From positions 1 to 64,000 of the IMG/VR virus record IMGVR_UViG_3300033143_002183: 64,000 nt of DNA. The stretch is one strand, 5' to 3'. The notes under the pieces were generated by a model, which saw nothing but the letters and a program-made list of their open reading frames with translations, made no database searches and had not been told where the DNA came from. Source of the stretch: a virus. The translations under genes were made by a program, and so were the position numbers. Positions 1-64,000 of the stretch are shown here, piece after piece (the first letter of the stretch is position 1; each line of letters starts with the position of its first letter).

Positions 1-1
1 C

Positions 2-1045
2 TCAGTAATTCCAACTCACAATGCCGTCATACCAGCAGCCGTTGGCGTAGACTTAGGCTGTGGGATGATGGCTGTAAAGACTTCATTAACAGCATCAGAT
101 TTACCTGATAACTTGGCAACACTTCGTTCACATATTGAAGAAATGATTCCTCATGGGCGCTCTAACAATGGGCGTGCAGGTGATGTAGGTAGTCGTCAGA
201 CTGCAAACAAAGATATTATGGATAAGTGGGCCAACCTGGCTGCACGCTACCATGCTATTATTGAGAAACATCCTAAAGCCAAAGCATTTAACACCTGGAA
301 CCAAATTGGAACATTAGGTGGCGGTAACCATTTTATTGAGGTATGTTTAGATGAAGACCAACAAGTGTGGATCATGTTACATTCAGGAAGCAGGGGAGCT
401 GGTAACAAAATTGGAATGTACTTTATTGATAAAGCCAAAGAAGAAATGGAAAGATACCATATTCTTGACTCATTACCTGACAAAGACTTATCGTACCTTG
501 TTGAACACACTGAGCTCTATGATGACTACATCGAAGCAGTAGAATGGGCACAAGAATTTGCAGAAATGAACCGTAAGACAATGATGGAAATCATTATTAA
601 AATTATGGTTAAACGATTCAAAGGATTCAGTATCTTAGATACTGCTATTAACTGTCATCACAATTATATTGCTAAGGAGAACCATTATGGAGAGAATATT
701 ATTATCACTCGCAAGGGTGCTATTCGCGCCCGTAAAGGGGACCTCGGAATTATTCCTGGCTCTATGGGTGATAAGTCTTATATTGTTCGTGGGCTGGGGA
801 ATATTGAGTCTTTCTGCAGTTGTAGCCACGGCGCTGGTCGGGTAATGAGCCGGGCCAAGGCTAAGAAACTATTCACAGCTGAAGACCTAGCAGAACAAAC
901 CAAAGGTATTGAGTGCCCTAAAGATGCAGCCCGGGTTGATGAAATCCCTGCAGCATATAAACCAATTGAAGTAGTAATGGAAAACCAGAAAGACTTGGTT
1001 GAAGTTGTTGCTACATTACAACAAGTACTTAATATTAAAGGTTAA
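2..1045 (+). CDS. rtcB: RNA-splicing ligase RtcB (5' end outside window)
   Basis: RtcB joins RNA ends bearing 2',3'-cyclic phosphate or 3'-phosphate to 5'-OH ends, using GTP and Mn2+. The frame is open from base 2, upstream of the first ATG at 65, and that stretch reads VGVDLGCGMM, the conserved metal-binding Asp/Cys motif, so the true start lies left of the window. Further family motifs follow in order: GGGNHF, HSGSRG, the CHHN segment and SCSHGAGR, whose His is the one guanylylated in the family. All key residues seen are intact, so the enzyme should be active. It lies four bases before the next gene. A phage RtcB probably repairs host or phage RNA cut by a defence nuclease; that role is inferred. 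Confidence 0.93.
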   Translation, partial: SVIPTHNAVIPAAVGVDLGCGMMAVKTSLTASDLPDNLATLRSHIEEMIPHGRSNNGRAGDVGSRQTANKDIMDKWANLAARYHAIIEKHPKAKAFNTWNQIGTLGGGNHFIEVCLDEDQQVWIMLHSGSRGAGNKIGMYFIDKAKEEMERYHILDSLPDKDLSYLVEHTELYDDYIEAVEWAQEFAEMNRKTMMEIIIKIMVKRFKGFSILDTAINCHHNYIAKENHYGENIIITRKGAIRARKGDLGIIPGSMGDKSYIVRGLGNIESFCSCSHGAGRVMSRAKAKKLFTAEDLAEQTKGIECPKDAARVDEIPAAYKPIEVVMENQKDLVEVVATLQQVLNIKG

Positions 1046-1049
1046 CATA

Positions 1050-1349
1050 ATGAAACCCGAACAATTAAAAGTTATTGCAGAAGGGATGGGGTATGAAACA
1101 TTCTCTATAAGTGAAAACTATGTAACTGTGTGGAATGGTAAAGATATATACACTAGAAAATGGTATAAACCTCACACCACAAACAACGACCAAATGGTTG
1201 AGATAATAGAGAGGCATATTATTCAATTGGAGCAGCTAGATTTTGGAATATGGAAAGCTCTTATAAGTTTAGAGCCTCAAAGTCATTTAGGCAAAACAAT
1301 AAACGAAGCAGTATGCAGCGCAGCTTACGAGTATTTTAAAAATAAATAA
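1050..1349 (+). CDS. hypothetical protein, 99 aa
   Basis: Small soluble protein of unknown function. I start it at the ATG at 1050, four bases after the rtcB stop, rather than at an earlier in-frame start inside rtcB. It begins MKPEQLKVIAEGMGY and has mixed helix and strand character, with no membrane segment and no motif I recognise. A rho-independent terminator follows directly (1356-1375), so it is the last gene of the rtcB transcription unit. Confidence 0.7.
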   Translation: MKPEQLKVIAEGMGYETFSISENYVTVWNGKDIYTRKWYKPHTTNNDQMVEIIERHIIQLEQLDFGIWKALISLEPQSHLGKTINEAVCSAAYEYFKNK

Positions 1350-1355
1350 ATAATG

Positions 1356-1375
1356 CCCTGCCTCCGCAGGGTTTT
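1356..1375 (+). terminator. rho-independent terminator
   Basis: A perfect 6-bp stem CCCTGC/GCAGGG with a 4-base loop is followed by TTTT. It sits just after the stop codon at 1349 and ends the rtcB unit. Confidence 0.75.
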
Positions 1376-1384
1376 ACCCGTTTT

Positions 1385-1446
1385 GGGAGTATAGTTAAAG
1401 CTAAATACAAACGCTAATGTAGCACGTATCGAGCACTTATACTCCC
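1385..1446 (+). ncRNA. 62-nt element closed by a 9-bp helix, tRNA-like in size
   Basis: A perfect 9-bp inverted repeat, GGGAGTATA (1385-1393) and TATACTCCC (1438-1446), closes 44 bases between a terminator and the next gene. The interior has small hairpins, for example GCTA-ATG-TAGC at 1413-1423, but no proper T-loop or anticodon arm. It may be a degraded tRNA, an RNA-processing signal or a mRNA leader. Function unknown. Confidence 0.35.
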
Positions 1447-1471
1447 ACTTTAATTTAATAACGAGAATATT

Positions 1472-1846
1472 ATGATTAACCAATGTAGCACTTGTAAATA
1501 TACAGCTTTAACTAGTGAACAACATCCTTGCATAGACTGTAGAAGTGGGACCAAATGGGTGGTGGCAGAAAATACAAATATAAATTCTGGCCTGAATGGC
1601 TCTTATTATGAAGTCCTAATTAAACATCCAACTAAACCAGATAAAGAACCTTACTTAGCTGAGTGTAATGATATTACAGAAGCTTTAAACATGACCCCTC
1701 ATGAGTATAACATCTTTAAGTCAGTATGGCGTAAAGCTGCAGCTCGTATGGGTAATGGTAAAACAGATAGTAAAGCACTGTACGATGCACAGAAATGTTT
1801 ATTCGCTGCTCAACGTATGGTAAAAATAGAAGAACAAAATGGATAG
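1472..1846 (+). CDS. small Cys-pair phage protein, 124 aa
   Basis: The N-terminus has two close Cys pairs (CSTC and CIDC), consistent with a small zinc ribbon. The C-terminal half (YLAECNDITEAL, then VWRKAAARMGN and a YDAQK helix) resembles a helical segment seen in many phage proteins linked to the DUF3310 group; that similarity is from memory and not tested. No catalytic motif is visible. The stop overlaps the next gene's start by 8 bases, suggesting translational coupling. Confidence 0.7.
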   Translation: MINQCSTCKYTALTSEQHPCIDCRSGTKWVVAENTNINSGLNGSYYEVLIKHPTKPDKEPYLAECNDITEALNMTPHEYNIFKSVWRKAAARMGNGKTDSKALYDAQKCLFAAQRMVKIEEQNG

Positions 1847-2069
1847 CATTCGAGTTATAGACTTAGATGAAGGTCCAATCAAAGTCTTAATACCCTCATG
1901 GGTACACTGGATGGCTACTGATGAAAGTGGAGCATTGTGGTTTTTTCAATATAAACCTGAACTCATACGCAACCTTGCAGCATGGGCACCAAATAAAGGG
2001 CATGAACGATTTGCTGCATCCATCAGACCACCTAAAGATTATAAGCAAGAATTGTATACTTGGCGCTAA
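1839..2069 (+). CDS. hypothetical protein, 76 aa
   Basis: Starts inside the end of the upstream gene and ends TYTWR. It is rich in aromatic residues (several Trp) and looks like a compact beta-containing fold. No recognised domain. Its overlap with the preceding gene suggests co-translation. Confidence 0.65.
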   Translation: MDSIRVIDLDEGPIKVLIPSWVHWMATDESGALWFFQYKPELIRNLAAWAPNKGHERFAASIRPPKDYKQELYTWR

Positions 2070-2575
2070 AGAGGATTAAGATAATTAGTACTATTACACA
2101 AAAAGAATTAAAAGAGTTGTTACACTATGACCCACTAACCGGAATATTTACATGGGCCTCTACTAGAAGAGGAAGAAAAGTCGGTAATACTGCAGGCTAC
2201 CTTAATACGATTGGCTATATAATAATACAAATTAATGGTAAAAAGTACAAAGCACATAGACTTGCTTGGCTTTATGTCCACGGGTATTTACCAGAATTTA
2301 TAGATCATGAAAATCATATTCGAGACAATAACTGGATTTTAAACTTACAAGATGCAACCAGAATAGAGAATGGCAAAAACCTATCTATATATAAGAATAA
2401 CTCCAGTGGTGTAACTGGTGTTAACTGGCACAAGACAACCAACAAATGGCGGGCCTCAATAGGAATTAACAACAAAGATAAGCATCTTGGGCTTTTCACA
2501 GATAAATTTGAAGCAATCTGTACCAGAAAATCAGCAGATAACAAATATAATTTCCATGAAAACCATGGGAGATAA
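2060..2575 (+). CDS. HNH homing endonuclease with AP2 domain
   Basis: A free-standing mobile endonuclease. An HNH_3-type nuclease core spans residues about 65-110 (AHRLAWL, FIDHENHIRDNN, NLQDATR), and an AP2 DNA-binding domain follows at about 118-165 (SSGVTGVNWHK, then WRASI and HLGLF). No ATG precedes the domain. The frame opens at TTG 2060, overlapping the previous stop, and a GAGG at 2071-2074 points to ATA or ATT codons further on, so the start is uncertain. Such genes spread by cutting alleles that lack them. Here it sits between small phage genes and interrupts nothing recognisable. Confidence 0.8.
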   Translation: MALKRIKIISTITQKELKELLHYDPLTGIFTWASTRRGRKVGNTAGYLNTIGYIIIQINGKKYKAHRLAWLYVHGYLPEFIDHENHIRDNNWILNLQDATRIENGKNLSIYKNNSSGVTGVNWHKTTNKWRASIGINNKDKHLGLFTDKFEAICTRKSADNKYNFHENHGR

Positions 2576-2605
2576 AATAACTAAAATATATACTTGGAAA
2601 TAGTA

Positions 2606-2920
2606 ATGAAGAAATCAGATACAGAATTATTCTCACAAGAGCCAACATTCCCTGAATCTAGCCGTATTGATATTATTGGACAGAATGGAAATGAAGGTTT
2701 ACATTATAAACCCACAACCTTTGCTATACAGTCAATATTTTCATATGGTTGGGACTTTGTTGGATTTGATGATAAAGATGGCTTACGTGAAGTTTTTAAA
2801 ACCGAAGCAAAAGCTAAAAAAGAACTAAAAGAAATACTTGAATTTACAAACGATGCTCCGGAGGACTGGCGTATTATCCCTTATAACCCTTATGAGGACG
2901 AAACCTTTGCCAGATTCTAA
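2606..2920 (+). CDS. hypothetical protein, 104 aa
   Basis: I choose the ATG at 2606 (MKKSDTELF) over the upstream in-frame TTG at 2594, because GGAAA lies about 8 bases before it. The protein is acidic and soluble with a lysine-rich helix (TEAKAKKELKEI) near the C-terminus. No known domain. Confidence 0.65.
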   Translation: MKKSDTELFSQEPTFPESSRIDIIGQNGNEGLHYKPTTFAIQSIFSYGWDFVGFDDKDGLREVFKTEAKAKKELKEILEFTNDAPEDWRIIPYNPYEDETFARF

Positions 2921-3191
2921 ACCAGAATATAAAGAATTCTTTTGTAGTAAATGTCAAAAGTATAAAAAAGGCAGCTTGCTTGCATATAAACGTAAAAATC
3001 GTTCAGTATGTACTTCATGTACACTACCTATTAAAGAACAAGAACAATTAGGTATTTTAAGCCCTTATCAAAATGTAGAAAAAGGGCGAGCTTTAATAAA
3101 GCCTGTTGCTAATCCTTATAAAAAACCACTTACTAATTCTACATTACAAGCAATAACCGGAGAAACCCATGGCAGCAAGAAAACCTCTTAG
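2892..3191 (+). CDS. zinc-ribbon-like small protein, 99 aa
   Basis: Two CxxC knuckles 17 residues apart (FCSKCQ and VCTSCT) indicate a zinc ribbon; the rest is basic. The ATG at 2892 lies inside the upstream gene and gives a protein that starts shortly before the first Cys pair. The ribosome site is weak, so an earlier start at 2838 is possible. The 3' end overlaps the next gene by 23 bases. Function unknown. Confidence 0.55.
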   Translation: MRTKPLPDSKPEYKEFFCSKCQKYKKGSLLAYKRKNRSVCTSCTLPIKEQEQLGILSPYQNVEKGRALIKPVANPYKKPLTNSTLQAITGETHGSKKTS

Positions 3192-3351
3192 ACGCTTTAA
3201 GTTTACATATCAAACCGAATTCAGTTCAGATCATGATTATAAAAGAATTTTATATGCAACAACATCACAATCAGCCTGGACTAAATTTAATAACTATTGT
3301 GAAGAGCATAATATTAAACTTCACGATGCCTCACTAGAATTATTAGGATAA
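3169..3351 (+). CDS. hypothetical protein, 60 aa
   Basis: Tiny basic protein (MAARKPLRRFKF...). A GGAG precedes the ATG at suitable spacing. It overlaps the end of the upstream gene in a different frame. No recognised domain. Confidence 0.55.
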   Translation: MAARKPLRRFKFTYQTEFSSDHDYKRILYATTSQSAWTKFNNYCEEHNIKLHDASLELLG

Positions 3352-3354
3352 CCC

Positions 3355-3564
3355 ATGATTGAATATATTAACTCTTTAACCACTATTGCAGTAGGTACTT
3401 ATTTTATAGCAGCATCAATTTGGGGGTACCCTCACATCAGCTTGTTTTTACAAGATAATGAAACTAGTGGAATGAAAACTATGCTAATCGCACTATGTGT
3501 AATAGGAGTAGTTATGTTTACCTCAGGTATACTAGATTTTATTGAAATAGCGGAAAAATTATAA
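3355..3564 (+). CDS. small two-helix membrane protein, 69 aa
   Basis: Two hydrophobic stretches are visible, at about residues 9-30 and 42-62, separated by a short polar loop (LQDNETSG). This predicts an inner-membrane hairpin. Its stop overlaps the ATG of the MoxR ATPase by one base, so the two are translationally coupled. Function unknown. Confidence 0.65.
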   Translation: MIEYINSLTTIAVGTYFIAASIWGYPHISLFLQDNETSGMKTMLIALCVIGVVMFTSGILDFIEIAEKL

Positions 3565-4637
3565 TGGAAATTACATTACATAATGCAGCAGCTGCAGTAC
3601 GTGATATCATGCGAGCCAACCTGGTTGCTAATTTAATTGGCTCACCCGGCATTGGCAAAAGTGATATTATTAAGCAGGTTGCTGAAGAATTTGAATTAAA
3701 AGTTATTGATATTAGATTGGCTCAATGTGATCCAACTGATTTAAATGGTTTTCCTACTCTTAGTGAAGATCGTTCCCGGTGCCACTACGCTCCACCGATC
3801 ACGTTCCCATTAGCAGATGATCCATTACCAATTAAAGAACCAGCAGTCTTAGACGAACTAGGGCGCACCATCAAGAAGCCTGTATATTATAAAGGTTGGT
3901 TACTCTTCTTAGATGAATTAACAAGTGCGCCTCCAATGGTGCAAGCTGCAGCATACAAAGTAATCCTTGATCGCCAAGTTGGTGAACATGATCTTCATGA
4001 AAAGGTTCGTATTGTAGCTGCAGGTAATAAAACAACAGATAAAGCTATTGTTCAACGTATGAGCACAGCTTTACAATCCCGGGTAATAACACTTGAAGTA
4101 ATTATTGACCTGGATGAATGGTTAATCTGGGCAGAGAAAGCCGGTATTGATAAGCGTATTATGTCTTATATTCAATTCCGACCTGATATGTTACATAAAT
4201 TTGATGCTAACCATAAAGACTTAACTTTCCCTTGTCCTCGTACATGGGAATTTGCTCATGGCTTACTGAAGATCTGGCGTGTAGTAACATTTCAGAATTT
4301 GATTGTATTAGCAGGAGCAGTCAGTAAAGGTGCTGCATCTGAGTTAATTGCATTCTGTCAAGTATATGATACTATACCTACACTTGAAAAGATGATAGCT
4401 GATCCACTTGGTGTACCAATTGATAATAGTAAAAAAGATCTCTTATTTGCTATTTGTTCATTAATTGGACAATCTTTTAATAAAGATAACAGCCAGGCAT
4501 TGATCTCAGTTATGGAACGCTTACCAATTGAATTCCGAGTTACAGCATGTCAAAACATTCTACGACGGGATCGTACTTTACAACGTGAGCCAAATTTAAA
4601 GACTTGGATCCGCGATAACTCTTCTGAATTATATTAA
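3564..4637 (+). CDS. MoxR-family AAA+ ATPase (N4 gp24-like)
   Basis: An AAA+ ATPase with Walker A GSPGIGKSD (residues 26-34), Walker B LLFLDEL (D117, E118) and a downstream sensor segment RIVAAGNKT. Length (357 aa) and its place directly before a VWA metalloprotein match the N4 gene pair gp24/gp25. MoxR proteins act as chaperone-like remodelers that work with VWA partners. The target in N4-like phages is not known to me. It is followed after nine bases by the VWA gene, indicating one operon and probably one complex. Confidence 0.85.
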   Translation: MEITLHNAAAAVRDIMRANLVANLIGSPGIGKSDIIKQVAEEFELKVIDIRLAQCDPTDLNGFPTLSEDRSRCHYAPPITFPLADDPLPIKEPAVLDELGRTIKKPVYYKGWLLFLDELTSAPPMVQAAAYKVILDRQVGEHDLHEKVRIVAAGNKTTDKAIVQRMSTALQSRVITLEVIIDLDEWLIWAEKAGIDKRIMSYIQFRPDMLHKFDANHKDLTFPCPRTWEFAHGLLKIWRVVTFQNLIVLAGAVSKGAASELIAFCQVYDTIPTLEKMIADPLGVPIDNSKKDLLFAICSLIGQSFNKDNSQALISVMERLPIEFRVTACQNILRRDRTLQREPNLKTWIRDNSSELY

Positions 4638-4646
4638 GGACCTGCC

Positions 4647-5768
4647 ATGTTACCTCAAGATAGAGCACTTGATCGTACTAAGATAGCTTTAATGACCTCT
4701 GAGTCTGCTTTCTTAGTTGCAATGGCTCTAAGTCTACATCATCATTTTGATGAGAGCGAAGAGACAGCATGCACTAATGGGGTATATGTTAAGTATAACC
4801 CAGACTTCTTCCTTAGTTTGCCTGAGAAGCAACGACTTACTCTGATGGTACACGAAGTATGGCATGTAGCTCTACTTCATAACTATAGAGGTAAAGGGAA
4901 GGACCACGAGAAGTATAACAGAGCAGCAGATTATACAAATAATCAACTTTTAAAAGACGCTGGCTTTGAACCTATACCTGGTTGGTTACAGGATGATAAA
5001 TATAAAGATATGAGTACTAATCAAATCTATAATTTATTACCTGATGAACCACCAAAAAATAATCCTATGGGAGGAGATATAGTAGCTCCCCCTGGAGGTA
5101 CAGAATCAGGACTTGCAGATGCAAAAGCTAAAGTTGAGCAACAAATCATTCAAGCACAAGTACAATCTGAATTAGCTGGGGATGCGCCCGGGTCTTTACC
5201 TGAGGAGCTGCAGCGTCAGATTAAAAAGTTATTGAATCCTGCATTACCATGGGAAGCAATCCTTGGTAGATTTATGCAAGATCAAGCCAAGAATGATTAC
5301 TCATGGGCCAGACCAAATAAGCGGTTTATGCCTGATTTCTATATGCCATCATTACATTCAGAACGATTAGAACATTTAACATTTGCCATTGATACTAGTG
5401 GCTCTGTTACAGATGACGACATGGTCGCAATGTTAACTGAGATTAATTATATCAAAGAAGTTATGCAGCCTAATCGCATGACTATACTTGATTGTGACAC
5501 TATTATACATAATGTATATGATGTTACAGATAGTGATGATATATTAGAATTAGAATTCACTGGAGGAGGAGGCACTAAATGTGCTCCTGTCATTGAATTC
5601 TGTGAAAAGCAGCATACAACAGCGTTGGTGTACTTCACTGATTTATATATGCGTGAGTACCCACATCCCATTACATTTCCATTATTATGGATCGTATACA
5701 ACAATCCCAATAGAACGAAAGTTAATATTGGGGAAATAACACATTATGATATTAAAGGTTCCAAATGA
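4647..5768 (+). CDS. VWA-like metallopeptidase-type protein (N4 gp25-like)
   Basis: Domain order: an N-terminal zincin-like region with HEVWH at residues 69-73, a low-complexity linker rich in Pro/Gly/Gln (about 132-190), then a von Willebrand A domain whose MIDAS motif DTSGS starts at D249. This is the DUF2201/VWA-like layout often found next to MoxR ATPases. The intact HExxH leaves proteolysis possible, but activity is unproven. It ends with TGA overlapping the next ATG. Confidence 0.82.
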   Translation: MLPQDRALDRTKIALMTSESAFLVAMALSLHHHFDESEETACTNGVYVKYNPDFFLSLPEKQRLTLMVHEVWHVALLHNYRGKGKDHEKYNRAADYTNNQLLKDAGFEPIPGWLQDDKYKDMSTNQIYNLLPDEPPKNNPMGGDIVAPPGGTESGLADAKAKVEQQIIQAQVQSELAGDAPGSLPEELQRQIKKLLNPALPWEAILGRFMQDQAKNDYSWARPNKRFMPDFYMPSLHSERLEHLTFAIDTSGSVTDDDMVAMLTEINYIKEVMQPNRMTILDCDTIIHNVYDVTDSDDILELEFTGGGGTKCAPVIEFCEKQHTTALVYFTDLYMREYPHPITFPLLWIVYNNPNRTKVNIGEITHYDIKGSK

Positions 5769-5944
5769 GTACAGATACAACAGAAATAAAAGAACATTAT
5801 GAATTACAAGTACAACTCCATGCTTCTATTGAGCTATGCAAAGAATGCTATGCAGCTCAGATATTAAATGGAAAACTACTTTGTACTCATGATGATCCTA
5901 CACCAATTAACTGCAATGTGCTAAAGGTACATGGAGCCTTCTAA
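5765..5944 (+). CDS. very small Cys-rich protein, 59 aa
   Basis: The ATG at 5765 overlaps the upstream stop (ATGA), and the stop overlaps the next ATG (TAATG), a classic coupled chain. The protein has four cysteines in its second half, including CKEC, and may bind zinc. It is highly acidic at the start (MSTDTTEIKEHYE). No recognised family. Confidence 0.65.
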   Translation: MSTDTTEIKEHYELQVQLHASIELCKECYAAQILNGKLLCTHDDPTPINCNVLKVHGAF

Positions 5945-6504
5945 TGGAATCAGGGCAAGCTAAAGATATACTGGATAAGTTACTCCATGATCTATATGAA
6001 GTACCTTTACATGGTGTCTATAATAATATAGCACTTATTGTCCAAGAAAACGCAGAAGTAATCCTTAATATACGAAATGACGATGTTGTACGTTATGTAC
6101 GATTTGAAAGTGGCATCTATTATAGCACCAACTTACCAAGCTATAAGGATAGAAAATCAATCCTATATGATACACAAATACCTAATCGCAATATGACTAT
6201 GCATGAGTCAATACGTGAACCACTAATGGTAGAAATACATGAGCGTACAGAACTCGAGCAAGAACAAAAAGCATGCGCCTATTACTTACGTACTTTATTA
6301 AATCAATGTAATTCATTACGTGATGTGCAAGCCCTCCTTCCGGGGGCTATCTGGAATCTTCTAGGTATAACAATAAAAACTGAGAGTATAGGCCCATTAA
6401 GCTATACCTCTGAAAATTTTGATAAAATCAAAGCAGAGCATGCCGAAGATGCTGCAATAATTAAAGAACGATTATTCTTAAACTTATTATTAAAAAAGGT
6501 ATAA
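5944..6504 (+). CDS. hypothetical protein, 186 aa
   Basis: Soluble protein coupled by TAATG to the gene before it. The first part has beta-strand character (VRYVRFESGIYYSTN). The second half is helical with many charged residues (RTELEQEQKACAYYL). No family recognised. Confidence 0.7.
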   Translation: MESGQAKDILDKLLHDLYEVPLHGVYNNIALIVQENAEVILNIRNDDVVRYVRFESGIYYSTNLPSYKDRKSILYDTQIPNRNMTMHESIREPLMVEIHERTELEQEQKACAYYLRTLLNQCNSLRDVQALLPGAIWNLLGITIKTESIGPLSYTSENFDKIKAEHAEDAAIIKERLFLNLLLKKV

Positions 6505-6505
6505 T

Positions 6506-6742
6506 ATGAAACTTGGTATATTAGCTCAAGAGACTTTAGCAAACATACATGGATCACCTACTCCTATACATATTGATGATTTATTAGAAAAATCTGAACT
6601 CACTAAACATAGTCGTAGACTTAATGCAGTAGTATTGGAATTAGAATCTCGAGGATTAATCTACTTGGTTTTAAATCCAGATAGTATTACGCAGTATGGA
6701 TGTGAATATGGTGTAAGGGGGTTACATGACAAAGAAAAATAA
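6506..6742 (+). CDS. small winged-helix-like protein, 78 aa
   Basis: The pattern (HIDDLLEKSELTKHSRRLN, then a helix ending ELESRGLIYLV) resembles a winged-helix or replication-termination-type fold, so DNA binding is possible. This is by eye only. Its 3' end overlaps the next gene by 17 bases. Confidence 0.6.
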   Translation: MKLGILAQETLANIHGSPTPIHIDDLLEKSELTKHSRRLNAVVLELESRGLIYLVLNPDSITQYGCEYGVRGLHDKEK

Positions 6743-6980
6743 ACAATGTGCCGTATGTAAAGGCCACTACGATGCTTCTATGCTCGTAGGAATTATGGAT
6801 ACTTATATCTGTGATGTGTGTGCCCAGGAAATGGATAGTATGATGCAAAAAGAGTTAGGTGAAGATTATAAGAAAGATTTACCTAAAACAACTACTCGTC
6901 ATATTGAAAATGATATACCTATCTTTACTGTATATTCTCCTATACACCCTATAATTGACCCTGAGCCAACAACTGCATAA
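6726..6980 (+). CDS. zinc-binding small protein, 84 aa
   Basis: Two CxxC pairs (QCAVCK and ICDVCA) separated by about 20 residues form a probable zinc knuckle near the N-terminus. The rest is acidic and proline-rich. It is coupled to its neighbours by overlaps at both ends (TAATG at 6980). Confidence 0.65.
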   Translation: MTKKNKQCAVCKGHYDASMLVGIMDTYICDVCAQEMDSMMQKELGEDYKKDLPKTTTRHIENDIPIFTVYSPIHPIIDPEPTTA

Positions 6981-7192
6981 TGAATAATAATTATTCTTGG
7001 GCAACTACCTCACAAGGATATGTGAGTGTACAACATTTAGGTAAAGAGATAGGGCGAGCTTCTAGTATACAAGAAGCCTTAGCTATTGAAGAACAGCATA
7101 AATTGGAACGTACTAATGAAGCACATCATCTATTCGGCCAACGAAGACAACAAATACGAAATAGCGGTATTAATCAAAGAAAGCGCTTTTAA
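6980..7192 (+). CDS. hypothetical protein, 70 aa
   Basis: Starts at a TAATG junction and runs into the beginning of the DNA polymerase gene in another frame. The N-terminal half looks like a short beta-sheet domain (VSVQHLGKEIGRASS); the C-terminus is very basic. No domain recognised. The 77-base overlap with the polymerase start is unusual but both frames look coding. Confidence 0.5.
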   Translation: MNNNYSWATTSQGYVSVQHLGKEIGRASSIQEALAIEEQHKLERTNEAHHLFGQRRQQIRNSGINQRKRF

Positions 7193-8720
7193 ACATAAAG
7201 CCTTAGTAGAGCACTACTTTGATCCTCTAGCCAAACTAGGTATAAAGCCCGATAGTATGCTTGGATTAAGCTTAACTTACAATGCACAGAATAAAGCTCC
7301 TATATCATTAGTAAATGATAGCTTGGTAACTATTCTAAAAGCCTGTGAGAAATTAGGTATTACAACTTTATTAGTAGCAGATGCTACTTACTTTAAAAAG
7401 TTAACCGGTGAGCGTAAAGCTGAACCACACCACGGATACATTAAACCATGTACTATTACCCAAAAGGTAGAGGTATATGATGAAATTGAAAAAAAATATA
7501 AAACAATTAAAGAACCTTATAAGATAGATATTATCTTATCGGTAAATTATCAGGTACTATTTTATAAACCTGATATGCAAGATAAGTTAATTATGAGTTT
7601 AGAAACTCTAGCTAACCACACTCAAGGGACGCATGTAGATTTAGGTATAGACATCATTCATAGTGCTGAATATCCTAGTAGTCAAGAAGATATTGCATCG
7701 ATATTGACTCGTCTACATGCCTATCCCGAACTAACATGTGATATTGAAGCTTTCTCTTTAATATTTAGTGAAGCAGGTATTGGAACTATCTCATTTGCCT
7801 GGGACCAACACAATGGTATTGCATTCCCAGTTGATTATACTGACCAAATAGGGTCAAGTATGATTGGACATCATGGAGCCCAATGGGATAATTATGAGAT
7901 TAAAACTCTTTTACGTGAATTTTTTGAAACCTATAAAGGTAAATTAACTTATCATGGAGGTACCTATGACATTAAAGTTATCATTTATGAGCTTTTCATG
8001 GAAGACCTGCTTGATAATAAAGGGTTACTGGAAGGACTTGATGTTATGTATCGGTCTATCGACGATACAAAGCTCATTACTTACTTGGCTGTTAATAGTA
8101 CTGCTGGCAATGTACTTGGCTTAAAACCAAACTCATTTGAGTATACTGGTAATTACGCCCAGGACGATATTAAGGATATCCGACGCATACCTTTAGATAA
8201 ATTATTAAAATATAATCTTATTGATAGTTTAGCCACTTGGTATGTAAAAAATAAGAACTTACCAATCATGATAGCTGATCAACAACAGCCAATCTATGAT
8301 GACATAATGATTCCAAGTATGAAACTTATTACTCATATGGAATTAACGGGCATGCCAATGGATCCAGATCACATTGAAGTAATGTGTAAAACATTAGTAG
8401 ATGTGATCATGGCTCAAAAAAGCATACTACATGGGTCCCAACTTATTAAAGATTATGAGTGGGATCGCCAACGTGAAGCTTGTGTAATAGCTAATCTACT
8501 TCTAAAAAGGAAGATACGTCCTATAGAAGACTTCTACGAAAGGTTTAACCCAGCTTCAACCAAGCAAGTACAGGAACTCCTCTATGAGGATGACCAATTC
8601 AATCTACCTGTTATTGATAAAACAGATAGTGGTGCTCCGGCTGTAGGGGCTAAAACCTTAAAGAAACATCTAAACCATTTAATTCATAAACATAACCTAA
8701 CTAAAGAGGAACTACAATAA
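7116..8720 (+). CDS. DNA polymerase fragment 1: 3'-5' exonuclease and start of polymerase domain
   Basis: First of three pieces of an N4/T7-type family A polymerase. From the ATG at 7116 (GGA eight bases upstream) it runs 534 aa. All three exonuclease motifs are present: CDIEAF (D209, E211), YHGGTYDIK (D285) and YNLID (Y366, D370). Polymerase sequence begins after residue 400 (MELTGMPMD). The chain stops at KEELQ, well before polymerase motif A, which lies in the fragment at 10193. In single-chain relatives the sequence continues without a break. Stop and next start overlap by one base. Confidence 0.88.
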   Translation: MKHIIYSANEDNKYEIAVLIKESAFKHKALVEHYFDPLAKLGIKPDSMLGLSLTYNAQNKAPISLVNDSLVTILKACEKLGITTLLVADATYFKKLTGERKAEPHHGYIKPCTITQKVEVYDEIEKKYKTIKEPYKIDIILSVNYQVLFYKPDMQDKLIMSLETLANHTQGTHVDLGIDIIHSAEYPSSQEDIASILTRLHAYPELTCDIEAFSLIFSEAGIGTISFAWDQHNGIAFPVDYTDQIGSSMIGHHGAQWDNYEIKTLLREFFETYKGKLTYHGGTYDIKVIIYELFMEDLLDNKGLLEGLDVMYRSIDDTKLITYLAVNSTAGNVLGLKPNSFEYTGNYAQDDIKDIRRIPLDKLLKYNLIDSLATWYVKNKNLPIMIADQQQPIYDDIMIPSMKLITHMELTGMPMDPDHIEVMCKTLVDVIMAQKSILHGSQLIKDYEWDRQREACVIANLLLKRKIRPIEDFYERFNPASTKQVQELLYEDDQFNLPVIDKTDSGAPAVGAKTLKKHLNHLIHKHNLTKEELQ

Positions 8721-9190
8721 TGTGGGGCACGACAAAAGAACAAGTAACAGATTTAACTATTAAGTTAAACGCTATAACACTTAAGTATGAAAAAGTACTT
8801 AGTGATAATTTAACTAGAGCTGAAGAAGAAGTCGTATCTATTGCACTGAATGCTGATAAAATTACTTCTTTAGAAGAAACTAAAAAAGGTTTAGAGCAAG
8901 ACATCCTGGACCTTAAAGAAGAAAAACGCCGTGAAACTATCAATATTGAACATGCTACTAAGATTATTTTAGAAAAAAATGAAATTGAATTTGCAAAAAA
9001 AGTAGCTGCAGTTAAAGAAGAAAAAGCTACTGAAATCGCTAAAGTTAAAGATGAATATCGAGATAAAATTGAAAAACAATTAGATGCTCGTGGTTCAGAA
9101 ATGAAAGAAATGTATACTGATGTTCTTACTAAACTTACAAGTGTAACAGGTACTGTGCACACTCCTGCGGTACCTATTAAGGAGAGCTAA
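8720..9190 (+). CDS. coiled-coil protein, 156 aa, inside the split polymerase
   Basis: Almost entirely charged heptad-like helix (Glu, Lys, Leu, Ile), predicting a long coiled coil, with a short flexible tail rich in Pro, Thr and Val. It begins on the last base of polymerase fragment 1 (TAATG). It has no nuclease motif and no polymerase similarity that I can see. It is the first of three genes lying where the polymerase should continue. Confidence 0.7.
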   Translation: MWGTTKEQVTDLTIKLNAITLKYEKVLSDNLTRAEEEVVSIALNADKITSLEETKKGLEQDILDLKEEKRRETINIEHATKIILEKNEIEFAKKVAAVKEEKATEIAKVKDEYRDKIEKQLDARGSEMKEMYTDVLTKLTSVTGTVHTPAVPIKES

Positions 9191-9191
9191 G

Positions 9192-9566
9192 ATGGCTATA
9201 TCACATATGCCACATACCCCATATGGGATGGCTGATGATCGCATGCGGGGGTATAGATCTCGTACTCCTGAACATGAAGAGTTTTTAAGGTATATTAGAA
9301 ATGAAGGACCTTCTTTTTATAGATTCTTTCAGGAAGAATTTACTACTAGAGATTTTGAAAGACTATCGCCAAATAGCTTCTCTCATGTATTTGCTCATTT
9401 AAAAGACAAATACCATAGCAAGGAGGGTTATATGTATAATGAGCCCCTGATAGATTATCATAAGACCTCTGCTAAAAAAGTACCAAAAACGTGGCTTACA
9501 GAAATGCAGGCTGAAATTAAAGAATGGCTTAAAGATGTTAACACACTTATAGCTAAACCAGTATAA
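9192..9566 (+). CDS. hypothetical protein, 124 aa, inside the split polymerase
   Basis: A small soluble protein with a His/Tyr/Met-rich start (ISHMPHTPYGMADDRM) and aromatic helices (FYRFFQEEF). One base separates it from the coiled-coil gene. No homing-endonuclease motif (HNH, GIY-YIG or LAGLIDADG) is visible. Function unknown. Confidence 0.65.
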   Translation: MAISHMPHTPYGMADDRMRGYRSRTPEHEEFLRYIRNEGPSFYRFFQEEFTTRDFERLSPNSFSHVFAHLKDKYHSKEGYMYNEPLIDYHKTSAKKVPKTWLTEMQAEIKEWLKDVNTLIAKPV

Positions 9567-9581
9567 CCAAGGAAAATAAAT

Positions 9582-10178
9582 ATGAGCTTAATGCTTCGTA
9601 AATCATGTCAAGAAGTGCTTGACAACTATGGGATCTCAGATCTCCATGCATCTATGGATACTTACTTAAAATTATCTATTGTTAGTGAATGTGGAAAACC
9701 ATTCGTAACTATCCAGGGTGTTGAGTTTACTCGACAAATTCCAACTAAATTAGAAATTGATTATGCTACAGAGTTACTTGATAACTTCTTAGCTACACAT
9801 ATTGAGGACATTGCTACTTACCGTAGACGTAAAGCTATCTTTGATCGTCAACCTACTAAACCAGATGATGGTGATGATGCCGAATTCTTTTTACATGGAC
9901 AAAGTCATGGTGATTATCGTAGTGATTTATATGTATCTTGGAAGACAGATTCATTTACTTACCAAGTTAATAAAAAAGACAAACTTCATTTTCATATTGT
10001 TGATGGTCTAACTAAGGAAACAGACATCACTAAAATGATTGCCGGCATGAAGAAACTCAAACATGACAAAAAACAAGTTACTGCTGCCAAGAAGTTTTTG
10101 AAAGGTTGGGTCAAGTATGACGAAGAACGTGTGTTCTTAGTTAAGTTAAAGTCTAAGCTATCATCTTGTAATATTTAA
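9582..10178 (+). CDS. hypothetical protein, 198 aa, inside the split polymerase
   Basis: Third gene between polymerase fragments 1 and 2, with an AGGAAAA ribosome site. The sequence is mixed alpha/beta with an acidic segment (KPDDGDDAEFF) and a Lys-rich C-terminal third. I see no catalytic motif and no similarity to polymerase, so it is not the missing section of the enzyme. Confidence 0.68.
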   Translation: MSLMLRKSCQEVLDNYGISDLHASMDTYLKLSIVSECGKPFVTIQGVEFTRQIPTKLEIDYATELLDNFLATHIEDIATYRRRKAIFDRQPTKPDDGDDAEFFLHGQSHGDYRSDLYVSWKTDSFTYQVNKKDKLHFHIVDGLTKETDITKMIAGMKKLKHDKKQVTAAKKFLKGWVKYDEERVFLVKLKSKLSSCNI

Positions 10179-10192
10179 TACCTGGAAGACGT

Positions 10193-10687
10193 ATGAGTAC
10201 CCCTAGATCAGAAATTATACAACAAGCCAAAATACTTAAAGCATTAATTGCATTAAGTGAAGCAGATATCATCTTAAATAACTTTGTTTATGCTTTCATG
10301 AACAAGACTATTGATAAGGGTGATTATGTTAAGTGGCTTCATGGTAATTTCAATTTAGGAGGTACTGTCTCCGGACGATTAAGTAGCTCTAAAGTAAATT
10401 TACAAAATCTACCCAGCTCAGGCTCTAAGTATGCAAAACTAGTAAAAACTGGTTTTGTTGCCCCTGAAGGGTGGATCCTATGTGGTGCTGATTTCTCTTC
10501 ATTAGAAGATAAAATATCTGCACTTACAACTAAAGATCCAAACAAATTAAAGGTATACATGGGCCATGATGTGTATGAATTAAACATTAATGGTACTGTA
10601 CATCAGATCCGAGATGATGCTATAATAGACTTCGATGGTAAACAATACACTGGAGAAGAATTTTATGATACCTATAGCACACTATGA
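10193..10687 (+). CDS. DNA polymerase fragment 2: motif A region plus a 42-aa non-polymerase tail
   Basis: Residues 10-122 continue family A polymerase: TVSGRLSSS, NLQNLPS and motif A CGADFSSLEDKI (catalytic D100), then TTKDPNKLKVY. After Y122 polymerase similarity stops and 42 unrelated residues follow (MGHDVYELNINGT... to STL). In N4-type polymerases KLKVY is followed directly by TDGYDGH, which is found instead in the third fragment. The gene ends inside the start of an HNH endonuclease gene. Confidence 0.85.
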   Translation: MSTPRSEIIQQAKILKALIALSEADIILNNFVYAFMNKTIDKGDYVKWLHGNFNLGGTVSGRLSSSKVNLQNLPSSGSKYAKLVKTGFVAPEGWILCGADFSSLEDKISALTTKDPNKLKVYMGHDVYELNINGTVHQIRDDAIIDFDGKQYTGEEFYDTYSTL

Positions 10688-11204
10688 AATACGTTATTTA
10701 ATTAATAATAAAGGTGAAATATTTAACCTTGCAAATAATAAATATAAGAAATTAAGTAAACAATCTACTGGGTATCTAACTGTAGCTTTAGCTGATGGAA
10801 AAGGTAAACATAAAACCTATTCTGTACATATATTAGTAGCAAAACATTTTATACCTAATCCATATAATCATCCACTAGTTAATCATAAAGATGGAGATAA
10901 AACTAATCCTGACTGGGAAAATTTAGAATGGTGTGATTATGAATACAATGCACAACATGCATTGAGAACAGGGTTACGTCCTGGTTATATGTCAGCTAGT
11001 AATAAAGAACTTTATCTACAAGAAGTCTTGTCAGGTAAACAAGTCAAAGATATTGCAGAAGAAATCAACCGTAGACCAGAAACTTTACATAAAATGTTGC
11101 GTGAAACCGCTAAACGACTTAACTTACATGATGAATGGAAGTTAGTAATGAAAGAGAATCGTAAAAATGCAGCAATTCGCAACCTTGAAAAGATCAACAA
11201 TTAG
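10665..11204 (+). CDS. HNH homing endonuclease within the split polymerase
   Basis: Start chosen at ATG 10665 with GGAG about 9 bases upstream. It gives 179 aa: an N-terminal NUMOD4-like segment, an HNH core (VNHKDGDKTNPDWENLEW) and a C-terminal helix-turn-helix (GKQVKDIAEEINRRPETL). It overlaps polymerase fragment 2 by 23 bases and fragment 3 by 38 bases. The gene lies exactly at the second break in the polymerase, the arrangement known for T4-type phages where a mobile endonuclease has split nrdA or the polymerase gene. Confidence 0.85.
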   Translation: MIPIAHYEIRYLINNKGEIFNLANNKYKKLSKQSTGYLTVALADGKGKHKTYSVHILVAKHFIPNPYNHPLVNHKDGDKTNPDWENLEWCDYEYNAQHALRTGLRPGYMSASNKELYLQEVLSGKQVKDIAEEINRRPETLHKMLRETAKRLNLHDEWKLVMKENRKNAAIRNLEKINN

Positions 11205-11985
11205 CATTCCTAAAGATGCTATAATAACAATTAAAAAGGTAGGACAAACAGATGGATATGATGGACACTGCCTCAGGGCATATTCGTATTTTCCTGATAA
11301 AATGTCAGGTATCGTGGATACTGTTTCGAGCATCAATTCCATCGAAACAAGATATCCTGAGTTACGCCAGGACTCTAAAGCACCGACATTTCTATTAACC
11401 TATCAAGGTACATACCATGGGTTAATGAATAATGTAGGCTTATCAAAAAAAGTAGCCCAGGCTATTGAAAAAGCCTACCATGAAATGTATGTTGTATCCG
11501 ATGAATGGGTAGCAGATAAACTAAAACAAGCATCAAAAGATGGGTATGTCACTGTAGCCTTTGGCTTACGGGTAAGAACTCCTATCTTGAAACAAACTAT
11601 ACTAAACAACTCTAAGACTCCTTATGAAGCCCAGGCTGAAGGGAGAACTGCAGGTAACGCATTAGGACAATCATATGGACTTCTCAACAACCGCTCTGGT
11701 ATCGATTTTCATCAGCGTCTTATGGATTCTGTTCATAAATTGGATATCAAACCTATAGCACACATCCATGATGCCCAATACTTCTTAGTAAGGAAGGATG
11801 TAGCTGTACTTAAATGGTTTAACGACAACTTAGTCGAAACTATGAAGTGGCAGAACCTTCCAGAGATACAACACCCTACAGTGAAGTTAGGTGGTAATGT
11901 AGAGGTATACTGGCCTAATTGGGCCACTAAAACTGTACTTCCAAATAACGCAAGTGAAGATGAAATAAGGAAACTATTCAAATGA
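11167..11985 (+). CDS. DNA polymerase fragment 3: motifs B and C
   Basis: The polymerase resumes at T28 (TDGYDGHCLRAY). Motif B is R67...K71...Y79 (RQDSKAPTFLLTYQG) and motif C is HIHDAQY (H201, D202). The chain runs to the normal polymerase C-terminus. The first 27 residues (MQQFATLKRS to KKVGQ) are not polymerase-like. The ATG at 11167 lies inside the endonuclease gene; no later ATG precedes the polymerase part. With fragments 1 and 2 every catalytic motif is present, so an active enzyme could assemble from parts. Confidence 0.85.
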   Translation: MQQFATLKRSTISIPKDAIITIKKVGQTDGYDGHCLRAYSYFPDKMSGIVDTVSSINSIETRYPELRQDSKAPTFLLTYQGTYHGLMNNVGLSKKVAQAIEKAYHEMYVVSDEWVADKLKQASKDGYVTVAFGLRVRTPILKQTILNNSKTPYEAQAEGRTAGNALGQSYGLLNNRSGIDFHQRLMDSVHKLDIKPIAHIHDAQYFLVRKDVAVLKWFNDNLVETMKWQNLPEIQHPTVKLGGNVEVYWPNWATKTVLPNNASEDEIRKLFK

Positions 11986-12128
11986 CAGAAAAACAAAAAG
12001 ATGAATTAGAATTTTTACAGTGAGTATATACTACTATGGATTTTGGCCCAGCACATGAAGATGTAGTGGATGGCCTGAAAGATTACTATATATCAGATAC
12101 TGGTAAGTCTATACCAGAAGGGTACTAA
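11982..12128 (+). pseudogene. short frame interrupted by in-frame TGA (48 codons plus stop)
   Basis: An ATG at 11982 opens a frame that meets TGA at 12021 after 13 residues (ending LEFLQ). The same frame then stays open to TAA at 12126 (VYTTMDFGPAHEDVVDG...). A second ATG at 12036 could start a 30-residue product. TGA serves as a normal stop elsewhere (for example at 5766), so recoding across the genome is unlikely. Either a nonsense mutation, two mini-genes, or leaky readthrough. Confidence 0.4.
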
Positions 12129-12129
12129 T

Positions 12130-12249
12130 ATGACTAAAATGAAATATTTAATGCCAGATATAGATAAGCATACCGCAGGTATCATCTATATCTCTATGAT
12201 AGGCACATTGCTTATTGTGTTAACCCTACTACATAACATGCCTAAATAA
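12130..12249 (+). CDS. single-span membrane mini-protein, 39 aa
   Basis: The ATG at 12130 follows a TAA by one base. Residues about 17-35 (GIIYISMIGTLLIVLTLL) form one clear transmembrane helix with a short polar N-terminus and a basic tail. Too small to classify; a membrane-acting phage peptide. Confidence 0.5.
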   Translation: MTKMKYLMPDIDKHTAGIIYISMIGTLLIVLTLLHNMPK

Positions 12250-12259
12250 AGAAGAACAA

Positions 12260-12496
12260 ATGTCAGATAAAGATAATAAAACAGTCACATTACCTAAAAT
12301 TGAAGAGGTAATGGATCCAATTGAAATACTAGTACGTGATTGGGTAACTAATCATGTCAAGAGTGAACTTGGAGAGGAGTATGGGGGATTGAATTTATCA
12401 TTTAAAGACTTAGGAACATTAATTTTAAGTTGTTTCGATGAAGTTCAAGAAGTCATGTTAGAATCAATCATGCCGGAAGGTACAACAATACACTAG
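12260..12496 (+). CDS. acidic hypothetical protein, 78 aa
   Basis: Acidic soluble protein with a predicted long helix in the second half (LILSCFDEVQEVML). It is preceded by AAGAAGAA and followed by a terminator at 12521, so it closes a transcription unit. No recognised domain. Confidence 0.65.
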   Translation: MSDKDNKTVTLPKIEEVMDPIEILVRDWVTNHVKSELGEEYGGLNLSFKDLGTLILSCFDEVQEVMLESIMPEGTTIH

Positions 12497-12520
12497 GCTT
12501 AATAACCTATAATAATGTAG

Positions 12521-12541
12521 GTGTCCTCCGGACACTCTTTT
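12521..12541 (+). terminator. rho-independent terminator
   Basis: Perfect stem GTGTCC/GGACAC with a 3-base loop followed by TCTTTT. It lies in the short gap after the gene ending at 12496. Confidence 0.75.
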
Positions 12542-12561
12542 ACGTTTAAGGAAAAGAATAA

Positions 12562-12891
12562 ATGAGTTTTACTGAAAAATATATAAAAGAAAATCAAGCA
12601 ATCGCTGCACAACAAGCAGAAGTATTAGGTGCGTTTGCTAAGGGTATTGCTACCCAAGTACGTGCTAAGGGATGTAATGAAGAATGGCGGGTATTAGAAC
12701 ACACCGATGTAAACTTGTATAAATATGAAATACGTATTAAGCCTGTACCTAAAGAAATATGGGTTAATATCTATACTAATAAGACGCCTGTTGTACACTA
12801 TAGTGAAGACGCCGCCTATCAAGGACATCGCCGAGGGTACGATAAGGCACTTATAAGAACAGAACATTATTTACAGGTGTCTGATGACTAA
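12562..12891 (+). CDS. hypothetical protein, 109 aa
   Basis: Begins after an AAGGAAAAG ribosome site. Charged N-terminal helix, then a beta-rich middle (KYEIRIKPVPKEIWVNIYTN). The stop overlaps the nuclease gene start by 8 bases, so the two are probably co-translated. Function unknown. Confidence 0.68.
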   Translation: MSFTEKYIKENQAIAAQQAEVLGAFAKGIATQVRAKGCNEEWRVLEHTDVNLYKYEIRIKPVPKEIWVNIYTNKTPVVHYSEDAAYQGHRRGYDKALIRTEHYLQVSDD

Positions 12892-13867
12892 AATATTAAC
12901 AAACAACGCTAATGTACCATTATCTATGGCCTTATGGCTTGCAGATGATGATTACGATTATGATGATGATCCATATACAATTAGTGCTACAACTTTACTT
13001 AAGCCAATGAAAGCAATTGTATTGGCTCGTCAGAATTCTGACTTAGATAAAATTGGAGATATCCAATCTGTAGCTGCATCCCGAATTGGAACTGCAATGC
13101 ATGATGCGATTGAAGCAACGTGGCGTAAACCTGATTTATCAGAACGACTACAGAAGATTGGGCTACCTAAGAATGTAGCAGATAAGATTATTGTAGACCC
13201 CTCACCAGAGCAAGTAAAAGCAGGGTGTATACCTGTTTATATGGAAAAACGCTCTTATAAACAAGTAGGTAAATATAAAGTATCCGGTAAGTTCGATATG
13301 ATTATGAATGGTAAGCTTGAAGATTATAAATCTACAGGCACCTACACATATGAAAAAGGAACCAATAATACTAAATATCCTCAACAAGGATCTTTATATC
13401 GTTGGCTCAATCCTGAACTAATTACAGAAGACTTTATGGCGATATGCTTTTTCTTCACCAATTGGATGGCAGGAAAAACATATGATAGTAACTACCCTCA
13501 ATTTAAAGTTATGGGTAAAGACTTCAACTTAGACACTATTGAAAATACTGAAGCATTTGTTGTTAAACAATTAGCTGAAATAGATCGCTTAATGCCGTTA
13601 GGACAAAGTGATATGCCTGTATGTACTCGTGAAGAGTTATGGCAAGGGCTAGGCGAATGGAAGTACTATAAGAAGAAGGGAGCAAAGCGTGCAACTAAAA
13701 ACTTTACTAACCCAGGTGAAGCTAATGATCGACTAATTGCTGATGGCAGTGTAGGAGAGGTTATTCACTTCCCTGATAAACCAACTGGTTGTATTTATTG
13801 TGATGTTAATACTTTGTGTGAACAAGGTAAAGTTAATATTGCACTAATGCAAGCATCTAAAAAATAA
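12884..13867 (+). CDS. PD-(D/E)XK exonuclease, Cas4/RecB-like (N4 gp43-like)
   Basis: A nuclease fold with H73 in an early helix, then GKFDMIMNG (D138) and EDYKST (D147, K149), the PD-(D/E)XK core. The C-terminus holds CIYCDVNTLC; with one more Cys this could bind an Fe-S cluster as in Cas4, but only three are clustered here. N4 carries a nuclease of this kind beside its primase and SSB genes, the same context as here. Likely role: processing DNA ends during replication or recombination. Confidence 0.85.
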   Translation: MTKILTNNANVPLSMALWLADDDYDYDDDPYTISATTLLKPMKAIVLARQNSDLDKIGDIQSVAASRIGTAMHDAIEATWRKPDLSERLQKIGLPKNVADKIIVDPSPEQVKAGCIPVYMEKRSYKQVGKYKVSGKFDMIMNGKLEDYKSTGTYTYEKGTNNTKYPQQGSLYRWLNPELITEDFMAICFFFTNWMAGKTYDSNYPQFKVMGKDFNLDTIENTEAFVVKQLAEIDRLMPLGQSDMPVCTREELWQGLGEWKYYKKKGAKRATKNFTNPGEANDRLIADGSVGEVIHFPDKPTGCIYCDVNTLCEQGKVNIALMQASKK

Positions 13868-13877
13868 GAGAGAAACT

Positions 13878-14171
13878 ATGCCACCAATTTTTATTACCGC
13901 TATCGCATCAGGATTAGCGGCTTTGATACCAAAAGCGTTAACTGATGCTTATGATTACATTTTTAACGGTGAAGAAATTCAAGTTAAAAAGGTGCCTGAT
14001 CGAACCGAATTAACTGATGAGCAAATAGCAACTGCTAATGGGCACTATCAGAGATACTTACTTCAAGAGGGTTCTTACAGATCTCAAAAAGAATTAACAG
14101 TATTTTTAAATTTAAAATTTAATACTGATAAATCAGTAGCACAGATGATGCGTATATGTAGGGGGAGTTAA
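13878..14171 (+). CDS. hypothetical protein, 97 aa
   Basis: The first 20 residues are hydrophobic (FITAIASGLAALIP) and may be a signal anchor. The rest is soluble and ends in a helical, possibly DNA-binding segment (QKELTVFLNLKFNTDKSVAQMM). Its stop overlaps the primase start by one base. Confidence 0.65.
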   Translation: MPPIFITAIASGLAALIPKALTDAYDYIFNGEEIQVKKVPDRTELTDEQIATANGHYQRYLLQEGSYRSQKELTVFLNLKFNTDKSVAQMMRICRGS

Positions 14172-16327
14172 TGAAAGATTTTGCTACACTAAAACATTTT
14201 GAGCCTGCTGAAAAGCTCGTAGAAGTTTTAATGCAAAAGACTCAAAATAGCAATCCTAACTTTTTTAGAATATCTGTAGCGTATTATTTTGCTAAAGTAG
14301 CAAGTATGATGCGTTGCGACATCGACACCCATGATCGGGGGCTGATCCCAGTCAGCTTGTATGCAATGAACTTGGCAAGTTCTGGTCATGGTAAAGGTCA
14401 CTCAACTAATATCATTGAGGACCAGGTAGTCTTACCCTTCCGTGAAAAGTTTTTAAATGAAACATTTCCAATTGTCTCCGCTAAGCATATTGCTCGGTTA
14501 GCACTTAAACGTGCTGCTAAGTACCAGCTTGACGATGATGAGATGTTGGAGAAGTTGAATAAAGAATTTGAAGGTATGGGTACATTAGCATTCTCTTTTG
14601 ACAGTGGAACTACTGCAGCTATTAAGCAAATGCGACACAAACTGTTAATGGCGAATGCTGGTTCAGTCAATTTCGAGATGGACGAACTTGGCTCGAATCT
14701 ACTAGGAAACGTGGAAGCATTAACCGTATTCCTAGAATTGTATGATGTAGGTAAAGTAAAACCTAAGTTAGTTAAAAACACGATGGAAAATAAGCGTGTG
14801 GAAGAAATCGAAGGACGAACTCCAACTAACTTACTCCTATATGGGACACCCGCCAAAGTATTAAATGGTGGGAAAGCTGAAGAAGAACTAATGGCCATGT
14901 TTGAAACTGGTTATGCACGACGTTGTTTCTTTGGCTTTGATCGTAGCCACAACTCCAAGATGGAATTATCTCCGCTTGAAATCTATGATATGACGACAAG
15001 CAAAGCTTCGTCTAAATATCTGGATGAACTTGCACAGAGACTTACCAAATTAGCAGATCCAGTTAACTTCAATATTAAGCTGGAAATGTCTAAAAAAGTA
15101 AGTTTACTGTTGATTGAGTATAAACTAAATTGTGAGAAACGCGCCAACGCTATGCGAGAACACGAAGATGTCAAGAAAGCGGAAATCTCACACCGTTATT
15201 ACAAGGCTCTTAAGCTTGCCGGCGCATATGCATTTGTGGATGGAGCCAAAGGTATTACTGAAGATCACTTATATTGTGCAATTAAATTAGCGGAAGAGTC
15301 AGGAGAGGCTTTTTCCCAGCTATTAACCCGGGATCGAAACTACGTAAAGCTTGCGAAATATATTGCTGACGTTGATCGTGAAATTACCCAGGTTGATTTA
15401 GTTGAAGACCTACCTTTCTATAAGGGTAGTGAATCCCAGCGGCGAGATCTTATGTCATTGGCTGTAGCATGGGGCTACAAGCACAATATCATCATTAAGA
15501 AGTCTTATAGTGAAGGTATTGAGTTCCTAAAAGGGGAATCAATGGCTGAAACAGATCTCAGCAAAATGACACTGTCTTATAGTACCGATATTGCTATGGG
15601 CTATAAGGCAGATCATGCTCCATTCGATAGTTTACATAAAGTAACAAGTGCAGCTGGCCATCATTATACAGCGCACCATTTCAAAGAAGGCCATCGAATA
15701 AGCAACAAAGCTATCCCAGGCTTTAATATGGTTATGATTGATGTTGATGAGGGCATTAGCCTATCAGCAGCTCAATTATTATTAAGCGATTACAAATGTT
15801 TCTTTGCAACTACAAAGAAGCACACTGCAGCATTGAATCGTTTCCGAATCATATTCCCACTGACCCATGAAGTTAAATTGGGTCCAGAAGAATATGCTAA
15901 ATTTATGGAAAATGTATTTGCTTGGTTACCTTTTAAGGTTGATCCAGCACCGAAAGATATTGCTCGTAAGTGGGAATCGTTTAAAGGCGAACACCATTAT
16001 CAGGAAGGTAAGTTGTTAGACGCAATGTTATTCATTCCTGAAACTCGCAAGGAAGAACAACAAGCTAAGCGTATCCTGGACTCTCAATCTATGACGAATT
16101 TAGAACGCTGGTTTGCTTTAAATACATCAAATGGTAATAGATCAAACCAATTAGTTAAATATGCGTTAGCATTAGTAGACAATGGGTATGACATTGAGGG
16201 CGTTCGTCGTTCTGTAATGGACTTTAACTCCAAGTTGAAGGAAGGTCTACCTGAGGCAGAAATTAGTGCCACTATTATGATGACCGCATCGAGAGCTATT
16301 ACTGTACGTGAAACAAATAAACAGTAA
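14171..16327 (+). CDS. DNA primase with ATPase-like N-terminus (N4 gp42-like)
   Basis: 718 aa. The N-terminal half resembles the DUF3987 ATPase type: a P-loop-like SSGHGKGHS (residues 70-78) and MDELGSN as a Walker B candidate near 170. The C-terminal half is an archaeo-eukaryotic primase domain: VMIDVD (D524, D526), TTKKH (H551) followed by RFRIIFPL, and a PriCT-like helical end (RSNQLVKYALALV). Size and position between nuclease and RecA-like ATPase match N4, where this gene supplies primers for replication. The order helicase-like then primase is the reverse of T7 gp4. Confidence 0.8.
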   Translation: MKDFATLKHFEPAEKLVEVLMQKTQNSNPNFFRISVAYYFAKVASMMRCDIDTHDRGLIPVSLYAMNLASSGHGKGHSTNIIEDQVVLPFREKFLNETFPIVSAKHIARLALKRAAKYQLDDDEMLEKLNKEFEGMGTLAFSFDSGTTAAIKQMRHKLLMANAGSVNFEMDELGSNLLGNVEALTVFLELYDVGKVKPKLVKNTMENKRVEEIEGRTPTNLLLYGTPAKVLNGGKAEEELMAMFETGYARRCFFGFDRSHNSKMELSPLEIYDMTTSKASSKYLDELAQRLTKLADPVNFNIKLEMSKKVSLLLIEYKLNCEKRANAMREHEDVKKAEISHRYYKALKLAGAYAFVDGAKGITEDHLYCAIKLAEESGEAFSQLLTRDRNYVKLAKYIADVDREITQVDLVEDLPFYKGSESQRRDLMSLAVAWGYKHNIIIKKSYSEGIEFLKGESMAETDLSKMTLSYSTDIAMGYKADHAPFDSLHKVTSAAGHHYTAHHFKEGHRISNKAIPGFNMVMIDVDEGISLSAAQLLLSDYKCFFATTKKHTAALNRFRIIFPLTHEVKLGPEEYAKFMENVFAWLPFKVDPAPKDIARKWESFKGEHHYQEGKLLDAMLFIPETRKEEQQAKRILDSQSMTNLERWFALNTSNGNRSNQLVKYALALVDNGYDIEGVRRSVMDFNSKLKEGLPEAEISATIMMTASRAITVRETNKQ

Positions 16328-16336
16328 GGACGATTA

Positions 16337-17080
16337 ATGTCAGATGTAATAAGTAATAAAAAAATCGTATTGGTTATGGGTAAGCCTACCACTGGTAAGA
16401 CTACCTCATTAATGAATATGGCAGATCAAGACCGTATGGTCTATCTGAATACCGATTTGAAAGATTTGCCATTTAAGAGCAAATTCAAAGAAGTAGATAT
16501 TGCTGACCCAAAAGTTGTATTAGCAGCTTTGGATCAAATTGAAGCAGCGGAAAATGTTGACGGTGGCGTGCTAGATACAATTACGTTCTTAATGAACCAA
16601 TTTGAACGGCAATACGTTGCAAACCACAAAAACAGCAAAGGTGTCCTTGACACTATGGGCGGTTGGGGTGAGTATGCAAAATTTTATCATGCAGTAATGA
16701 TGAAAATCAAAGCTGGAACGAAAAACTATGCTGTGATGGCACATGCTGCTGATGAAATGAATGAAAAAGACATGGTGCTTGAAACTAAAGTACCTGTCAA
16801 AGGTGCCGTAGGTAAGGTTGGTGTGGAAGCGGATTTCACAACAGTCATCTCTACCAAACGGATGAGCATTATTGCTCTCGAAGATTATGCAAATCCTTTA
16901 TTAACCTTCTCAGATGATGAGTTGGAAGATGGATTTAAGTACGTATTCCAAACTCGTATTGATGCTAATACCATTGGTGAGAAAATGCGTTCTGCAATAG
17001 GTCTTTGGGATCGCAAAGAAATGTTCATTAATAATGATCTAAGCTTGGTTTTCCAACGCTTGAATGATTATTACGCGTAA
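16337..17080 (+). CDS. RecA-like P-loop ATPase (N4 gp44-like)
   Basis: Walker A GKPTTGKTT (residues 15-23) and a Walker B-like strand GGVLDTITFLM, the pattern of phage AAA_24/Sak4-type ATPases. It lies between primase and SSB as in N4. Such proteins promote annealing or strand exchange with their cognate SSB; here this is inferred. AAGGACG precedes the ATG. Confidence 0.8.
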   Translation: MSDVISNKKIVLVMGKPTTGKTTSLMNMADQDRMVYLNTDLKDLPFKSKFKEVDIADPKVVLAALDQIEAAENVDGGVLDTITFLMNQFERQYVANHKNSKGVLDTMGGWGEYAKFYHAVMMKIKAGTKNYAVMAHAADEMNEKDMVLETKVPVKGAVGKVGVEADFTTVISTKRMSIIALEDYANPLLTFSDDELEDGFKYVFQTRIDANTIGEKMRSAIGLWDRKEMFINNDLSLVFQRLNDYYA

Positions 17081-17087
17081 GTAATTA

Positions 17088-17171
17088 GGGAAGGTAGTTT
17101 TAACAGAAGAACGCTGGCTAGGTAAATACCTGGCTTGATGCTGCGGGTATCGAATCCCGCCCTTCCCTCCA
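17088..17171 (+). tRNA. tRNA-like RNA with encoded CCA, anticodon not assignable
   Basis: Acceptor GGGAAGG/CCTTCCC (7 bp), D-arm GTTT/GAAC with 8-base loop, T-stem GCGGG/CCCGC, then discriminator T and CCA. Two points are abnormal. The T-loop has eight bases (TATCGAAT, one A more than TTCGAAT). The central hairpin is GCTAGGT/ACCTGGC around AAAT, not a 5-bp stem with 7-base loop, so no anticodon can be placed. A decayed tRNA or a tRNA mimic between the ATPase and SSB genes. Confidence 0.6.
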
Positions 17172-17197
17172 TTTTAATCAATAAACAAGGAAATTAA

Positions 17198-17929
17198 ATG
17201 CTTGATAATTTAAAATCTAATGATTCCATTGAACATGAAGGTGATTCATTAGGCGGTGGTTCTTATATCATTGCAACAGATACATATCGTTTGACTACTG
17301 ATATGGCTTATTTTGATAAGTCTAAAAATGGTGCTACCAGCTTCAATGTAGTATTGAAAGGTAAGAATGGCGAAACTGTAAAACAAACCTGGTGGGTAGC
17401 AAGTGGTAATGCGAAAGGCAACAAAAACTTCTACACAGATAAGAATGGTAAAGATCATTACTTACCTGATTTCTCATCAGCTAACAACTTCTGTTTACTA
17501 GCGTGTGGTAAAGAAATTTCTGCACTTAAGACTGAAGAAAAGCAAATCATGTTATATGATTTCACTGAACGTAAAGAAGTACCTACTAAGAAAATGGTAG
17601 CTATGGACGTACTTCAAACAGAAACTATTGTTGCAGTTGAAAAGCAAATTGTTGATAAGACAGTAGATGATGGTTCAGGTAACTATTTACCTACTGGTGA
17701 AACTCGTGAACAGAACCAAATCATGAAGACTTTCAGTGTTAAAGATAAGCGTTCAGCTGCAGAAGTACGCGCTGAATTGCCTGCTGAAGAAGCTTCATTC
17801 CATGATGATTGGGTTGAAAAGAACAAAGGCACTGTAAACGATCTGTCTACAGGTGTTGCTGCTGGTGGTACCGAAGGTGCTCCTGGTGATGCAGACACAG
17901 CTGGTGGTGAAACCAAAAGCTTGTTCTAA
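17198..17929 (+). CDS. single-stranded DNA-binding protein (N4 gp45-like)
   Basis: 243 aa, close to the N4 SSB in length and located after the primase and ATPase genes as in N4. An OB-like beta-rich N-terminal half (TYRLTTDMAYFDKS, NVVLKGKNGETV) is followed by an acidic Gly/Ala-rich tail ending KSLF. It has the AAGGAA ribosome site. In N4, SSB also activates host sigma70 RNA polymerase at late promoters; that role here is inferred from synteny. A long non-coding region follows at once. Confidence 0.78.
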   Translation: MLDNLKSNDSIEHEGDSLGGGSYIIATDTYRLTTDMAYFDKSKNGATSFNVVLKGKNGETVKQTWWVASGNAKGNKNFYTDKNGKDHYLPDFSSANNFCLLACGKEISALKTEEKQIMLYDFTERKEVPTKKMVAMDVLQTETIVAVEKQIVDKTVDDGSGNYLPTGETREQNQIMKTFSVKDKRSAAEVRAELPAEEASFHDDWVEKNKGTVNDLSTGVAAGGTEGAPGDADTAGGETKSLF

Positions 17930-18650
17930 ATATTTAGGTAGCTCCTAATAGGTTTTGTAAGTTTTGCCTATAAATAAACTTACAACTAAAGGTTTTGCTG
18001 ATTGTCCCATAAACAGTCAGTCGCGGTGGGTGCATATCTAAGGAGGGTACCTAGTGAGTGTAACTAGTGACTAACAGCCGCCAAATTCAAAGAGCATAAG
18101 GGCCGGAAACGCGACTGCAGAATAATAGCAAGCGAAACAATCTGGAATCCTTAATTTAGTACCCTATTCAAAGTTTTACTCCGCCTGATCCCAGCAGGTT
18201 ATTGGTTAGGTTGACTTGCTCCCGGCAAGGTCTGGTTGATCCGGGATACATCACTAGAGTTATTAACAGCAACTGTTACGAAATAATAGTAGTCATATAA
18301 CTTGTGTATTGAATGTGTAGTGTTAATTTCATACACCAGCGAGAGCATACTCACCCTGTTAAAACAAACCGTTTGCCACGTTAAGGCTTACGACTTCTTT
18401 TGATACGTGTAACAACGTGACAAAAAGGTTTTTGATATCTGTGCCTTAAACAGTTATTACGTTGGGTTTCGTCACAGCCTAAACGATGGTTATATTCGTA
18501 ACCAAGTTAATAGTGCGGCTTCTGCGGCTGCATTGTTAATCTTAAAGTATACTTGCAACAATAGGCTATTAAAATTGCACCCCATTGGGAACTGTCAAAA
18601 CAAGGTTTAAAGTCCCTGTAGTAGTTGTAAGTGTACTTTAACATTAACAA
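17930..18650 (+). ncRNA. large structured non-coding RNA (GOLLD/ROOL-like candidate)
   Basis: About 710 bases without a gene but dense with helices. Examples: TTAGG/CCTAA at 17934-17948; TTGTAAGTTT/AAACTTACAA at 17955-17964 and 17976-17985; AGGGTAC with GTACCCT (18044, 18159); TCCCGG/CCGGGA (18220, 18241); TAACAG/CTGTTA (18264-18278); TTAAGGC/GCCTTAA (18381, 18443); a 12-bp helix 18508-18519 with 18527-18538; and an 18-bp helix with two G-U pairs closing the 3' domain, 18542-18559 with 18624-18641. Giant phage RNAs of this size often lie near tRNA genes, as here. Family membership is not proven. Confidence 0.7.
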
Positions 18651-18663
18651 ATAAGGAATACAT

Positions 18664-19161
18664 ATGTACGAAATGATTGCCTATATAGGCACAAAATTGA
18701 TTAAAGCAACACCAATGACTCGGTTACACTATAATATTTTTCGTGGTTGGGATTTACCTGATGATGAGAATGGGGATGATAAAGGCTATTTAGTTGAATA
18801 CACTGATGGTGGTGAACCAAATACAAATGATTATGATGGCTATGTTTCATGGTCACCAAAAGAGCAATTTGATAATGCTTATAAAAAAACAAATGGGTTA
18901 CCTTTTGGTTTAGCAGTTGATGCAGCCAAATTAGGATTCCGTATTGCTCGTAATGGGTGGAATGGTACAGGTATGTTTGCTTTCTTTGTACCGTCAAGCG
19001 TATTTAAAGTTAATCGTGCACCTTTATTAGGTATATTTGATGAAGGTACCGAAATTAAATACCGTGCTCATATGGATCTCGTAGCTGCTGATGGTACCGT
19101 GGGTACTTGGTCACCTAGTAATAGTGATACTTTAGCAACTGATTGGTATATTGTGGAGTAA
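18664..19161 (+). CDS. Tad2-like anti-Thoeris protein (DUF2829) with N-terminal phage domain
   Basis: Residues about 80-165 match the DUF2829 pattern: FGLAVDAAKLGFRIARNGWN, GMFAFFVP, APLLGIF, ADGTVGTW and DWYIVE. DUF2829 proteins include Tad2, which binds the nucleotide signal made by Thoeris ThsB and so blocks this defence. The N-terminal 75 residues (KATPMTRLHYNIFRGWDLP, GYVSWSPKEQF) are a separate domain common in phage small proteins. The gene follows the large RNA and has an AAGGAATA site. Activity against Thoeris is inferred from the family. Confidence 0.82.
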   Translation: MYEMIAYIGTKLIKATPMTRLHYNIFRGWDLPDDENGDDKGYLVEYTDGGEPNTNDYDGYVSWSPKEQFDNAYKKTNGLPFGLAVDAAKLGFRIARNGWNGTGMFAFFVPSSVFKVNRAPLLGIFDEGTEIKYRAHMDLVAADGTVGTWSPSNSDTLATDWYIVE

Positions 19162-19163
19162 TT

Positions 19164-19364
19164 ATGGAAGATTATCAAAAACGAGTTATAAAAGAAAAAG
19201 AAGAGCTGGATAAAAAAATTGATAGCTTAACTTCTTTTTTAGATAAAGGTATGTTTGTTAAACTAACTAAAGATGATGTAGGGCTACTACGTACTCAACA
19301 TTCAATTATGTTAGCTTATAGAACTACTTTAAAAATGCGTATAGCTAATTTTTATAAGGACTAA
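19164..19364 (+). CDS. coiled-coil small protein, 66 aa
   Basis: I start it at ATG 19164 (MEDYQKRVIKEKEEL), with GGAG about 5 bases upstream, rather than at an in-frame start inside the Tad2-like gene. It is a helical protein of a kind widespread in phages (DYQKRV..EK.EL..K pattern), often next to DUF2829 genes. Function unknown. Confidence 0.7.
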   Translation: MEDYQKRVIKEKEELDKKIDSLTSFLDKGMFVKLTKDDVGLLRTQHSIMLAYRTTLKMRIANFYKD

Positions 19365-19366
19365 TA

Positions 19367-19900
19367 ATGACTATAAAAATACACTTTATTTCTGATTTAC
19401 ATTTAGGCCATAAAAAAATCTTGGAGTTTGGGGATCGCCCTCATGACTCATTGGAAGATATGCACATTGCTATGGTCGAACAGTGGAATACCAAAGTTCG
19501 TAAGAATAAGGATATCGTGTATATATTAGGTGATGTATGCCTAGACATAAATGAGCTTCATTGGCTCAATATGATGAATGGACAGAAACGACTTATTCTT
19601 GGTAATCATGATACATTTCATTATGATGTGTATCGTGAATACTTTAAAGAAGTATGGCATTTCCATAAAGCTTATAAAGGCTTAGTACTAACGCATATAC
19701 CAGTACACCCTGGGGAATTACAAAACCGGGAAACCTGGAAGTACAATGTTCATGGGCATATCCATGATAAAAAATTAAATAACTTAGGTTCTAAATACCT
19801 TAATGTTAATGTAGACATTGTTGGTTACGCACCTCTTTCTTTAGATGAGGTACGTGAACGTATTGCGTTCAATGAGATACCTGGTAATTTATATAGATAA
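19367..19900 (+). CDS. calcineurin-like metallophosphoesterase
   Basis: All metal-binding motifs of the family are visible: SDLHLGH near the N-terminus, ILGDVC, LGNHD, LTHIPVHP and NVHGHIHD. The protein (177 aa) is the size of phage phosphoesterases that act on nucleic acid ends or small phosphoesters; the substrate cannot be told. Two bases separate it from the upstream coiled-coil gene. Confidence 0.88.
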   Translation: MTIKIHFISDLHLGHKKILEFGDRPHDSLEDMHIAMVEQWNTKVRKNKDIVYILGDVCLDINELHWLNMMNGQKRLILGNHDTFHYDVYREYFKEVWHFHKAYKGLVLTHIPVHPGELQNRETWKYNVHGHIHDKKLNNLGSKYLNVNVDIVGYAPLSLDEVRERIAFNEIPGNLYR

Positions 19901-19908
19901 ATAAAGAA

Positions 19909-19988
19909 TGGTAAAGTAGTACGATAAGCCCCGCACATCACACTGTTGGGCAAGAAGGTGATGAAGCTCCACCTCTGGGTCATACCAG
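19909..19988 (+). ncRNA. structured intergenic RNA element, about 80 nt
   Basis: The gap between phosphoesterase and DNA ligase can fold. TGGTA (19909) pairs with TACCA (19983), GCCC with GGGC, AGGTG with CACCT, and CTGG with CCAG (the last competes with the outer helix). Size and closing helix recall a tRNA but no T-loop or anticodon is recognisable. Function unknown. Confidence 0.3.
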
Positions 19989-20030
19989 TATAAGTGCTAA
20001 GCTTCCGCGAATTTAATAAAAGGAAATAGT

Positions 20031-21161
20031 ATGGATTATTCACGAACACTTTATTCAACAGATTCAAAAGGTAAGATTCGTCAATGGTCTATTAAAACAT
20101 TTGGCCACACCTATATTGTACAACATGGTGTTAAAGGTGGAAAATTACAATCCAAAACCACACAATGTAAGCCTAAAAATATTGGCAAGTCTAATGAGAC
20201 TACAGGTGTGGAGCAAGCAGTATTAGAGGCACAAGCAAAATGGACGTTCCAGGTTAATCGTGATGATTATCATTGGGATGTAAACAAGGCAAATCGCCAG
20301 ATTCGTCCGATGTTAGCTATGGACTATTTAAAAGTTCCGCACCGAGTTGATTGGGAACAAGCCTTAGCACAACCAAAGTTAGATGGTGTACGCCTCACTT
20401 ATGGTCGTAGATATCGAGATGAGTCTGGCCACGAGGCTATGACTCGTAAAGGAGAAACATATGTACTCCCTCATCTTACTAAACCAACAACTGAACTCTT
20501 GGCACTGGTTAATTCCTTATGTGGGAATAAGTGTCTCGCTTTAGATGGTGAAGCTTACATTCATGGTATGTCACTTCAACGTATTATGCGATTGGTTAAA
20601 AAAGTTAGACCTGGTGAATCAGAACATCTAAAGTATTATTTATTTGATCTAGTTATTCCTAGTATGGAATTTCATAATCGACATGAATTATTACGTCGTG
20701 CGTTAAAATTATATAATCAAAAAACCAATGTATTTAGTTTAGTTACTGTTACTAAAATTAGTAATGAAAGTATGATGAAACAAGTCCATGGGCTGTATAC
20801 CACAGCTGGTTATGAAGGCTTAATGATACGTCATCGTGATTCTGAATATGGTATTGCTAAACGCTCTCCAGATTTATTTAAATATAAACATTTCATGGAT
20901 GATGAAGCGAAGATCATTGATATATGGCAGGATACTAACTGGAATGCTATGTTAACCGTGGTCCAGAAAAATGGTAAAGAGTGTAAAGTAACACCTAAAC
21001 GTACTCATGAAGAACGTAAACAGATGCTCCATGAACAAGATAAATATCTTGGTAAATGGATCACATGTAAGTTTCAAACCTATACTGATGATGGTAAGAT
21101 GCAATTCCCAGTTGGATTAGCATTACGTAAATGCACTGATGAAGGTGTACCCATTGAGTAA
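20031..21161 (+). CDS. ATP-dependent DNA ligase with N-terminal WGR-like domain
   Basis: The nucleotidyltransferase motif PKLDGVR places the AMP-accepting lysine at K116. Later motifs are ALDGEAYIHG, the EGLMIRH motif (IV) and DLFKYKHF (V). The OB fold occupies the C-terminus (KWITCKFQTYTDDGK). Residues 1-80 (IRQWSIKTFGHTYIVQHG) resemble a WGR domain that may hold DNA or a partner. It seals nicks during replication and repair. AAGGAAA precedes the start. Confidence 0.9.
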   Translation: MDYSRTLYSTDSKGKIRQWSIKTFGHTYIVQHGVKGGKLQSKTTQCKPKNIGKSNETTGVEQAVLEAQAKWTFQVNRDDYHWDVNKANRQIRPMLAMDYLKVPHRVDWEQALAQPKLDGVRLTYGRRYRDESGHEAMTRKGETYVLPHLTKPTTELLALVNSLCGNKCLALDGEAYIHGMSLQRIMRLVKKVRPGESEHLKYYLFDLVIPSMEFHNRHELLRRALKLYNQKTNVFSLVTVTKISNESMMKQVHGLYTTAGYEGLMIRHRDSEYGIAKRSPDLFKYKHFMDDEAKIIDIWQDTNWNAMLTVVQKNGKECKVTPKRTHEERKQMLHEQDKYLGKWITCKFQTYTDDGKMQFPVGLALRKCTDEGVPIE

Positions 21162-21171
21162 AGTAGTTCAT

Positions 21172-21312
21172 ATGTACTATCATAGAGAAGTATTAGGTGT
21201 CCCACATTTCCCTAGAGCCTTATGTGGTAATGGTGAACCAATTCACCGACTTAAAACAACACGTAACTGGGCTCATGTAACATGTGATCAATGTAATAAA
21301 TATAATAAATAG
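21172..21312 (+). CDS. Cys-containing mini-protein, 46 aa
   Basis: A small frame with a Cys early and a CDQC pair at the end (VTCDQCNKYNK), suggesting a zinc knuckle. No good ribosome site precedes the ATG at 21172; a TTG at 21154 overlapping the ligase stop is an alternative start. Function unknown. Confidence 0.45.
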   Translation: MYYHREVLGVPHFPRALCGNGEPIHRLKTTRNWAHVTCDQCNKYNK

Positions 21313-21320
21313 ATTCCATC

Positions 21321-21391
21321 GCGGTCCTTTTAGGCCGGTGGTATAAGGCTTTAGCGGTTATCCTTAGAAGGGTGAGAGTCCTTGAACTGCA
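21321..21391 (+). ncRNA. tRNA-like element, 71 nt
   Basis: GCGGTCC (21321) pairs with GAACTGC (21384-21390) over six of seven positions as an acceptor stem. Directly before the 3' strand lies a T-arm-like hairpin, AAGG/CCTT with loop GTGAGAGT, the geometry of a tRNA. The T-loop lacks TTC and no CCA is encoded. Probably a decayed tRNA or a tRNA mimic. Confidence 0.4.
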
Positions 21392-21415
21392 CAAATTCAA
21401 ATAAGAGAGGCAGTA

Positions 21416-21643
21416 ATGAAACAACAAAAATTAGATTTTTTAGCTGATCTTGCTCTCCTATTAGATGAGCATAAAGTAGCTTTAGTTTCACGTAAAACGG
21501 GAAATTATACTGCGATTGGATTTCAATTCCGAGGCCCTATAGGTAAGACGCATCACCAAGTAACTTTAGAAACACCACGATGCCATATAACTCCTCATGA
21601 TCTTCATGGGCTGTACCACTGGGTATCACTTAATGAAAATTAA
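21416..21643 (+). CDS. hypothetical protein, 75 aa
   Basis: Preceded by GAGAGG. It has an N-terminal helix (LDFLADLALLLDEH) and a beta-rich remainder with several His (TPHDLHGLYHW). No family recognised. Confidence 0.65.
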   Translation: MKQQKLDFLADLALLLDEHKVALVSRKTGNYTAIGFQFRGPIGKTHHQVTLETPRCHITPHDLHGLYHWVSLNEN

Positions 21644-21654
21644 TAGGAAATAAA

Positions 21655-22197
21655 ATGGAAGACAAACTAGAATTTCAACCTTGGCCTAAGATTGGCCGGG
21701 TAAGCCCATTCAGCGTTGTTATCAGCGAAAAGATTGATGGGACTAATGGATGCATTGTTATCCGTGATGGTGAATTAATTGCTACTCAATCACGTAAGCG
21801 TTTTATTATCGAAGGCGATGATAATTATGGCTTCGCTAAATGGGTTAATGAAAACCTTGAAGACATCTTAAAATTAGGTGAAGGTCACCACTATGGTGAA
21901 TGGGCTGGACCAGGTATTCAAAAGAATCCTCACAGCCTGGCAGAACGTAAGTTCTTCCTGTTTAATACAGCAAGGTGGAACCCAGATAATCCAAATCGTC
22001 CTGATTGTTGTACCACAGTGCCTGTACTTTATGAAGGCACACTAGAACCAGAGACTATTCCTGGTGTAATGGAACAACTATTAAAAGACTCCCCTGCTCC
22101 TATGCGACCAGAAGGCGTTGTTTGTTTCTATAAATCTTTTAAGATGTATACAAAACATACCTTTAATAGTCCTAACGGTAAATGGTGTAAAGAATAA
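21655..22197 (+). CDS. RNA ligase (T4 Rnl2/DRB0094-like superfamily)
   Basis: The nucleotidyltransferase signature SEKIDGTNG puts the adenylated lysine at K26. Downstream are QSRKRFI, HYGEWAGPGIQ (motif IV-like) and PEGVVCFYKS (motif V, with the lysine). At 180 aa it is a minimal catalytic domain without the long C-terminal extension of Rnl2. It should seal 3'-OH/5'-phosphate RNA ends, complementing RtcB which handles the opposite end chemistry. It shares one base with the next start. Confidence 0.85.
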   Translation: MEDKLEFQPWPKIGRVSPFSVVISEKIDGTNGCIVIRDGELIATQSRKRFIIEGDDNYGFAKWVNENLEDILKLGEGHHYGEWAGPGIQKNPHSLAERKFFLFNTARWNPDNPNRPDCCTTVPVLYEGTLEPETIPGVMEQLLKDSPAPMRPEGVVCFYKSFKMYTKHTFNSPNGKWCKE

Positions 22198-22409
22198 TGT
22201 ATTTTGATAACACAATGGATGGTATTGCTGAAGCTATCTCTAAAGAGTTGGCTCCAATTGAAGCATTAAGATTGATACGTACGATCTCTAACACACTCTA
22301 TAAACATAGCAAAGGTTATGAGAATAAAGCTAATCGCTTGATGATTAATCGCTTCAATCGTATTCGTAAAGAAGCAGGCAAACCTGAAATCGAACAACAC
22401 TGGCTCTAA
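22197..22409 (+). CDS. small helical basic protein, 70 aa
   Basis: Coupled to the RNA ligase gene by a TAATG overlap. Entirely helical with a basic C-terminal half (ENKANRLMINRFNRIRKEAG), so nucleic-acid binding is possible. No family recognised. Confidence 0.65.
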   Translation: MYFDNTMDGIAEAISKELAPIEALRLIRTISNTLYKHSKGYENKANRLMINRFNRIRKEAGKPEIEQHWL

Positions 22410-22418
22410 ACTTAGATT

Positions 22419-22937
22419 ATGAGAAAATATATATTAAGTATACTTTTTAGTATACTACTAGTATTTCCACCATTTATACAAGCAGCTTCTCCAAAGATCA
22501 ATATGGATGCTATAGATACGCTTAATTATACTATTAATCGAATTCCTTATAAATCAGATCCTGATCGCTGGGGACAAAATGATTATTGGGCTACTCCATT
22601 AGAATTTTATGTGGGTGATGGTGGTGATTGTGAAGACTATGCTATTGCAAAATACTTTGCTTTAATAGAACAAGGTATTCCATATCAAAATTTATTACTC
22701 ACTGCAGGTGAATTGGATAGTGGTGGCCTGCATATGGTACTTCTTTTAACAACTGATCAGCCATATGTACTTGATAGTATGCATAATCATGTTATACCTT
22801 TAAGTGAGTTTACTGAATTCACTATAATGTATAGTTTTAATGAATCTGTATTAATTATTAATGATGATACTTATGATGTCAAACTTCTAACTAAGTGGCA
22901 AAACCTGTTATCTAAAATGAACTATAAGAATTTTTAA
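22419..22937 (+). CDS. secreted transglutaminase-like cysteine protease (LapG-like, BTLCP)
   Basis: An N-terminal signal peptide (hydrophobic residues about 3-20, AQ/A-type cleavage near 22) exports it. The BTLCP/LapG pattern is clear: DRWGQNDYWATPLEF, then GGDCEDYAIAKYFAL with catalytic C71, GLHMVLL with H105 and YVLDS with D119. In bacteria LapG is a periplasmic protease that clips the large adhesin LapA and releases cells from biofilms. A phage copy could free host cells or change the surface; that is inference. It lies between RNA ligase and RusA genes, four bases before the latter. Confidence 0.85.
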   Translation: MRKYILSILFSILLVFPPFIQAASPKINMDAIDTLNYTINRIPYKSDPDRWGQNDYWATPLEFYVGDGGDCEDYAIAKYFALIEQGIPYQNLLLTAGELDSGGLHMVLLLTTDQPYVLDSMHNHVIPLSEFTEFTIMYSFNESVLIINDDTYDVKLLTKWQNLLSKMNYKNF

Positions 22938-22940
22938 TCT

Positions 22941-23342
22941 ATGATATTACACTCCCCATTAAAAGTTTGGCGTGGTAAAACAAAGCCAACTAAAGCTAAG
23001 CAGTGGTTTATACTTAATCTAAATAATTATCGTAATGCTCATTTTTTGGTTCTAAACCGAACCAAGATTAATTATAAAGCTGCAATGGCAAACCAGATCC
23101 AACTACTACCGGTTATAAATTATCCAATTCATATTGAATATACTTTATATCCAGGCACTAAGCGTAAATGTGATGTAGGAAACATCATATCAGTTCATCA
23201 AAAGTATTTTGAAGACGCTCTTGTCGAGATGGGTCGTATTGAAGATGATGACTACACATTCGTACCTACTTATAGTGGTGCATTTGGTGGAGTTGATAAG
23301 GATAACCCTCGTGTAGAAATACACATAACCAAAAAGGAATAA
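22941..23342 (+). CDS. RusA-type Holliday junction resolvase
   Basis: 133 aa, standard RusA size. The acidic active-site residues lie in KRKCDVGNI and in the FEDALVEMGRIEDDDY segment, with a YPIHIEYTLYPG strand before them. It resolves branched DNA during recombination and before packaging. Confidence 0.85.
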   Translation: MILHSPLKVWRGKTKPTKAKQWFILNLNNYRNAHFLVLNRTKINYKAAMANQIQLLPVINYPIHIEYTLYPGTKRKCDVGNIISVHQKYFEDALVEMGRIEDDDYTFVPTYSGAFGGVDKDNPRVEIHITKKE

Positions 23343-23344
23343 CC

Positions 23345-23773
23345 GTGAGTATTAAACTCGAATTAGATGCAAATAGCATCAAACAAGCAATATCAAACCA
23401 TATTGCAGCACAAGGATTTAACTTAGAAGGCAAGAAAGTTGACGTTGCTTTAGTTAATGGCCGTGGTGGTAATGGTAACCGGGCTACAATAACTATCTCT
23501 GATAGTGATAACAAACCTCAGCCAGGTAAAGGTGTTTTACGTAAGGCTTCTGATAATACTGCTTCAGAAACTGTTGCAAAAGTTATAGCTGAAGTTCCTT
23601 CTGCTGTAGTAGAAGAAGAAATACTAGAAGAAGTGATTATATCAGATCTTGATCCTATTGTAGCTGCAGCAGAAGGAGCACTAAATTTAGATGCACCTGA
23701 ATCAGATGTTATGCAAGATATCTTCCCAAAAACTAACCCTTCAGATGTGAAGGCACCTGAATCATTATTCTAA
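23345..23773 (+). CDS. hypothetical acidic protein, 142 aa (GTG start)
   Basis: Starts with GTG two bases after the rusA stop. The N-terminal 60 residues form a small domain (LEGKKVDVALVNGRGGNGNRATITI) of a type common in phages. The C-terminal half is acidic and flexible and ends ESLF, similar to the tail of the SSB-like protein (KSLF). Function unknown. Confidence 0.65.
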   Translation: MSIKLELDANSIKQAISNHIAAQGFNLEGKKVDVALVNGRGGNGNRATITISDSDNKPQPGKGVLRKASDNTASETVAKVIAEVPSAVVEEEILEEVIISDLDPIVAAAEGALNLDAPESDVMQDIFPKTNPSDVKAPESLF

Positions 23774-23781
23774 GGTAAAAT

Positions 23782-23970
23782 ATGTTTAAAAAATTAAAAG
23801 CTTTATGGCAGGCTATTGTAGCAGTAATAGTAGTCGCTATCGTTATTGTACTACTAACTGTTGCTGTACCTGTATTTATAGGTCTTGTATCTATTGCACT
23901 TTTAGCAATGGTAGGGTATGTGACGTACCAGGTTAATAAAGATAACCAACCTGATACATCAGCAACTTAG
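23782..23970 (+). CDS. small membrane protein, 62 aa
   Basis: One or two transmembrane helices (residues about 9-48, AIVAVIVVAIVIVLLTVAVP then a second stretch), basic N-terminus, polar tail. Last gene of the plus-strand block; its stop overlaps that of the convergent virion RNA polymerase gene by four bases, with no space for a terminator. Confidence 0.65.
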   Translation: MFKKLKALWQAIVAVIVVAIVIVLLTVAVPVFIGLVSIALLAMVGYVTYQVNKDNQPDTSAT

Positions 23971-26900
23971 AGTACCACACTACCTAATTCTATTGCAGAA
24001 ACTTGCAATGCACTATCTGCTACACCTAAACCAGGTACTTGTAGTTTGCCCATGATACTAGTCCACAGTAAAGATGAATCATCAATACTTGCTAGATCGC
24101 CTACAGCATGCTCAAGAGCAAATAGTGCCATTGTATTAGCAGGATTCTCCTTTAACATACGGAAAATGATCTTCTGTATACGAAATAGAAACTTCGTAAA
24201 CATTAATACACCAATATCATTTAAGTACTGTAATTCTGGACTTGTAGGTATATCGTAGTTAATAAAAGTTTCAATTACATCTAACAAAGCTTTTTGCTTT
24301 TGTTGGATAACGAAATCTTTCTTAGCATCACCAGTTAACTTCTTCTTAAGTACTTGCTTATCAAGTTTACGCATATGGTGTTGATACAATACAAACCGTG
24401 CAACAAAGTCACTCTTCTGAGTAAACTCTAATAACTTTTGATACACTTGTGTATCTTTAGTCATATAAGCTTGCTTATACACTTCAGTAGCAAGTGAAGA
24501 AGACTTTTCTGCTGCTTCACCTCTTTCAGCAAACCTTCCTGTTACACCTTGTACAAATCCAGCAGCTTGGCTACGGTAACTAAAGTCTTCTGCATGTACT
24601 TCAATATCTTCAACGATTGATTGAAATACACCTTCCTCTACTAATTCACGAACTGGATTAGCTTGTATACTATCAGTATAACTCTCAATCTGCTTCGTAA
24701 GATTCTTACGTGCAATCGCAGATAATCCCTGACTAATATCTAATTTATGTTGTAGGACTGCTCTCTTACGTACTTCTTCTTGATACTTGTTTAATGCTGT
24801 GTATGCTAACGCACTGTCTTTTGCTATGTACTTAGGATTAACACCTCGAACCATAAGAATTACATTGTTACTGAATATGTTATCCCAAAGAACAACTCCA
24901 GATTTTATTACAATATTATCTTTGGCTACACCAACGAATTCCATAACAGCTCGTTCAGTGGCTTTACCTATATTACTTGCTCCAGGCAATACTTTATCTA
25001 ACTGATCAAATACTTTAATAGTATTACCGTATTCATCTCTTGCAAAAGGTACTTTAATATCAGTGAAGCTTAGCTTACGGTAACCAAAGATTAGATCTAT
25101 TAGTTCTTCACGAACTATTATCTCATCATTACCCCAAATTTCCAGCATATCTTGCTTCATAGCGCCAGGCATCATAGCAAAGATCTCTCTATAACGCTCA
25201 TTTGCTACTTTAGGCCCAATAGTAACGTAGGCACCTGGGTCTTTAGTATAATTCTTAGTATAATCATCTAAAGCCGTATTTAAAACCTGCTTATTAATAT
25301 CAGCTGATTTCACCTTATCATGGATGCTTGCTTGCATTCTACCCAGGATAATGTCAAATTTGTTACTTTTATCTAACAACCCATTTTTAGTAGCTTCAGT
25401 CATCATGTACCGGTAAGAAGTTATATTACCAGCATCATCCACAATAGGAACCAAGACATTATTCTTTGGGTCTTTCTTGCGTGGTGTAGAATTTTTAAAC
25501 TGATCTGCAATACCTGATGTCTGATTCTTAGCTATCTGGGTCATTTGAATTATACGATTTACATTAGATGGTTTAGTACCTTTTAACCGTAGTGCTTCCA
25601 TGATGTCTGTACCTTTACCAACCATATTAGTTAGTGAAGTAATTGACTTCATATAAATATTCTTAGAAGCATACCGGTTTACATATAAAGCCATACTGGT
25701 TTTATTACTATCCGTCTTGTCTTTTGTTAGTCCTTCTTCTCTTTTGAAGCCTAACTTATTCATTTCCTTTATTGTTTTTTCGTTGTCTTCTCCGATACGA
25801 ATCTCAATATTAGGGTTCGTTATCTCAGTCGTGTAGCCTTTAATGGCTTGCGACTTATTACCCTGGAAGAGTTGTTCTAATGACTCTTTCTTAAAGTTCT
25901 CGTGTGTTTCTAAAGTGTACAAGATCCCGTTTGCCGTTGGGTCACCCTTATACTCACGATCAATGACTGTAGCAGCCCGCAAATTGATTTCTTTATCTGT
26001 GTGTTGTATCGCACTCAGTGAAGCCAACTGGTCTATAAGAGCTTCTGCTTGGTTTAAATCACCCGTTGCAGCCACATCTAAATCTCTCATTTGAGCGATA
26101 TTATAAGCATTCAACATTGGCTTATCTTCAATAGAAGAACCAGTTGCCATAATCCCACCCAGGTTCAAAGCTTGACGAATGTAGTAATTACCATTACCAT
26201 CACCTTTAACCGCATTAAATTTACGTAATTGGGTCTGGATCTTATTCATCTCTGCAGTACGATAAGAAGCGCTTCTTAACAGCTTAGTTATCTCTCCTAA
26301 GGTGTACTTACCTTGAAGTACAGCTACATCTGTCTTAAGCAACGCTTGAGTGATAGAGTCGGCCTCTGCGTCTGTTAAGTCACCTATAAAGCTATCTTTA
26401 ACTGCTTTACTGATTAACTCAGCTATATGGCGACGTTCTTGATCCACGTACATCTTACTCATACGCAATAACGTGTGCCATTGTGAGTTATCTGCAGTTA
26501 TACCCTGTATCTCTTTAGCTAACTTAAGCAGGAAGTTCTGCTCTGTAACACGAAGTGCAGCTAAGACCTGCTTAATAGCGTGTAAGAAGGTCTTTCTACC
26601 TGTACTATTACGAAGTACAAAAGGTAGGTCTACAATAGACTTAATACTCTTTTCTAAGATATTACGATCAGTCTTTTGATCTAACCGCTTCTGGTATCTG
26701 TGAAGAGGAGCGTAAATTCGCTTATTAAGTAGTGCAATAGTTCGCTTATCAAGTGAACCAATAAACCCTAAACGCTCTCTGATAGACTCGTGGTAACGGC
26801 TGTTAGTCTCCACTAACTTATTAACCAGAATATCTAAAGCTTCATCTGCGCGTACATCATGTGTATTGTAGATTTTACCTTGTACGAAGTCCATAATAGC

Positions 26901-29900
26901 ATTGAATAACTCCTTCAATCGGTCCCACACTGAACCAGAAGTTAGATCGCGTGTAGGCGTAGCCGGAATCGCGGCTAACTTCTTACGTATCTGAGCATTA
27001 GTCATACCAAATGCAACAAACTCTTGTAAAGAGTCCTTACCTGAAAAGATGTAGTCATAACGCTTCTTAGCAGCTATATAGTCATCTACTTTAGACAGAG
27101 CAGTATGCTCAGGCATAAAGTCTTCTATAGTTATTACTTTCTTGACTTGTGAACGAAGCCTTTCAATTTGTGTACGATACACAAAATCTGTCTGTAAAGC
27201 GAAGTCTGTAATATGATGAACCATTTCATGAACAAACACTTCTTGTGTAGATAATTGAGAAGTATTCTCAACAACATTCGAGTGTCCCGCTTGAATTTGA
27301 ACAATACCATCAGTAATCTGTCCTAAAACTTCCTTACCTTTCTTGTTGACTCTCAACGATACCGGTGCAGCGTCCGCTTCACTAATTACCTTATTAACAA
27401 TACCACCAAGCACTTCTCGTAATTGAGTAGTATGTTCAGCTGAATCTTTAACATCACCCTGGTAGTGATCACTTAAGTATTCAAAGTTACTTAGCGTATT
27501 ATCAGCAGTTAATTGTGCTTCATACTCAGACTGGAATGTATTATAGTCAAACGCAGAGCTCTGTGAGCCTAGTGGGCGCTTCATACTATCACCCGCATCA
27601 TTTATTAACTTATCAAACTCTTTATCTAATAAAGCCTCTATCTCCTGCTCAGCAGACAATTCTTGCTCTACTTCCACAGGAATATCAGACGAACCAATCA
27701 TAGACATCTGGTTAGTTGCAGTTAATCGATTTTCAAAGAAATCTTTACGTTCTCGAGTTATATCAGTAACTAAGTCATTTTGTAGAGCCAGAGTTACGTC
27801 TAAAGTAGATGTACCTCTATCAATTGCATCCATATTAAAAGCATCAACAGCCTGTTCATATAACTTTGGATCACTATCCTTTAAATCTTTAAGTACCCGT
27901 AGTGTTGCCTTTTGTATCTCAGCTAAAATACTGTAGTCCTTATTAACATTAATAAATTGATTATTATATACTTCGGCACCAGGCACAGCTTCAGTAATAC
28001 TCTTGATTATAGCATCATGTACATTCATAAGATTACCGGTTGGAATAGTACCAACCATAGTAACAGCATCAATCATCTGTGTTGTAACAGCTGAGGGAGC
28101 CACACCAGGCTCTTTAAATACATCTAAACTAACTGTACTTGTACTTCTAGTCTTCTTCTTATCACTGGCTCTATTATTAATAGGTGTAGCAAATGTAACT
28201 TGCGTAGTATCTGTATAAGCATCATAGTCACGTACTTTAGTAGTACCCATGATAACTAATCTATCAGCAAGTTTAGTAGACATAGGAGAATCAATAGCAG
28301 GTAGCAAATGTCGTAATGACTTATATATTTCAGATTCTTCAGCTGGAGATAATTTAACTCGCCCATTATTAGCAAAACCAATATCTACTGCCATTTCACC
28401 TTGAGCAATAATATACTTCTTCTTCTCCGCCTTTTCTATAGCGCTATTATATGCAGCTTGATGTGCAAAGAACATGACTTTAAATCCATTGTTCACTGCA
28501 TCACCATACTTAGAAACTTCAGGTAATTGAGAAGATATAGCCCCACCAAGAGCTTTACCCATACTACGTCGCAGTGCTGTTAAAGCATTATCACGAGCCG
28601 TTTTAGGTAATACCCAGTCTTTACGATCCTTTATTTTAGGGTATGAGATGTTACCTTTTCTGTTAGATAACAATGACTGTAAATACCCTACATGTTTTTT
28701 AATCTTCTCTGCAGGCCGCTTCTTTGGATTACGTTTAACTTCTTCTATCTGGACCTGGATATCAGCATCATTACTTGCAGCCATCTTTAAGACTAATTCA
28801 TTAATCTCTGCTTGAGTTTCAGCAGCCATAAGCTTACTGTACCAGTTTTCCATAGCTTCATCAGCCAATGCTTTAGAAATACTATTAATACCAGCACTAT
28901 AGTTACTTGTCATTAAAGGAGTCTTGGATAACTTACGTCCAAACTTAGTTACATTACCTTCTTTATCAACCAAGTCTTCAAATAAATCTTGTAAGAAAGT
29001 CTGTACTTCATCAGGAAATTTTAAGTCGGCAATTTGCTTATTCCAAGATAAAGCCAATCGTTCATAAGAATCAATATTAGTAATGCCATTATACCAGTCA
29101 CCAAAGTGTAAAGTCTTACCATCAGAAAATACTCCACCAGATGCTAAAAGTGCATCTATATCCTTATCCAGCATAGACTGTAACAAAGTAATAATAACAC
29201 CATTAGTTATACCATCAGTCTCTAAACCAAGATTGGTATTAAACTCTTTTGTAATAACTCCATCAGTTACAGCATCTGTATAAGCAGCCAGTGCAATTAA
29301 GCCAGCCATGGAATGAGCCTTACCTTTACCCTTCTGAATAGCATTAGTTATAACACTACGACCAATTGCAGCCTCTTCTTCACTTTGTTTTGCATCAGAC
29401 TGTACGTATTTAATAGTGGCCACAGCTTCCATGATGTCATTATCTGCAAGCATAGAATTAAAATCAGCATCAGTAGCAACTAAGTCTTGCTTATCAATGT
29501 CATAACCAAATGACTGAGCGATAGCTACACGTAAAATTTGTAATTGTTTTGTACCACCTGGTTTAATAGTTACGTTCCAGGCTTTAGGACCTACAAGCCA
29601 ACGATGAATCTTACTTGATTGTACATTTAATCCATTACTCTTGATCATCATACGGAAGTTAGAGATAACAAACCAAGGGAAGTAAAATTTAGACTCTGGG
29701 CGTGGAGTAGCTGTCTTATGTTCTTGAGCCAAGCGAATATCACGTTCTATTGCGCGGTTCTTGCCTCTGGCGCCAATACGTTGTGTGACATGAAGACTAT
29801 CGATATCATTCTCAAAACCTTCAATCTCTTTCCAAGTATCCTCACCTATGAATGAAAATAACTCGTAGTTATTATCATAATTCACATAAGCAACGTCTTG

Positions 29901-31196
29901 TAATTGTTTAACCGCTTCTTGTTGTTTAGCTGGTATGGATCTACGCTTTCTATTAACCTTAGTAGGAACTTCTTCTATTTTAGTAAAGCTAACATTGTTA
30001 AGTGCTGTACCTAATTTGAATACATGGTTTATAACACCATCACTTGAAGATACAATATCTAATGCACGCTGAGCAATTGTAACCGGGGCGTTATTTTGAT
30101 CTGTACGCATACGAATAAATAGCGTAGGCTTCTTAGTCATAGTTTGAATTTGAGTAGTATCTTGAGTAGAGTACTCTCGTAAATCAGCAGAAGCCACTTC
30201 ATTTTCTACCAAAATACCCATATGGATCATAGCAGACACAGCAGAAATACCTAAACTCATCTGCATCTTTTTAACAGATGTATCACTAATACCTTTAGCA
30301 GCCTTCATTCCAAGCAAACTAAAGATCTCAGCACCAATTCGTTCATTTAATGCTGTACGAGCTGTACCTACATCTGCAAGTAAAGCTTTGGCACCATCAG
30401 GAACATACTCTGTTTCACTTAAACTAAGGATACTACGGATAGCTGCATCATCATTAAATATAGATTGCTCACCTTCAGTACCTAACCAATTAAGAGATGC
30501 CACAGACATCGCTGCCATAAAGTTCTCATTTAGATACTTAACACCCTCAGTAGTTTCTTGTACAAAGTAACCAGACAAATCACCATAAGCGCCTTTTGAA
30601 GGATCTTTAGGATCATAAGTACCTTCTAAATTAGATTTATAAAGAGAGGTATTCTTAATAAAGCTATTCATCTTCAGTAAGGTTTCTCCCATTACTTCAG
30701 AGAACTTACCCATGGATTTTAAACCATCTTCCTGTAAAGGGGTTAGTTTTGGTAATGCAGTAGGACGATACCCACCTACAAAGCGAGAAAAGAAGTTAAA
30801 AACACCAGACAGTACTGTTCCTTCCTTAGAAGAAGGGACTAAATAATCTTTTAAAGTAGTTTTGATAAACCCGGGACGCTTAACACCAATACCATTGGCT
30901 ACCAGGTCTTTAGCCAGTGAGCCTTCTGAGATGTTAGAATCAATGTATTCTTGTGCTTCTTTTAAGAAGGAAGTCTTAGGCACAATAATCTTAACTTCGT
31001 AGTCGAGATTTAACTCTTTACGTAATGTTTCGAGATTATGCTGTGTAGTCTGAGCCATAATACTCATGGCTTGAATGAATGCTTGTTTTTCAGAGAGCCC
31101 TTGATCTAATAACTGATCAAAGTTTTCTATTAGGGCAGCACCATCTACCTTACCTAATATTGAAGCGTTTTCGTAGATGCATGTCTTACTGCCCAT
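23967..31196 (-). CDS. giant virion-encapsidated RNA polymerase, N4 vRNAP-like, with zincin motif
   Basis: 2409 aa. The T7-like polymerase motifs sit with N4 vRNAP spacing: a T/DxxGR-like FRMMIKS...QSSKIHRW region (505-535), motif A ETDGITNG (D661), motif B R754, K758, Y766 (RKLSKTPLMTSNY) and motif C NVHDAI (D1061). N4 vRNAP is about 3500 aa with roughly 1000 residues ahead of the polymerase; here that part is missing and the polymerase is N-terminal. The long C-terminal half holds HEMVHH (1323-1328) and LQEF (E1392), a zincin-like metallopeptidase signature. N4 injects this enzyme to transcribe early genes. Confidence 0.88.
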   Translation of the reverse strand: MGSKTCIYENASILGKVDGAALIENFDQLLDQGLSEKQAFIQAMSIMAQTTQHNLETLRKELNLDYEVKIIVPKTSFLKEAQEYIDSNISEGSLAKDLVANGIGVKRPGFIKTTLKDYLVPSSKEGTVLSGVFNFFSRFVGGYRPTALPKLTPLQEDGLKSMGKFSEVMGETLLKMNSFIKNTSLYKSNLEGTYDPKDPSKGAYGDLSGYFVQETTEGVKYLNENFMAAMSVASLNWLGTEGEQSIFNDDAAIRSILSLSETEYVPDGAKALLADVGTARTALNERIGAEIFSLLGMKAAKGISDTSVKKMQMSLGISAVSAMIHMGILVENEVASADLREYSTQDTTQIQTMTKKPTLFIRMRTDQNNAPVTIAQRALDIVSSSDGVINHVFKLGTALNNVSFTKIEEVPTKVNRKRRSIPAKQQEAVKQLQDVAYVNYDNNYELFSFIGEDTWKEIEGFENDIDSLHVTQRIGARGKNRAIERDIRLAQEHKTATPRPESKFYFPWFVISNFRMMIKSNGLNVQSSKIHRWLVGPKAWNVTIKPGGTKQLQILRVAIAQSFGYDIDKQDLVATDADFNSMLADNDIMEAVATIKYVQSDAKQSEEEAAIGRSVITNAIQKGKGKAHSMAGLIALAAYTDAVTDGVITKEFNTNLGLETDGITNGVIITLLQSMLDKDIDALLASGGVFSDGKTLHFGDWYNGITNIDSYERLALSWNKQIADLKFPDEVQTFLQDLFEDLVDKEGNVTKFGRKLSKTPLMTSNYSAGINSISKALADEAMENWYSKLMAAETQAEINELVLKMAASNDADIQVQIEEVKRNPKKRPAEKIKKHVGYLQSLLSNRKGNISYPKIKDRKDWVLPKTARDNALTALRRSMGKALGGAISSQLPEVSKYGDAVNNGFKVMFFAHQAAYNSAIEKAEKKKYIIAQGEMAVDIGFANNGRVKLSPAEESEIYKSLRHLLPAIDSPMSTKLADRLVIMGTTKVRDYDAYTDTTQVTFATPINNRASDKKKTRSTSTVSLDVFKEPGVAPSAVTTQMIDAVTMVGTIPTGNLMNVHDAIIKSITEAVPGAEVYNNQFINVNKDYSILAEIQKATLRVLKDLKDSDPKLYEQAVDAFNMDAIDRGTSTLDVTLALQNDLVTDITRERKDFFENRLTATNQMSMIGSSDIPVEVEQELSAEQEIEALLDKEFDKLINDAGDSMKRPLGSQSSAFDYNTFQSEYEAQLTADNTLSNFEYLSDHYQGDVKDSAEHTTQLREVLGGIVNKVISEADAAPVSLRVNKKGKEVLGQITDGIVQIQAGHSNVVENTSQLSTQEVFVHEMVHHITDFALQTDFVYRTQIERLRSQVKKVITIEDFMPEHTALSKVDDYIAAKKRYDYIFSGKDSLQEFVAFGMTNAQIRKKLAAIPATPTRDLTSGSVWDRLKELFNAIMDFVQGKIYNTHDVRADEALDILVNKLVETNSRYHESIRERLGFIGSLDKRTIALLNKRIYAPLHRYQKRLDQKTDRNILEKSIKSIVDLPFVLRNSTGRKTFLHAIKQVLAALRVTEQNFLLKLAKEIQGITADNSQWHTLLRMSKMYVDQERRHIAELISKAVKDSFIGDLTDAEADSITQALLKTDVAVLQGKYTLGEITKLLRSASYRTAEMNKIQTQLRKFNAVKGDGNGNYYIRQALNLGGIMATGSSIEDKPMLNAYNIAQMRDLDVAATGDLNQAEALIDQLASLSAIQHTDKEINLRAATVIDREYKGDPTANGILYTLETHENFKKESLEQLFQGNKSQAIKGYTTEITNPNIEIRIGEDNEKTIKEMNKLGFKREEGLTKDKTDSNKTSMALYVNRYASKNIYMKSITSLTNMVGKGTDIMEALRLKGTKPSNVNRIIQMTQIAKNQTSGIADQFKNSTPRKKDPKNNVLVPIVDDAGNITSYRYMMTEATKNGLLDKSNKFDIILGRMQASIHDKVKSADINKQVLNTALDDYTKNYTKDPGAYVTIGPKVANERYREIFAMMPGAMKQDMLEIWGNDEIIVREELIDLIFGYRKLSFTDIKVPFARDEYGNTIKVFDQLDKVLPGASNIGKATERAVMEFVGVAKDNIVIKSGVVLWDNIFSNNVILMVRGVNPKYIAKDSALAYTALNKYQEEVRKRAVLQHKLDISQGLSAIARKNLTKQIESYTDSIQANPVRELVEEGVFQSIVEDIEVHAEDFSYRSQAAGFVQGVTGRFAERGEAAEKSSSLATEVYKQAYMTKDTQVYQKLLEFTQKSDFVARFVLYQHHMRKLDKQVLKKKLTGDAKKDFVIQQKQKALLDVIETFINYDIPTSPELQYLNDIGVLMFTKFLFRIQKIIFRMLKENPANTMALFALEHAVGDLASIDDSSLLWTSIMGKLQVPGLGVADSALQVSAIELGSVVL

Positions 31197-31218
31197 ATAT
31201 GTATTCCTTAATAAATTG

Positions 31219-31563
31219 TTATAACTGTCTTACTTGTATTAGTCGAGATCTTTCTACAATACGATCTGCTGTAGTCGTAATTGTAACCGTAACAATGTAA
31301 TTATCTAAATGTGTTCCCCCAGATAACCAAAAGGTTACTGAAGTATCTGTATCTGTGGCTTGAGCAGCAGGACGAGTAACACCATTATATTCTGTTATTC
31401 CATCATGGAGATTAATTCCAGAAGGTACAACAACAGAAACATCTGATATTAATTCACCTGCTTCTAAAAAATCTTCTTCACTACCTCCATTGGTAGTATT
31501 AGCAAAATCTGTCTTATAGTCCAAGATATCACTTGGATCTTTTGCTGGGTCTTCAGTATACAT
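31219..31563 (-). CDS. fibre-tail adaptor-like structural protein, 114 aa
   Basis: Start chosen at the ATG at 31563 because AAGGAG lies about 6 bases upstream; an earlier in-frame start at 31584 is less likely. The motif FWLSGGTHLDNYIVTVTITT followed by RIVERS is typical of small beta-sandwich phage proteins called fibre-tail adaptors. It lies between a fibre gene and the virion RNA polymerase gene. Confidence 0.65.
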   Translation of the reverse strand: MYTEDPAKDPSDILDYKTDFANTTNGGSEEDFLEAGELISDVSVVVPSGINLHDGITEYNGVTRPAAQATDTDTSVTFWLSGGTHLDNYIVTVTITTTADRIVERSRLIQVRQL

Positions 31564-31573
31564 TATATACTCC

Positions 31574-31726
31574 TTATAAACCAATTATTTGGATACGTAA
31601 TTCTTTAGCTATAACTTGAATACGCTCAATAGCTGCAGTAAATACTATAACTCCAGTCTGCCATGCAGAGGAAGCCCAGCTACTATTAGCATAGGCTCCA
31701 TCTGCCCAACCGTCCCCAATGGACAT
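31574..31726 (-). CDS. hypothetical small virion-region protein, 50 aa
   Basis: ATG at 31726 overlaps the stop of the upstream fibre gene (TAATG); the stop lies in the ribosome-site region of the next gene. The sequence (MSIGDGWADGAYANSSWAS, then VIVFTAAIERIQVIAKEL) is translatable and helical, and the overlap on both sides supports a real gene. Confidence 0.6.
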   Translation of the reverse strand: MSIGDGWADGAYANSSWASSAWQTGVIVFTAAIERIQVIAKELRIQIIGL

Positions 31727-33597
31727 TAAGCACCATCCCAAGGTGTAGCATTACCATCACCAACAACAGTAGCACCATTAATAGACTGTGTATTAGTATC
31801 CAGCTCTAATGCTTTAGTAAAGGTTAGTTGATCTGTTTTAACTTTTACAGCATCTGCTACAGTATCTAAAGTATCAATCAAGGCTTTTAAAGCACCTAAT
31901 CCATCAGTAGCATTGCTTAAATCAGTTTGTATACCATCCACTACTGTATCCACTGTACCCAGGTTAGCAATAATAGTAGCAATTTCAGTATCAATATAAC
32001 CAGCAATTGTAGCTAAAGTAGCAGGTAATGTTGTACCAGTATCTACAAGAATATCAGTTACATGCTCATGGATATCATCATATACAAAAGTTACATTACC
32101 ACCTGAATTATCAATAATCTCAAATGCACCACGTACATTCATAGTACCACTACAAGTAGAAGCTACAATCAATTTACCAGTTCCAGAAATACTAAATAGG
32201 TTAGTTCCACCATTATTAAGATTACGTATCTCAAGACCATTTTGCCAATCAGAAATAGCAATAGCATGCGTTACAGCAGCAATACCACAATCTAAGATTG
32301 GTGTAGCAGCTCCTGCAATATTAGAACGACTATTTACAAGAGAAATATCACCACTAGTAAGTTGGTCTAACGTAATCGTACCAGAAAATGCACAATTTAC
32401 GAAATGAGCTTCATCAACTTCTACATCACCTACCCCAGAATCCACAACATCAAAATGATCTGAACCCCCTGTTGTAGTGGCCTTACCTGTTAAAGGAGAT
32501 GCATGGAAAATATGTGTACCTGCATAATCATGATTACCAAGAGTAACTGTATAACCAATACCATAAACATTTGAATTCTGAAAGTCACTTGATGGAGCAA
32601 ATACCGAATCAGATGTCATATGGAAATCATGCAGGTTAAGCTCATCTGCTATTGTAATAGCATCAGCTAAAGTATCTACAGAATTATCAGCCACACCATT
32701 AACATGTATCTCAGTACCTGCTACACCATGAACAGTATCAACCCAAACTCGTCCATTTGCATAACCAACAGATTGTACTATTTGGGAAGTATATCGCATA
32801 ACAGCTCTATCAATAAAGAATGTAGCACCGGTTAATCCAGAAGCTAATCCACGTATACGCACTTTATGAGTGGTGCTGGTCATAGCACTAGTAACTGTAA
32901 ATACTGCTACACCATCTGGACTACCTGCTGTAGCGCCTATCATAGAACCGATTCCCTTCCATGATGTGGATACCCAGTCATATGCTTGGACTGCTATAAC
33001 ATCATCCTTACCTTCTAATCGACCGTTCATAGCAATACTGGTACCAATCTGACTATTACCAACATCAAATTGGTAATAGAAATCAATAACTCCACCTACA
33101 TCACTAACCTCATGATAACCACCATCCAGGCTTTGTGCTGCCACATAAGTATTAACTTCTGAGCCTGTTGTAACTACAGCAGATTCAGGAGCTACAGAAG
33201 AAGCAGCTGCACCAGTAGGTAAATTAGATGTGATATTAACAACACGCTCTAATGAACGATTTTCTATACTGAAAGTACCAACAACTCGGCCTACAGCAGA
33301 AATAGCATCTACAGTACCGGTAGTAATTACAATTTGGTAATCAGCCCCTGGGGTATAAGCAGCATCAGCAGATAAGTCAATTAAGACATTATGCATACCT
33401 GTAATACCATCAAAATCAACTGTTAGGGTAATACCCGCAGTAATTTGAGTTAACGAATTATCTTTGTACACACTAATAACAGGGGTGCCTGCTAATGTTG
33501 TAGGTACTCTGGTAGAGTTACTACCTAAATCTACTGTTAAAAACTTTACGTTTAATGTCGCAAAGTCTTCTGTGAAATCGCCTATATAATTACTCAT
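31726..33597 (-). CDS. fibre or spike protein with beta-helix-like region, 623 aa
   Basis: The N-terminal ~125 residues look like an attachment domain (FATLNVKFLTVDLGSNSTRVP, YQIVITTGTVDAI). They are followed by a beta-sandwich domain (VIDFYYQFDVG to RIRGLASG) and repeated short strands typical of a right-handed beta-helix (GDVEVDEAHFVNCAFSGTITL). The C-terminus is a coiled coil (VDTVVDGIQTDLSNATDGL) ending in PWDGA. Probably a surface spike. No catalytic residues could be assigned. Confidence 0.7.
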   Translation of the reverse strand: MSNYIGDFTEDFATLNVKFLTVDLGSNSTRVPTTLAGTPVISVYKDNSLTQITAGITLTVDFDGITGMHNVLIDLSADAAYTPGADYQIVITTGTVDAISAVGRVVGTFSIENRSLERVVNITSNLPTGAAASSVAPESAVVTTGSEVNTYVAAQSLDGGYHEVSDVGGVIDFYYQFDVGNSQIGTSIAMNGRLEGKDDVIAVQAYDWVSTSWKGIGSMIGATAGSPDGVAVFTVTSAMTSTTHKVRIRGLASGLTGATFFIDRAVMRYTSQIVQSVGYANGRVWVDTVHGVAGTEIHVNGVADNSVDTLADAITIADELNLHDFHMTSDSVFAPSSDFQNSNVYGIGYTVTLGNHDYAGTHIFHASPLTGKATTTGGSDHFDVVDSGVGDVEVDEAHFVNCAFSGTITLDQLTSGDISLVNSRSNIAGAATPILDCGIAAVTHAIAISDWQNGLEIRNLNNGGTNLFSISGTGKLIVASTCSGTMNVRGAFEIIDNSGGNVTFVYDDIHEHVTDILVDTGTTLPATLATIAGYIDTEIATIIANLGTVDTVVDGIQTDLSNATDGLGALKALIDTLDTVADAVKVKTDQLTFTKALELDTNTQSINGATVVGDGNATPWDGA

Positions 33598-33612
33598 GGT
33601 GTACCCTCTTGA

Positions 33613-36150
33613 TTATTTACATTCTTTCCAAATTTTATTTAAACCCTGGATCCGTTTAGTTAATGTTGCATATTCTTGTGCAGCATTAAAAGTAACTGTA
33701 TCAGTATCTTCCTCAACAACTTCCCGGGTAATATTAATTTCACTAAGTGCAGCATACTGGATATCAGCTATTTCAGCTAATATCTTATTGTACTCTACAC
33801 GCATAGCTTCTACTTCTTTCTTATTCAACCCTTTACGCATCTCTGCGGATAGAGTGGCTATATTCTCTTTCTTATTTACTGGTTTACCATCTTTATACTC
33901 AAAGAGGTCTTTAACCGTAATTGCTTTCTTAGGTTCTGCTTTAACTTCCGCTTTCGCCTCAACCTCCGGCTTCGCCTTTGGTTGCGCCTCAGCTAATGTA
34001 GTAATCTGTTGGATCGTAGCTTCAATAAGATTAACTTCATTCTCAATCTGAGTAATGAACTTAGGTGAATGCGTTTTAATATCTAACTTAGCCTTTTGAC
34101 TGGCCAGGAAGTTATTTAATTTACTTAAAACTGTAGTTACTGCTTCAGTATCTCCTTTACGAATAGCAGTTTTGGCATTACTCATATGAGTTTCAACGCC
34201 TACAAACTTACTACCTTTGGACCCTTTTAGTACGTTGTCTGTAACATTATCAATATTACGAGCAACTACCACGGCCTCTTGGAAATCATTAAGATCTTCC
34301 ACAACTTTAACTTCTTCTGGTGTTGCATTCTCTCTAAATGAAGAATCACTACCTAAACCACGCTTAACATCTACAGGAGACACAGTCGCACTATTTCGTA
34401 CATGTGATGCTAAATTTTCTGCTGCTTCTTTAGCTTGCTCAGGAGAGGCATCTTTATTGGTTAAAGTATCAACTGTTTCTTTAACCGGTGTAGCACGACT
34501 CTCAATTACTTTATCATATAAGGTATTTAGATCAGTCTCATATTTAACTAATTTAGTAGTATCTACATTAACATCATCAGCGTATTGGTTAATAAACTCT
34601 TCAAACTTATCTAAATACTCATCTTGTTTTTCAACAGGAATATCTGAGAAAGGCACACGCTGTATCTCTTTAATACCTAACTCAGGCTTATTATTCTTTT
34701 TGGCTCGAGCTATGATCTTATCTGTTGTTCCTATACCTCTATCAACTAAAGATACTTTAGCTTTTGTAGCTACTTTATGAACTGTTTTACGAACCTTGTC
34801 AGCCCCTTTAGTGATATCTTTAACTGCACTCACAGTAGATGAAGGAACTGAAATAGCTCCACCAATTGCAGCACCAATAACACCAGCCACAGCTGCCTGT
34901 TTACCATCTATTTTAGAGATATCTTGTTTTACAGCCTGGCCTTCTAAGATCTCCTGGGCTGCTTCAGTCACACCTTCCACTGCGGTGGCTTTAACAACCT
35001 TTACAGGAGCTGTACCAGTTACCTTACTCAATTTACCTGCTATATCTTTAAGGCTCTTAGGGAGCTCTATACCAAGCTTACTACCTATATTAAGCACACT
35101 ACGGAACCCTGTAGCAGCTCCAAAGGATACTTTAGCACCAATAGCATCTAAACCAACTGAGCCATAAACTAATAAGGCCATATAGGCCATTTCTTCTGGT
35201 TCTGCTGGGCGTTTATGCTCTTCTTCAAATTCTTTAGTACTAGCAGCCAACATGTCTGAGCCAATTGTTGCAATGGCAACTGGGGCATTCTTTGCTAATG
35301 CCACCATATGAGCAACTGAATCGACTAATAGCTCAGTAGCGGCGCCTGTATCTTGTGTAACAAGGTTCTTAATAGAAGCCAGAATTGTGCCTGTAGCCTC
35401 TCCATAATTACCTTCATCTATTTCTACTGCGGCACGTTCCACTTCATCGCGGACCCGGGCAACAGCCTTATCTTTACTTCCTTTATTTACCCACTTTTCT
35501 AACTGAGTAAATGGTTGAGTTAAAACCTCACGAATCTCTTCACGGGCTTCACCTTCTTTTAATCGTTTAAATGATCCCGTACCTTGAGAGGTACGTTGTT
35601 GATTAGGATCAGAGAATAACTCTTCTTCCTCAGTTAACTGAGTAGAGTCGAACTGTGCACGTACTTCATCAATCTGTGCAGAAGTATACGTACCAGGTGG
35701 CTGTGCAGCCATTTCTTTTAATTGTGCATTTAACTTAGAGCCAGCTTCTCTCTTATCATTAATAGTTTTGAAACGAGCTTTATCTTCAGTAGGTATAGTT
35801 GCATCATCGTATGCATCCGCCAGGTTCACTCCTAAACGAGCCGGCATGCCAATAGCAACATCAGCAACCTTACTGGTAAGGTTTAATCCAAGATTGGCAG
35901 CATAACCTAAAGGACTATCAACAGCTTCATCTGATAGAACCGCTTCGTCTTCACGTTGTACTTTAGCTTGATACTCTTGCTGAGCCAATTGGCGTAAATT
36001 AGCAACATCTGCATTGAGCGCAAGTTCAGCTTCACTAGGACCAAAAATACTATTTATTTTAGCTACACTACTTAATTGTTTATCAGCAATTTTCGAGTCT
36101 AAATTAGCTCGTTTAAACTCCGATAAAGCTTGTGGATTATATTGTGGCAT
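33613..36150 (-). CDS. internal virion protein candidate, 845 aa
   Basis: Very rich in Ala, Lys and Glu with long helices and a central hydrophobic part (KQAAVAGVIGAAIGGAIS and KNAPVAIATIGSDML) that could insert in a membrane. It lies in the cluster next to the virion RNA polymerase gene, where N4 encodes its other injected proteins. Likely co-ejected with the polymerase; inferred from position and composition. Confidence 0.65.
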   Translation of the reverse strand: MPQYNPQALSEFKRANLDSKIADKQLSSVAKINSIFGPSEAELALNADVANLRQLAQQEYQAKVQREDEAVLSDEAVDSPLGYAANLGLNLTSKVADVAIGMPARLGVNLADAYDDATIPTEDKARFKTINDKREAGSKLNAQLKEMAAQPPGTYTSAQIDEVRAQFDSTQLTEEEELFSDPNQQRTSQGTGSFKRLKEGEAREEIREVLTQPFTQLEKWVNKGSKDKAVARVRDEVERAAVEIDEGNYGEATGTILASIKNLVTQDTGAATELLVDSVAHMVALAKNAPVAIATIGSDMLAASTKEFEEEHKRPAEPEEMAYMALLVYGSVGLDAIGAKVSFGAATGFRSVLNIGSKLGIELPKSLKDIAGKLSKVTGTAPVKVVKATAVEGVTEAAQEILEGQAVKQDISKIDGKQAAVAGVIGAAIGGAISVPSSTVSAVKDITKGADKVRKTVHKVATKAKVSLVDRGIGTTDKIIARAKKNNKPELGIKEIQRVPFSDIPVEKQDEYLDKFEEFINQYADDVNVDTTKLVKYETDLNTLYDKVIESRATPVKETVDTLTNKDASPEQAKEAAENLASHVRNSATVSPVDVKRGLGSDSSFRENATPEEVKVVEDLNDFQEAVVVARNIDNVTDNVLKGSKGSKFVGVETHMSNAKTAIRKGDTEAVTTVLSKLNNFLASQKAKLDIKTHSPKFITQIENEVNLIEATIQQITTLAEAQPKAKPEVEAKAEVKAEPKKAITVKDLFEYKDGKPVNKKENIATLSAEMRKGLNKKEVEAMRVEYNKILAEIADIQYAALSEINITREVVEEDTDTVTFNAAQEYATLTKRIQGLNKIWKECK

Positions 36151-36153
36151 TTA

Positions 36154-37296
36154 TTACTTCGCTGCACGTTGTAGTTGCTCTAATAGTCTAGCACTTTCAG
36201 AGGTTTGTAAATTTTTAGTGAAAGTTGTACTTTCTTTAAGACGAGATAACTGTAGCTCTGTACTACGCTTAGCAAAATCACGCTTAGCTTTAGTAGCATT
36301 AGCAGCCATAGCTTTATACTTTGGATCAAAGGCTAAGTCTCTTAGTGTCTCTTTAAATGCAGTTTTACCTACAGTAGCATTACCCCATGCATCTCCATAA
36401 GTCTGGCCAGTAAGATCCATAGCCATAGCAAACATCCAAGGCTCAACTTTACGAGTACCTTCCTTGAATTTATCTCCTACTTTAATACCAACAGAGCCAT
36501 TATCCGTAATACCATTTAGCTGGAATTCTTTAATTGAACCAGTTAGATCTGAGCCACCTGCTCCTGCTAACCAAGATGATTTAGGATAGTCTGTACGTGC
36601 TTTAGTATACACATCTTGGAAAGACATAGCATTACCCTCAGCATTGAGAGTATGAGAAATTGGGTTAGCTGCTAATACAGAATCACGTTCTGCTGTAGCT
36701 TGTTGTAATGCTGCATTACTAAGGATATCTAATTCTTTATCATGTTGATCAGCAGCTACTTGAGCTTCTGGAGACAAACTAGTACGCTCACTATATTGAC
36801 TCTTTAAATCGTTAACACTTTGAGTAATCTGACCAGATGATGCACCTGCATCACGTAATTGCTGTGTTAAAGTAGCTACTTGCCCTTTAATACCTACAGC
36901 ACCTTCCTGGCCTGGTATATTAGCTTGTGCAACCTGGTTAGGTAATTGTCCAATAAGTTTATTACGTACACGAGTCTCTTCTTCACGAAGTGCAGGAGTT
37001 TTGGCTTGGAGAGCTTTACTAATAGCAGTTGTATCAACGTCTGTACCAAATTGTTGTTTTATTGCATTTAGATCAAAATCACCTTCTCGGGCAGCAAAGT
37101 CTTCTTGTGAAGTGATGCCACGCAACTCATTAAGTACACTTTCTGTATTAGCTTTAGTTGCACGTTTTGTACGATCTTCTGCAGCACCTGAAAAGTTCTC
37201 AAAAGCTTTACTAAAGAGAGAGCCAGCACTCTTTAAAGAAGCAGCTCCGGCACTAGTTTCATCACCAGTTACATTAGTCCATTTTAATGTTGACAT
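36154..37296 (-). CDS. internal virion protein candidate, 380 aa
   Basis: Helical, alanine-rich protein with coiled-coil stretches at the N-terminus (SLFSKAFENFSGAAEDRT) and C-terminus (AKRDFAKRSTELQLSRL). The middle (AGGSDLTGSIKEFQLNGITDNGS) resembles a globular part. It lies four bases before the 845-aa gene, indicating one operon. Probably a structural or ejected protein. Confidence 0.62.
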   Translation of the reverse strand: MSTLKWTNVTGDETSAGAASLKSAGSLFSKAFENFSGAAEDRTKRATKANTESVLNELRGITSQEDFAAREGDFDLNAIKQQFGTDVDTTAISKALQAKTPALREEETRVRNKLIGQLPNQVAQANIPGQEGAVGIKGQVATLTQQLRDAGASSGQITQSVNDLKSQYSERTSLSPEAQVAADQHDKELDILSNAALQQATAERDSVLAANPISHTLNAEGNAMSFQDVYTKARTDYPKSSWLAGAGGSDLTGSIKEFQLNGITDNGSVGIKVGDKFKEGTRKVEPWMFAMAMDLTGQTYGDAWGNATVGKTAFKETLRDLAFDPKYKAMAANATKAKRDFAKRSTELQLSRLKESTTFTKNLQTSESARLLEQLQRAAK

Positions 37297-37305
37297 AATA
37301 ACTCC

Positions 37306-37833
37306 TTAAATAGCTTTGCCAGATACTTGGCGTGGTTTCAAATATGACTGTAAATCAGACTGTAATGATGCTTGATCTGGTTGTGCTTGTCCAGGAGCGT
37401 ATTGGCCACTAGTCTCCATACGAGAACGCTGGCGTGCTTCTTGCTCATTATTAATTAACTTAGCTTGGTTAGCTAAGTTCACATTAAAGGAGTCTTTTGC
37501 AAAGCCAAATTGCTCTTTACCTAATTTGAGAGCTTCTGCTCCTAAATAAGTATTAGCCACACCTTGGCCTACTTTGGCCCAGTCGCCAAAGGAGAATCCT
37601 TGGCCTCCGCCATCTTCGGCACCAGTAAAACCAGTGCTATCAGCACCATCATCATAAGCACCACTAGTATAAGATGGTACGCTATAACCTTGGTTAGCAT
37701 ATACAGGTTGCTGTTGTTGATCCCAAGCGTAACTTTGTGGTTGCTGTTGAGCATTAAATACACTAGGTTGCTGTGGGTTAAATGTATTGCCATAATTTAT
37801 TGGCTGAAATACTTGATTCGCAGGTCTTGACAT
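37306..37833 (-). CDS. Gln-rich virion protein candidate, 175 aa
   Basis: The N-terminal 65 residues are low complexity, rich in Gln, Tyr, Asn and Pro (runs such as AQQQPQ and WDQQQQP). A helical domain follows (EALKLGKEQFGFAKDSF). GAGGAA precedes the start. It lies in the internal-protein cluster. Such low-complexity ends are seen in phage internal and neck proteins. Confidence 0.6.
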   Translation of the reverse strand: MSRPANQVFQPINYGNTFNPQQPSVFNAQQQPQSYAWDQQQQPVYANQGYSVPSYTSGAYDDGADSTGFTGAEDGGGQGFSFGDWAKVGQGVANTYLGAEALKLGKEQFGFAKDSFNVNLANQAKLINNEQEARQRSRMETSGQYAPGQAQPDQASLQSDLQSYLKPRQVSGKAI

Positions 37834-37860
37834 TATTCGTTCCTCTTGATTATATGTGTG

Positions 37861-37869
37861 ATTATAGCA
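37861..37869 (-). promoter_or_regulatory. possible extended -10 promoter element
   Basis: On the minus strand the sequence TGCTATAAT, an extended -10 box, lies about 30 bases before the gene starting at 37833. No convincing -35 box is present at 16-18 bases, so activity is uncertain. The same TGC-TATAAT string occurs in the better promoter at 60598. Confidence 0.35.
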
Positions 37870-37873
37870 TTTA

Positions 37874-40111
37874 TTATATAGTAGGGCTAGAAGTACCCGG
37901 ATATTCTTCTAATTCAGGTAATTCAAGCAATCTATCTACATATGTTTCTACTTGTGTTAATACAGCTACACCCGGGTTACCGGTATGCACCGTACGCTGA
38001 TAAAAGTCTTGTGGAGTCTCATATGGATCCGTCTTCATAGCAGTGATGATACCTAATGGATCTATCCCTTGGGACCCATCCAATAAATCTCTAGCATTAT
38101 CAAGGTCTTCCTGCCGTTCTTCTGCTGATTTGAGAAAATCTAGTTGTTCTTCTTCTAAAAGATCAGCTTGTATGGCTATATCCACATCTATTGCAGTAAC
38201 CAAATTCATTAGTGTTTCTGCAGAAAAGAACCCTCCTTCACCACCAGAACCACCAAAGTAATATTGAGCATATAAATAGGCGGCAACTATAACAGCCTTA
38301 TCAGTATCTGTTTCTGCTTGGAGTAGCAATTCTTCTAAAACTAAATTTAACGCATATTGAATAAGCATTTGTTTAGCTAATTCCCATAAAAAAGCAGAAT
38401 AAGTAGTTGTTGCTCCCCATGAGTAATACAGCATTACTAAAGATACAACTTGCAAAACCACGGATACTAAACTATTAAATGCTCCAGTTTCATACCAATC
38501 AAGATACACACTATCTACAGCATACATTGTAAGAGATAAAGACTCATATAAAACAGTCTCTTTATCATGGTATGAGAAATCTTCTAATACATCTAGTGAT
38601 AACGGAATACTAAAATTAGCCATTGTTGTTGGGTCTGAAGATATTTCAGTTGTAAATATCTTAAAGGTACCCGGTACAGTTTGGATACTAGTTAAAGAAA
38701 ACAATCCCTGTACACGTAATTCAGTGTAGTTAGTAGCACTATATTGATACCGATAAATAATATAACTATTAACACCGCCTCCGGTTGTTACATTATTTGC
38801 ATCAGTCGACCAGGCAGTATTGTCTAATACAGTTATAGTAGAATTATAAGTCCCTTCATCTCCGATAGAACCCTCAACATCAGTCTCATCTATCCAATTA
38901 TATGATAGAACCGCTGTATATGTTTGCTCATCAATCTTAACAGTATTAATATCTTGCCCAGATGGATTAGCTTCGTACTCAGCTTTAGATATACCACCAC
39001 TAAGGTAGAATTGATGAAACATAACATAAAGAGCTTTTAAGCTACTTTGAGAAGTATTATACAGATTAACAGCAAATAGAAAAAATGCATCTTCAATGAG
39101 AGCAATATCATCATTTTCTTCAATACTAGATATCACCTCATCATAATTAAGATTAACCTGGTTCATAATCTCTCTACTAGTAGTTGCAGCAACTTCACTA
39201 TAACTAGGGCCAGTATCATCATTTGTACTATAGAATTCTTCTCTTAATGGTACAATAGGTAACATATCCTGGGTGAAAACTCCTGCGCCTGCAGATGAGT
39301 CTAAATCAGTATAAGTCCCAAGTCCTTTCTCATATGACCAGTTTAGAGTAACCCCTGAGTCAGAAACTAACTCATAAGTCACCATATAATAGTTACCAGT
39401 AAGATTATGTGCACTGGTAGTTAATTCTTCTTCTAATAAGGTAGGGACAGGAGGTTCACCAATATCTTCAGTTGTAGATAAAGATACATCATATGTTCCG
39501 TCAGCAGTTCCTGCTACATAACTATCATAAGTGTACCAATAGTCATCTGCCATTTGATAAGTATCATCAACTGAATCATAAGGATAGTTTGCATATAGCC
39601 AATCTTTAACCCAAAAATCAGATTCCATAACTGCTAAACTAGTACTAAGGATAGTAATTGCTTCTCCCTCAATACCTTCAATTATTGTTTCAATAGCATT
39701 AGCATCAATTGTTGTATAAGACATGGAAGCAGTTGGTAACCCATGGGTATAAGATGTCTTACCATAATCTAAATATTTATTTGCTGTGGCCATCGCCCCA
39801 GTTAATACAGCTTGTTGGATCCTGGCTACGATATCATCTTTCTCTCGCACAGCAGTAAGTACTGCTCTTTGTAAGGAATCTGGTATTACGTCATCAATTA
39901 AAGGAGCAGTAATAACTTGTACTCCATAAAATTCTTCATCTACAAATCCAAGTAGATTCCATATTGCAGCTACTTGTGGGTACCCTATACTTTTCCACGT
40001 TTCTTCTGTGTACCATCCACCCATTATCGCAGCAGATTCTACAAAAGCTTCTACTACAAAATCTTCAAGTTCATCAGGGATAATATCAAGGGGATCAGCG
40101 CAAGTTGGCAT
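37874..40111 (-). CDS. large virion structural protein, 745 aa
   Basis: Acidic, Tyr- and Thr-rich protein with beta-rich middle (ITVLDNTAWSTDANNVTT) and a hydrophobic C-terminal section (VVLQVVSLVMLYYSWGA). Found between the head genes and the ejection-protein cluster, at the place where N4 encodes tail or connector proteins. The exact role cannot be read from the sequence. Confidence 0.6.
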   Translation of the reverse strand: MPTCADPLDIIPDELEDFVVEAFVESAAIMGGWYTEETWKSIGYPQVAAIWNLLGFVDEEFYGVQVITAPLIDDVIPDSLQRAVLTAVREKDDIVARIQQAVLTGAMATANKYLDYGKTSYTHGLPTASMSYTTIDANAIETIIEGIEGEAITILSTSLAVMESDFWVKDWLYANYPYDSVDDTYQMADDYWYTYDSYVAGTADGTYDVSLSTTEDIGEPPVPTLLEEELTTSAHNLTGNYYMVTYELVSDSGVTLNWSYEKGLGTYTDLDSSAGAGVFTQDMLPIVPLREEFYSTNDDTGPSYSEVAATTSREIMNQVNLNYDEVISSIEENDDIALIEDAFFLFAVNLYNTSQSSLKALYVMFHQFYLSGGISKAEYEANPSGQDINTVKIDEQTYTAVLSYNWIDETDVEGSIGDEGTYNSTITVLDNTAWSTDANNVTTGGGVNSYIIYRYQYSATNYTELRVQGLFSLTSIQTVPGTFKIFTTEISSDPTTMANFSIPLSLDVLEDFSYHDKETVLYESLSLTMYAVDSVYLDWYETGAFNSLVSVVLQVVSLVMLYYSWGATTTYSAFLWELAKQMLIQYALNLVLEELLLQAETDTDKAVIVAAYLYAQYYFGGSGGEGGFFSAETLMNLVTAIDVDIAIQADLLEEEQLDFLKSAEERQEDLDNARDLLDGSQGIDPLGIITAMKTDPYETPQDFYQRTVHTGNPGVAVLTQVETYVDRLLELPELEEYPGTSSPTI

Positions 40112-40112
40112 A

Positions 40113-40598
40113 TTAGAGCTCTCTTAAGTGAAGATTGGTTAAAGCCAATTGGCTATCAAATTCAAGAAGCATTTTAATAAACTCAACCCGATTCATTTGG
40201 AACATTTTATATGACACCTTTTGGAGTAGCTCTATATGTCTATTACAAACAGGATCTCGTGGTGTGTAACGAAGTATAAGACCTAATTTATAAAGCTCAT
40301 GAACTAATATCGCTTTAGCTTCCGGAGTCTCTGAATAAAGGACAACAACATTACCACGAATCTTACCTACTGGAACCATATATAAGAAGCCAATAGTTTT
40401 CTTATCAACCACAACGGCTAAAGCCAATCCAGTAGCTACCGCTTCCTTCATTAAATTTAACTGGTGAGTTATTTCTGACGCATGAAAAAAACCGGTAATG
40501 GAATCCATATACCGGCTACAATGCTCCTCTACCTGGTTATCTTCTATAGTAACCAAGTTATACGTGTAAGAGGAGTCTACATAATTGTTATACTCCAT
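40113..40598 (-). CDS. hypothetical protein with acetyltransferase-like features, 161 aa
   Basis: The order of strands and helices (ALAVVVDKKTIGFLYMVPV, NVVVLYS, KAILVHELYKLGLIL) recalls a GNAT fold, but the acetyl-CoA loop is not clear. One base separates it from the following structural gene. It may be a head or connector protein instead. Confidence 0.5.
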   Translation of the reverse strand: MEYNNYVDSSYTYNLVTIEDNQVEEHCSRYMDSITGFFHASEITHQLNLMKEAVATGLALAVVVDKKTIGFLYMVPVGKIRGNVVVLYSETPEAKAILVHELYKLGLILRYTPRDPVCNRHIELLQKVSYKMFQMNRVEFIKMLLEFDSQLALTNLHLREL

Positions 40599-40606
40599 AT
40601 TGCTCC

Positions 40607-41113
40607 TTATGCTGGAGGTGTGACATCCAACGTAACACCAACACCAAGCGCTGCTTTTGCTACTACTAACGAAATATCAACATCATCTAGTCCACCTGGG
40701 ACTGATGCTGAAGTACCTAAAGCTGAACGATTAATAGCATATACATCACTAAATATTTTAGCCATCTTCTGTTCTGCATCACGAGCAAACCCATCTGTTT
40801 GTGCGACGATTAAGTCTTGACGTTTTTTAGCAGTACCACCAGTTGCATCAGTTGTTTCACTAAGTTCAGTCACAGTCTTCTGCGCTAATAATTCAGCTTG
40901 CTTATCCGCTTGAGGAGCCCCCAATACGAATTGGATAGCCTGTGTAAGAACAGCCTGCAGCATGCCAAGATATACAGTTGAGTAATCTTTAGCTGTAATA
41001 CGATTGGCTTGATACTCTCGCAGAAGATGTAATTCTCCTGCTTGCATAAGCTTATCAAACGCACCAGAGCCATCAATGGCTCCAGTGGTTACATCTGTAA
41101 TAGCAATAGCCAT
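40607..41113 (-). CDS. virion structural protein, 168 aa
   Basis: A start (AITDVTTGAIDGSGAFDKLM) and a helical centre with AQKTVTELSETTDATGG that I associate with a conserved protein near the capsid gene in N4-like and other short-tailed phages. Shares one base with the upstream gene (ATG overlap at 41113). Role in head or tail assembly is inferred from position. Confidence 0.62.
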   Translation of the reverse strand: MAIAITDVTTGAIDGSGAFDKLMQAGELHLLREYQANRITAKDYSTVYLGMLQAVLTQAIQFVLGAPQADKQAELLAQKTVTELSETTDATGGTAKKRQDLIVAQTDGFARDAEQKMAKIFSDVYAINRSALGTSASVPGGLDDVDISLVVAKAALGVGVTLDVTPPA

Positions 41114-41673
41114 TATGCGTCCCGATCAATAGTGCCAGCAGCAGTTTGACGATCAGCTAATGCAGACATTTCTTTATTAGTAAGTGGAGGAAGAACAACA
41201 ACATTAAATTCTTTAATAGATTTACCTTTCATAATCTTCTTTCCTGTAGTAGTTGTAGATGGTACGAAGATCTGACAACGTCGTTCACGTAAGTGATTAA
41301 CGATAATTGCTGGAACATGCCAACCTTCTTCTGCATCAAAGTGTACATACTTCTTAACTGTACCAATAAGAGCATTAGACACAGAGAAGAACTCACCTGT
41401 CATAGACTTCTTATTTGGATTCATACATGTAGCTACAATACGTACAAGCTTATTAGCTTCTTTACGTTTACGTTGTGCTAATGCTTGTTTTGACTCAGGT
41501 TCTTTATATTCTACCTGGGGCAATGATAATTCTGGTTTTGCTTCTACTTCTTTGGAAGCATTTAATTCTTTGAACGCTGTTACTTTCGCTAATAGCGTAG
41601 CTTCACCAATGTTACCACTGAATGTGATACCTAAATCGGTTGCTTCTTTCTTTAATGTTACTAAATCTGTCAT
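41113..41673 (-). CDS. head protein with LEM/HeH-like N-terminus (N4 gp55-like position)
   Basis: The first 35 residues (DLVTLKKEATDLGITFSGN) form a helix-extended-helix motif often found on small phage head proteins. The remainder is beta-rich (VRIVATCMNPNKKSMTGEFF, KKYVHFDAEEGWHV). It is directly downstream of the major capsid gene, as gp55 is of gp56 in N4. A terminator-like hairpin in the gap may lower its expression relative to the capsid protein. Confidence 0.65.
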   Translation of the reverse strand: MTDLVTLKKEATDLGITFSGNIGEATLLAKVTAFKELNASKEVEAKPELSLPQVEYKEPESKQALAQRKRKEANKLVRIVATCMNPNKKSMTGEFFSVSNALIGTVKKYVHFDAEEGWHVPAIIVNHLRERRCQIFVPSTTTTGKKIMKGKSIKEFNVVVLPPLTNKEMSALADRQTAAGTIDRDA

Positions 41674-41724
41674 AATAATATCCTCTACCTTTTTATATGA
41701 GGTTGGTACCTCGTTTAATAATTA

Positions 41725-41752
41725 AAAATGGATGCCCCCATTATTGGGGACA
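41725..41752 (-). terminator. terminator-like hairpin after the capsid gene
   Basis: On the minus strand TGTCCCC/GGGGGCA (one G-T pair) with a 6-base loop is followed within a few bases by TTTTT. It lies about 25 bases after the capsid stop and upstream of another hairpin (GAGGT/ACCTC, 41699-41712). It probably reduces read-through from the capsid gene. Confidence 0.55.
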
Positions 41753-41774
41753 CCTATTTAGTTAGCCGTTATTC

Positions 41775-43298
41775 TTAATAACGAGCTGCTGAGTAAACTA
41801 CAGCTAAACGCTCAGAGCGTAAGATCATAGTACCGTAGTACCACTTAATGCTGTAGAAACCAGTTTCACCATATGGATCACTTGCGTAAGACTCAGTAGA
41901 ACCAGGCTTAGCATGCTTGATCTTAAACTTAACAGATTTACCGTCAGTTTGGAAACCAATAGTAGTAAATGAACCTTCACCAACAACTAACATTGGGAAT
42001 ACATCGTAATTACCACTTGTTGCAACATAACCTGCGTTAGTACCTTCAGCTGCACCAGCGCCTTCCCACTTCATCATCTCAGGAACAACAACGATACGGA
42101 ATTGATCAACAGAACCGATCTCACCAGTAACAGTGTTAGTGCCTGCAGCGTACTGATGTACCGGTACGAATGCTGGCTCACTATGGAAATCAGTCATACG
42201 ACGAATCGAAGGAATCATTTCAGAACCAATATACATAATACGAGCTGCATCGATAGTACGAGTATCAATCATGCGAGTACCAGTAATTACTTTGGTCTTC
42301 TTAGGTGTACGGTTATTATCAAGATCGATAGATAAACGAACGAAGTCTTCATAAGTAACTTCAGTGATACCAGAAGCAGTTACGCCTGTGATTTCAGAGA
42401 TGTTGGTTGCAGCACCTGCGAAGCGAACTACGCCTGCACCTTGAAGTAAATCAATTTGTAATGCATCTTCAGTGATCTCATTCGCGCCCATTACAGACTC
42501 ACGGATGATATGACCTTCTAATTCAGCATCTGAATCGAAATCGATAGCTTCTTGAGTGTATTCATCGAAGAAACCCATCTTAGTGATAGTACCTTCAATT
42601 TGTACACGAGTGAAACCAACACGGTTAACACGACCACCATTCTCAGATAAAGCCGGAAGCTTACCAGAAATAGTACCGATGTCTTTGCTTGAACCATAGA
42701 TGTTACCAAGATCTTGCTTAACACGACCAGCTGAAATCAATAAAGCTGAAGTAGCTTCTGCAGGAGCAAAACGATAACCTAAGTCATACGCTAAACCATC
42801 TGTAGTATTAGCAATATCAGTGAAACGTAAATCTTCAGTTGCACCAACGATAGTCTGTTCAAGACCGCCAACGATTGCTAAGGCTTCAACCCATGCATTA
42901 ATCTTAGTTTGAACATCAGTTACTGCAGCAGCAGGAGTAGAACCAGTACCAGCGAATACAATTTCTCCGCCTGTGCCAGCTTCAACTGCGCCATCATTAT
43001 CAATACCAGGGCCAGAAACTACGATAGTAATATTCTGTTCACCATCAGCAGCAGTATTACCTGAAGCATCAATACCTTGGTCATTGACGTTACGGTCATC
43101 GAGCAATGGTAAGTAATGGTATTGCTTAATGGTTTTACCCATGTTCTTCGGCATAGCAATTACATCTGCTAATTGACCGAAATATGTTTCTTTCTTGGCT
43201 TCAATCAACGCTTTCTTGTTGAAATAGTCCGTACGTAGTTGACCACCACCGATATCTGAATCTGTACCGCCGGCTGGATCATTATAATTAATTGGCAT
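41775..43298 (-). CDS. major capsid protein (N4 gp56-like)
   Basis: 507 aa, HK97-fold type as judged by order and features: N-arm (TDYFNKKALIEAKKETYFGQL), long helix, a P-domain with conserved VLTRGRV-like parts, and a C-terminal SIKWYYGTMILRSERLAV. An inserted domain of about 100 residues (ITIVVSGPGIDNDGAVEAG to TKINAWVEAL) makes it longer than N4 gp56. It is flanked by scaffold and gp55-like genes, and a terminator-like hairpin follows. Confidence 0.82.
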   Translation of the reverse strand: MPINYNDPAGGTDSDIGGGQLRTDYFNKKALIEAKKETYFGQLADVIAMPKNMGKTIKQYHYLPLLDDRNVNDQGIDASGNTAADGEQNITIVVSGPGIDNDGAVEAGTGGEIVFAGTGSTPAAAVTDVQTKINAWVEALAIVGGLEQTIVGATEDLRFTDIANTTDGLAYDLGYRFAPAEATSALLISAGRVKQDLGNIYGSSKDIGTISGKLPALSENGGRVNRVGFTRVQIEGTITKMGFFDEYTQEAIDFDSDAELEGHIIRESVMGANEITEDALQIDLLQGAGVVRFAGAATNISEITGVTASGITEVTYEDFVRLSIDLDNNRTPKKTKVITGTRMIDTRTIDAARIMYIGSEMIPSIRRMTDFHSEPAFVPVHQYAAGTNTVTGEIGSVDQFRIVVVPEMMKWEGAGAAEGTNAGYVATSGNYDVFPMLVVGEGSFTTIGFQTDGKSVKFKIKHAKPGSTESYASDPYGETGFYSIKWYYGTMILRSERLAVVYSAARY

Positions 43299-43341
43299 AA
43301 TTTATTACCTCACTGTTTATATATTGTTAGCATTATTGCTA

Positions 43342-44553
43342 TTAAAATAAACCGTCAGTACCCATTTTTTCAAAGTCTTCATCTGACATACTTAATGGAT
43401 CAAAGTCTGATTTAGCCTTCTTATTTTTAGTTACTGTTAGTTTAGTGGAACTTGCTGCTTTTTTACGCTTCTTTACTTTTGGATCAACAGGTTTAGCTGG
43501 CTTTTCACCTGAAGGATTCTGTTCCAATTGCTGAGCGTCTTCAAATCCGCCTGCTTCATGAATTGCATCACCTACATGTTTATATGCATCGATATCAGAC
43601 ATACCTTCGAGATTGCCTAATACACGTTCACGATTCATTACCTGGGTAATTTTATCGTAAATCCCTGTAGCCACATGATCATTAATGGTCTTGATAACTT
43701 CAGGGTTATTAACTAAAATCTGTTTACTCTTCGCGTCCCACTTGTTGCTAACAATATCAATAGTTTGTTCAAAAGAATCTGTGTCTCGTATATCATCGAG
43801 TATTCCATCCAAGTTAACTTCATTATCGCTTACAGTGTAAGTATCTTTCGTTTCGTATCCATGCTCTTGTTCTAAATCTAACTCAAGTGGGTTAGTACCG
43901 CTGTCCTTGAGTAATTTCGTTATTGCAGAAGGATCTTTCTTTTGAAGATCGATTAGATAGCTAAGGCTTTCCTCGTTCAACAAATCGTTGTTCTCTAACA
44001 TCTTAATAAACTTTAGATTGGGCTTAATTGCAGCCATCTTTTTATTATAGTTAGCACCCATCTGCATGAGTTTTCTTATATCTTCTACAGAGTCAATCTG
44101 CATGTCCTTGCCATTTGCACGGAAAGGAGCCGTTATTTCTTTAACAAAGTCTTCAGCGCTATTAATCGCTGGTTCATCTTTGTCATCTTTATCTTTATCT
44201 TTGTCTTTGTCTTCGTCTGAAGCTTCATCGTCCTCAGAGCCGCCTTCACCATCTTCCGGCTTATCGCCTACAGCTGGCTTGTCGTCTTCTTCGTCTGAAT
44301 CTGCATCTGGATCAGCATCATCGTCTGCATCAGCTTCGTCGCTATCATCTGATGTTGCATCATCAGCATCTGTAGATTCGTCATTTGCATCATCTTCTGT
44401 ATTTAAGTCATCATCTTCCTGATTTTCATCAGGAGCGTCAGAACCCGCGTCCTCAGACGCAGATTCATCAAACATTGCAGCTATATCAGTATCTGATAAT
44501 TTTGCGAAGTCTTCATCGGATAATTCCAATGGATCAATAGTACCCTCACTCAT
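43342..44553 (-). CDS. scaffold protein, highly acidic (N4 gp57-like)
   Basis: 403 aa. Residues about 30-140 are an Asp/Glu/Ser run with almost no hydrophobics; the middle is helical; the C-terminus is basic then acidic. Almost the same motif occurs at both ends: DPLELSDEDFAKL at residue 7 and DPLSMSDEDFEKM at 385. Place between portal and capsid genes fits the scaffold that guides shell assembly. Confidence 0.75.
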   Translation of the reverse strand: MSEGTIDPLELSDEDFAKLSDTDIAAMFDESASEDAGSDAPDENQEDDDLNTEDDANDESTDADDATSDDSDEADADDDADPDADSDEEDDKPAVGDKPEDGEGGSEDDEASDEDKDKDKDKDDKDEPAINSAEDFVKEITAPFRANGKDMQIDSVEDIRKLMQMGANYNKKMAAIKPNLKFIKMLENNDLLNEESLSYLIDLQKKDPSAITKLLKDSGTNPLELDLEQEHGYETKDTYTVSDNEVNLDGILDDIRDTDSFEQTIDIVSNKWDAKSKQILVNNPEVIKTINDHVATGIYDKITQVMNRERVLGNLEGMSDIDAYKHVGDAIHEAGGFEDAQQLEQNPSGEKPAKPVDPKVKKRKKAASSTKLTVTKNKKAKSDFDPLSMSDEDFEKMGTDGLF

Positions 44554-44900
44554 TATTCAGCAAGCCCTTCAACACGCATTAACTCAAGTTCTGCCTCGCT
44601 AGATGCAACTGCACCTTCAGCGGCTCGCCCTTGTTGTACAACAGCGTAGAAGTATTGGCGTAAACGACCAATAGCTAAAATATCTTTGTGCATCTCACTC
44701 TGATTATGCTCATCTGCCAATGCAGGAGAAGCTAATGCACCTACTAATCGAACTGCTTCATCTTCAAAGTAACCTTTTTCGATAATTTCTTTGAAGTCCT
44801 TGTTATCCACTAACCGATAAAATACTTTCATGCGGTCAATAGTAGCTTGGGCAGCTTCAATAGTTAATTCAATTTCTTGTACGTCATTTTCATTATTCAT
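44553..44900 (-). CDS. N4 gp58-like small head protein, 115 aa
   Basis: Acidic helical protein (VQEIELTIEAAQATIDRMKVF, FYAVVQQGRAAEGAVAS) between the portal and scaffold genes, the place of gp58 in N4. It shares one base with the scaffold gene (ATG overlap). Possibly a head assembly factor; function inferred from location only. Confidence 0.65.
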   Translation of the reverse strand: MNNENDVQEIELTIEAAQATIDRMKVFYRLVDNKDFKEIIEKGYFEDEAVRLVGALASPALADEHNQSEMHKDILAIGRLRQYFYAVVQQGRAAEGAVASSEAELELMRVEGLAE

Positions 44901-44953
44901 TTCGTGTGTCCTCTTAAAGAGATATAGTTTTAAAGTGTAGCTACTTTGGCCTA

Positions 44954-47122
44954 TTAGACCTTAGTAACTGGTTGTGTGTCTGTATCAGGGTCTAGTATAC
45001 TATCAAATGCTTTTAAATCCAAGTCCGAACCGCGTTTATGGTTCAATTTGTCCATTTCAAAGGCTTTATCTGCTCCAGATTCCTTTTCTAGGAAGGATTG
45101 GTCACCTAAATCAGCTTTAGTATTTAAGTCACGGGTCTTAGCTTGCTTAAGAGCTATGTCCGCTTCATTCTCTCGAGCCTTGAAGTTTTCATTCATAACC
45201 TGTGCTTCTAATAGTGAAATTTCTAACTCAGCCTTCTTAACTGCCATTGGATCTGGTTGTGGTACATAAGCTTCAATACGTTTAGCCAAATCAGGCATCT
45301 TACGTAGATTAGCAATGTCACTTAAGATCATCTTAGATAGTTCCGGGTCACCTTGTGGACCCATAGTTTGTAGCATAAAGGCCAATTCTTTGGCTTTTTC
45401 ATTATCTGATTCAGCTGTAGATATAGTTAATGTAAGATCTAACCGGCCCTGTAAGTCATCTCGGCGTACAACTACGAAATCATCATTAGTTATACGGACT
45501 ACTTCTTCATCATCCAGGAACTCGGCATTCATAGAAATAATCTTACGACCTATTTCCTTGATTCCCTGTGCTAAACGGCGAAGTATACCTAGTTCTCGCT
45601 TAGACGTAGCATCTAATGCACTACGTATCCCTGTAGCTGTATCACCCAGGGCTTGTCCTGATATACCACCATGGAAAGCTTTAACACCTGTTAGACTTTC
45701 AGCATCTGCATTAGTTGCATTTAAGATATACTCAGCACTACGAGGAATCTCAGGGTACTGGTGCATATGGAATGCAGACTTAGGATCAATACCCGGGTTA
45801 TATTCATAATCTTGGCCACGCTCATACTTACGACGATTTACTACATCAAGTGCGCCTTTCATCGTGGCAATCTGACCATTAGCACTCCGACCCATAGTAT
45901 CTAACATACCACGAGTTACAGCACCTACAATCTTTTGGTTTTCTTCTAATAGTTCACCATCTGGCTCACCATAGATTTCTTTACGTACCGGTAAGTAATG
46001 GGCAGCAACAAATGGTACCTTCTGATCTGGGAATGGATTCTCTTCCATTTGGATCATTACATCACCAACCCAGGTTGCAACGATAGCTTGTAAATTGCCA
46101 TCGCCTTCTACATCCCTGTACCCCCAATATTCCTTTACACCAAACCGTTTACGGGCTTTATCACTAAAGTTAAAGTTCTCATCTTGCTTACTTTTACCAG
46201 TTACATCTGGATCCAATAGTGTAGATGCCCCTTCTACATTAATCTTATCTAAGTTTTTAAACTTACCTGTGGCTTTGAGCTCAGAGAGAGATGATTCATA
46301 ACTATAAATCACAAATTGAGCTTTATCTAAATCCCCCTGGCATGAAGGGTCGATAATTAAATTCTTATAATCACATATTTCAACTGTAGGCTCATTTTGC
46401 AATGTAACCATATTAGTCTCTTCTTTCTGGCCCGTACGAACGCGTTCGACAGCACCACCTAGTTTCATACCCTCACGATGCAATTCCTGGTCCGCCGGCG
46501 TTAGCTTATCAAACTCGCTAGGATTCTCTGTCATAAGTTGATGATTTTCTTGGAATTTTTGTACAACACTCATACTTTCAGTTAATCGGTATTCATACAC
46601 CGGTACTGTTTCAGTAATTTCTTCTTCATTAAAGGCCCAACCAATACGACAAATGACAGTACCTTCGTCAACTGCAGCACGTATATACTCATCAATGAAG
46701 TTAATCTTCTTAATTTTATGGTTAAACTGGCTATTTAGAACCAACCCATTCTGCTTAGCAGAGGTACGATCCTCAAATGTGACCGGAGCTGTATTAAATA
46801 AGTCATCAGTACTTAAGAAAGGTTCACTTAGGGCAGCATAGCGCCATTCAGCTTGTTTACGTATGACCTTTGGTACATAAGATGATCTACCTACACGTTT
46901 CTTAATACGAGCAGCACCAGTAACATTTAAGTTCTCGAGCCAACGCTGTACTTTAAGTACGTGGGTATCATGGGCTGGCTTAGCATCTTCTAAATCTTGT
47001 TTTAAATCACGAACTGTAGGTTCTTTCTCCCAATCTTGAAAAGGAGTAGTATCAGCCACATCTACGACATTTTCTTCAAAAATGCGTAAATCTTCTTTAT
47101 CTTTTGGATCTAATAAACTCAT
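44954..47122 (-). CDS. portal protein (N4 gp59-like)
   Basis: 722 aa, near the N4 portal (about 760 aa). Features: a conserved WLENLNVTGAARIKKRVGRS, WRYAALSEPFLST, the wing (YKNLIIDPSCQGDLDKAQF), the clip and crown, and a C-terminal coiled coil rich in Lys, Glu and Ala. It forms the dodecameric channel for DNA packaging. It is first in a head gene run preceded by a strong sigma70-like promoter at 47304-47333. Confidence 0.87.
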   Translation of the reverse strand: MSLLDPKDKEDLRIFEENVVDVADTTPFQDWEKEPTVRDLKQDLEDAKPAHDTHVLKVQRWLENLNVTGAARIKKRVGRSSYVPKVIRKQAEWRYAALSEPFLSTDDLFNTAPVTFEDRTSAKQNGLVLNSQFNHKIKKINFIDEYIRAAVDEGTVICRIGWAFNEEEITETVPVYEYRLTESMSVVQKFQENHQLMTENPSEFDKLTPADQELHREGMKLGGAVERVRTGQKEETNMVTLQNEPTVEICDYKNLIIDPSCQGDLDKAQFVIYSYESSLSELKATGKFKNLDKINVEGASTLLDPDVTGKSKQDENFNFSDKARKRFGVKEYWGYRDVEGDGNLQAIVATWVGDVMIQMEENPFPDQKVPFVAAHYLPVRKEIYGEPDGELLEENQKIVGAVTRGMLDTMGRSANGQIATMKGALDVVNRRKYERGQDYEYNPGIDPKSAFHMHQYPEIPRSAEYILNATNADAESLTGVKAFHGGISGQALGDTATGIRSALDATSKRELGILRRLAQGIKEIGRKIISMNAEFLDDEEVVRITNDDFVVVRRDDLQGRLDLTLTISTAESDNEKAKELAFMLQTMGPQGDPELSKMILSDIANLRKMPDLAKRIEAYVPQPDPMAVKKAELEISLLEAQVMNENFKARENEADIALKQAKTRDLNTKADLGDQSFLEKESGADKAFEMDKLNHKRGSDLDLKAFDSILDPDTDTQPVTKV

Positions 47123-47321
47123 ATATTACCTTATTTCCTAATCTTTTATGGAATTTACAGTGTCTCCCAAATATATGGGGACTACCTGTGCTAAAAACTC
47201 TATGACCCTTTAATACGGTATCATAGAGCTCGAAAAACATTCTATATAGTTCTTTGGGCGTAGGCCCTATTGGAAAAGCAACTAAGTACCCTCCAATAGA
47301 ACGATTATACGCGTATTTCAT
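47097..47321 (-). CDS. doubtful small basic protein, 74 aa
   Basis: The ATG at 47321 (MKYAYNRSIGG) opens a frame to 47097 that overlaps the portal start by 26 bases. The product is basic and rich in Tyr and Phe. The start lies inside a strong late promoter, so only transcripts from upstream could encode it, and the ribosome site is weak. It may be spurious. Confidence 0.35.
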   Translation of the reverse strand: MKYAYNRSIGGYLVAFPIGPTPKELYRMFFELYDTVLKGHRVFSTGSPHIFGRHCKFHKRLGNKVIYEFIRSKR

Positions 47322-47333
47322 AGTATTAGTCAA
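47304..47333 (-). promoter_or_regulatory. sigma70-like late promoter before the portal operon
   Basis: On the minus strand TTGACT (47328-47333), an 18-base spacer and TATAAT (47304-47309) match the host sigma70 consensus closely. Transcription would begin near 47297 and read into the portal, scaffold and capsid genes. N4 late genes are read by host polymerase, so such a promoter is expected. Confidence 0.68.
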
Positions 47334-47344
47334 TAATATACCTA

Positions 47345-47641
47345 CTACTGTGCTTTATGTGTAGACTTGATTATACCTAATAGAGTGGCATTACGCGCAC
47401 TCTTTAGTTTAGAACGACGTTGTAACTTAATGAACGCCTTACACTTAGCTCTACGAATAGCTTCATTCTTTGGATCTGCTATTACAGGAGCCAAACAACC
47501 CCACTCATTATCTAATACCTTAAGATTAGCCGGTATTACTAACGGCTCAGGATAAGGTAATGGATTCGTTACGTAAGTAGTCCCACACCCACTAAGAAAA
47601 ATAGTTAGGGTCAATAGGAGCGCTTTGAGTTTTAATTTCAT
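47345..47641 (-). CDS. Rz1-like outer-membrane lipoprotein (o-spanin)
   Basis: Start chosen at 47641, giving a lipoprotein signal (MKLKLKALLLTLTIFLSGC) with lipobox LSGC. It is followed by a Pro-rich stretch (NPLPYPEPLVIP) typical of o-spanins. The coding region overlaps the 3' end of the Rz gene by 50 bases in another frame, the standard arrangement of spanin pairs. It fuses inner and outer membranes at lysis. Confidence 0.82.
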   Translation of the reverse strand: MKLKLKALLLTLTIFLSGCGTTYVTNPLPYPEPLVIPANLKVLDNEWGCLAPVIADPKNEAIRRAKCKAFIKLQRRSKLKSARNATLLGIIKSTHKAQ

Positions 47642-47828
47642 TGTTGAGTCCTTTGTTAATTTCTTTAATGGCCTGCGCTTGCACCTTCCGGTTTTCAACC
47701 TCCAGTGCCAGCTTGTCCTTAGCTCGTCCAGCAACTTGTACTTGGAACATAGCGTATACGACAGCCAGGGCAAAACCCAGGGCAACCATGCCCCAAGTCT
47801 TTATTGTACTAAGTCCTGGAATACCCAT
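47592..47828 (-). CDS. Rz-like inner-membrane spanin
   Basis: One N-terminal transmembrane helix (WGMVALGFALAVVYAMF) followed by a coiled coil (RAKDKLALEVENRKVQAQAI), which is the i-spanin layout. It is coupled to the upstream holin gene by a TAATG overlap and shares its 3' end with Rz1. Confidence 0.8.
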   Translation of the reverse strand: MGIPGLSTIKTWGMVALGFALAVVYAMFQVQVAGRAKDKLALEVENRKVQAQAIKEINKGLNNEIKTQSAPIDPNYFS

Positions 47829-48040
47829 TACTTATCACCTAACGATTTATTAGTAATAGCACGTAGTAATACATTACCTACAACCAATACAAATGATGTA
47901 ATGCCATAAGCTTCGGCCCCTAATACTGGCTGTAGCAACGATATAGATGCTTCCGCAGCAATTAGTGCTCCTACAATGGTATTGAACCACATAGTTTTTG
48001 ACTTAGGTGATCCTTTTATTGTGTCTTTTATATTAATCAT
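47828..48040 (-). CDS. holin candidate, 70 aa
   Basis: Two hydrophobic helices (about residues 18-36 and 46-62), basic N-terminus and a short polar tail; the size fits a class II holin. It lies just before Rz/Rz1 in the lysis cluster and has an AAGGAAAT site. It would form the membrane hole that starts lysis; assignment by position and topology. Confidence 0.68.
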   Translation of the reverse strand: MINIKDTIKGSPKSKTMWFNTIVGALIAAEASISLLQPVLGAEAYGITSFVLVVGNVLLRAITNKSLGDK

Positions 48041-48075
48041 ATTATTTCCTTTTTAAATTATTAATTGAAAGTAAA

Positions 48076-51000
48076 CTAAAGAGCAACCACTTCAGCATCG
48101 GTAAAGCTCCCTTTGTGGACAGTGAAGTTGTTGATGCCGCCGGTTTGCTGTGATATTCCGTTTAGGTGTCCTATGTCAAATTCTGAGGATAAAACTGCAT
48201 CATCTGTATTTGAGTCCCCTGTGGCTTTAACGTCATTTATCCACCCATCCATCCCTAGCGCTGAATCCATCCTGAACTTTATAGTGTAAGTTGTTCCAGC
48301 TACGTGGGTGAGGCTTGGAGCTATTGAAGTGGTTGTCCCTGACACTGTTTTTCTTATAAAAAGTGATGCTCCTGCATAAATATCTAGCCAATTACTAGCG
48401 TCCGTGTATGAACCCATCAGAGCTGCATTTGTCTGCCCCTCCGCAGTAGGTGTCCAATCAAAACTAAACACACAATCATTAACAGGGATATAATCTGTAG
48501 GGTACGAGAGCTCATCCTTATTACGGGTTACAGCAGAGCCTTCTACAATTATTTCAGAGGTGGAGAAAGCCCCTTCTTCTAGTTGGTTTAGGATGAAGTA
48601 AACAACAGAGCCAGAAGTTGCGCCGAGCAGAGCTTGTTAGCGTGTGATTTACTGAGTGCTCACCACCGCCAACCCCTAATAATGTCTGTCCTGTTCCAGT
48701 TCCGCGTATAAAACCCTTCCATGAGTGAGCGTTAGTGTTTCCAACCGCACCACCTAAAACATAAAGCGCATCAACCGCGCCAGATGTATTATCTATTTTC
48801 AACACTAAATTATCAGTGCATACACCATCAAGACCCGCGCTGGCTAACTCAGCAGAATCAGTAACAACACCATACAAAGAAGCCCCATCTCCTCCTGATG
48901 CTGTAACCCCTGTAACACCGGCTGAATTAAACGCTGCTAGAGTACCCATAGCCACAGCCCCACTATCAGGATTAGCATTATAGTTAGTACATTTATTTGT
49001 TCTTGCCACTTCACCAAAATACCCAATAGGATTATACTTGCAGCTATCCTGCTTAAACTATAATCATACCAATCTGTTGTTGCGAAGTTGGTTAGTAGGC
49101 AAGTTGAATCAGGTAATTGTTGTATCAATAAATTATCAATTTTTCCTACAAATCCAGAGGCATGCCAGGCTAGTAACCCACCGACATTATCAGCGGAACC
49201 TGCTATAACCATTATACTATGTGTGCCTACTGTATTAATAGCAGGAGCAGGGACTGCACCACCTCTTAATTTTGCGTTGACAGCTCCACTGGTATATTCT
49301 GTGATATCAAATGTAATTAAATAAGGGTCACCAGTAACAATAGGAATTGTTAAAGTTGTGACAGACTGGTTTACAATCCATAACCATGCTGCTGCTGCGG
49401 TTGCATTTACTTCCCCATCAGATATAGTTACTCCAGAGCCTTTACTCCAAATAGTATCAGTGTCAAAATTAGAATTTACAAATCTATTCTCACTTATAGA
49501 AGCACCATTTGGTAATTCTCTGATTACAATATCATCAAAATAGAATTCTGAACCAATATCGCCAGTAGCATTAAAAAGTGCTAAATTAACACCAGTAAGA
49601 GCTGTTCCAGTAATACTAAATTCTTCCCACGTATCAAAGGCATCTGGGGTAACAGTAAAAATGTCACCACCAATATCAATTCTTACGAAAGCATTTGATC
49701 CAGTAGGTCTATAAACCTTACCTGAAACTTGATATGGTCTACCTACTGTTAGAATATTAGAGGCTAATTTACCTTCATAACCTGATGCTGCTATTCTTAT
49801 AATTTTTAAACTTCCTCCACCAAAAGCATCCCATACACCTGCCGCCGATTGGCTACCATAAGTAACCCAACCATCAATATCAGTATTAAATGTACCATTG
49901 ATTTCTACCTTTGGGCCTATTATTCCGGCTCCATGAGGTAACTGATAATCTTCCGAACCAGAATCAAAAACGTAATTTGTTACAACATCTTCTGCGCCTG
50001 ATTGGTCGGTGAATTTTGTTGAGAGGATTTGACCATTGAAAAACTGAGAGGGTGCTGTACCAATACCAATGCAGCCAATCGTATTTATGACAACATCGTT
50101 GACTGTTGTACTACCTAATGATGCCTTAGTGTCACCATCTAATTTTAGTCCAATAGTTGAACCTGAACGATAAGCTATAACTTTATGTACCTTGCCATCC
50201 CTATGTGCTTCTGAATGAGCCCATTGTACGGTATCAGTTATCGTAGTTCTAAACACCAAGTAGCCAGATGGATTATTCGCCTGTAAAAAATTCTCATTAG
50301 TTGCGGCAATTGTATCTCCAAATAATGCTTCATCAATACCGGTGCTGGTACTAGAAAACTCAACCTCAACCTCAAAATCCCCAGTAAAAGTAATCGGTGT
50401 ATCAAGTGTGCCATATTCAGTACCAGTAAAATTTAAAACCTTACGAGTATCTTCTAATGATATACCTTCTGCTTCAGTAACAACATTATCAGTTACAGTA
50501 TTACCATTGGCTGTCATGAAGCATTTAACACCGTCTACGTTTGAGCCGTGGGATAGGGATTTCCAAGAAATACCACTGTATGATGATGTATCAGAAAACC
50601 CTGCTTGCACCCATAGAATTGAACTTGCAGTAGTTGTTGCTATGAACGTTAAAACGTAATCACCATTAGCAGATAAAGAAACGCTTTGAATTGTTGCGCC
50701 TCCACCATTAACAACGTTCCTTGCATACATTATAGGTGTACCACCAGTGGCAGAATCTCTAGTAACTCTAATTACATAAGGATGCCCAACTATAGTATCA
50801 ATATTAATATAAGCTCTTGTTTGCGATACCCCATCACCTGTCATGGTAAAGCTGTAATCGCCAATATTTGAAATGGTGGAGTTATTGGCAACAGGAGAAT
50901 AATACTCACCTTTAGCTAAATCATTACTACCAACCCCAACACCTGTGCTTACATACCCGTCAGGGATTGTGGGGTCACTTGCGCCATTCTTTATTTGAAT

Positions 51001-51624
51001 CATCCCTTTCATAACCGTAATAGAACTGCCGTCTGTCGGCAATAAAATATCTAAGGTTAGACTCGTTGTCCCTGAATTTGAAAGTCTTGAAGCTGTCCAT
51101 CTTTTAAAAGTATTAGAGTCATCAATAGTTATTGATGTGTTAGTTCCAATTCCACCATCAAAAGCTCTAAGTTCAATATCGTTATAAGTAGTTTTGCCAT
51201 AAATACTAACAACAAAATTTTGCGCCCCTAGGCCAGCACCTGCTGCGTATACTCGCGCATTTGCCGCATCAGCAGTAAGAGTGTAAGTATCATCCCCATT
51301 ATCTACAATCGAAGCATTTACAGTTGACCATGTAGTTACATCTTCAGAATCAGCTAATAAATTCTCAACTCTACGCTGCCCTTGAAACCTCACCTCACCA
51401 CTTAATACATTGCGAATAACACCTTCATGGTCTTCAACGGTTGCAGTTGTAGCACGCGCAAATGTACCTTGATCACCAGTAATACCTAATAAAGATGACT
51501 TAGCTAACTTAAATGGGAGAGCAGGAGCCTTACCATAAACATTATTACCAGAATCACCATAAGAATTATTCTCATATACTGTACCCTGGCTACGTAAACC
51601 ATTTAATCCATAAACATTATTCAT
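48076..51624 (-). pseudogene. tail fibre with LamG-like end, broken by two compensating frameshifts
   Basis: Three reading-frame segments add up to one fibre of about 1180 residues. The first (start 51624) runs in frame to about 49050, where the protein sense moves to another frame (NPIGYFGEVARTNKC). At about 48615 it returns to the first frame (ATSGSVVYFILNQLEEG) and continues to 48076. The shifts are opposite in sign and cancel. The N-terminus looks like a phage attachment part, the middle has several beta-sandwich modules, and the end is a LamG-like lectin module (FSFDWTPTAEGQTN). Either sequencing errors, a decayed gene, or frameshift-controlled variation. Confidence 0.72.
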
Positions 51625-51635
51625 ATGATTACCTA

Positions 51636-51944
51636 TTAATCTTGAATGGCTTTAACTAAAACGGTTACAGTACCTGATCCTGCATAAGTATCAATATCTG
51701 CACTCATAAAATCTACACCCATACCATTTAGAAAGAATAGTTGACCTTCCGCAATAATATCCCGGGTAACCATATTATTTAGCCCATCATTAGATAAGCC
51801 TCCATTAATGGAAATGGTAAGTGCAGTAACTGTACCTTCAATATGTACATCTACAGTGTAGCGCTTTGCGTTATCACAAGCTTGTCCCTTGCCTGTAGCA
51901 GTTGCACTCTTATCGACAAGTAATCTATTTAATTGGTGACTCAT
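51636..51944 (-). CDS. small structural protein, 102 aa
   Basis: Beta-rich protein (YTVDVHIEGTVTALTISINGG, GSGTVTVLVKAIQD). It lies between lysis genes and the large fibre gene, so it is probably a fibre-associated or decoration protein. GAGGAA precedes the start. Confidence 0.62.
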   Translation of the reverse strand: MSHQLNRLLVDKSATATGKGQACDNAKRYTVDVHIEGTVTALTISINGGLSNDGLNNMVTRDIIAEGQLFFLNGMGVDFMSADIDTYAGSGTVTVLVKAIQD

Positions 51945-52001
51945 GGTTGTTCCTCTTTATTTAATATCTAGTTGTTTAAGAAAATACTTTTAAATATAAG
52001 T

Positions 52002-52316
52002 TTACCCTAACACACCAGGTACTCTTAAATATAAGTTTACTATAGCTGAGATAGCAACACCGGCTGTAGAAATCCCTGCAACCCAAGCCAATACTTTCGT
52101 CTCAAAGACTCTTAGTGCTGATGTATTATCACTCATTTTAACCACATACTCTTCTAACGTATCATAAATACGGTCAAAGTGTACTTTATCTTCTTTCTTA
52201 TGGTCTTCAAATTCTTTATTTGATACCTTTTGTAATGTTTGTATCTTTGCCAGCTCTACCAGGAGCGTGGTCATATCATTTTGGGCCATTGTTGTACACT
52301 CTACTTTTTTAGTCAT
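52002..52316 (-). CDS. small membrane protein with coiled coil, 104 aa (XhlA-like layout)
   Basis: A charged coiled coil (residues about 15-70) is followed by one C-terminal transmembrane helix (VLAWVAGISTAGVAISAIVNL), the layout of XhlA-type lysis accessory proteins. It begins in the last eight bases of the amidase gene, with AGGAA upstream. It probably assists lysis; inferred from context. Confidence 0.6.
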   Translation of the reverse strand: MTKKVECTTMAQNDMTTLLVELAKIQTLQKVSNKEFEDHKKEDKVHFDRIYDTLEEYVVKMSDNTSALRVFETKVLAWVAGISTAGVAISAIVNLYLRVPGVLG

Positions 52317-52791
52317 TGTTAATTCCTATATCCCTTAAAAACATTGCCCAAGGGAATCCTTCTCCTGGATCTACTTTACGTTCTGGTGAGATATCACTAT
52401 GTCGTAAGACTTCAGTAATACCCCAATGTTTCATCCAGAACTTAACTTGCTCTACACCTACTTCATACTGTTGTGCCGTTATATATGGAGTACGTATAGT
52501 ATTAAGAAACGTACCATATGTGTGTACTCCTGCTACAAGAAACTCTAGCCCTAAAGTATCTGTATTATGTCCTAAAGCATGGTAAGCTCCTTCAATATCT
52601 CCTCGACATCGGTAGTTAGTACCATCTGGAGCTATTATAGCATGGGCAGATAAGCCAATACTAGCTAAATACTGGACAGCATGGTTCTCTGGCCCAGGTG
52701 CTCCAATATACTCCCCCATCGCATGAATTATAATCCTCTTAGGAGTTTGTGATGATGCTCCATCTGGAAGAGGGGTAATTAGCTGTTTCAT
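52309..52791 (-). CDS. endolysin: N-acetylmuramoyl-L-alanine amidase
   Basis: T7-lysozyme-like amidase of 160 aa. Zinc ligands are H23 (IIIHAMGEY), H131 (LRHSDIS) and D141 (KVDPG), with K139 in the position of the catalytic lysine. TLGLEFLV fits the family. It cuts the peptide from the glycan strand of peptidoglycan. It is coupled to the genes on both sides. Confidence 0.85.
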   Translation of the reverse strand: MKQLITPLPDGASSQTPKRIIIHAMGEYIGAPGPENHAVQYLASIGLSAHAIIAPDGTNYRCRGDIEGAYHALGHNTDTLGLEFLVAGVHTYGTFLNTIRTPYITAQQYEVGVEQVKFWMKHWGITEVLRHSDISPERKVDPGEGFPWAMFLRDIGINND

Positions 52792-53111
52792 TATAACTCT
52801 GCTTTACGTGCTGCTTTAGCTTGAGCAAGTAATGCTATAGCATTTGCAGGACTTATTGCTTTTAATACAGCAATAAGCGCAGGTGTAAATTCAGCTTCAA
52901 TTTGTGTATCCTTTTCAGCATCAATAGCTATATTGAGTTCCCCTTGTGTAGCAGGACGAAGACCATCTTCTGTATCATTTAATCTTTCATTATTCATGTC
53001 AGGCATAAGACTAACAAATAATTGAATATGAGTAGTTGGATTATGGTCAATGTCATCCCATCGAGAAAAACTTTCAATTTTCTTAGTTGCCTTGTTACAT
53101 AGTACTTTCAT
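52791..53111 (-). CDS. tail fibre-associated small protein, 106 aa
   Basis: A small beta-rich N-terminal part (MKVLCNKATKKIESFSRW) and a helical Ala-rich C-terminus. It sits between a fibre gene and the amidase gene with one-base overlaps at both ends. Possibly a fibre assembly chaperone; no catalytic motif. Confidence 0.6.
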   Translation of the reverse strand: MKVLCNKATKKIESFSRWDDIDHNPTTHIQLFVSLMPDMNNERLNDTEDGLRPATQGELNIAIDAEKDTQIEAEFTPALIAVLKAISPANAIALLAQAKAARKAEL

Positions 53112-53908
53112 TATATCTGCCCTCTCTCAACTTTCCAGCCAACTGTTTTCATGTAGAAATTTCCCTGAGTAGTATTCGCTCTTGTGCTTATCTGACTTAA
53201 TAAATTAGTTAGTATTCCCATCTGAATCCCACCGCCCTCACCACTTGATGTAGTGTGATAAAGTGTTCCTGTCCCATTATCGGTAGTAACCGCAGCATCA
53301 GCTGCGTATGGTGAATAAATTCTCCAATATGTAGGGCCAACAGTAGTGTCCTGCATACTTATCTCTATTCTTGCTAAACATGAAATTCCAAGAGGCGTGA
53401 CTCCTGTTCGTTCCACCCTTGATGTTGCCAATGTACCTGAATAAAATAACTGTGGAAGATCCAATACAATTTCATCACCAATTTGTGTAAATCCTAAAAT
53501 ATTGTTAGATCCATCAGTTAAGACGGAACCAATCCATTTATAAGCAGTATAACCTGCAGGAATATTTGCAGCTGTAATAGATGTATCGAAGCCTACATCT
53601 ATGCTTCCATCACTGTCTTTTTCAATAAGAAAAACATGATACCAAGTATCAATTGCAACAGTACCAGAAAACAATCCACCTACATTTGTACCTGGATTAA
53701 AAGCCCCATCAAGCTTTTTAGTTAACCCAGATGATAAACTCATAGTAGTAGTGTCTGCTAAATCTCGTGCAGTACCTGAGGATATATCAATATCCTTATT
53801 ACTATCAGTTACATTATTTGAAAGGGTTAACCCAAAAATAAGTCCTTTGAAACTTAGTTGAGGAATGATATCTGCAGGTATATCTGCTAATTCTCTACTA
53901 GAGCCCAT
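53111..53908 (-). CDS. short fibre or receptor-binding protein, 265 aa
   Basis: N-terminal attachment-like part (LADIPADIIPQLSFKGLIFGL) then beta-sheet modules (TVAIDTWYHVFLIEKDSDG). It ends with a glycine-containing tip. The layout matches short fibres that extend from a larger fibre. It shares one base with each neighbour. Confidence 0.62.
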   Translation of the reverse strand: MGSSRELADIPADIIPQLSFKGLIFGLTLSNNVTDSNKDIDISSGTARDLADTTTMSLSSGLTKKLDGAFNPGTNVGGLFSGTVAIDTWYHVFLIEKDSDGSIDVGFDTSITAANIPAGYTAYKWIGSVLTDGSNNILGFTQIGDEIVLDLPQLFYSGTLATSRVERTGVTPLGISCLARIEISMQDTTVGPTYWRIYSPYAADAAVTTDNGTGTLYHTTSSGEGGGIQMGILTNLLSQISTRANTTQGNFYMKTVGWKVERGQI

Positions 53909-54306
53909 TATACTATTACTCCCTTTAACTCATTGATGTTTACCGCATCTTCAATCGCGGTTTGTAAAGCACTATCAGCAGCACGTATTGTAACCCTGGC
54001 TGTTTCAGCAGCTGCTCGTTCACTATCTTGAGCAGGAATATTTAAAGCAATCACAGCATCATGTGGTGCGAAGTCAATAGCACGTTTTGTTCTACGCAAT
54101 TCATGTGCTTCTACTTTAGCTTTGGCCATATCATACCCAAGAACACCGTTAGTGAGATTCCAAGCACCACGATATTGTTTATCGTCAGGTGCTTGTACTT
54201 CCCAGTATGGGGTGTTAGGTATGCCGGTGACAATATCAACTGATTCAGGATACATACATGCGGCAACAATTGTCTGACCATCTATTATAGTTTCAAATAC
54301 AATCAT
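53908..54306 (-). CDS. tail fibre assembly protein-like, 132 aa
   Basis: The N-terminal half is a beta domain (IIDGQTIVAACMYPESV, YWEVQAPDDKQYRGA). The C-terminal helical half (KAKVEAHELRRTKRAIDFAPH, then ERAAAETARVT) is typical of small phage fibre assembly chaperones (DUF4376-like). Located directly after the long fibre gene with a 4-base overlap. Confidence 0.65.
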   Translation of the reverse strand: MIVFETIIDGQTIVAACMYPESVDIVTGIPNTPYWEVQAPDDKQYRGAWNLTNGVLGYDMAKAKVEAHELRRTKRAIDFAPHDAVIALNIPAQDSERAAAETARVTIRAADSALQTAIEDAVNINELKGVIV

Positions 54307-57300
54307 AGTATTTTCTTACCTCCGAAGATTAAAACACTCATACGAACAGATGCCTCTTCTGCGCTACCTGCGTTAAAGCCTATTACGTCTACAGAATTTA
54401 ATTTAAGTGCATCAGCCGCCTCTCTCATGTTAATAAAAGTGGCGTTATTACCATTAGCTCCTGAGATGATATAAGAAATATTATCCATTGGGGTTTCAAA
54501 TACTAACCTAAATGTAGCTGTGCCTAAATCAACAATATCTTTAATATTAAAAGATGATTTTATTAATGGTGGATTAACTGTGCCATCAAAAAACACCCAC
54601 GCTGTAGCAAACTGTAATCCGTTAGCTTCACCATGAACAGTTAATTTCTCATGCACTGTTAAATTACTGACTTCCTGTTCTGCTATTGGGTAGTTAATAA
54701 TGCTTTGATTTAAAATATCACCATCACTATCAGTTTTAAACTCACCTAAGTACAAGCGTTCGATTGCTGTATCGGATGAGTTATACATTTTTGCATCTTC
54801 GATTAAATAATACTCGGCTGCTATAACCGTGTTGAATTCTAATTCTGCAATAATTGTATAAGTTGCTCCACCATTATTAGCTGTTGTGTTTATCCTATGA
54901 TAAAGATATGCAGTTGTATTAGCAGAAGTGTCTTGTAAGTCACCCCATAAACTTGTGCCGTTGCTTGCTGCTGCATTATAGCCGCCTGCTGTATATGTTG
55001 AATCAATAGCCGTCCAATTTAAACCGTCATTAGAACCTTCAATAGTAAAATTTTCTGGGGTGTAAGTTACCCCACTGTATGATTCGTTCATTCTCCAAGA
55101 TTTTAGAATACGCGGTTCAGTGTGTTTATACTGTAACCAAGAAGTTGTAGGTGAAGAAACTTGCCATTGATTTTCAGGCACATTATATATAGTTACTTTA
55201 TTAAACGCTTTAAACGCATTTGTTGTAGCACCAAATTCACCACTAGATAACGCAACACCACTATCACTTTCATAATCAAAATGTTTTGATGTTGTTCTTA
55301 ACGTCTGATCGCTTGGAGAGACAACACCATACTTATCAGCATCATCACGGGTAATACCGGATAAAGGTCTAACCTCGCTTACACCTAATGTCCCTGTTTT
55401 ATCAGTATAAATAAAGTAATGTTTATCCTCGTGACCTGCGCCATAAGCCTCTGTAATACCAGCACCAAATTGATATTGGGTATCAACCTGACCTTTAGAG
55501 TTAAAACCATTTGCAAGCGAGATTAATGTATCTTCAGCAACAGATAATGTATCTGCGTTTGTTGCGTATGGATAATCCGCTACTGCTTTTGTAGAGTCGA
55601 CTGAAGTTTCTGGAAATGCCATAAAGATGTATTCATGATTTAAAGCGTTTGTCCAAGCATCAGCACCTTCAACTTTAAAGCCATTGGCATCAGAACTAAT
55701 ACCTAAGTCTGTGGCTTCAGCGTTTGATATGTCTGCATATAGTTCTTCATTATCACCACGAATGGTGTCTACTATAGTCCAGTTACCAGCGGCAGATAAG
55801 ACTTTCACCATCACAAACGCTGCCTTAAACGCATCACCACCAAGTACTTCTGTACTTACAAAATTACCTGCTGCACCTGTACCAATGTATTTTCCGATTT
55901 TACATACGCCTGATTTAGAGGCGAAGTTGTACATGATGTAATTATCGGCAGAAGTATTAAAAGCAGCGTCAGTATCAATAGAAATGGTTGTATCTGAGAT
56001 TATAGTGTCTCTTGTTGTACTTGCCGCTAGTGCCGCAGTTGTATTTAAAAATAAATATTCATCATTATCAAATAAATTACTTTTTACTAACCAGCCAACT
56101 GCTGAGTCTCTTGTTTTAAAAATACTAAATTCTGGGTCTACTGGAAGATAGTGTGGTATCTCATGTCCATCAACACCATCTCCAAGATATGAAATTATAG
56201 AAAAATTTAGATCAGGGTTATAATGAGCCGTGTATGCTTTATTTCTGTTTGTTAAGCCTGTGTCTATTTTAGTAGTTTGGAAAGACCATGCAATATAATC
56301 TTCTGTATTCGTGTTAACTTTAACATCTGCACCCACCGTGAAGCCTGTAGTATCAAATGATAATAAAGTATCGGCATCCGTTACTTCTGCTGCTGTGCTG
56401 TCAGAAGAAAGTCTGATCGTTGCACCACGTACAGAGTCAGTTAATATATGTCCGTCAGCCGCGTCTCTATTTTTAATCCAGACTAAACCACCAAAGTCAC
56501 CAGTGGACATATCCAAGCCATTAGCAATAGGCAGAGAGGCTGTGCCATCACCCGTATAAATAGTTGAACTCATGCCGCTTCGTGTTGAAGTACCCTGACT
56601 TAGTGGATCTTGGTTCTGTACTTTATTACGTGCAACTACGTTAGAGAACTTGGAGTCAGCTTGTGCAATTGTATATGTATCCGGGACCTCAAAGGTACCA
56701 AATACAAGCACTTTCAATAAATCTCCAGCAGTAGTACCTGCAGAAAGAGTGATAGTAGTACCATCAGTAGCAGTGTAGTCATCAGGATCAAGCCAAATAC
56801 CATTATAAGTTACCTGGATGAACCCTGGGTCATATGATAAAAGTAGAGCATTATCATCTGTATTTGTGAATACTGTTTGGTCTGTAGTACAAGTATACTC
56901 ATAAAATGATACTGTTTTACTAGTAGCTATATTTACCCACTCACTTCCTGCAGAATTCCAGGCTTTCATTGCTAATGTAACAGAATTCCAATACAAGGCA
57001 CCATCCAATAAAGCATTACCATCATTATCTAATGTAGGCTCTACAGCTTTGGGTCCTAAATACCTATCATCAAAACTATCGTACACAGCCTCTGTAGCAG
57101 TTTGTGCCGCTTGGGCAGCTGATACAGAATTACCAGTTGTGACTACATCCGCGTTGGTACTGACCACATCTTCACCAGTAGAAATAACATCAGCGTGTGT
57201 AAGAACAACATCAGCGTTAGTTAAGTCAACATCTTCACCAGTTGATACTACATCTTCAGCAGTTGTGACTACATCTGCATGAGTAGAGACTACATCTGCA

Positions 57301-57461
57301 TTAGTAAGAACAACATTTGCAGCACTATCTTCTTTAGCTGTTGCAACTTCATCTATGGTACCGTCACTAATAGCATCAGCTACGATTTTGACTGTATCAT
57401 ACTCAGTATTAATATGTGCTTCTACTTCTGCTTTACTCGTATATGTTTGAGGTTTTTGCAT
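54303..57461 (-). CDS. long tail fibre with heptad stalk and discoidin-like domain, 1052 aa
   Basis: An N-terminal attachment region is followed by nine consecutive 7-residue repeats (DVVSTHA type, residues 49-111), then the conserved fibre segment with RYLGPKAVEPTLDNDG. A central part with repeated SAGNWTIVD-like modules follows. Residues around 770-830 (WQVSSPTTSWLQYKH, YTPENFTIEGSNDG) resemble an F5/8 type C (discoidin) domain that binds sugars. The final 60 residues form a beta-rich tip. Presumably the main receptor-binding fibre. Confidence 0.72.
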   Translation of the reverse strand: MQKPQTYTSKAEVEAHINTEYDTVKIVADAISDGTIDEVATAKEDSAANVVLTNADVVSTHADVVTTAEDVVSTGEDVDLTNADVVLTHADVISTGEDVVSTNADVVTTGNSVSAAQAAQTATEAVYDSFDDRYLGPKAVEPTLDNDGNALLDGALYWNSVTLAMKAWNSAGSEWVNIATSKTVSFYEYTCTTDQTVFTNTDDNALLLSYDPGFIQVTYNGIWLDPDDYTATDGTTITLSAGTTAGDLLKVLVFGTFEVPDTYTIAQADSKFSNVVARNKVQNQDPLSQGTSTRSGMSSTIYTGDGTASLPIANGLDMSTGDFGGLVWIKNRDAADGHILTDSVRGATIRLSSDSTAAEVTDADTLLSFDTTGFTVGADVKVNTNTEDYIAWSFQTTKIDTGLTNRNKAYTAHYNPDLNFSIISYLGDGVDGHEIPHYLPVDPEFSIFKTRDSAVGWLVKSNLFDNDEYLFLNTTAALAASTTRDTIISDTTISIDTDAAFNTSADNYIMYNFASKSGVCKIGKYIGTGAAGNFVSTEVLGGDAFKAAFVMVKVLSAAGNWTIVDTIRGDNEELYADISNAEATDLGISSDANGFKVEGADAWTNALNHEYIFMAFPETSVDSTKAVADYPYATNADTLSVAEDTLISLANGFNSKGQVDTQYQFGAGITEAYGAGHEDKHYFIYTDKTGTLGVSEVRPLSGITRDDADKYGVVSPSDQTLRTTSKHFDYESDSGVALSSGEFGATTNAFKAFNKVTIYNVPENQWQVSSPTTSWLQYKHTEPRILKSWRMNESYSGVTYTPENFTIEGSNDGLNWTAIDSTYTAGGYNAAASNGTSLWGDLQDTSANTTAYLYHRINTTANNGGATYTIIAELEFNTVIAAEYYLIEDAKMYNSSDTAIERLYLGEFKTDSDGDILNQSIINYPIAEQEVSNLTVHEKLTVHGEANGLQFATAWVFFDGTVNPPLIKSSFNIKDIVDLGTATFRLVFETPMDNISYIISGANGNNATFINMREAADALKLNSVDVIGFNAGSAEEASVRMSVLIFGGKKIL
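57129..57317 (-). repeat. nine tandem 7-codon repeats in the long fibre gene
   Basis: Within the fibre gene, residues 49-111 read as nine back-to-back heptads of the form D-V-V-x-T-x-A/E with no gaps (NVVLTNA, DVVSTHA, DVVTTAE and so on). The matching DNA is repetitive (about 21-base units). It likely forms a trimeric stalk and may vary in length by slippage. Confidence 0.7.
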
Positions 57462-57466
57462 AATTT

Positions 57467-58174
57467 TTATACCCAGCCATTGTTGGAAAAGCGTTGATTT
57501 GTATGGACTTCTTTAATAAGAGCCCCCGTATCACTTATTAATTTGACTGCTGCCAAATAATTAGAGTGATAAATATTACCGGTATTAGTTTCACCAGTAC
57601 TGATAGGTGTGTATAACTTCCAGGCGACATATGCAGTAATGGCATCTAGGAAATGATAAGGAATTGGTACTTCAACATCAGCTGGTTCAAGTATAGCTGG
57701 ACTAATAATATCAGGGGCTGCTTTATAGATTAGTGATAATATATTTTCAGCCACAGCGTATGGTACTTGTAGTTCTGTAGGTGAAGGGGTAAATACTGAT
57801 AATTCATGATTTAAGTTATTTAAAGGGACTTCGTCCCCTAACTCATCGTATACACCATCTATACTAATAATATTATCAGTAAACTTATGTACAGTAGTAC
57901 CATCGATTATGTATTTTACAGGTTCAGAAGACGCAGTATTACTTTCAGCAAAATCTGATGTAAGATTATATACAACTACCCCTTCTTGTAACTGTAACGT
58001 AAGTTCCCGGGTCATCAAAGCAAACCGGGTATATAAATCAAGTAATGCCCCATTAGTTAGGACAATTAGTTGTGGGTAGCTGGGAAGATTAACGGCACCT
58101 TGCTCGATGCCGCCAATGGATAGTTGGGTGAGAGTATCGTTCGTTAACCTCTCAAAAATCAGCGAAAGCTTCAT
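57467..58174 (-). CDS. head-tail connector protein (N4 gp67-like)
   Basis: 235 aa, the size of N4 gp67, and placed between the terminase large subunit and fibre genes as in N4. Contains LTNGALLDLYTRFALMTRELT and a helical C-terminus (YHFLDAITAYVAWKLYTPI). It probably joins portal and tail. Assignment by position, length and fold character. Confidence 0.65.
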   Translation of the reverse strand: MKLSLIFERLTNDTLTQLSIGGIEQGAVNLPSYPQLIVLTNGALLDLYTRFALMTRELTLQLQEGVVVYNLTSDFAESNTASSEPVKYIIDGTTVHKFTDNIISIDGVYDELGDEVPLNNLNHELSVFTPSPTELQVPYAVAENILSLIYKAAPDIISPAILEPADVEVPIPYHFLDAITAYVAWKLYTPISTGETNTGNIYHSNYLAAVKLISDTGALIKEVHTNQRFSNNGWV

Positions 58175-58224
58175 AGTCTAATCCTATTATGTTAGTAAGC
58201 CCCATTATACACAACTTAATTAGA

Positions 58225-59835
58225 CTATACTAGATATGATTCTACTGAGGATGAAACTTCTTTATCTTCTTCATCCCAGAGAGGATCGGTCATATGCTCA
58301 ATCTCAGCCTCTGCAGGTTTGAATGTAGTAAGGGAAGCCAACATAGATATCGTATCACAGCAATCATCATGCTTGGATTTGAATTCTGCACGAGTAACTA
58401 AAGTTAACTCATCCATAAACTCAACAATTCGTGGGTCCATCTTCAATTCTTCCGGGAACCACATCTGATGAGTCTTGAACATCGGAACCATTATGTTAAA
58501 TCGTTCAATCTTCTGCGTACTAGGGCGAATACCAGGTCTTTTGCCATTATTATCTGATGCCAGGTTGAAATAGACGTTCTTTTCAATCATTTTATCAGTA
58601 ATCCAAGGAATAAACCCTCCTTGTTGACCAGATACTTCTATTCCCACCGCCATGGGCTTATATATTTGAGCTAATCGAAACAAATCATCAATATTCTTGT
58701 CCATCAACTGCTTTTTAACTACTCCATCAACCCAATACCAGTCACCTTTGTTATTTAAGGCCCATACTGAGATAACACTGTAATCTGCTGCAGTCTTATC
58801 ACTGGTTGCAAAGTCAGTAGTAATGTAAAAGTTAAATAGGTGGCGATTCTTGATCAAATTCTTACGCCTATACCAACTAATATCAGAATCGTGGATCAGC
58901 CGGTCCTCATCACTCATGATACGTAGCATTAATTCCTGGTTAAAGGATGCAAGTTTACCTTGACGAAGAGCCTTCTTATATTTCTTCATTACATAGTCGT
59001 AATCAAATCGATCTTCCCAACTTCCACGGAATTCTTCCCGGGTACAGGGGAATTTCTCACATACTGGATATACATTTACTCGCCAGGCACCAGATTCAAC
59101 TGCTTTATACAGTGGATCACGCGCATTAAAGGGCGTACCACTCCATATAATCTTACTTCTCTTAGGATGGAGAGCAAATTCCAAGGCTTTTGTTACGGTA
59201 TCTTCCACACTAGCAATTACAGTGGGAGAGCGTGCATCTTCATCACTAATTAAATCATCAAGAAGAGCTAATACAGGTCGACTACCATTTTCACGAGTAC
59301 CACGAACACCGGTCTTAGCACCATACCCAGAAACTACGAAAGAGTTAGCTGCTTTATTGATAAATTCCCACCGTACATCAGTAAAACGGGTACTAGGAAT
59401 ATACTCTTGTAAGAATTCAGAATTATACCACCGGTATTCAAGTGATTTACGCATCTTCTTAACACCATTCTCAATACTATCAGAGACATATAGTGCGTAA
59501 GGTACTTTACCAAATATAGGTAAACGCCCATAAACTCCAATATACAGAATTAGGTATTCTTTTAGTGTGGACTTAGCAATACCACGATGACACATGTTTA
59601 TTAAATCTAAACCTTCTTCGTCATCCTCCACAAAACCATCAACCATATGATAATGGACAACCGGGGTCTTATTCTCAGACTCACCACCATCTACCATCTT
59701 AATAAAGTTGACAAATTCCAAGGCAAACTCGCTTGGAACGTAATCCGGGTCTACTTCATAACTAATCTCATTCAGATACTGAGTAACGGTTTTATACGTT
59801 TGCTCATCATCCTCATCAAATTCATTAATTGACAT
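58225..59835 (-). CDS. terminase large subunit (N4 gp68-like)
   Basis: A packaging motor with an unusual Walker A (CHRGIAKSTL) and Walker B LALLDDLIS. The C-terminal RNase H-like nuclease starts with ITTDFATSDKTAADYS and continues with GIEVSGQQGG and FKSKHDDCCDTI. 536 aa matches N4 gp68. Overlaps the small-subunit candidate gene by 11 bases. Confidence 0.85.
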   Translation of the reverse strand: MSINEFDEDDEQTYKTVTQYLNEISYEVDPDYVPSEFALEFVNFIKMVDGGESENKTPVVHYHMVDGFVEDDEEGLDLINMCHRGIAKSTLKEYLILYIGVYGRLPIFGKVPYALYVSDSIENGVKKMRKSLEYRWYNSEFLQEYIPSTRFTDVRWEFINKAANSFVVSGYGAKTGVRGTRENGSRPVLALLDDLISDEDARSPTVIASVEDTVTKALEFALHPKRSKIIWSGTPFNARDPLYKAVESGAWRVNVYPVCEKFPCTREEFRGSWEDRFDYDYVMKKYKKALRQGKLASFNQELMLRIMSDEDRLIHDSDISWYRRKNLIKNRHLFNFYITTDFATSDKTAADYSVISVWALNNKGDWYWVDGVVKKQLMDKNIDDLFRLAQIYKPMAVGIEVSGQQGGFIPWITDKMIEKNVYFNLASDNNGKRPGIRPSTQKIERFNIMVPMFKTHQMWFPEELKMDPRIVEFMDELTLVTRAEFKSKHDDCCDTISMLASLTTFKPAEAEIEHMTDPLWDEEDKEVSSSVESYLV

Positions 59836-60571
59836 CTTTTACCTCTACAGCTTCACCCTGGATGATACTACTATGGGCCACATCATGTGCAGTCATATCA
59901 CCACGATTAATTGCAGCTTGTTGCTGCTTGGCCAGGGCCAAGGTAGCTTCACGTAACATATCAATAGATTTATCTTGCTTCACGCCAATATCAAGTTCGA
60001 TCTTATTAACTTCAGGCATCTTAAGATGAGTTAACAGTGAATTAGCAGCATCTGACTGTACTTTCTCACTATTAGCATGGGTCATCAGGTACGCCTGGCG
60101 GTTGAGAGCTTTCTGATACATATCAGCATTCAGAATATGGCTTGGGACTAGTGTCTGCTCAAATACCTTAACAACCAACTTGGTCTTATTGTATGCAGCA
60201 ACATAACTGGATAATATCTTACCAATAGCTTCTGGTTCTAAGTGTTTGTTTTCATTAACAACACGTTGATAACGGACAGGAAATGTTTTGGTATAAGCTT
60301 CTACATTTGAACTACCCATTAACTTATGAGAGACATAACGCACAGCATCAATATAAGATTGGATCTTATACTTACCATCTTGCATTACATTGGTGTAGCT
60401 TAGTAAATTATCCCGGTAATTATCACGAATGCCTGGATCACTTATGACACCATTGATATTCTTGATCATTTCAGGGGTTAATTTCGCTTTAACCTGTTTA
60501 GGAAGTACACGATGGAACTGCTCAATAGTCAGTTGTTCATCTGTATACGTTGTAGCTGGAAGTGTGGACAT
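59825..60571 (-). CDS. terminase small subunit candidate (N4 gp69-like)
   Basis: 248 aa, all-helical (KQVKAKLTPEMIKNINGVI, QSYIDAVRYVSHKLMGS), upstream of the large subunit with an 11-base overlap. In N4 gp69 occupies this place. The long helices fit an oligomeric DNA-binding subunit; the role is inferred from position. Confidence 0.68.
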   Translation of the reverse strand: MSTLPATTYTDEQLTIEQFHRVLPKQVKAKLTPEMIKNINGVISDPGIRDNYRDNLLSYTNVMQDGKYKIQSYIDAVRYVSHKLMGSSNVEAYTKTFPVRYQRVVNENKHLEPEAIGKILSSYVAAYNKTKLVVKVFEQTLVPSHILNADMYQKALNRQAYLMTHANSEKVQSDAANSLLTHLKMPEVNKIELDIGVKQDKSIDMLREATLALAKQQQAAINRGDMTAHDVAHSSIIQGEAVEVKDVN

Positions 60572-60597
60572 AGTGACCCTCTATCTGTAAAAGAATC

Positions 60598-60627
60598 ATT
60601 ATAGCATTAAGGGTAGGTATAGTACAA
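60598..60627 (-). promoter_or_regulatory. sigma70-like late promoter before the terminase genes
   Basis: On the minus strand: TTGTAC (60622-60627), an 18-base spacer and TATAAT (60598-60603) preceded by TGC, an extended -10 box. It lies about 30 bases before the small-subunit start at 60571 and just downstream of the terminator at 60632. It has the same spacer length and -10 as the promoter before the portal gene (47304-47333). Confidence 0.68.
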
Positions 60628-60631
60628 GTGT

Positions 60632-60670
60632 AGCCACAAGGGGGTAGCGTCAGCGTACCCCGAAGTGGCT
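60632..60670 (-). terminator. long hairpin between small genes and the terminase operon
   Basis: AGCCAC (60632-60637) pairs with GTGGCT (60665-60670), and GGGGTA (60641-60646) with TACCCC (60656-60661), giving a 39-base hairpin with two stems. It lies right after the gene ending at 60677 and before the terminase promoter. There is no long T-run, so it may be a weak terminator or an RNA processing signal. Confidence 0.55.
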
Positions 60671-60676
60671 CAATAT

Positions 60677-61027
60677 TTATTCAATGTATTTAAGAGGTTT
60701 CCGGCGAAGTTCATTAACTGCTTTACTATCATCTTTGGATCGCACTGCAGTAGTTTTACCTTTAAATTTAGGGTCAATCTTACGTACGGCTTTAGAACCT
60801 CCGGATGTTGCAGTAGAGTCCCCCTTACCATAGTGAGTTAAGGACTTTAATGTACGAGTATCCTTCTTCAACTTTTTAGCACCAGCTTTGTATGCATCAA
60901 TATCCTTCTGCTCTAGTTGAGCTGAAGTTAATACAGTGCGTTTACGTGCTTTCTTATCACCTGCTGGGACTTTACCCTCAGCTCGTGCCTGTTTTCGTGC
61001 TTGTTCTTTTTGCCATTCGGTAGCCAT
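60677..61027 (-). CDS. small basic protein, 116 aa
   Basis: Strongly basic with a lysine/arginine-rich sequence (QKEQARKQARAEGKVP, DKKARKRT), probably a nucleic-acid binder. It has no fold I recognise. GGAG lies before the start, and an upstream 57-aa gene ends 11 bases before it. Confidence 0.6.
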   Translation of the reverse strand: MATEWQKEQARKQARAEGKVPAGDKKARKRTVLTSAQLEQKDIDAYKAGAKKLKKDTRTLKSLTHYGKGDSTATSGGSKAVRKIDPKFKGKTTAVRSKDDSKAVNELRRKPLKYIE

Positions 61028-61038
61028 ACTAACTCCTA

Positions 61039-61212
61039 TTAGTTTTTGGTTTGCTCACGCGTGAATAGTTCCATTTTGTCATAGATTACATAAACTTCTA
61101 CTTGTCCATTCTGCAGCATTTCTTCAGAATCAACAACACCGTCATCTAATACTAAAACTCTTACTTCTTTGTCTTCGGGACATAATGCCTCGATTGTTAC
61201 TCTTGATGTCAT
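61039..61212 (-). CDS. small protein, 57 aa
   Basis: A frame from ATG 61212 to TAA at 61039, with GAGG seven bases before the start. The sequence (MTSRVTIEALCPEDKEVRVL, then GVVDSEEMLQNGQVEVYVIYD) has a clear beta-alpha-beta character. It lies between the tRNA genes and the basic protein gene. Confidence 0.62.
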   Translation of the reverse strand: MTSRVTIEALCPEDKEVRVLVLDDGVVDSEEMLQNGQVEVYVIYDKMELFTREQTKN

Positions 61213-61226
61213 AATGACCTCTTTAT

Positions 61227-61311
61227 TGGTGGTTGTCCTAGGGATCGAACCTAGACTGCCCGAAGGAACGGATTTACAGTCCGCACACGATCCATACGTG
61301 TCTATACAACC
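61227..61311 (-). tRNA. tRNA-Tyr (GTA)
   Basis: Acceptor GGTTGTA against GACAACC (one A-G mismatch), T-arm CTAGG-TTCGATC-CCTAG, long variable arm (CCTTCGGG) as usual for tRNA-Tyr, and anticodon GTA in the loop CTGTAAA. Discriminator A and encoded CCA. 85 bases. Confidence 0.9.
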
Positions 61312-61317
61312 AGTAAA

Positions 61318-61393
61318 TGGCAGGGATGGTAGGTATCGAGCCCACTCATGTCGGGATCAAAGCCCGATGCGTTCCCATTTTCGCCACATCCCT
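61318..61393 (-). tRNA. tRNA-Gln (TTG)
   Basis: Acceptor AGGGATG/CATCCCT, anticodon stem TCGGG/CCCGA with loop CTTTGAT giving TTG, T-arm GTGGG-CTCGATA-CCTAC, discriminator G and encoded CCA. 76 bases, in line with the neighbouring tRNA genes. Confidence 0.88.
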
Positions 61394-61399
61394 TAAAAT

Positions 61400-61487
61400 T
61401 GGTAGCGCGGGTCGGATTTGAACCGACGTTGAACTTTCGTTCCGGGGTTATGAGCCCCGTGAGACAACCAGACTTCTCGACTGCGCT
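61400..61487 (-). tRNA. tRNA with CAT anticodon (Met type) and long variable arm
   Basis: Acceptor AGCGCAG/CCGCGCT (one A-C mismatch), D-stem GAGA/TCTC, anticodon stem CGGGG/CCCCG with loop CTCATAA, T-arm GTCGG-TTCAAAT-CCGAC, discriminator A and encoded CCA. The variable region has 15 bases and contains a hairpin GAAC-GAAA-GTTC with a GNRA loop. Bacterial Met and Ile CAT tRNAs have short variable loops, so this is unusual. 88 bases. Confidence 0.85.
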
Positions 61488-61492
61488 ATAAT

Positions 61493-61570
61493 TGGTCCGA
61501 GCGGTAGGATTTGAACCTACGTATTCCTGGCTCCAGACCAGGACGATGACCAAGCTTTCGTTACACCCGG
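61493..61570 (-). tRNA. tRNA-Pro (TGG)
   Basis: Acceptor CCGGGTG/CGCTCGG, D-stem ACGA/TCGT, anticodon stem CCTGG/CCAGG with loop TCTGGAG reading TGG, T-arm GTAGG-TTCAAAT-CCTAC and CCA. C1-G72 and A73 are proline identity elements in E. coli. Base 33 is C, not T, which is rare. 78 bases. Confidence 0.85.
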
Positions 61571-61575
61571 AAATA

Positions 61576-61814
61576 ACCTCTCTGGTACGCTTAATAGAAC
61601 TTGTTGTGTATCCACTATTCTATCTTTTCAGGCATCGCGCCATAGCGTGAGAGGTGTTGTTTGGCTCAGTTTGCGTGGTGCCATCACGAGACTAATATCA
61701 CCACCTTCATACGTAAGTACTAGTTAATGTATCTAATCTAATTCCCAGGATACTCGGCAAGAACCCACTGGAAGGTACCGAAATAACTTACCCCACAAAT
61801 TCAATAAGAGTAAG
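61576..61814 (-). other. non-coding gap with paired segments
   Basis: About 270 bases between tRNA-Pro and the next gene have no likely gene. Perfect pairing is seen between ACCTCTC (61576-61582) and GAGAGGT (61649-61655), and on the minus strand between CTTACTC and GGGTAAG (61787-61814, with one G-T pair). A near-palindrome TGGTGCCA also occurs. It may be a further structured RNA upstream of the tRNA cluster; no family recognised. Confidence 0.35.
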
Positions 61815-61844
61815 CAGTTGCCTTATTAAATCCCATTTTACACG

Positions 61845-62168
61845 TTACTTCTCTTTAGTGCAAGATTTCTTCTTTCTTAACTTGTTATGTATGTACATTG
61901 AACTAACTATACCTACAGCCCCTCCAATACCCATATATACCCAATCCCAAGTATCAGCAGCTACAACTTCACGGTAGATTGTGAATTGTGACATAGAAAT
62001 AAGAAATGAGGTAAATATAGCTCCCCAGTACTTGTCATGCATTACATTCTTTTGCTGGAACCCTAGCAAGAAGACGGATATAAATGCTATAAAACCTAGT
62101 ATCATGAGCCACTCAATATATTTATCATGGTACCAATAAAAAATAGTACAGATCCGAGTAAATAACAA
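61845..62168 (-). CDS. membrane protein with three helices, 107 aa
   Basis: Three hydrophobic stretches (about residues 21-38, 49-62 and 74-92) and a strongly basic tail (NKLRKKKSCTKEK). A TTG at 62168 opens the frame; a Met at 62105 is an alternative start. Could be a holin-like or other membrane protein. Not in the main lysis cluster. Confidence 0.55.
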   Translation of the reverse strand: MLFTRICTIFYWYHDKYIEWLMILGFIAFISVFLLGFQQKNVMHDKYWGAIFTSFLISMSQFTIYREVVAADTWDWVYMGIGGAVGIVSSMYIHNKLRKKKSCTKEK

Positions 62169-62181
62169 AAATTAGCTATCA

Positions 62182-62979
62182 TCAGTAAGTCCCCAACAAT
62201 CTTTCCAGGGAAACAAACTCAACATCATGATCCAAATAATCATATCGATTAATAAATGGCTTCAAATGGAGGAACCCGCGTATCTCAGTATTATTGGCTC
62301 CACGGTACGCTTCATCATGCATATAGAAACTGCCGGCACACACACCAAAGTGAGGCTTACCTTGCAAATTCTGTCTACGAGCATACTGGAACTGTTGTTG
62401 ATGGCCATGGACGAATGAATGGGGGAATTTATTCATCTTATTTTCAACACCACCACCTACAGGTCGCCCTGAAGCTGGATTTGGCATAAAATGGTTAAAA
62501 CAAATATCACCAATCCACAATGGATCAAGAAATTGATGAACCGTCCACCCTAATCTAGTGATCATTGACTCTAAATCAATCAATCCTAATAGATGAGTGT
62601 TGGCTCCTACCATCCGCATCAGTCTATTCTCATGGTTACCCATGATAAAGTCCAATGTAGGGGCATATTTCTTCTTTTTCTCAATACGATTACGTGATTC
62701 AATATAATCAGTAATAATCTTAAGGGCTTTCTGCCCAGAACGTAAGTCATCAACTAATCTACGTCCTTCTTTCTCTTCCTGAGTTGCATAAAAACTAAGG
62801 GATTCAAAATCCCAATGATCACCTATATGCACAATATGTGCAGGCTTATGTTTCCAGATATACCTGGCCAAGGCTTCAATATGCTCAAGAGGAGCATCTT
62901 TAGTTACTTGGGTATCTGCAATAATAAGTATATCCCCCGCAGGGGTAATACTTAGTTTTCCGGTTGGAGAAATATTCAT
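62182..62979 (-). CDS. calcineurin-like phosphoesterase, 265 aa
   Basis: Metallophosphoesterase motifs: ADTQ near the start, VHIGDHWD, GNHENR and HGHQQQF. The second such enzyme in this window (the first at 19367), longer and divergent. The first metal site reads DTQ where the usual motif is DxH, a substitution seen in some phage members. Substrate unknown. Confidence 0.78.
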   Translation of the reverse strand: MNISPTGKLSITPAGDILIIADTQVTKDAPLEHIEALARYIWKHKPAHIVHIGDHWDFESLSFYATQEEKEGRRLVDDLRSGQKALKIITDYIESRNRIEKKKKYAPTLDFIMGNHENRLMRMVGANTHLLGLIDLESMITRLGWTVHQFLDPLWIGDICFNHFMPNPASGRPVGGGVENKMNKFPHSFVHGHQQQFQYARRQNLQGKPHFGVCAGSFYMHDEAYRGANNTEIRGFLHLKPFINRYDYLDHDVEFVSLERLLGTY

Positions 62980-62988
62980 TCTATTTCC

Positions 62989-63246
62989 TTAACAAATTAT
63001 AGTTGGTCTACTTAAATGATCAAAATCTTGAATCTGACCAGGTAAATGGGGTTTAGGCCACCCTAAAGGTTCTGGCCATTCAACCTTACTTAAGTCAGGT
63101 ACTAATGTATCTAACTCAGAAGTGACCTTATTAAACACTAAAGCAAGATGTTCTTTAATCATCTTGGTTTGTGCTGGTGTGATCTCCGTAGCCCCAGTGA
63201 GTTCAAAAAACCCCTGGAGCCAAAGACAAAAATCACGATCTGGCAT
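62989..63246 (-). CDS. hypothetical protein, 85 aa
   Basis: The N-terminus (DRDFCLWLQGFFELTGATE, then EITPAQTKMIKEHLALVF) matches a small conserved phage protein pattern with a helical domain. Its start overlaps the upstream stop. No catalytic residues seen. Confidence 0.62.
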   Translation of the reverse strand: MPDRDFCLWLQGFFELTGATEITPAQTKMIKEHLALVFNKVTSELDTLVPDLSKVEWPEPLGWPKPHLPGQIQDFDHLSRPTIIC

Positions 63247-63737
63247 TACTTAATGACCTTACTAAGTAAACGTAGTTCTTGATCAGAGATATCACCTTCT
63301 ACTTCAAATGAAGTTGGGCGCTCACCTTGATCATTACATACCTTACGTAAAACTAATTGTAAATCAGCATCTACATCAAATGAGATAACTTCTTCATCAG
63401 CAAACTCTAAACTAACAATAGGGAGGGATACTACTGCTTCAGATACGCTATCAGAAGTTACTTCTGAATCAGAATCTGAATCCGCTGGCGCTACTTCAGA
63501 TTCTGATTCAGAACTAATTTCTGATACCTCCTCAGCATTAGCATTCCCCTTAGCTTCGCTAGTATCTTTCAACGTGCCATCCTTGTTTAAGGTTTTATCA
63601 ATTTCTTTGAATACTTGCTCTACCTCTGCAAGTTCTACTTCTACTCCTTTAACAGTAACTTCAACTGATTTATCTGCACCTGGTTTAGCAGGATCAACCT
63701 TAACTTCTACTTCTTCACTCTTCTTACTTTTACTCAT
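63246..63737 (-). CDS. acidic protein with Ser/Asp/Glu repeats, 163 aa
   Basis: Residues about 65-110 are low-complexity Ser, Glu and Asp. The C-terminal third is a small globular part (SFDVDADLQLVLRKVCNDQG). May be a protein that mimics DNA charge or binds a partner through its acidic tract; function unknown. Confidence 0.6.
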   Translation of the reverse strand: MSKSKKSEEVEVKVDPAKPGADKSVEVTVKGVEVELAEVEQVFKEIDKTLNKDGTLKDTSEAKGNANAEEVSEISSESESEVAPADSDSDSEVTSDSVSEAVVSLPIVSLEFADEEVISFDVDADLQLVLRKVCNDQGERPTSFEVEGDISDQELRLLSKVIK

Positions 63738-63748
63738 ATTATTCTTCC

Positions 63749-64000
63749 TTAATTATCTTGTATTAATCGAATAGACCGAACTGCGCCTAAATCTATAAAT
63801 GTAACTGTTTTTATCTTGATACCAAAGTCTCTCAACTTCTTTCGTACCAAAGGTAATACAGCATCTTGTACTTCAAAAATATCTACATAATTAGTCTGTG
63901 ATACCTTCTCTTGGATCTCTCCCATTGTGATATCAGCCAAAACTTCCTCACTATCATACATGTTTAAAAGGTATTTAGCAATATCAGTAATACTATATGC
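63749..64000 (-). CDS. small protein, 5' end outside window
   Basis: The frame with an ATG at 63961 stays open upstream to the right edge and reads ITDIAKYLLNMYDSEEVL, a continuous helix, so the real start is probably beyond the window. The visible 83 codons show two helices and a beta part (DFGIKIKTVTFIDLG). No family recognised. Confidence 0.6.
   Translation of the reverse strand, partial: AYSITDIAKYLLNMYDSEEVLADITMGEIQEKVSQTNYVDIFEVQDAVLPLVRKKLRDFGIKIKTVTFIDLGAVRSIRLIQDN

Follow-up and report, generated by a model that had tools for sequence, protein, structure and literature searches.

A gene-free gap behind the SSB gene of an N4-like phage as a candidate orphan RNA gene

The gap and its neighbourhood

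What does an N4-like phage carry in a long stretch of its replication module that holds no gene? The DNA analysed here (the window) is a 64-kb part of a 76,976-base IMG/VR virus record, and around the stretch in question lie the replication genes of an N4-like phage (Schitoviridae). The gene order is primase (phrog_2135), Sak4 (phrog_124), SSB (phrog_743), the gap and a Tad2-like gene (PF11195), which is followed by a small crAss001_48-like gene, a phosphoesterase and a DNA ligase. The features that delimit the locus are as follows:

17088-17171, + strand: tRNA-like element (Rfam tRNA model, 31.3 bits, cut-off 29; fold z -3.46)
17198-17929, + strand: SSB gene, the upstream neighbour of the gap, assigned by family match (phrog_743)
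17930-18663, + strand: gene-free gap and proposed RNA gene, exact ends approximate (no ORF above 51 aa, no Rfam match, no homologue)
18664-19161, + strand: Tad2-like gene, the downstream neighbour (PF11195, Thoeris anti-defence 2)

The first-pass annotation of this DNA had treated the interval as free of genes, and this holds on closer reading: the gap measures 734 nt and its longest open reading frame, with ATG, GTG or TTG allowed as start, is 51 aa. No gene-free stretch elsewhere in the 64-kb window is as long; the next-longest is 263 nt when the same ORF threshold is applied and 291 nt with a 60-aa threshold. No promoter or terminator above chance was found in the gap. When the whole gap is folded, z is -2.35 on the + strand and -0.68 on the - strand. 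The gene directly 3' of the gap is an anti-defence gene (the Tad2-like gene, PF11195, at 18664-19161), with a ribosome-binding site, AAGGA, at about 18654 and its ATG at 18664.

A nearby tRNA-like gene had also been reported. The element is real (31.3 bits), but it lies about 760 nt upstream of the gap with the SSB gene between them. It has a perfect acceptor stem, an encoded CCA and an 8-nt T loop, and its anticodon arm, which lacks a standard loop, folds into 8 bp capped by the tetraloop AAAU; ARAGORN finds it at a relaxed threshold only and reads the anticodon as the four bases "aaat". The true tRNA genes of the window are at 61.3 kb, 43 kb from the gap.

A structured 3' domain

The folding signal of the gap is confined to about 18320-18660, where the following features were located:

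18480-18655, + strand: strongly structured 3' domain (fold z -5.46; none of 200 shuffles folds as well)
18506-18540, + strand: 15-bp hairpin with 5 G-U pairs (arms 18506-18520 and 18526-18540), from the helix search and the fold
18533-18559, + strand: 5' arm of a 27-nt helix, uninterrupted for 18 bp at 18542-18559, partner 18624-18650
18624-18650, + strand: 3' arm of the same helix; it stops just short of the Tad2-like gene's ribosome-binding site

The 3' 176 nt of interest (18480-18655) fold to -53.2 kcal/mol, and the background against which this value can be judged was obtained from 726 same-size segments across the 64 kb, whose z values have a mean of -0.64 and a standard deviation of 1.36. 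In that scan the 3' domain reaches z values of -5.0 to -5.6 and, together with one other place, is the most extreme of the 726. The other, at 63361, was set aside as a serine-rich repeat in a minus-strand coding sequence, by reading of its letters.

An 18-bp helix closing the 3' domain had been described from the letters, and it is confirmed: positions 18542-18559 pair with 18624-18641, two of the pairs being G-U, and the helix grows to 27 nt (18533-18559 with 18624-18650) if one C-C mismatch is allowed. The hairpin that it closes is 118 nt long and has a loop of 64 nt. Among 400 dinucleotide shuffles an 18-bp helix arose in none, and a second helix of at least 15 bp arose in one. The 15-bp hairpin and the 27-nt helix have nucleotides in common, the outer 8 of the helix being covered by the hairpin's 3' arm, so that the two structures would compete locally. 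The reverse strand of the gap has no helix above 12 bp; the long helices and their G-U pairs are thus found on the + strand only, which argues for an RNA rather than a DNA cruciform. As judged from the folding of this single sequence, the 3' domain is convincingly structured at the RNA level.

The 5' part of the gap

Two features were considered in the remainder of the gap:

17955-17985, + strand: 10-bp hairpin TTGTAAGTTT/AAACTTACAA just 3' of SSB, from the helix search
18040-18165, + strand: proposed pseudoknot complementarities (letters present; z of the region +0.31 and +0.58)

The first-pass annotation pictured the whole gap as rich in helices. That picture fits the 3' part (z -5.46) but not the 5' 400 nt: there, the pseudoknot region included, folding is on a par with shuffled sequence (z +0.31 and +0.58), and the stretch 17930-18030 that holds the TTGTAAGTTT/AAACTTACAA hairpin has a z of -1.21, which is not significant. 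The pseudoknot had been proposed from AAGGA with TCCTT against AGGGTAC with GTACCCT. These complementarities are present in the letters, at 18040-18044/18148-18152 and 18044-18050/18159-18165 respectively, but they are short, they cross each other, and the folding of the region lends them no support. A missing folding signal is weak evidence against structure here, because an RNA family with a covarying pseudoknot in related phages (family A, below) shows none either: its member L138 has a z of +0.72 over its RNA. Any structure in these first 400 nt, the pseudoknot included, is putative.

This uneven distribution of the signal bears on the main rival to an RNA gene that spans the gap, namely that only the 3' domain works, as a cis element in the 5' leader of the Tad2-like mRNA in which the long hairpin is an RNase III processing site or a stabilising site, and that the rest is spacer. 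We regard this as rather unlikely. It would account for the limits of the folding signal (about 18320-18660), for a stem that ends few bases before the ribosome-binding site and for two overlapping hairpins that could switch, but it leaves some 500 nt as spacer, which phage genomes seldom retain (the next gene-free stretch in this one is below 300 nt at the 60-aa threshold), and in relatives the site is kept for RNA genes irrespective of the gene that comes next (below). Less probable again, and in our judgement distinctly unlikely, is that the gap is a DNA element (an origin or promoter region) or what is left of an RNA gene or an insertion after decay. The five G-U pairs of the 15-bp helix and the strand asymmetry favour RNA over a cruciform, and a relic is not expected to retain a z of -5.5, against which stand the weak signal in the 5' half, the lack of any homologue (next section) and, as also listed on this side, the lack of a promoter excess.

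Homologues and known RNA families

No homologue of the gap was found by blastn against phages and plasmids (INPHARED, PLSDB), nor by nhmmer and blastn among about 270 loci gathered as neighbours of Sak4, SSB, primase and Tad2; the three loci from around SSB in GTDB genomes held none either. Two exact core patterns gave one match each in IMG/VR, and both were rejected as homologues: the first falls within a coding gene, and neither is similar beyond the 18 bases. A single-sequence model of the 3' domain also returned no homologue. The single weak match to R2, at window 18528-18693 on the minus strand with an E value of 0.0013, was discarded, as it overlaps the 3' domain's own hairpin on the opposite strand. 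The models of the 3' domain and of family A link the gap RNA to nothing, and among the phages, plasmids and IMG/VR records searched, from which very close relatives may be missing, it appears to be a single orphan sequence. The earlier suggestion of a new family is therefore only partly upheld: the 3' domain is convincingly structured as RNA and the corresponding site of relatives holds structured RNAs, but this does not make a family in the proper sense, since the gap RNA is one sequence without homologues and the structure of its 5' part is putative.

The other suggestion, that the gap belongs to the GOLLD/ROOL class, is not borne out. With the Rfam gathering score the whole window has no GOLLD or ROOL match, and with E<=10 no Rfam family, these two included, matches the gap in 17060-18800, so that it cannot be recognised as GOLLD or ROOL. 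GOLLD is about 800 nt long, compared with at most 734 nt for the gap, and has a universally conserved 3' region. GOLLD, ROOL and OLE are large RNAs that form multimers, GOLLD assembling into an RNA nanocage, and GOLLD and ROOL occur in phages and prophages near tRNAs, their function being unknown (PMC12286853). They often lie near tRNA genes (PMC12286853). The gap is like them in being large, phage-borne, gene-free and obscure in role, but it matches neither in Rfam sequence or structure, and it lies in an N4-like replication module with only the aberrant tRNA-like element nearby. That the gap represents a divergent form of GOLLD, ROOL or some other described large RNA family is very improbable: the similar size, the phage origin and the tRNA-like element would suit it, but not the failure of every Rfam model at E=10 or of the 3'-domain and family A models to link the gap to anything.

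Three further identities were tried and rejected. For a tmRNA, standard or permuted, ARAGORN and Rfam were negative and the gap has no tmRNA features and no sequence match; for a group I intron, RF00028 had no match and the gap is intergenic and does not interrupt a gene; and for family A, the pseudoknot-domain model R1 finds its three builders only and not the window. The same RF00028 and tmRNA models do find members in related phages (L154 and L156 for the former, L004 for the latter).

The site behind SSB in related phages

In the isolates examined, RusA or another gene comes after SSB, and gaps there do not exceed about 130 nt. A gap of at least 300 nt behind SSB is present in about 10 of 139 distinct SSB loci, where the 139 are those with at least 300 nt downstream of SSB and a gap was counted by either of the ORF criteria used. 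What fills the slot differs among the phages. In the N4-like contig L004 a permuted tmRNA (RF04321, 127 bits) lies at 5670-6068, directly 3' of SSB, and ARAGORN reads its tag peptide as ANDNSYAPVAMAA; this is the same slot in a related phage, but the gap of the window lacks tmRNA features. L030 has a 536-nt gene-free stretch in the slot with a z of -3.6 and no match in Rfam. The flanks of L004 and L030 are alike (SSB on one side, then dUTPase-like and RuvC-like genes, by reading of translations), and yet their slot RNAs are unrelated.

Family A is a third kind of occupant, a large RNA in the same slot with a conserved H-type pseudoknot at L138 1429-1516, L145 3769-3856 and L137 2145-2232. Its pseudoknot has 8 pairs changed on both sides, a result reached in none of 500 shuffles and with little or no support when the pairing is slid by 1-3 columns, in a test on three sequences whose structure was drawn by eye on those same sequences. 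In L138 and L145 a 3' region beside a tRNA is likewise shared, at 86% identity. The family A model misses the window. Further gene-free stretches lie in the slot in L166, with tRNAs, and in L200.

From these comparisons we think it somewhat probable that the position behind SSB is a slot for accessory RNA genes and that the gap, read on the + strand, is an orphan occupant of it. The gap is read as an RNA gene because it is gene-free, is of exceptional length and has a structured 3' domain and + strand helices, and because its kin use the same slot for RNA genes, which is an argument by position and not by homology. In such an RNA gene, the gap RNA would be co-transcribed with the SSB/replication operon, and a double-strand cutter, for example host RNase III, could cleave the long 3' stem and so part the RNA from the Tad2 mRNA. 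The freed RNA, of about 0.6-0.7 kb, might then work in trans during infection, as a stable accessory RNA. Its role may be in host takeover or counter-defence; this is a guess of low confidence, offered because the next gene is a Tad2-like anti-defence gene and because the slot can hold a tmRNA.

More speculatively, and with considerable doubt on our part, N4-like phages could have a slot dedicated to large RNA genes that are unrelated to one another and for the most part undescribed, the gap RNA being a new class among them, and this slot could be an RNA counterpart of anti-defence islands. If one position in a large phage family repeatedly holds unrelated large RNAs, it is a place to find more of them, and, if this is true, a slot beside anti-defence genes and a tmRNA would give a comparative handle on the role of large phage RNAs. 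In this respect the slot is more telling than the gap RNA alone, which is an orphan.

Other observations on the related contigs

Repeated GGGTGAGATGCCC hairpin-like motifs are common to the large gene-free gaps behind SSB in L150, L169 and L172, and, when GGGTGTGAGGCCC is counted along with GGGTGAGATGCCC, repeated hairpin-like motifs of one or the other kind are found behind SSB in L150, L169, L171 and L172 and in L166 at 2868-3684. Another motif, GACAGCCGGGAAAGACCGGC, is shared by gene-free stretches at several genome positions, in L200, L174, L032 (5629-6043) and L044 (7728-8046). Group I introns (RF00028) are present in the N4-like contigs L154 (815-1132) and L156 (2006-2323), and the L156 stretch matches L176 (1021-1377) at 73% identity over 264 bases.
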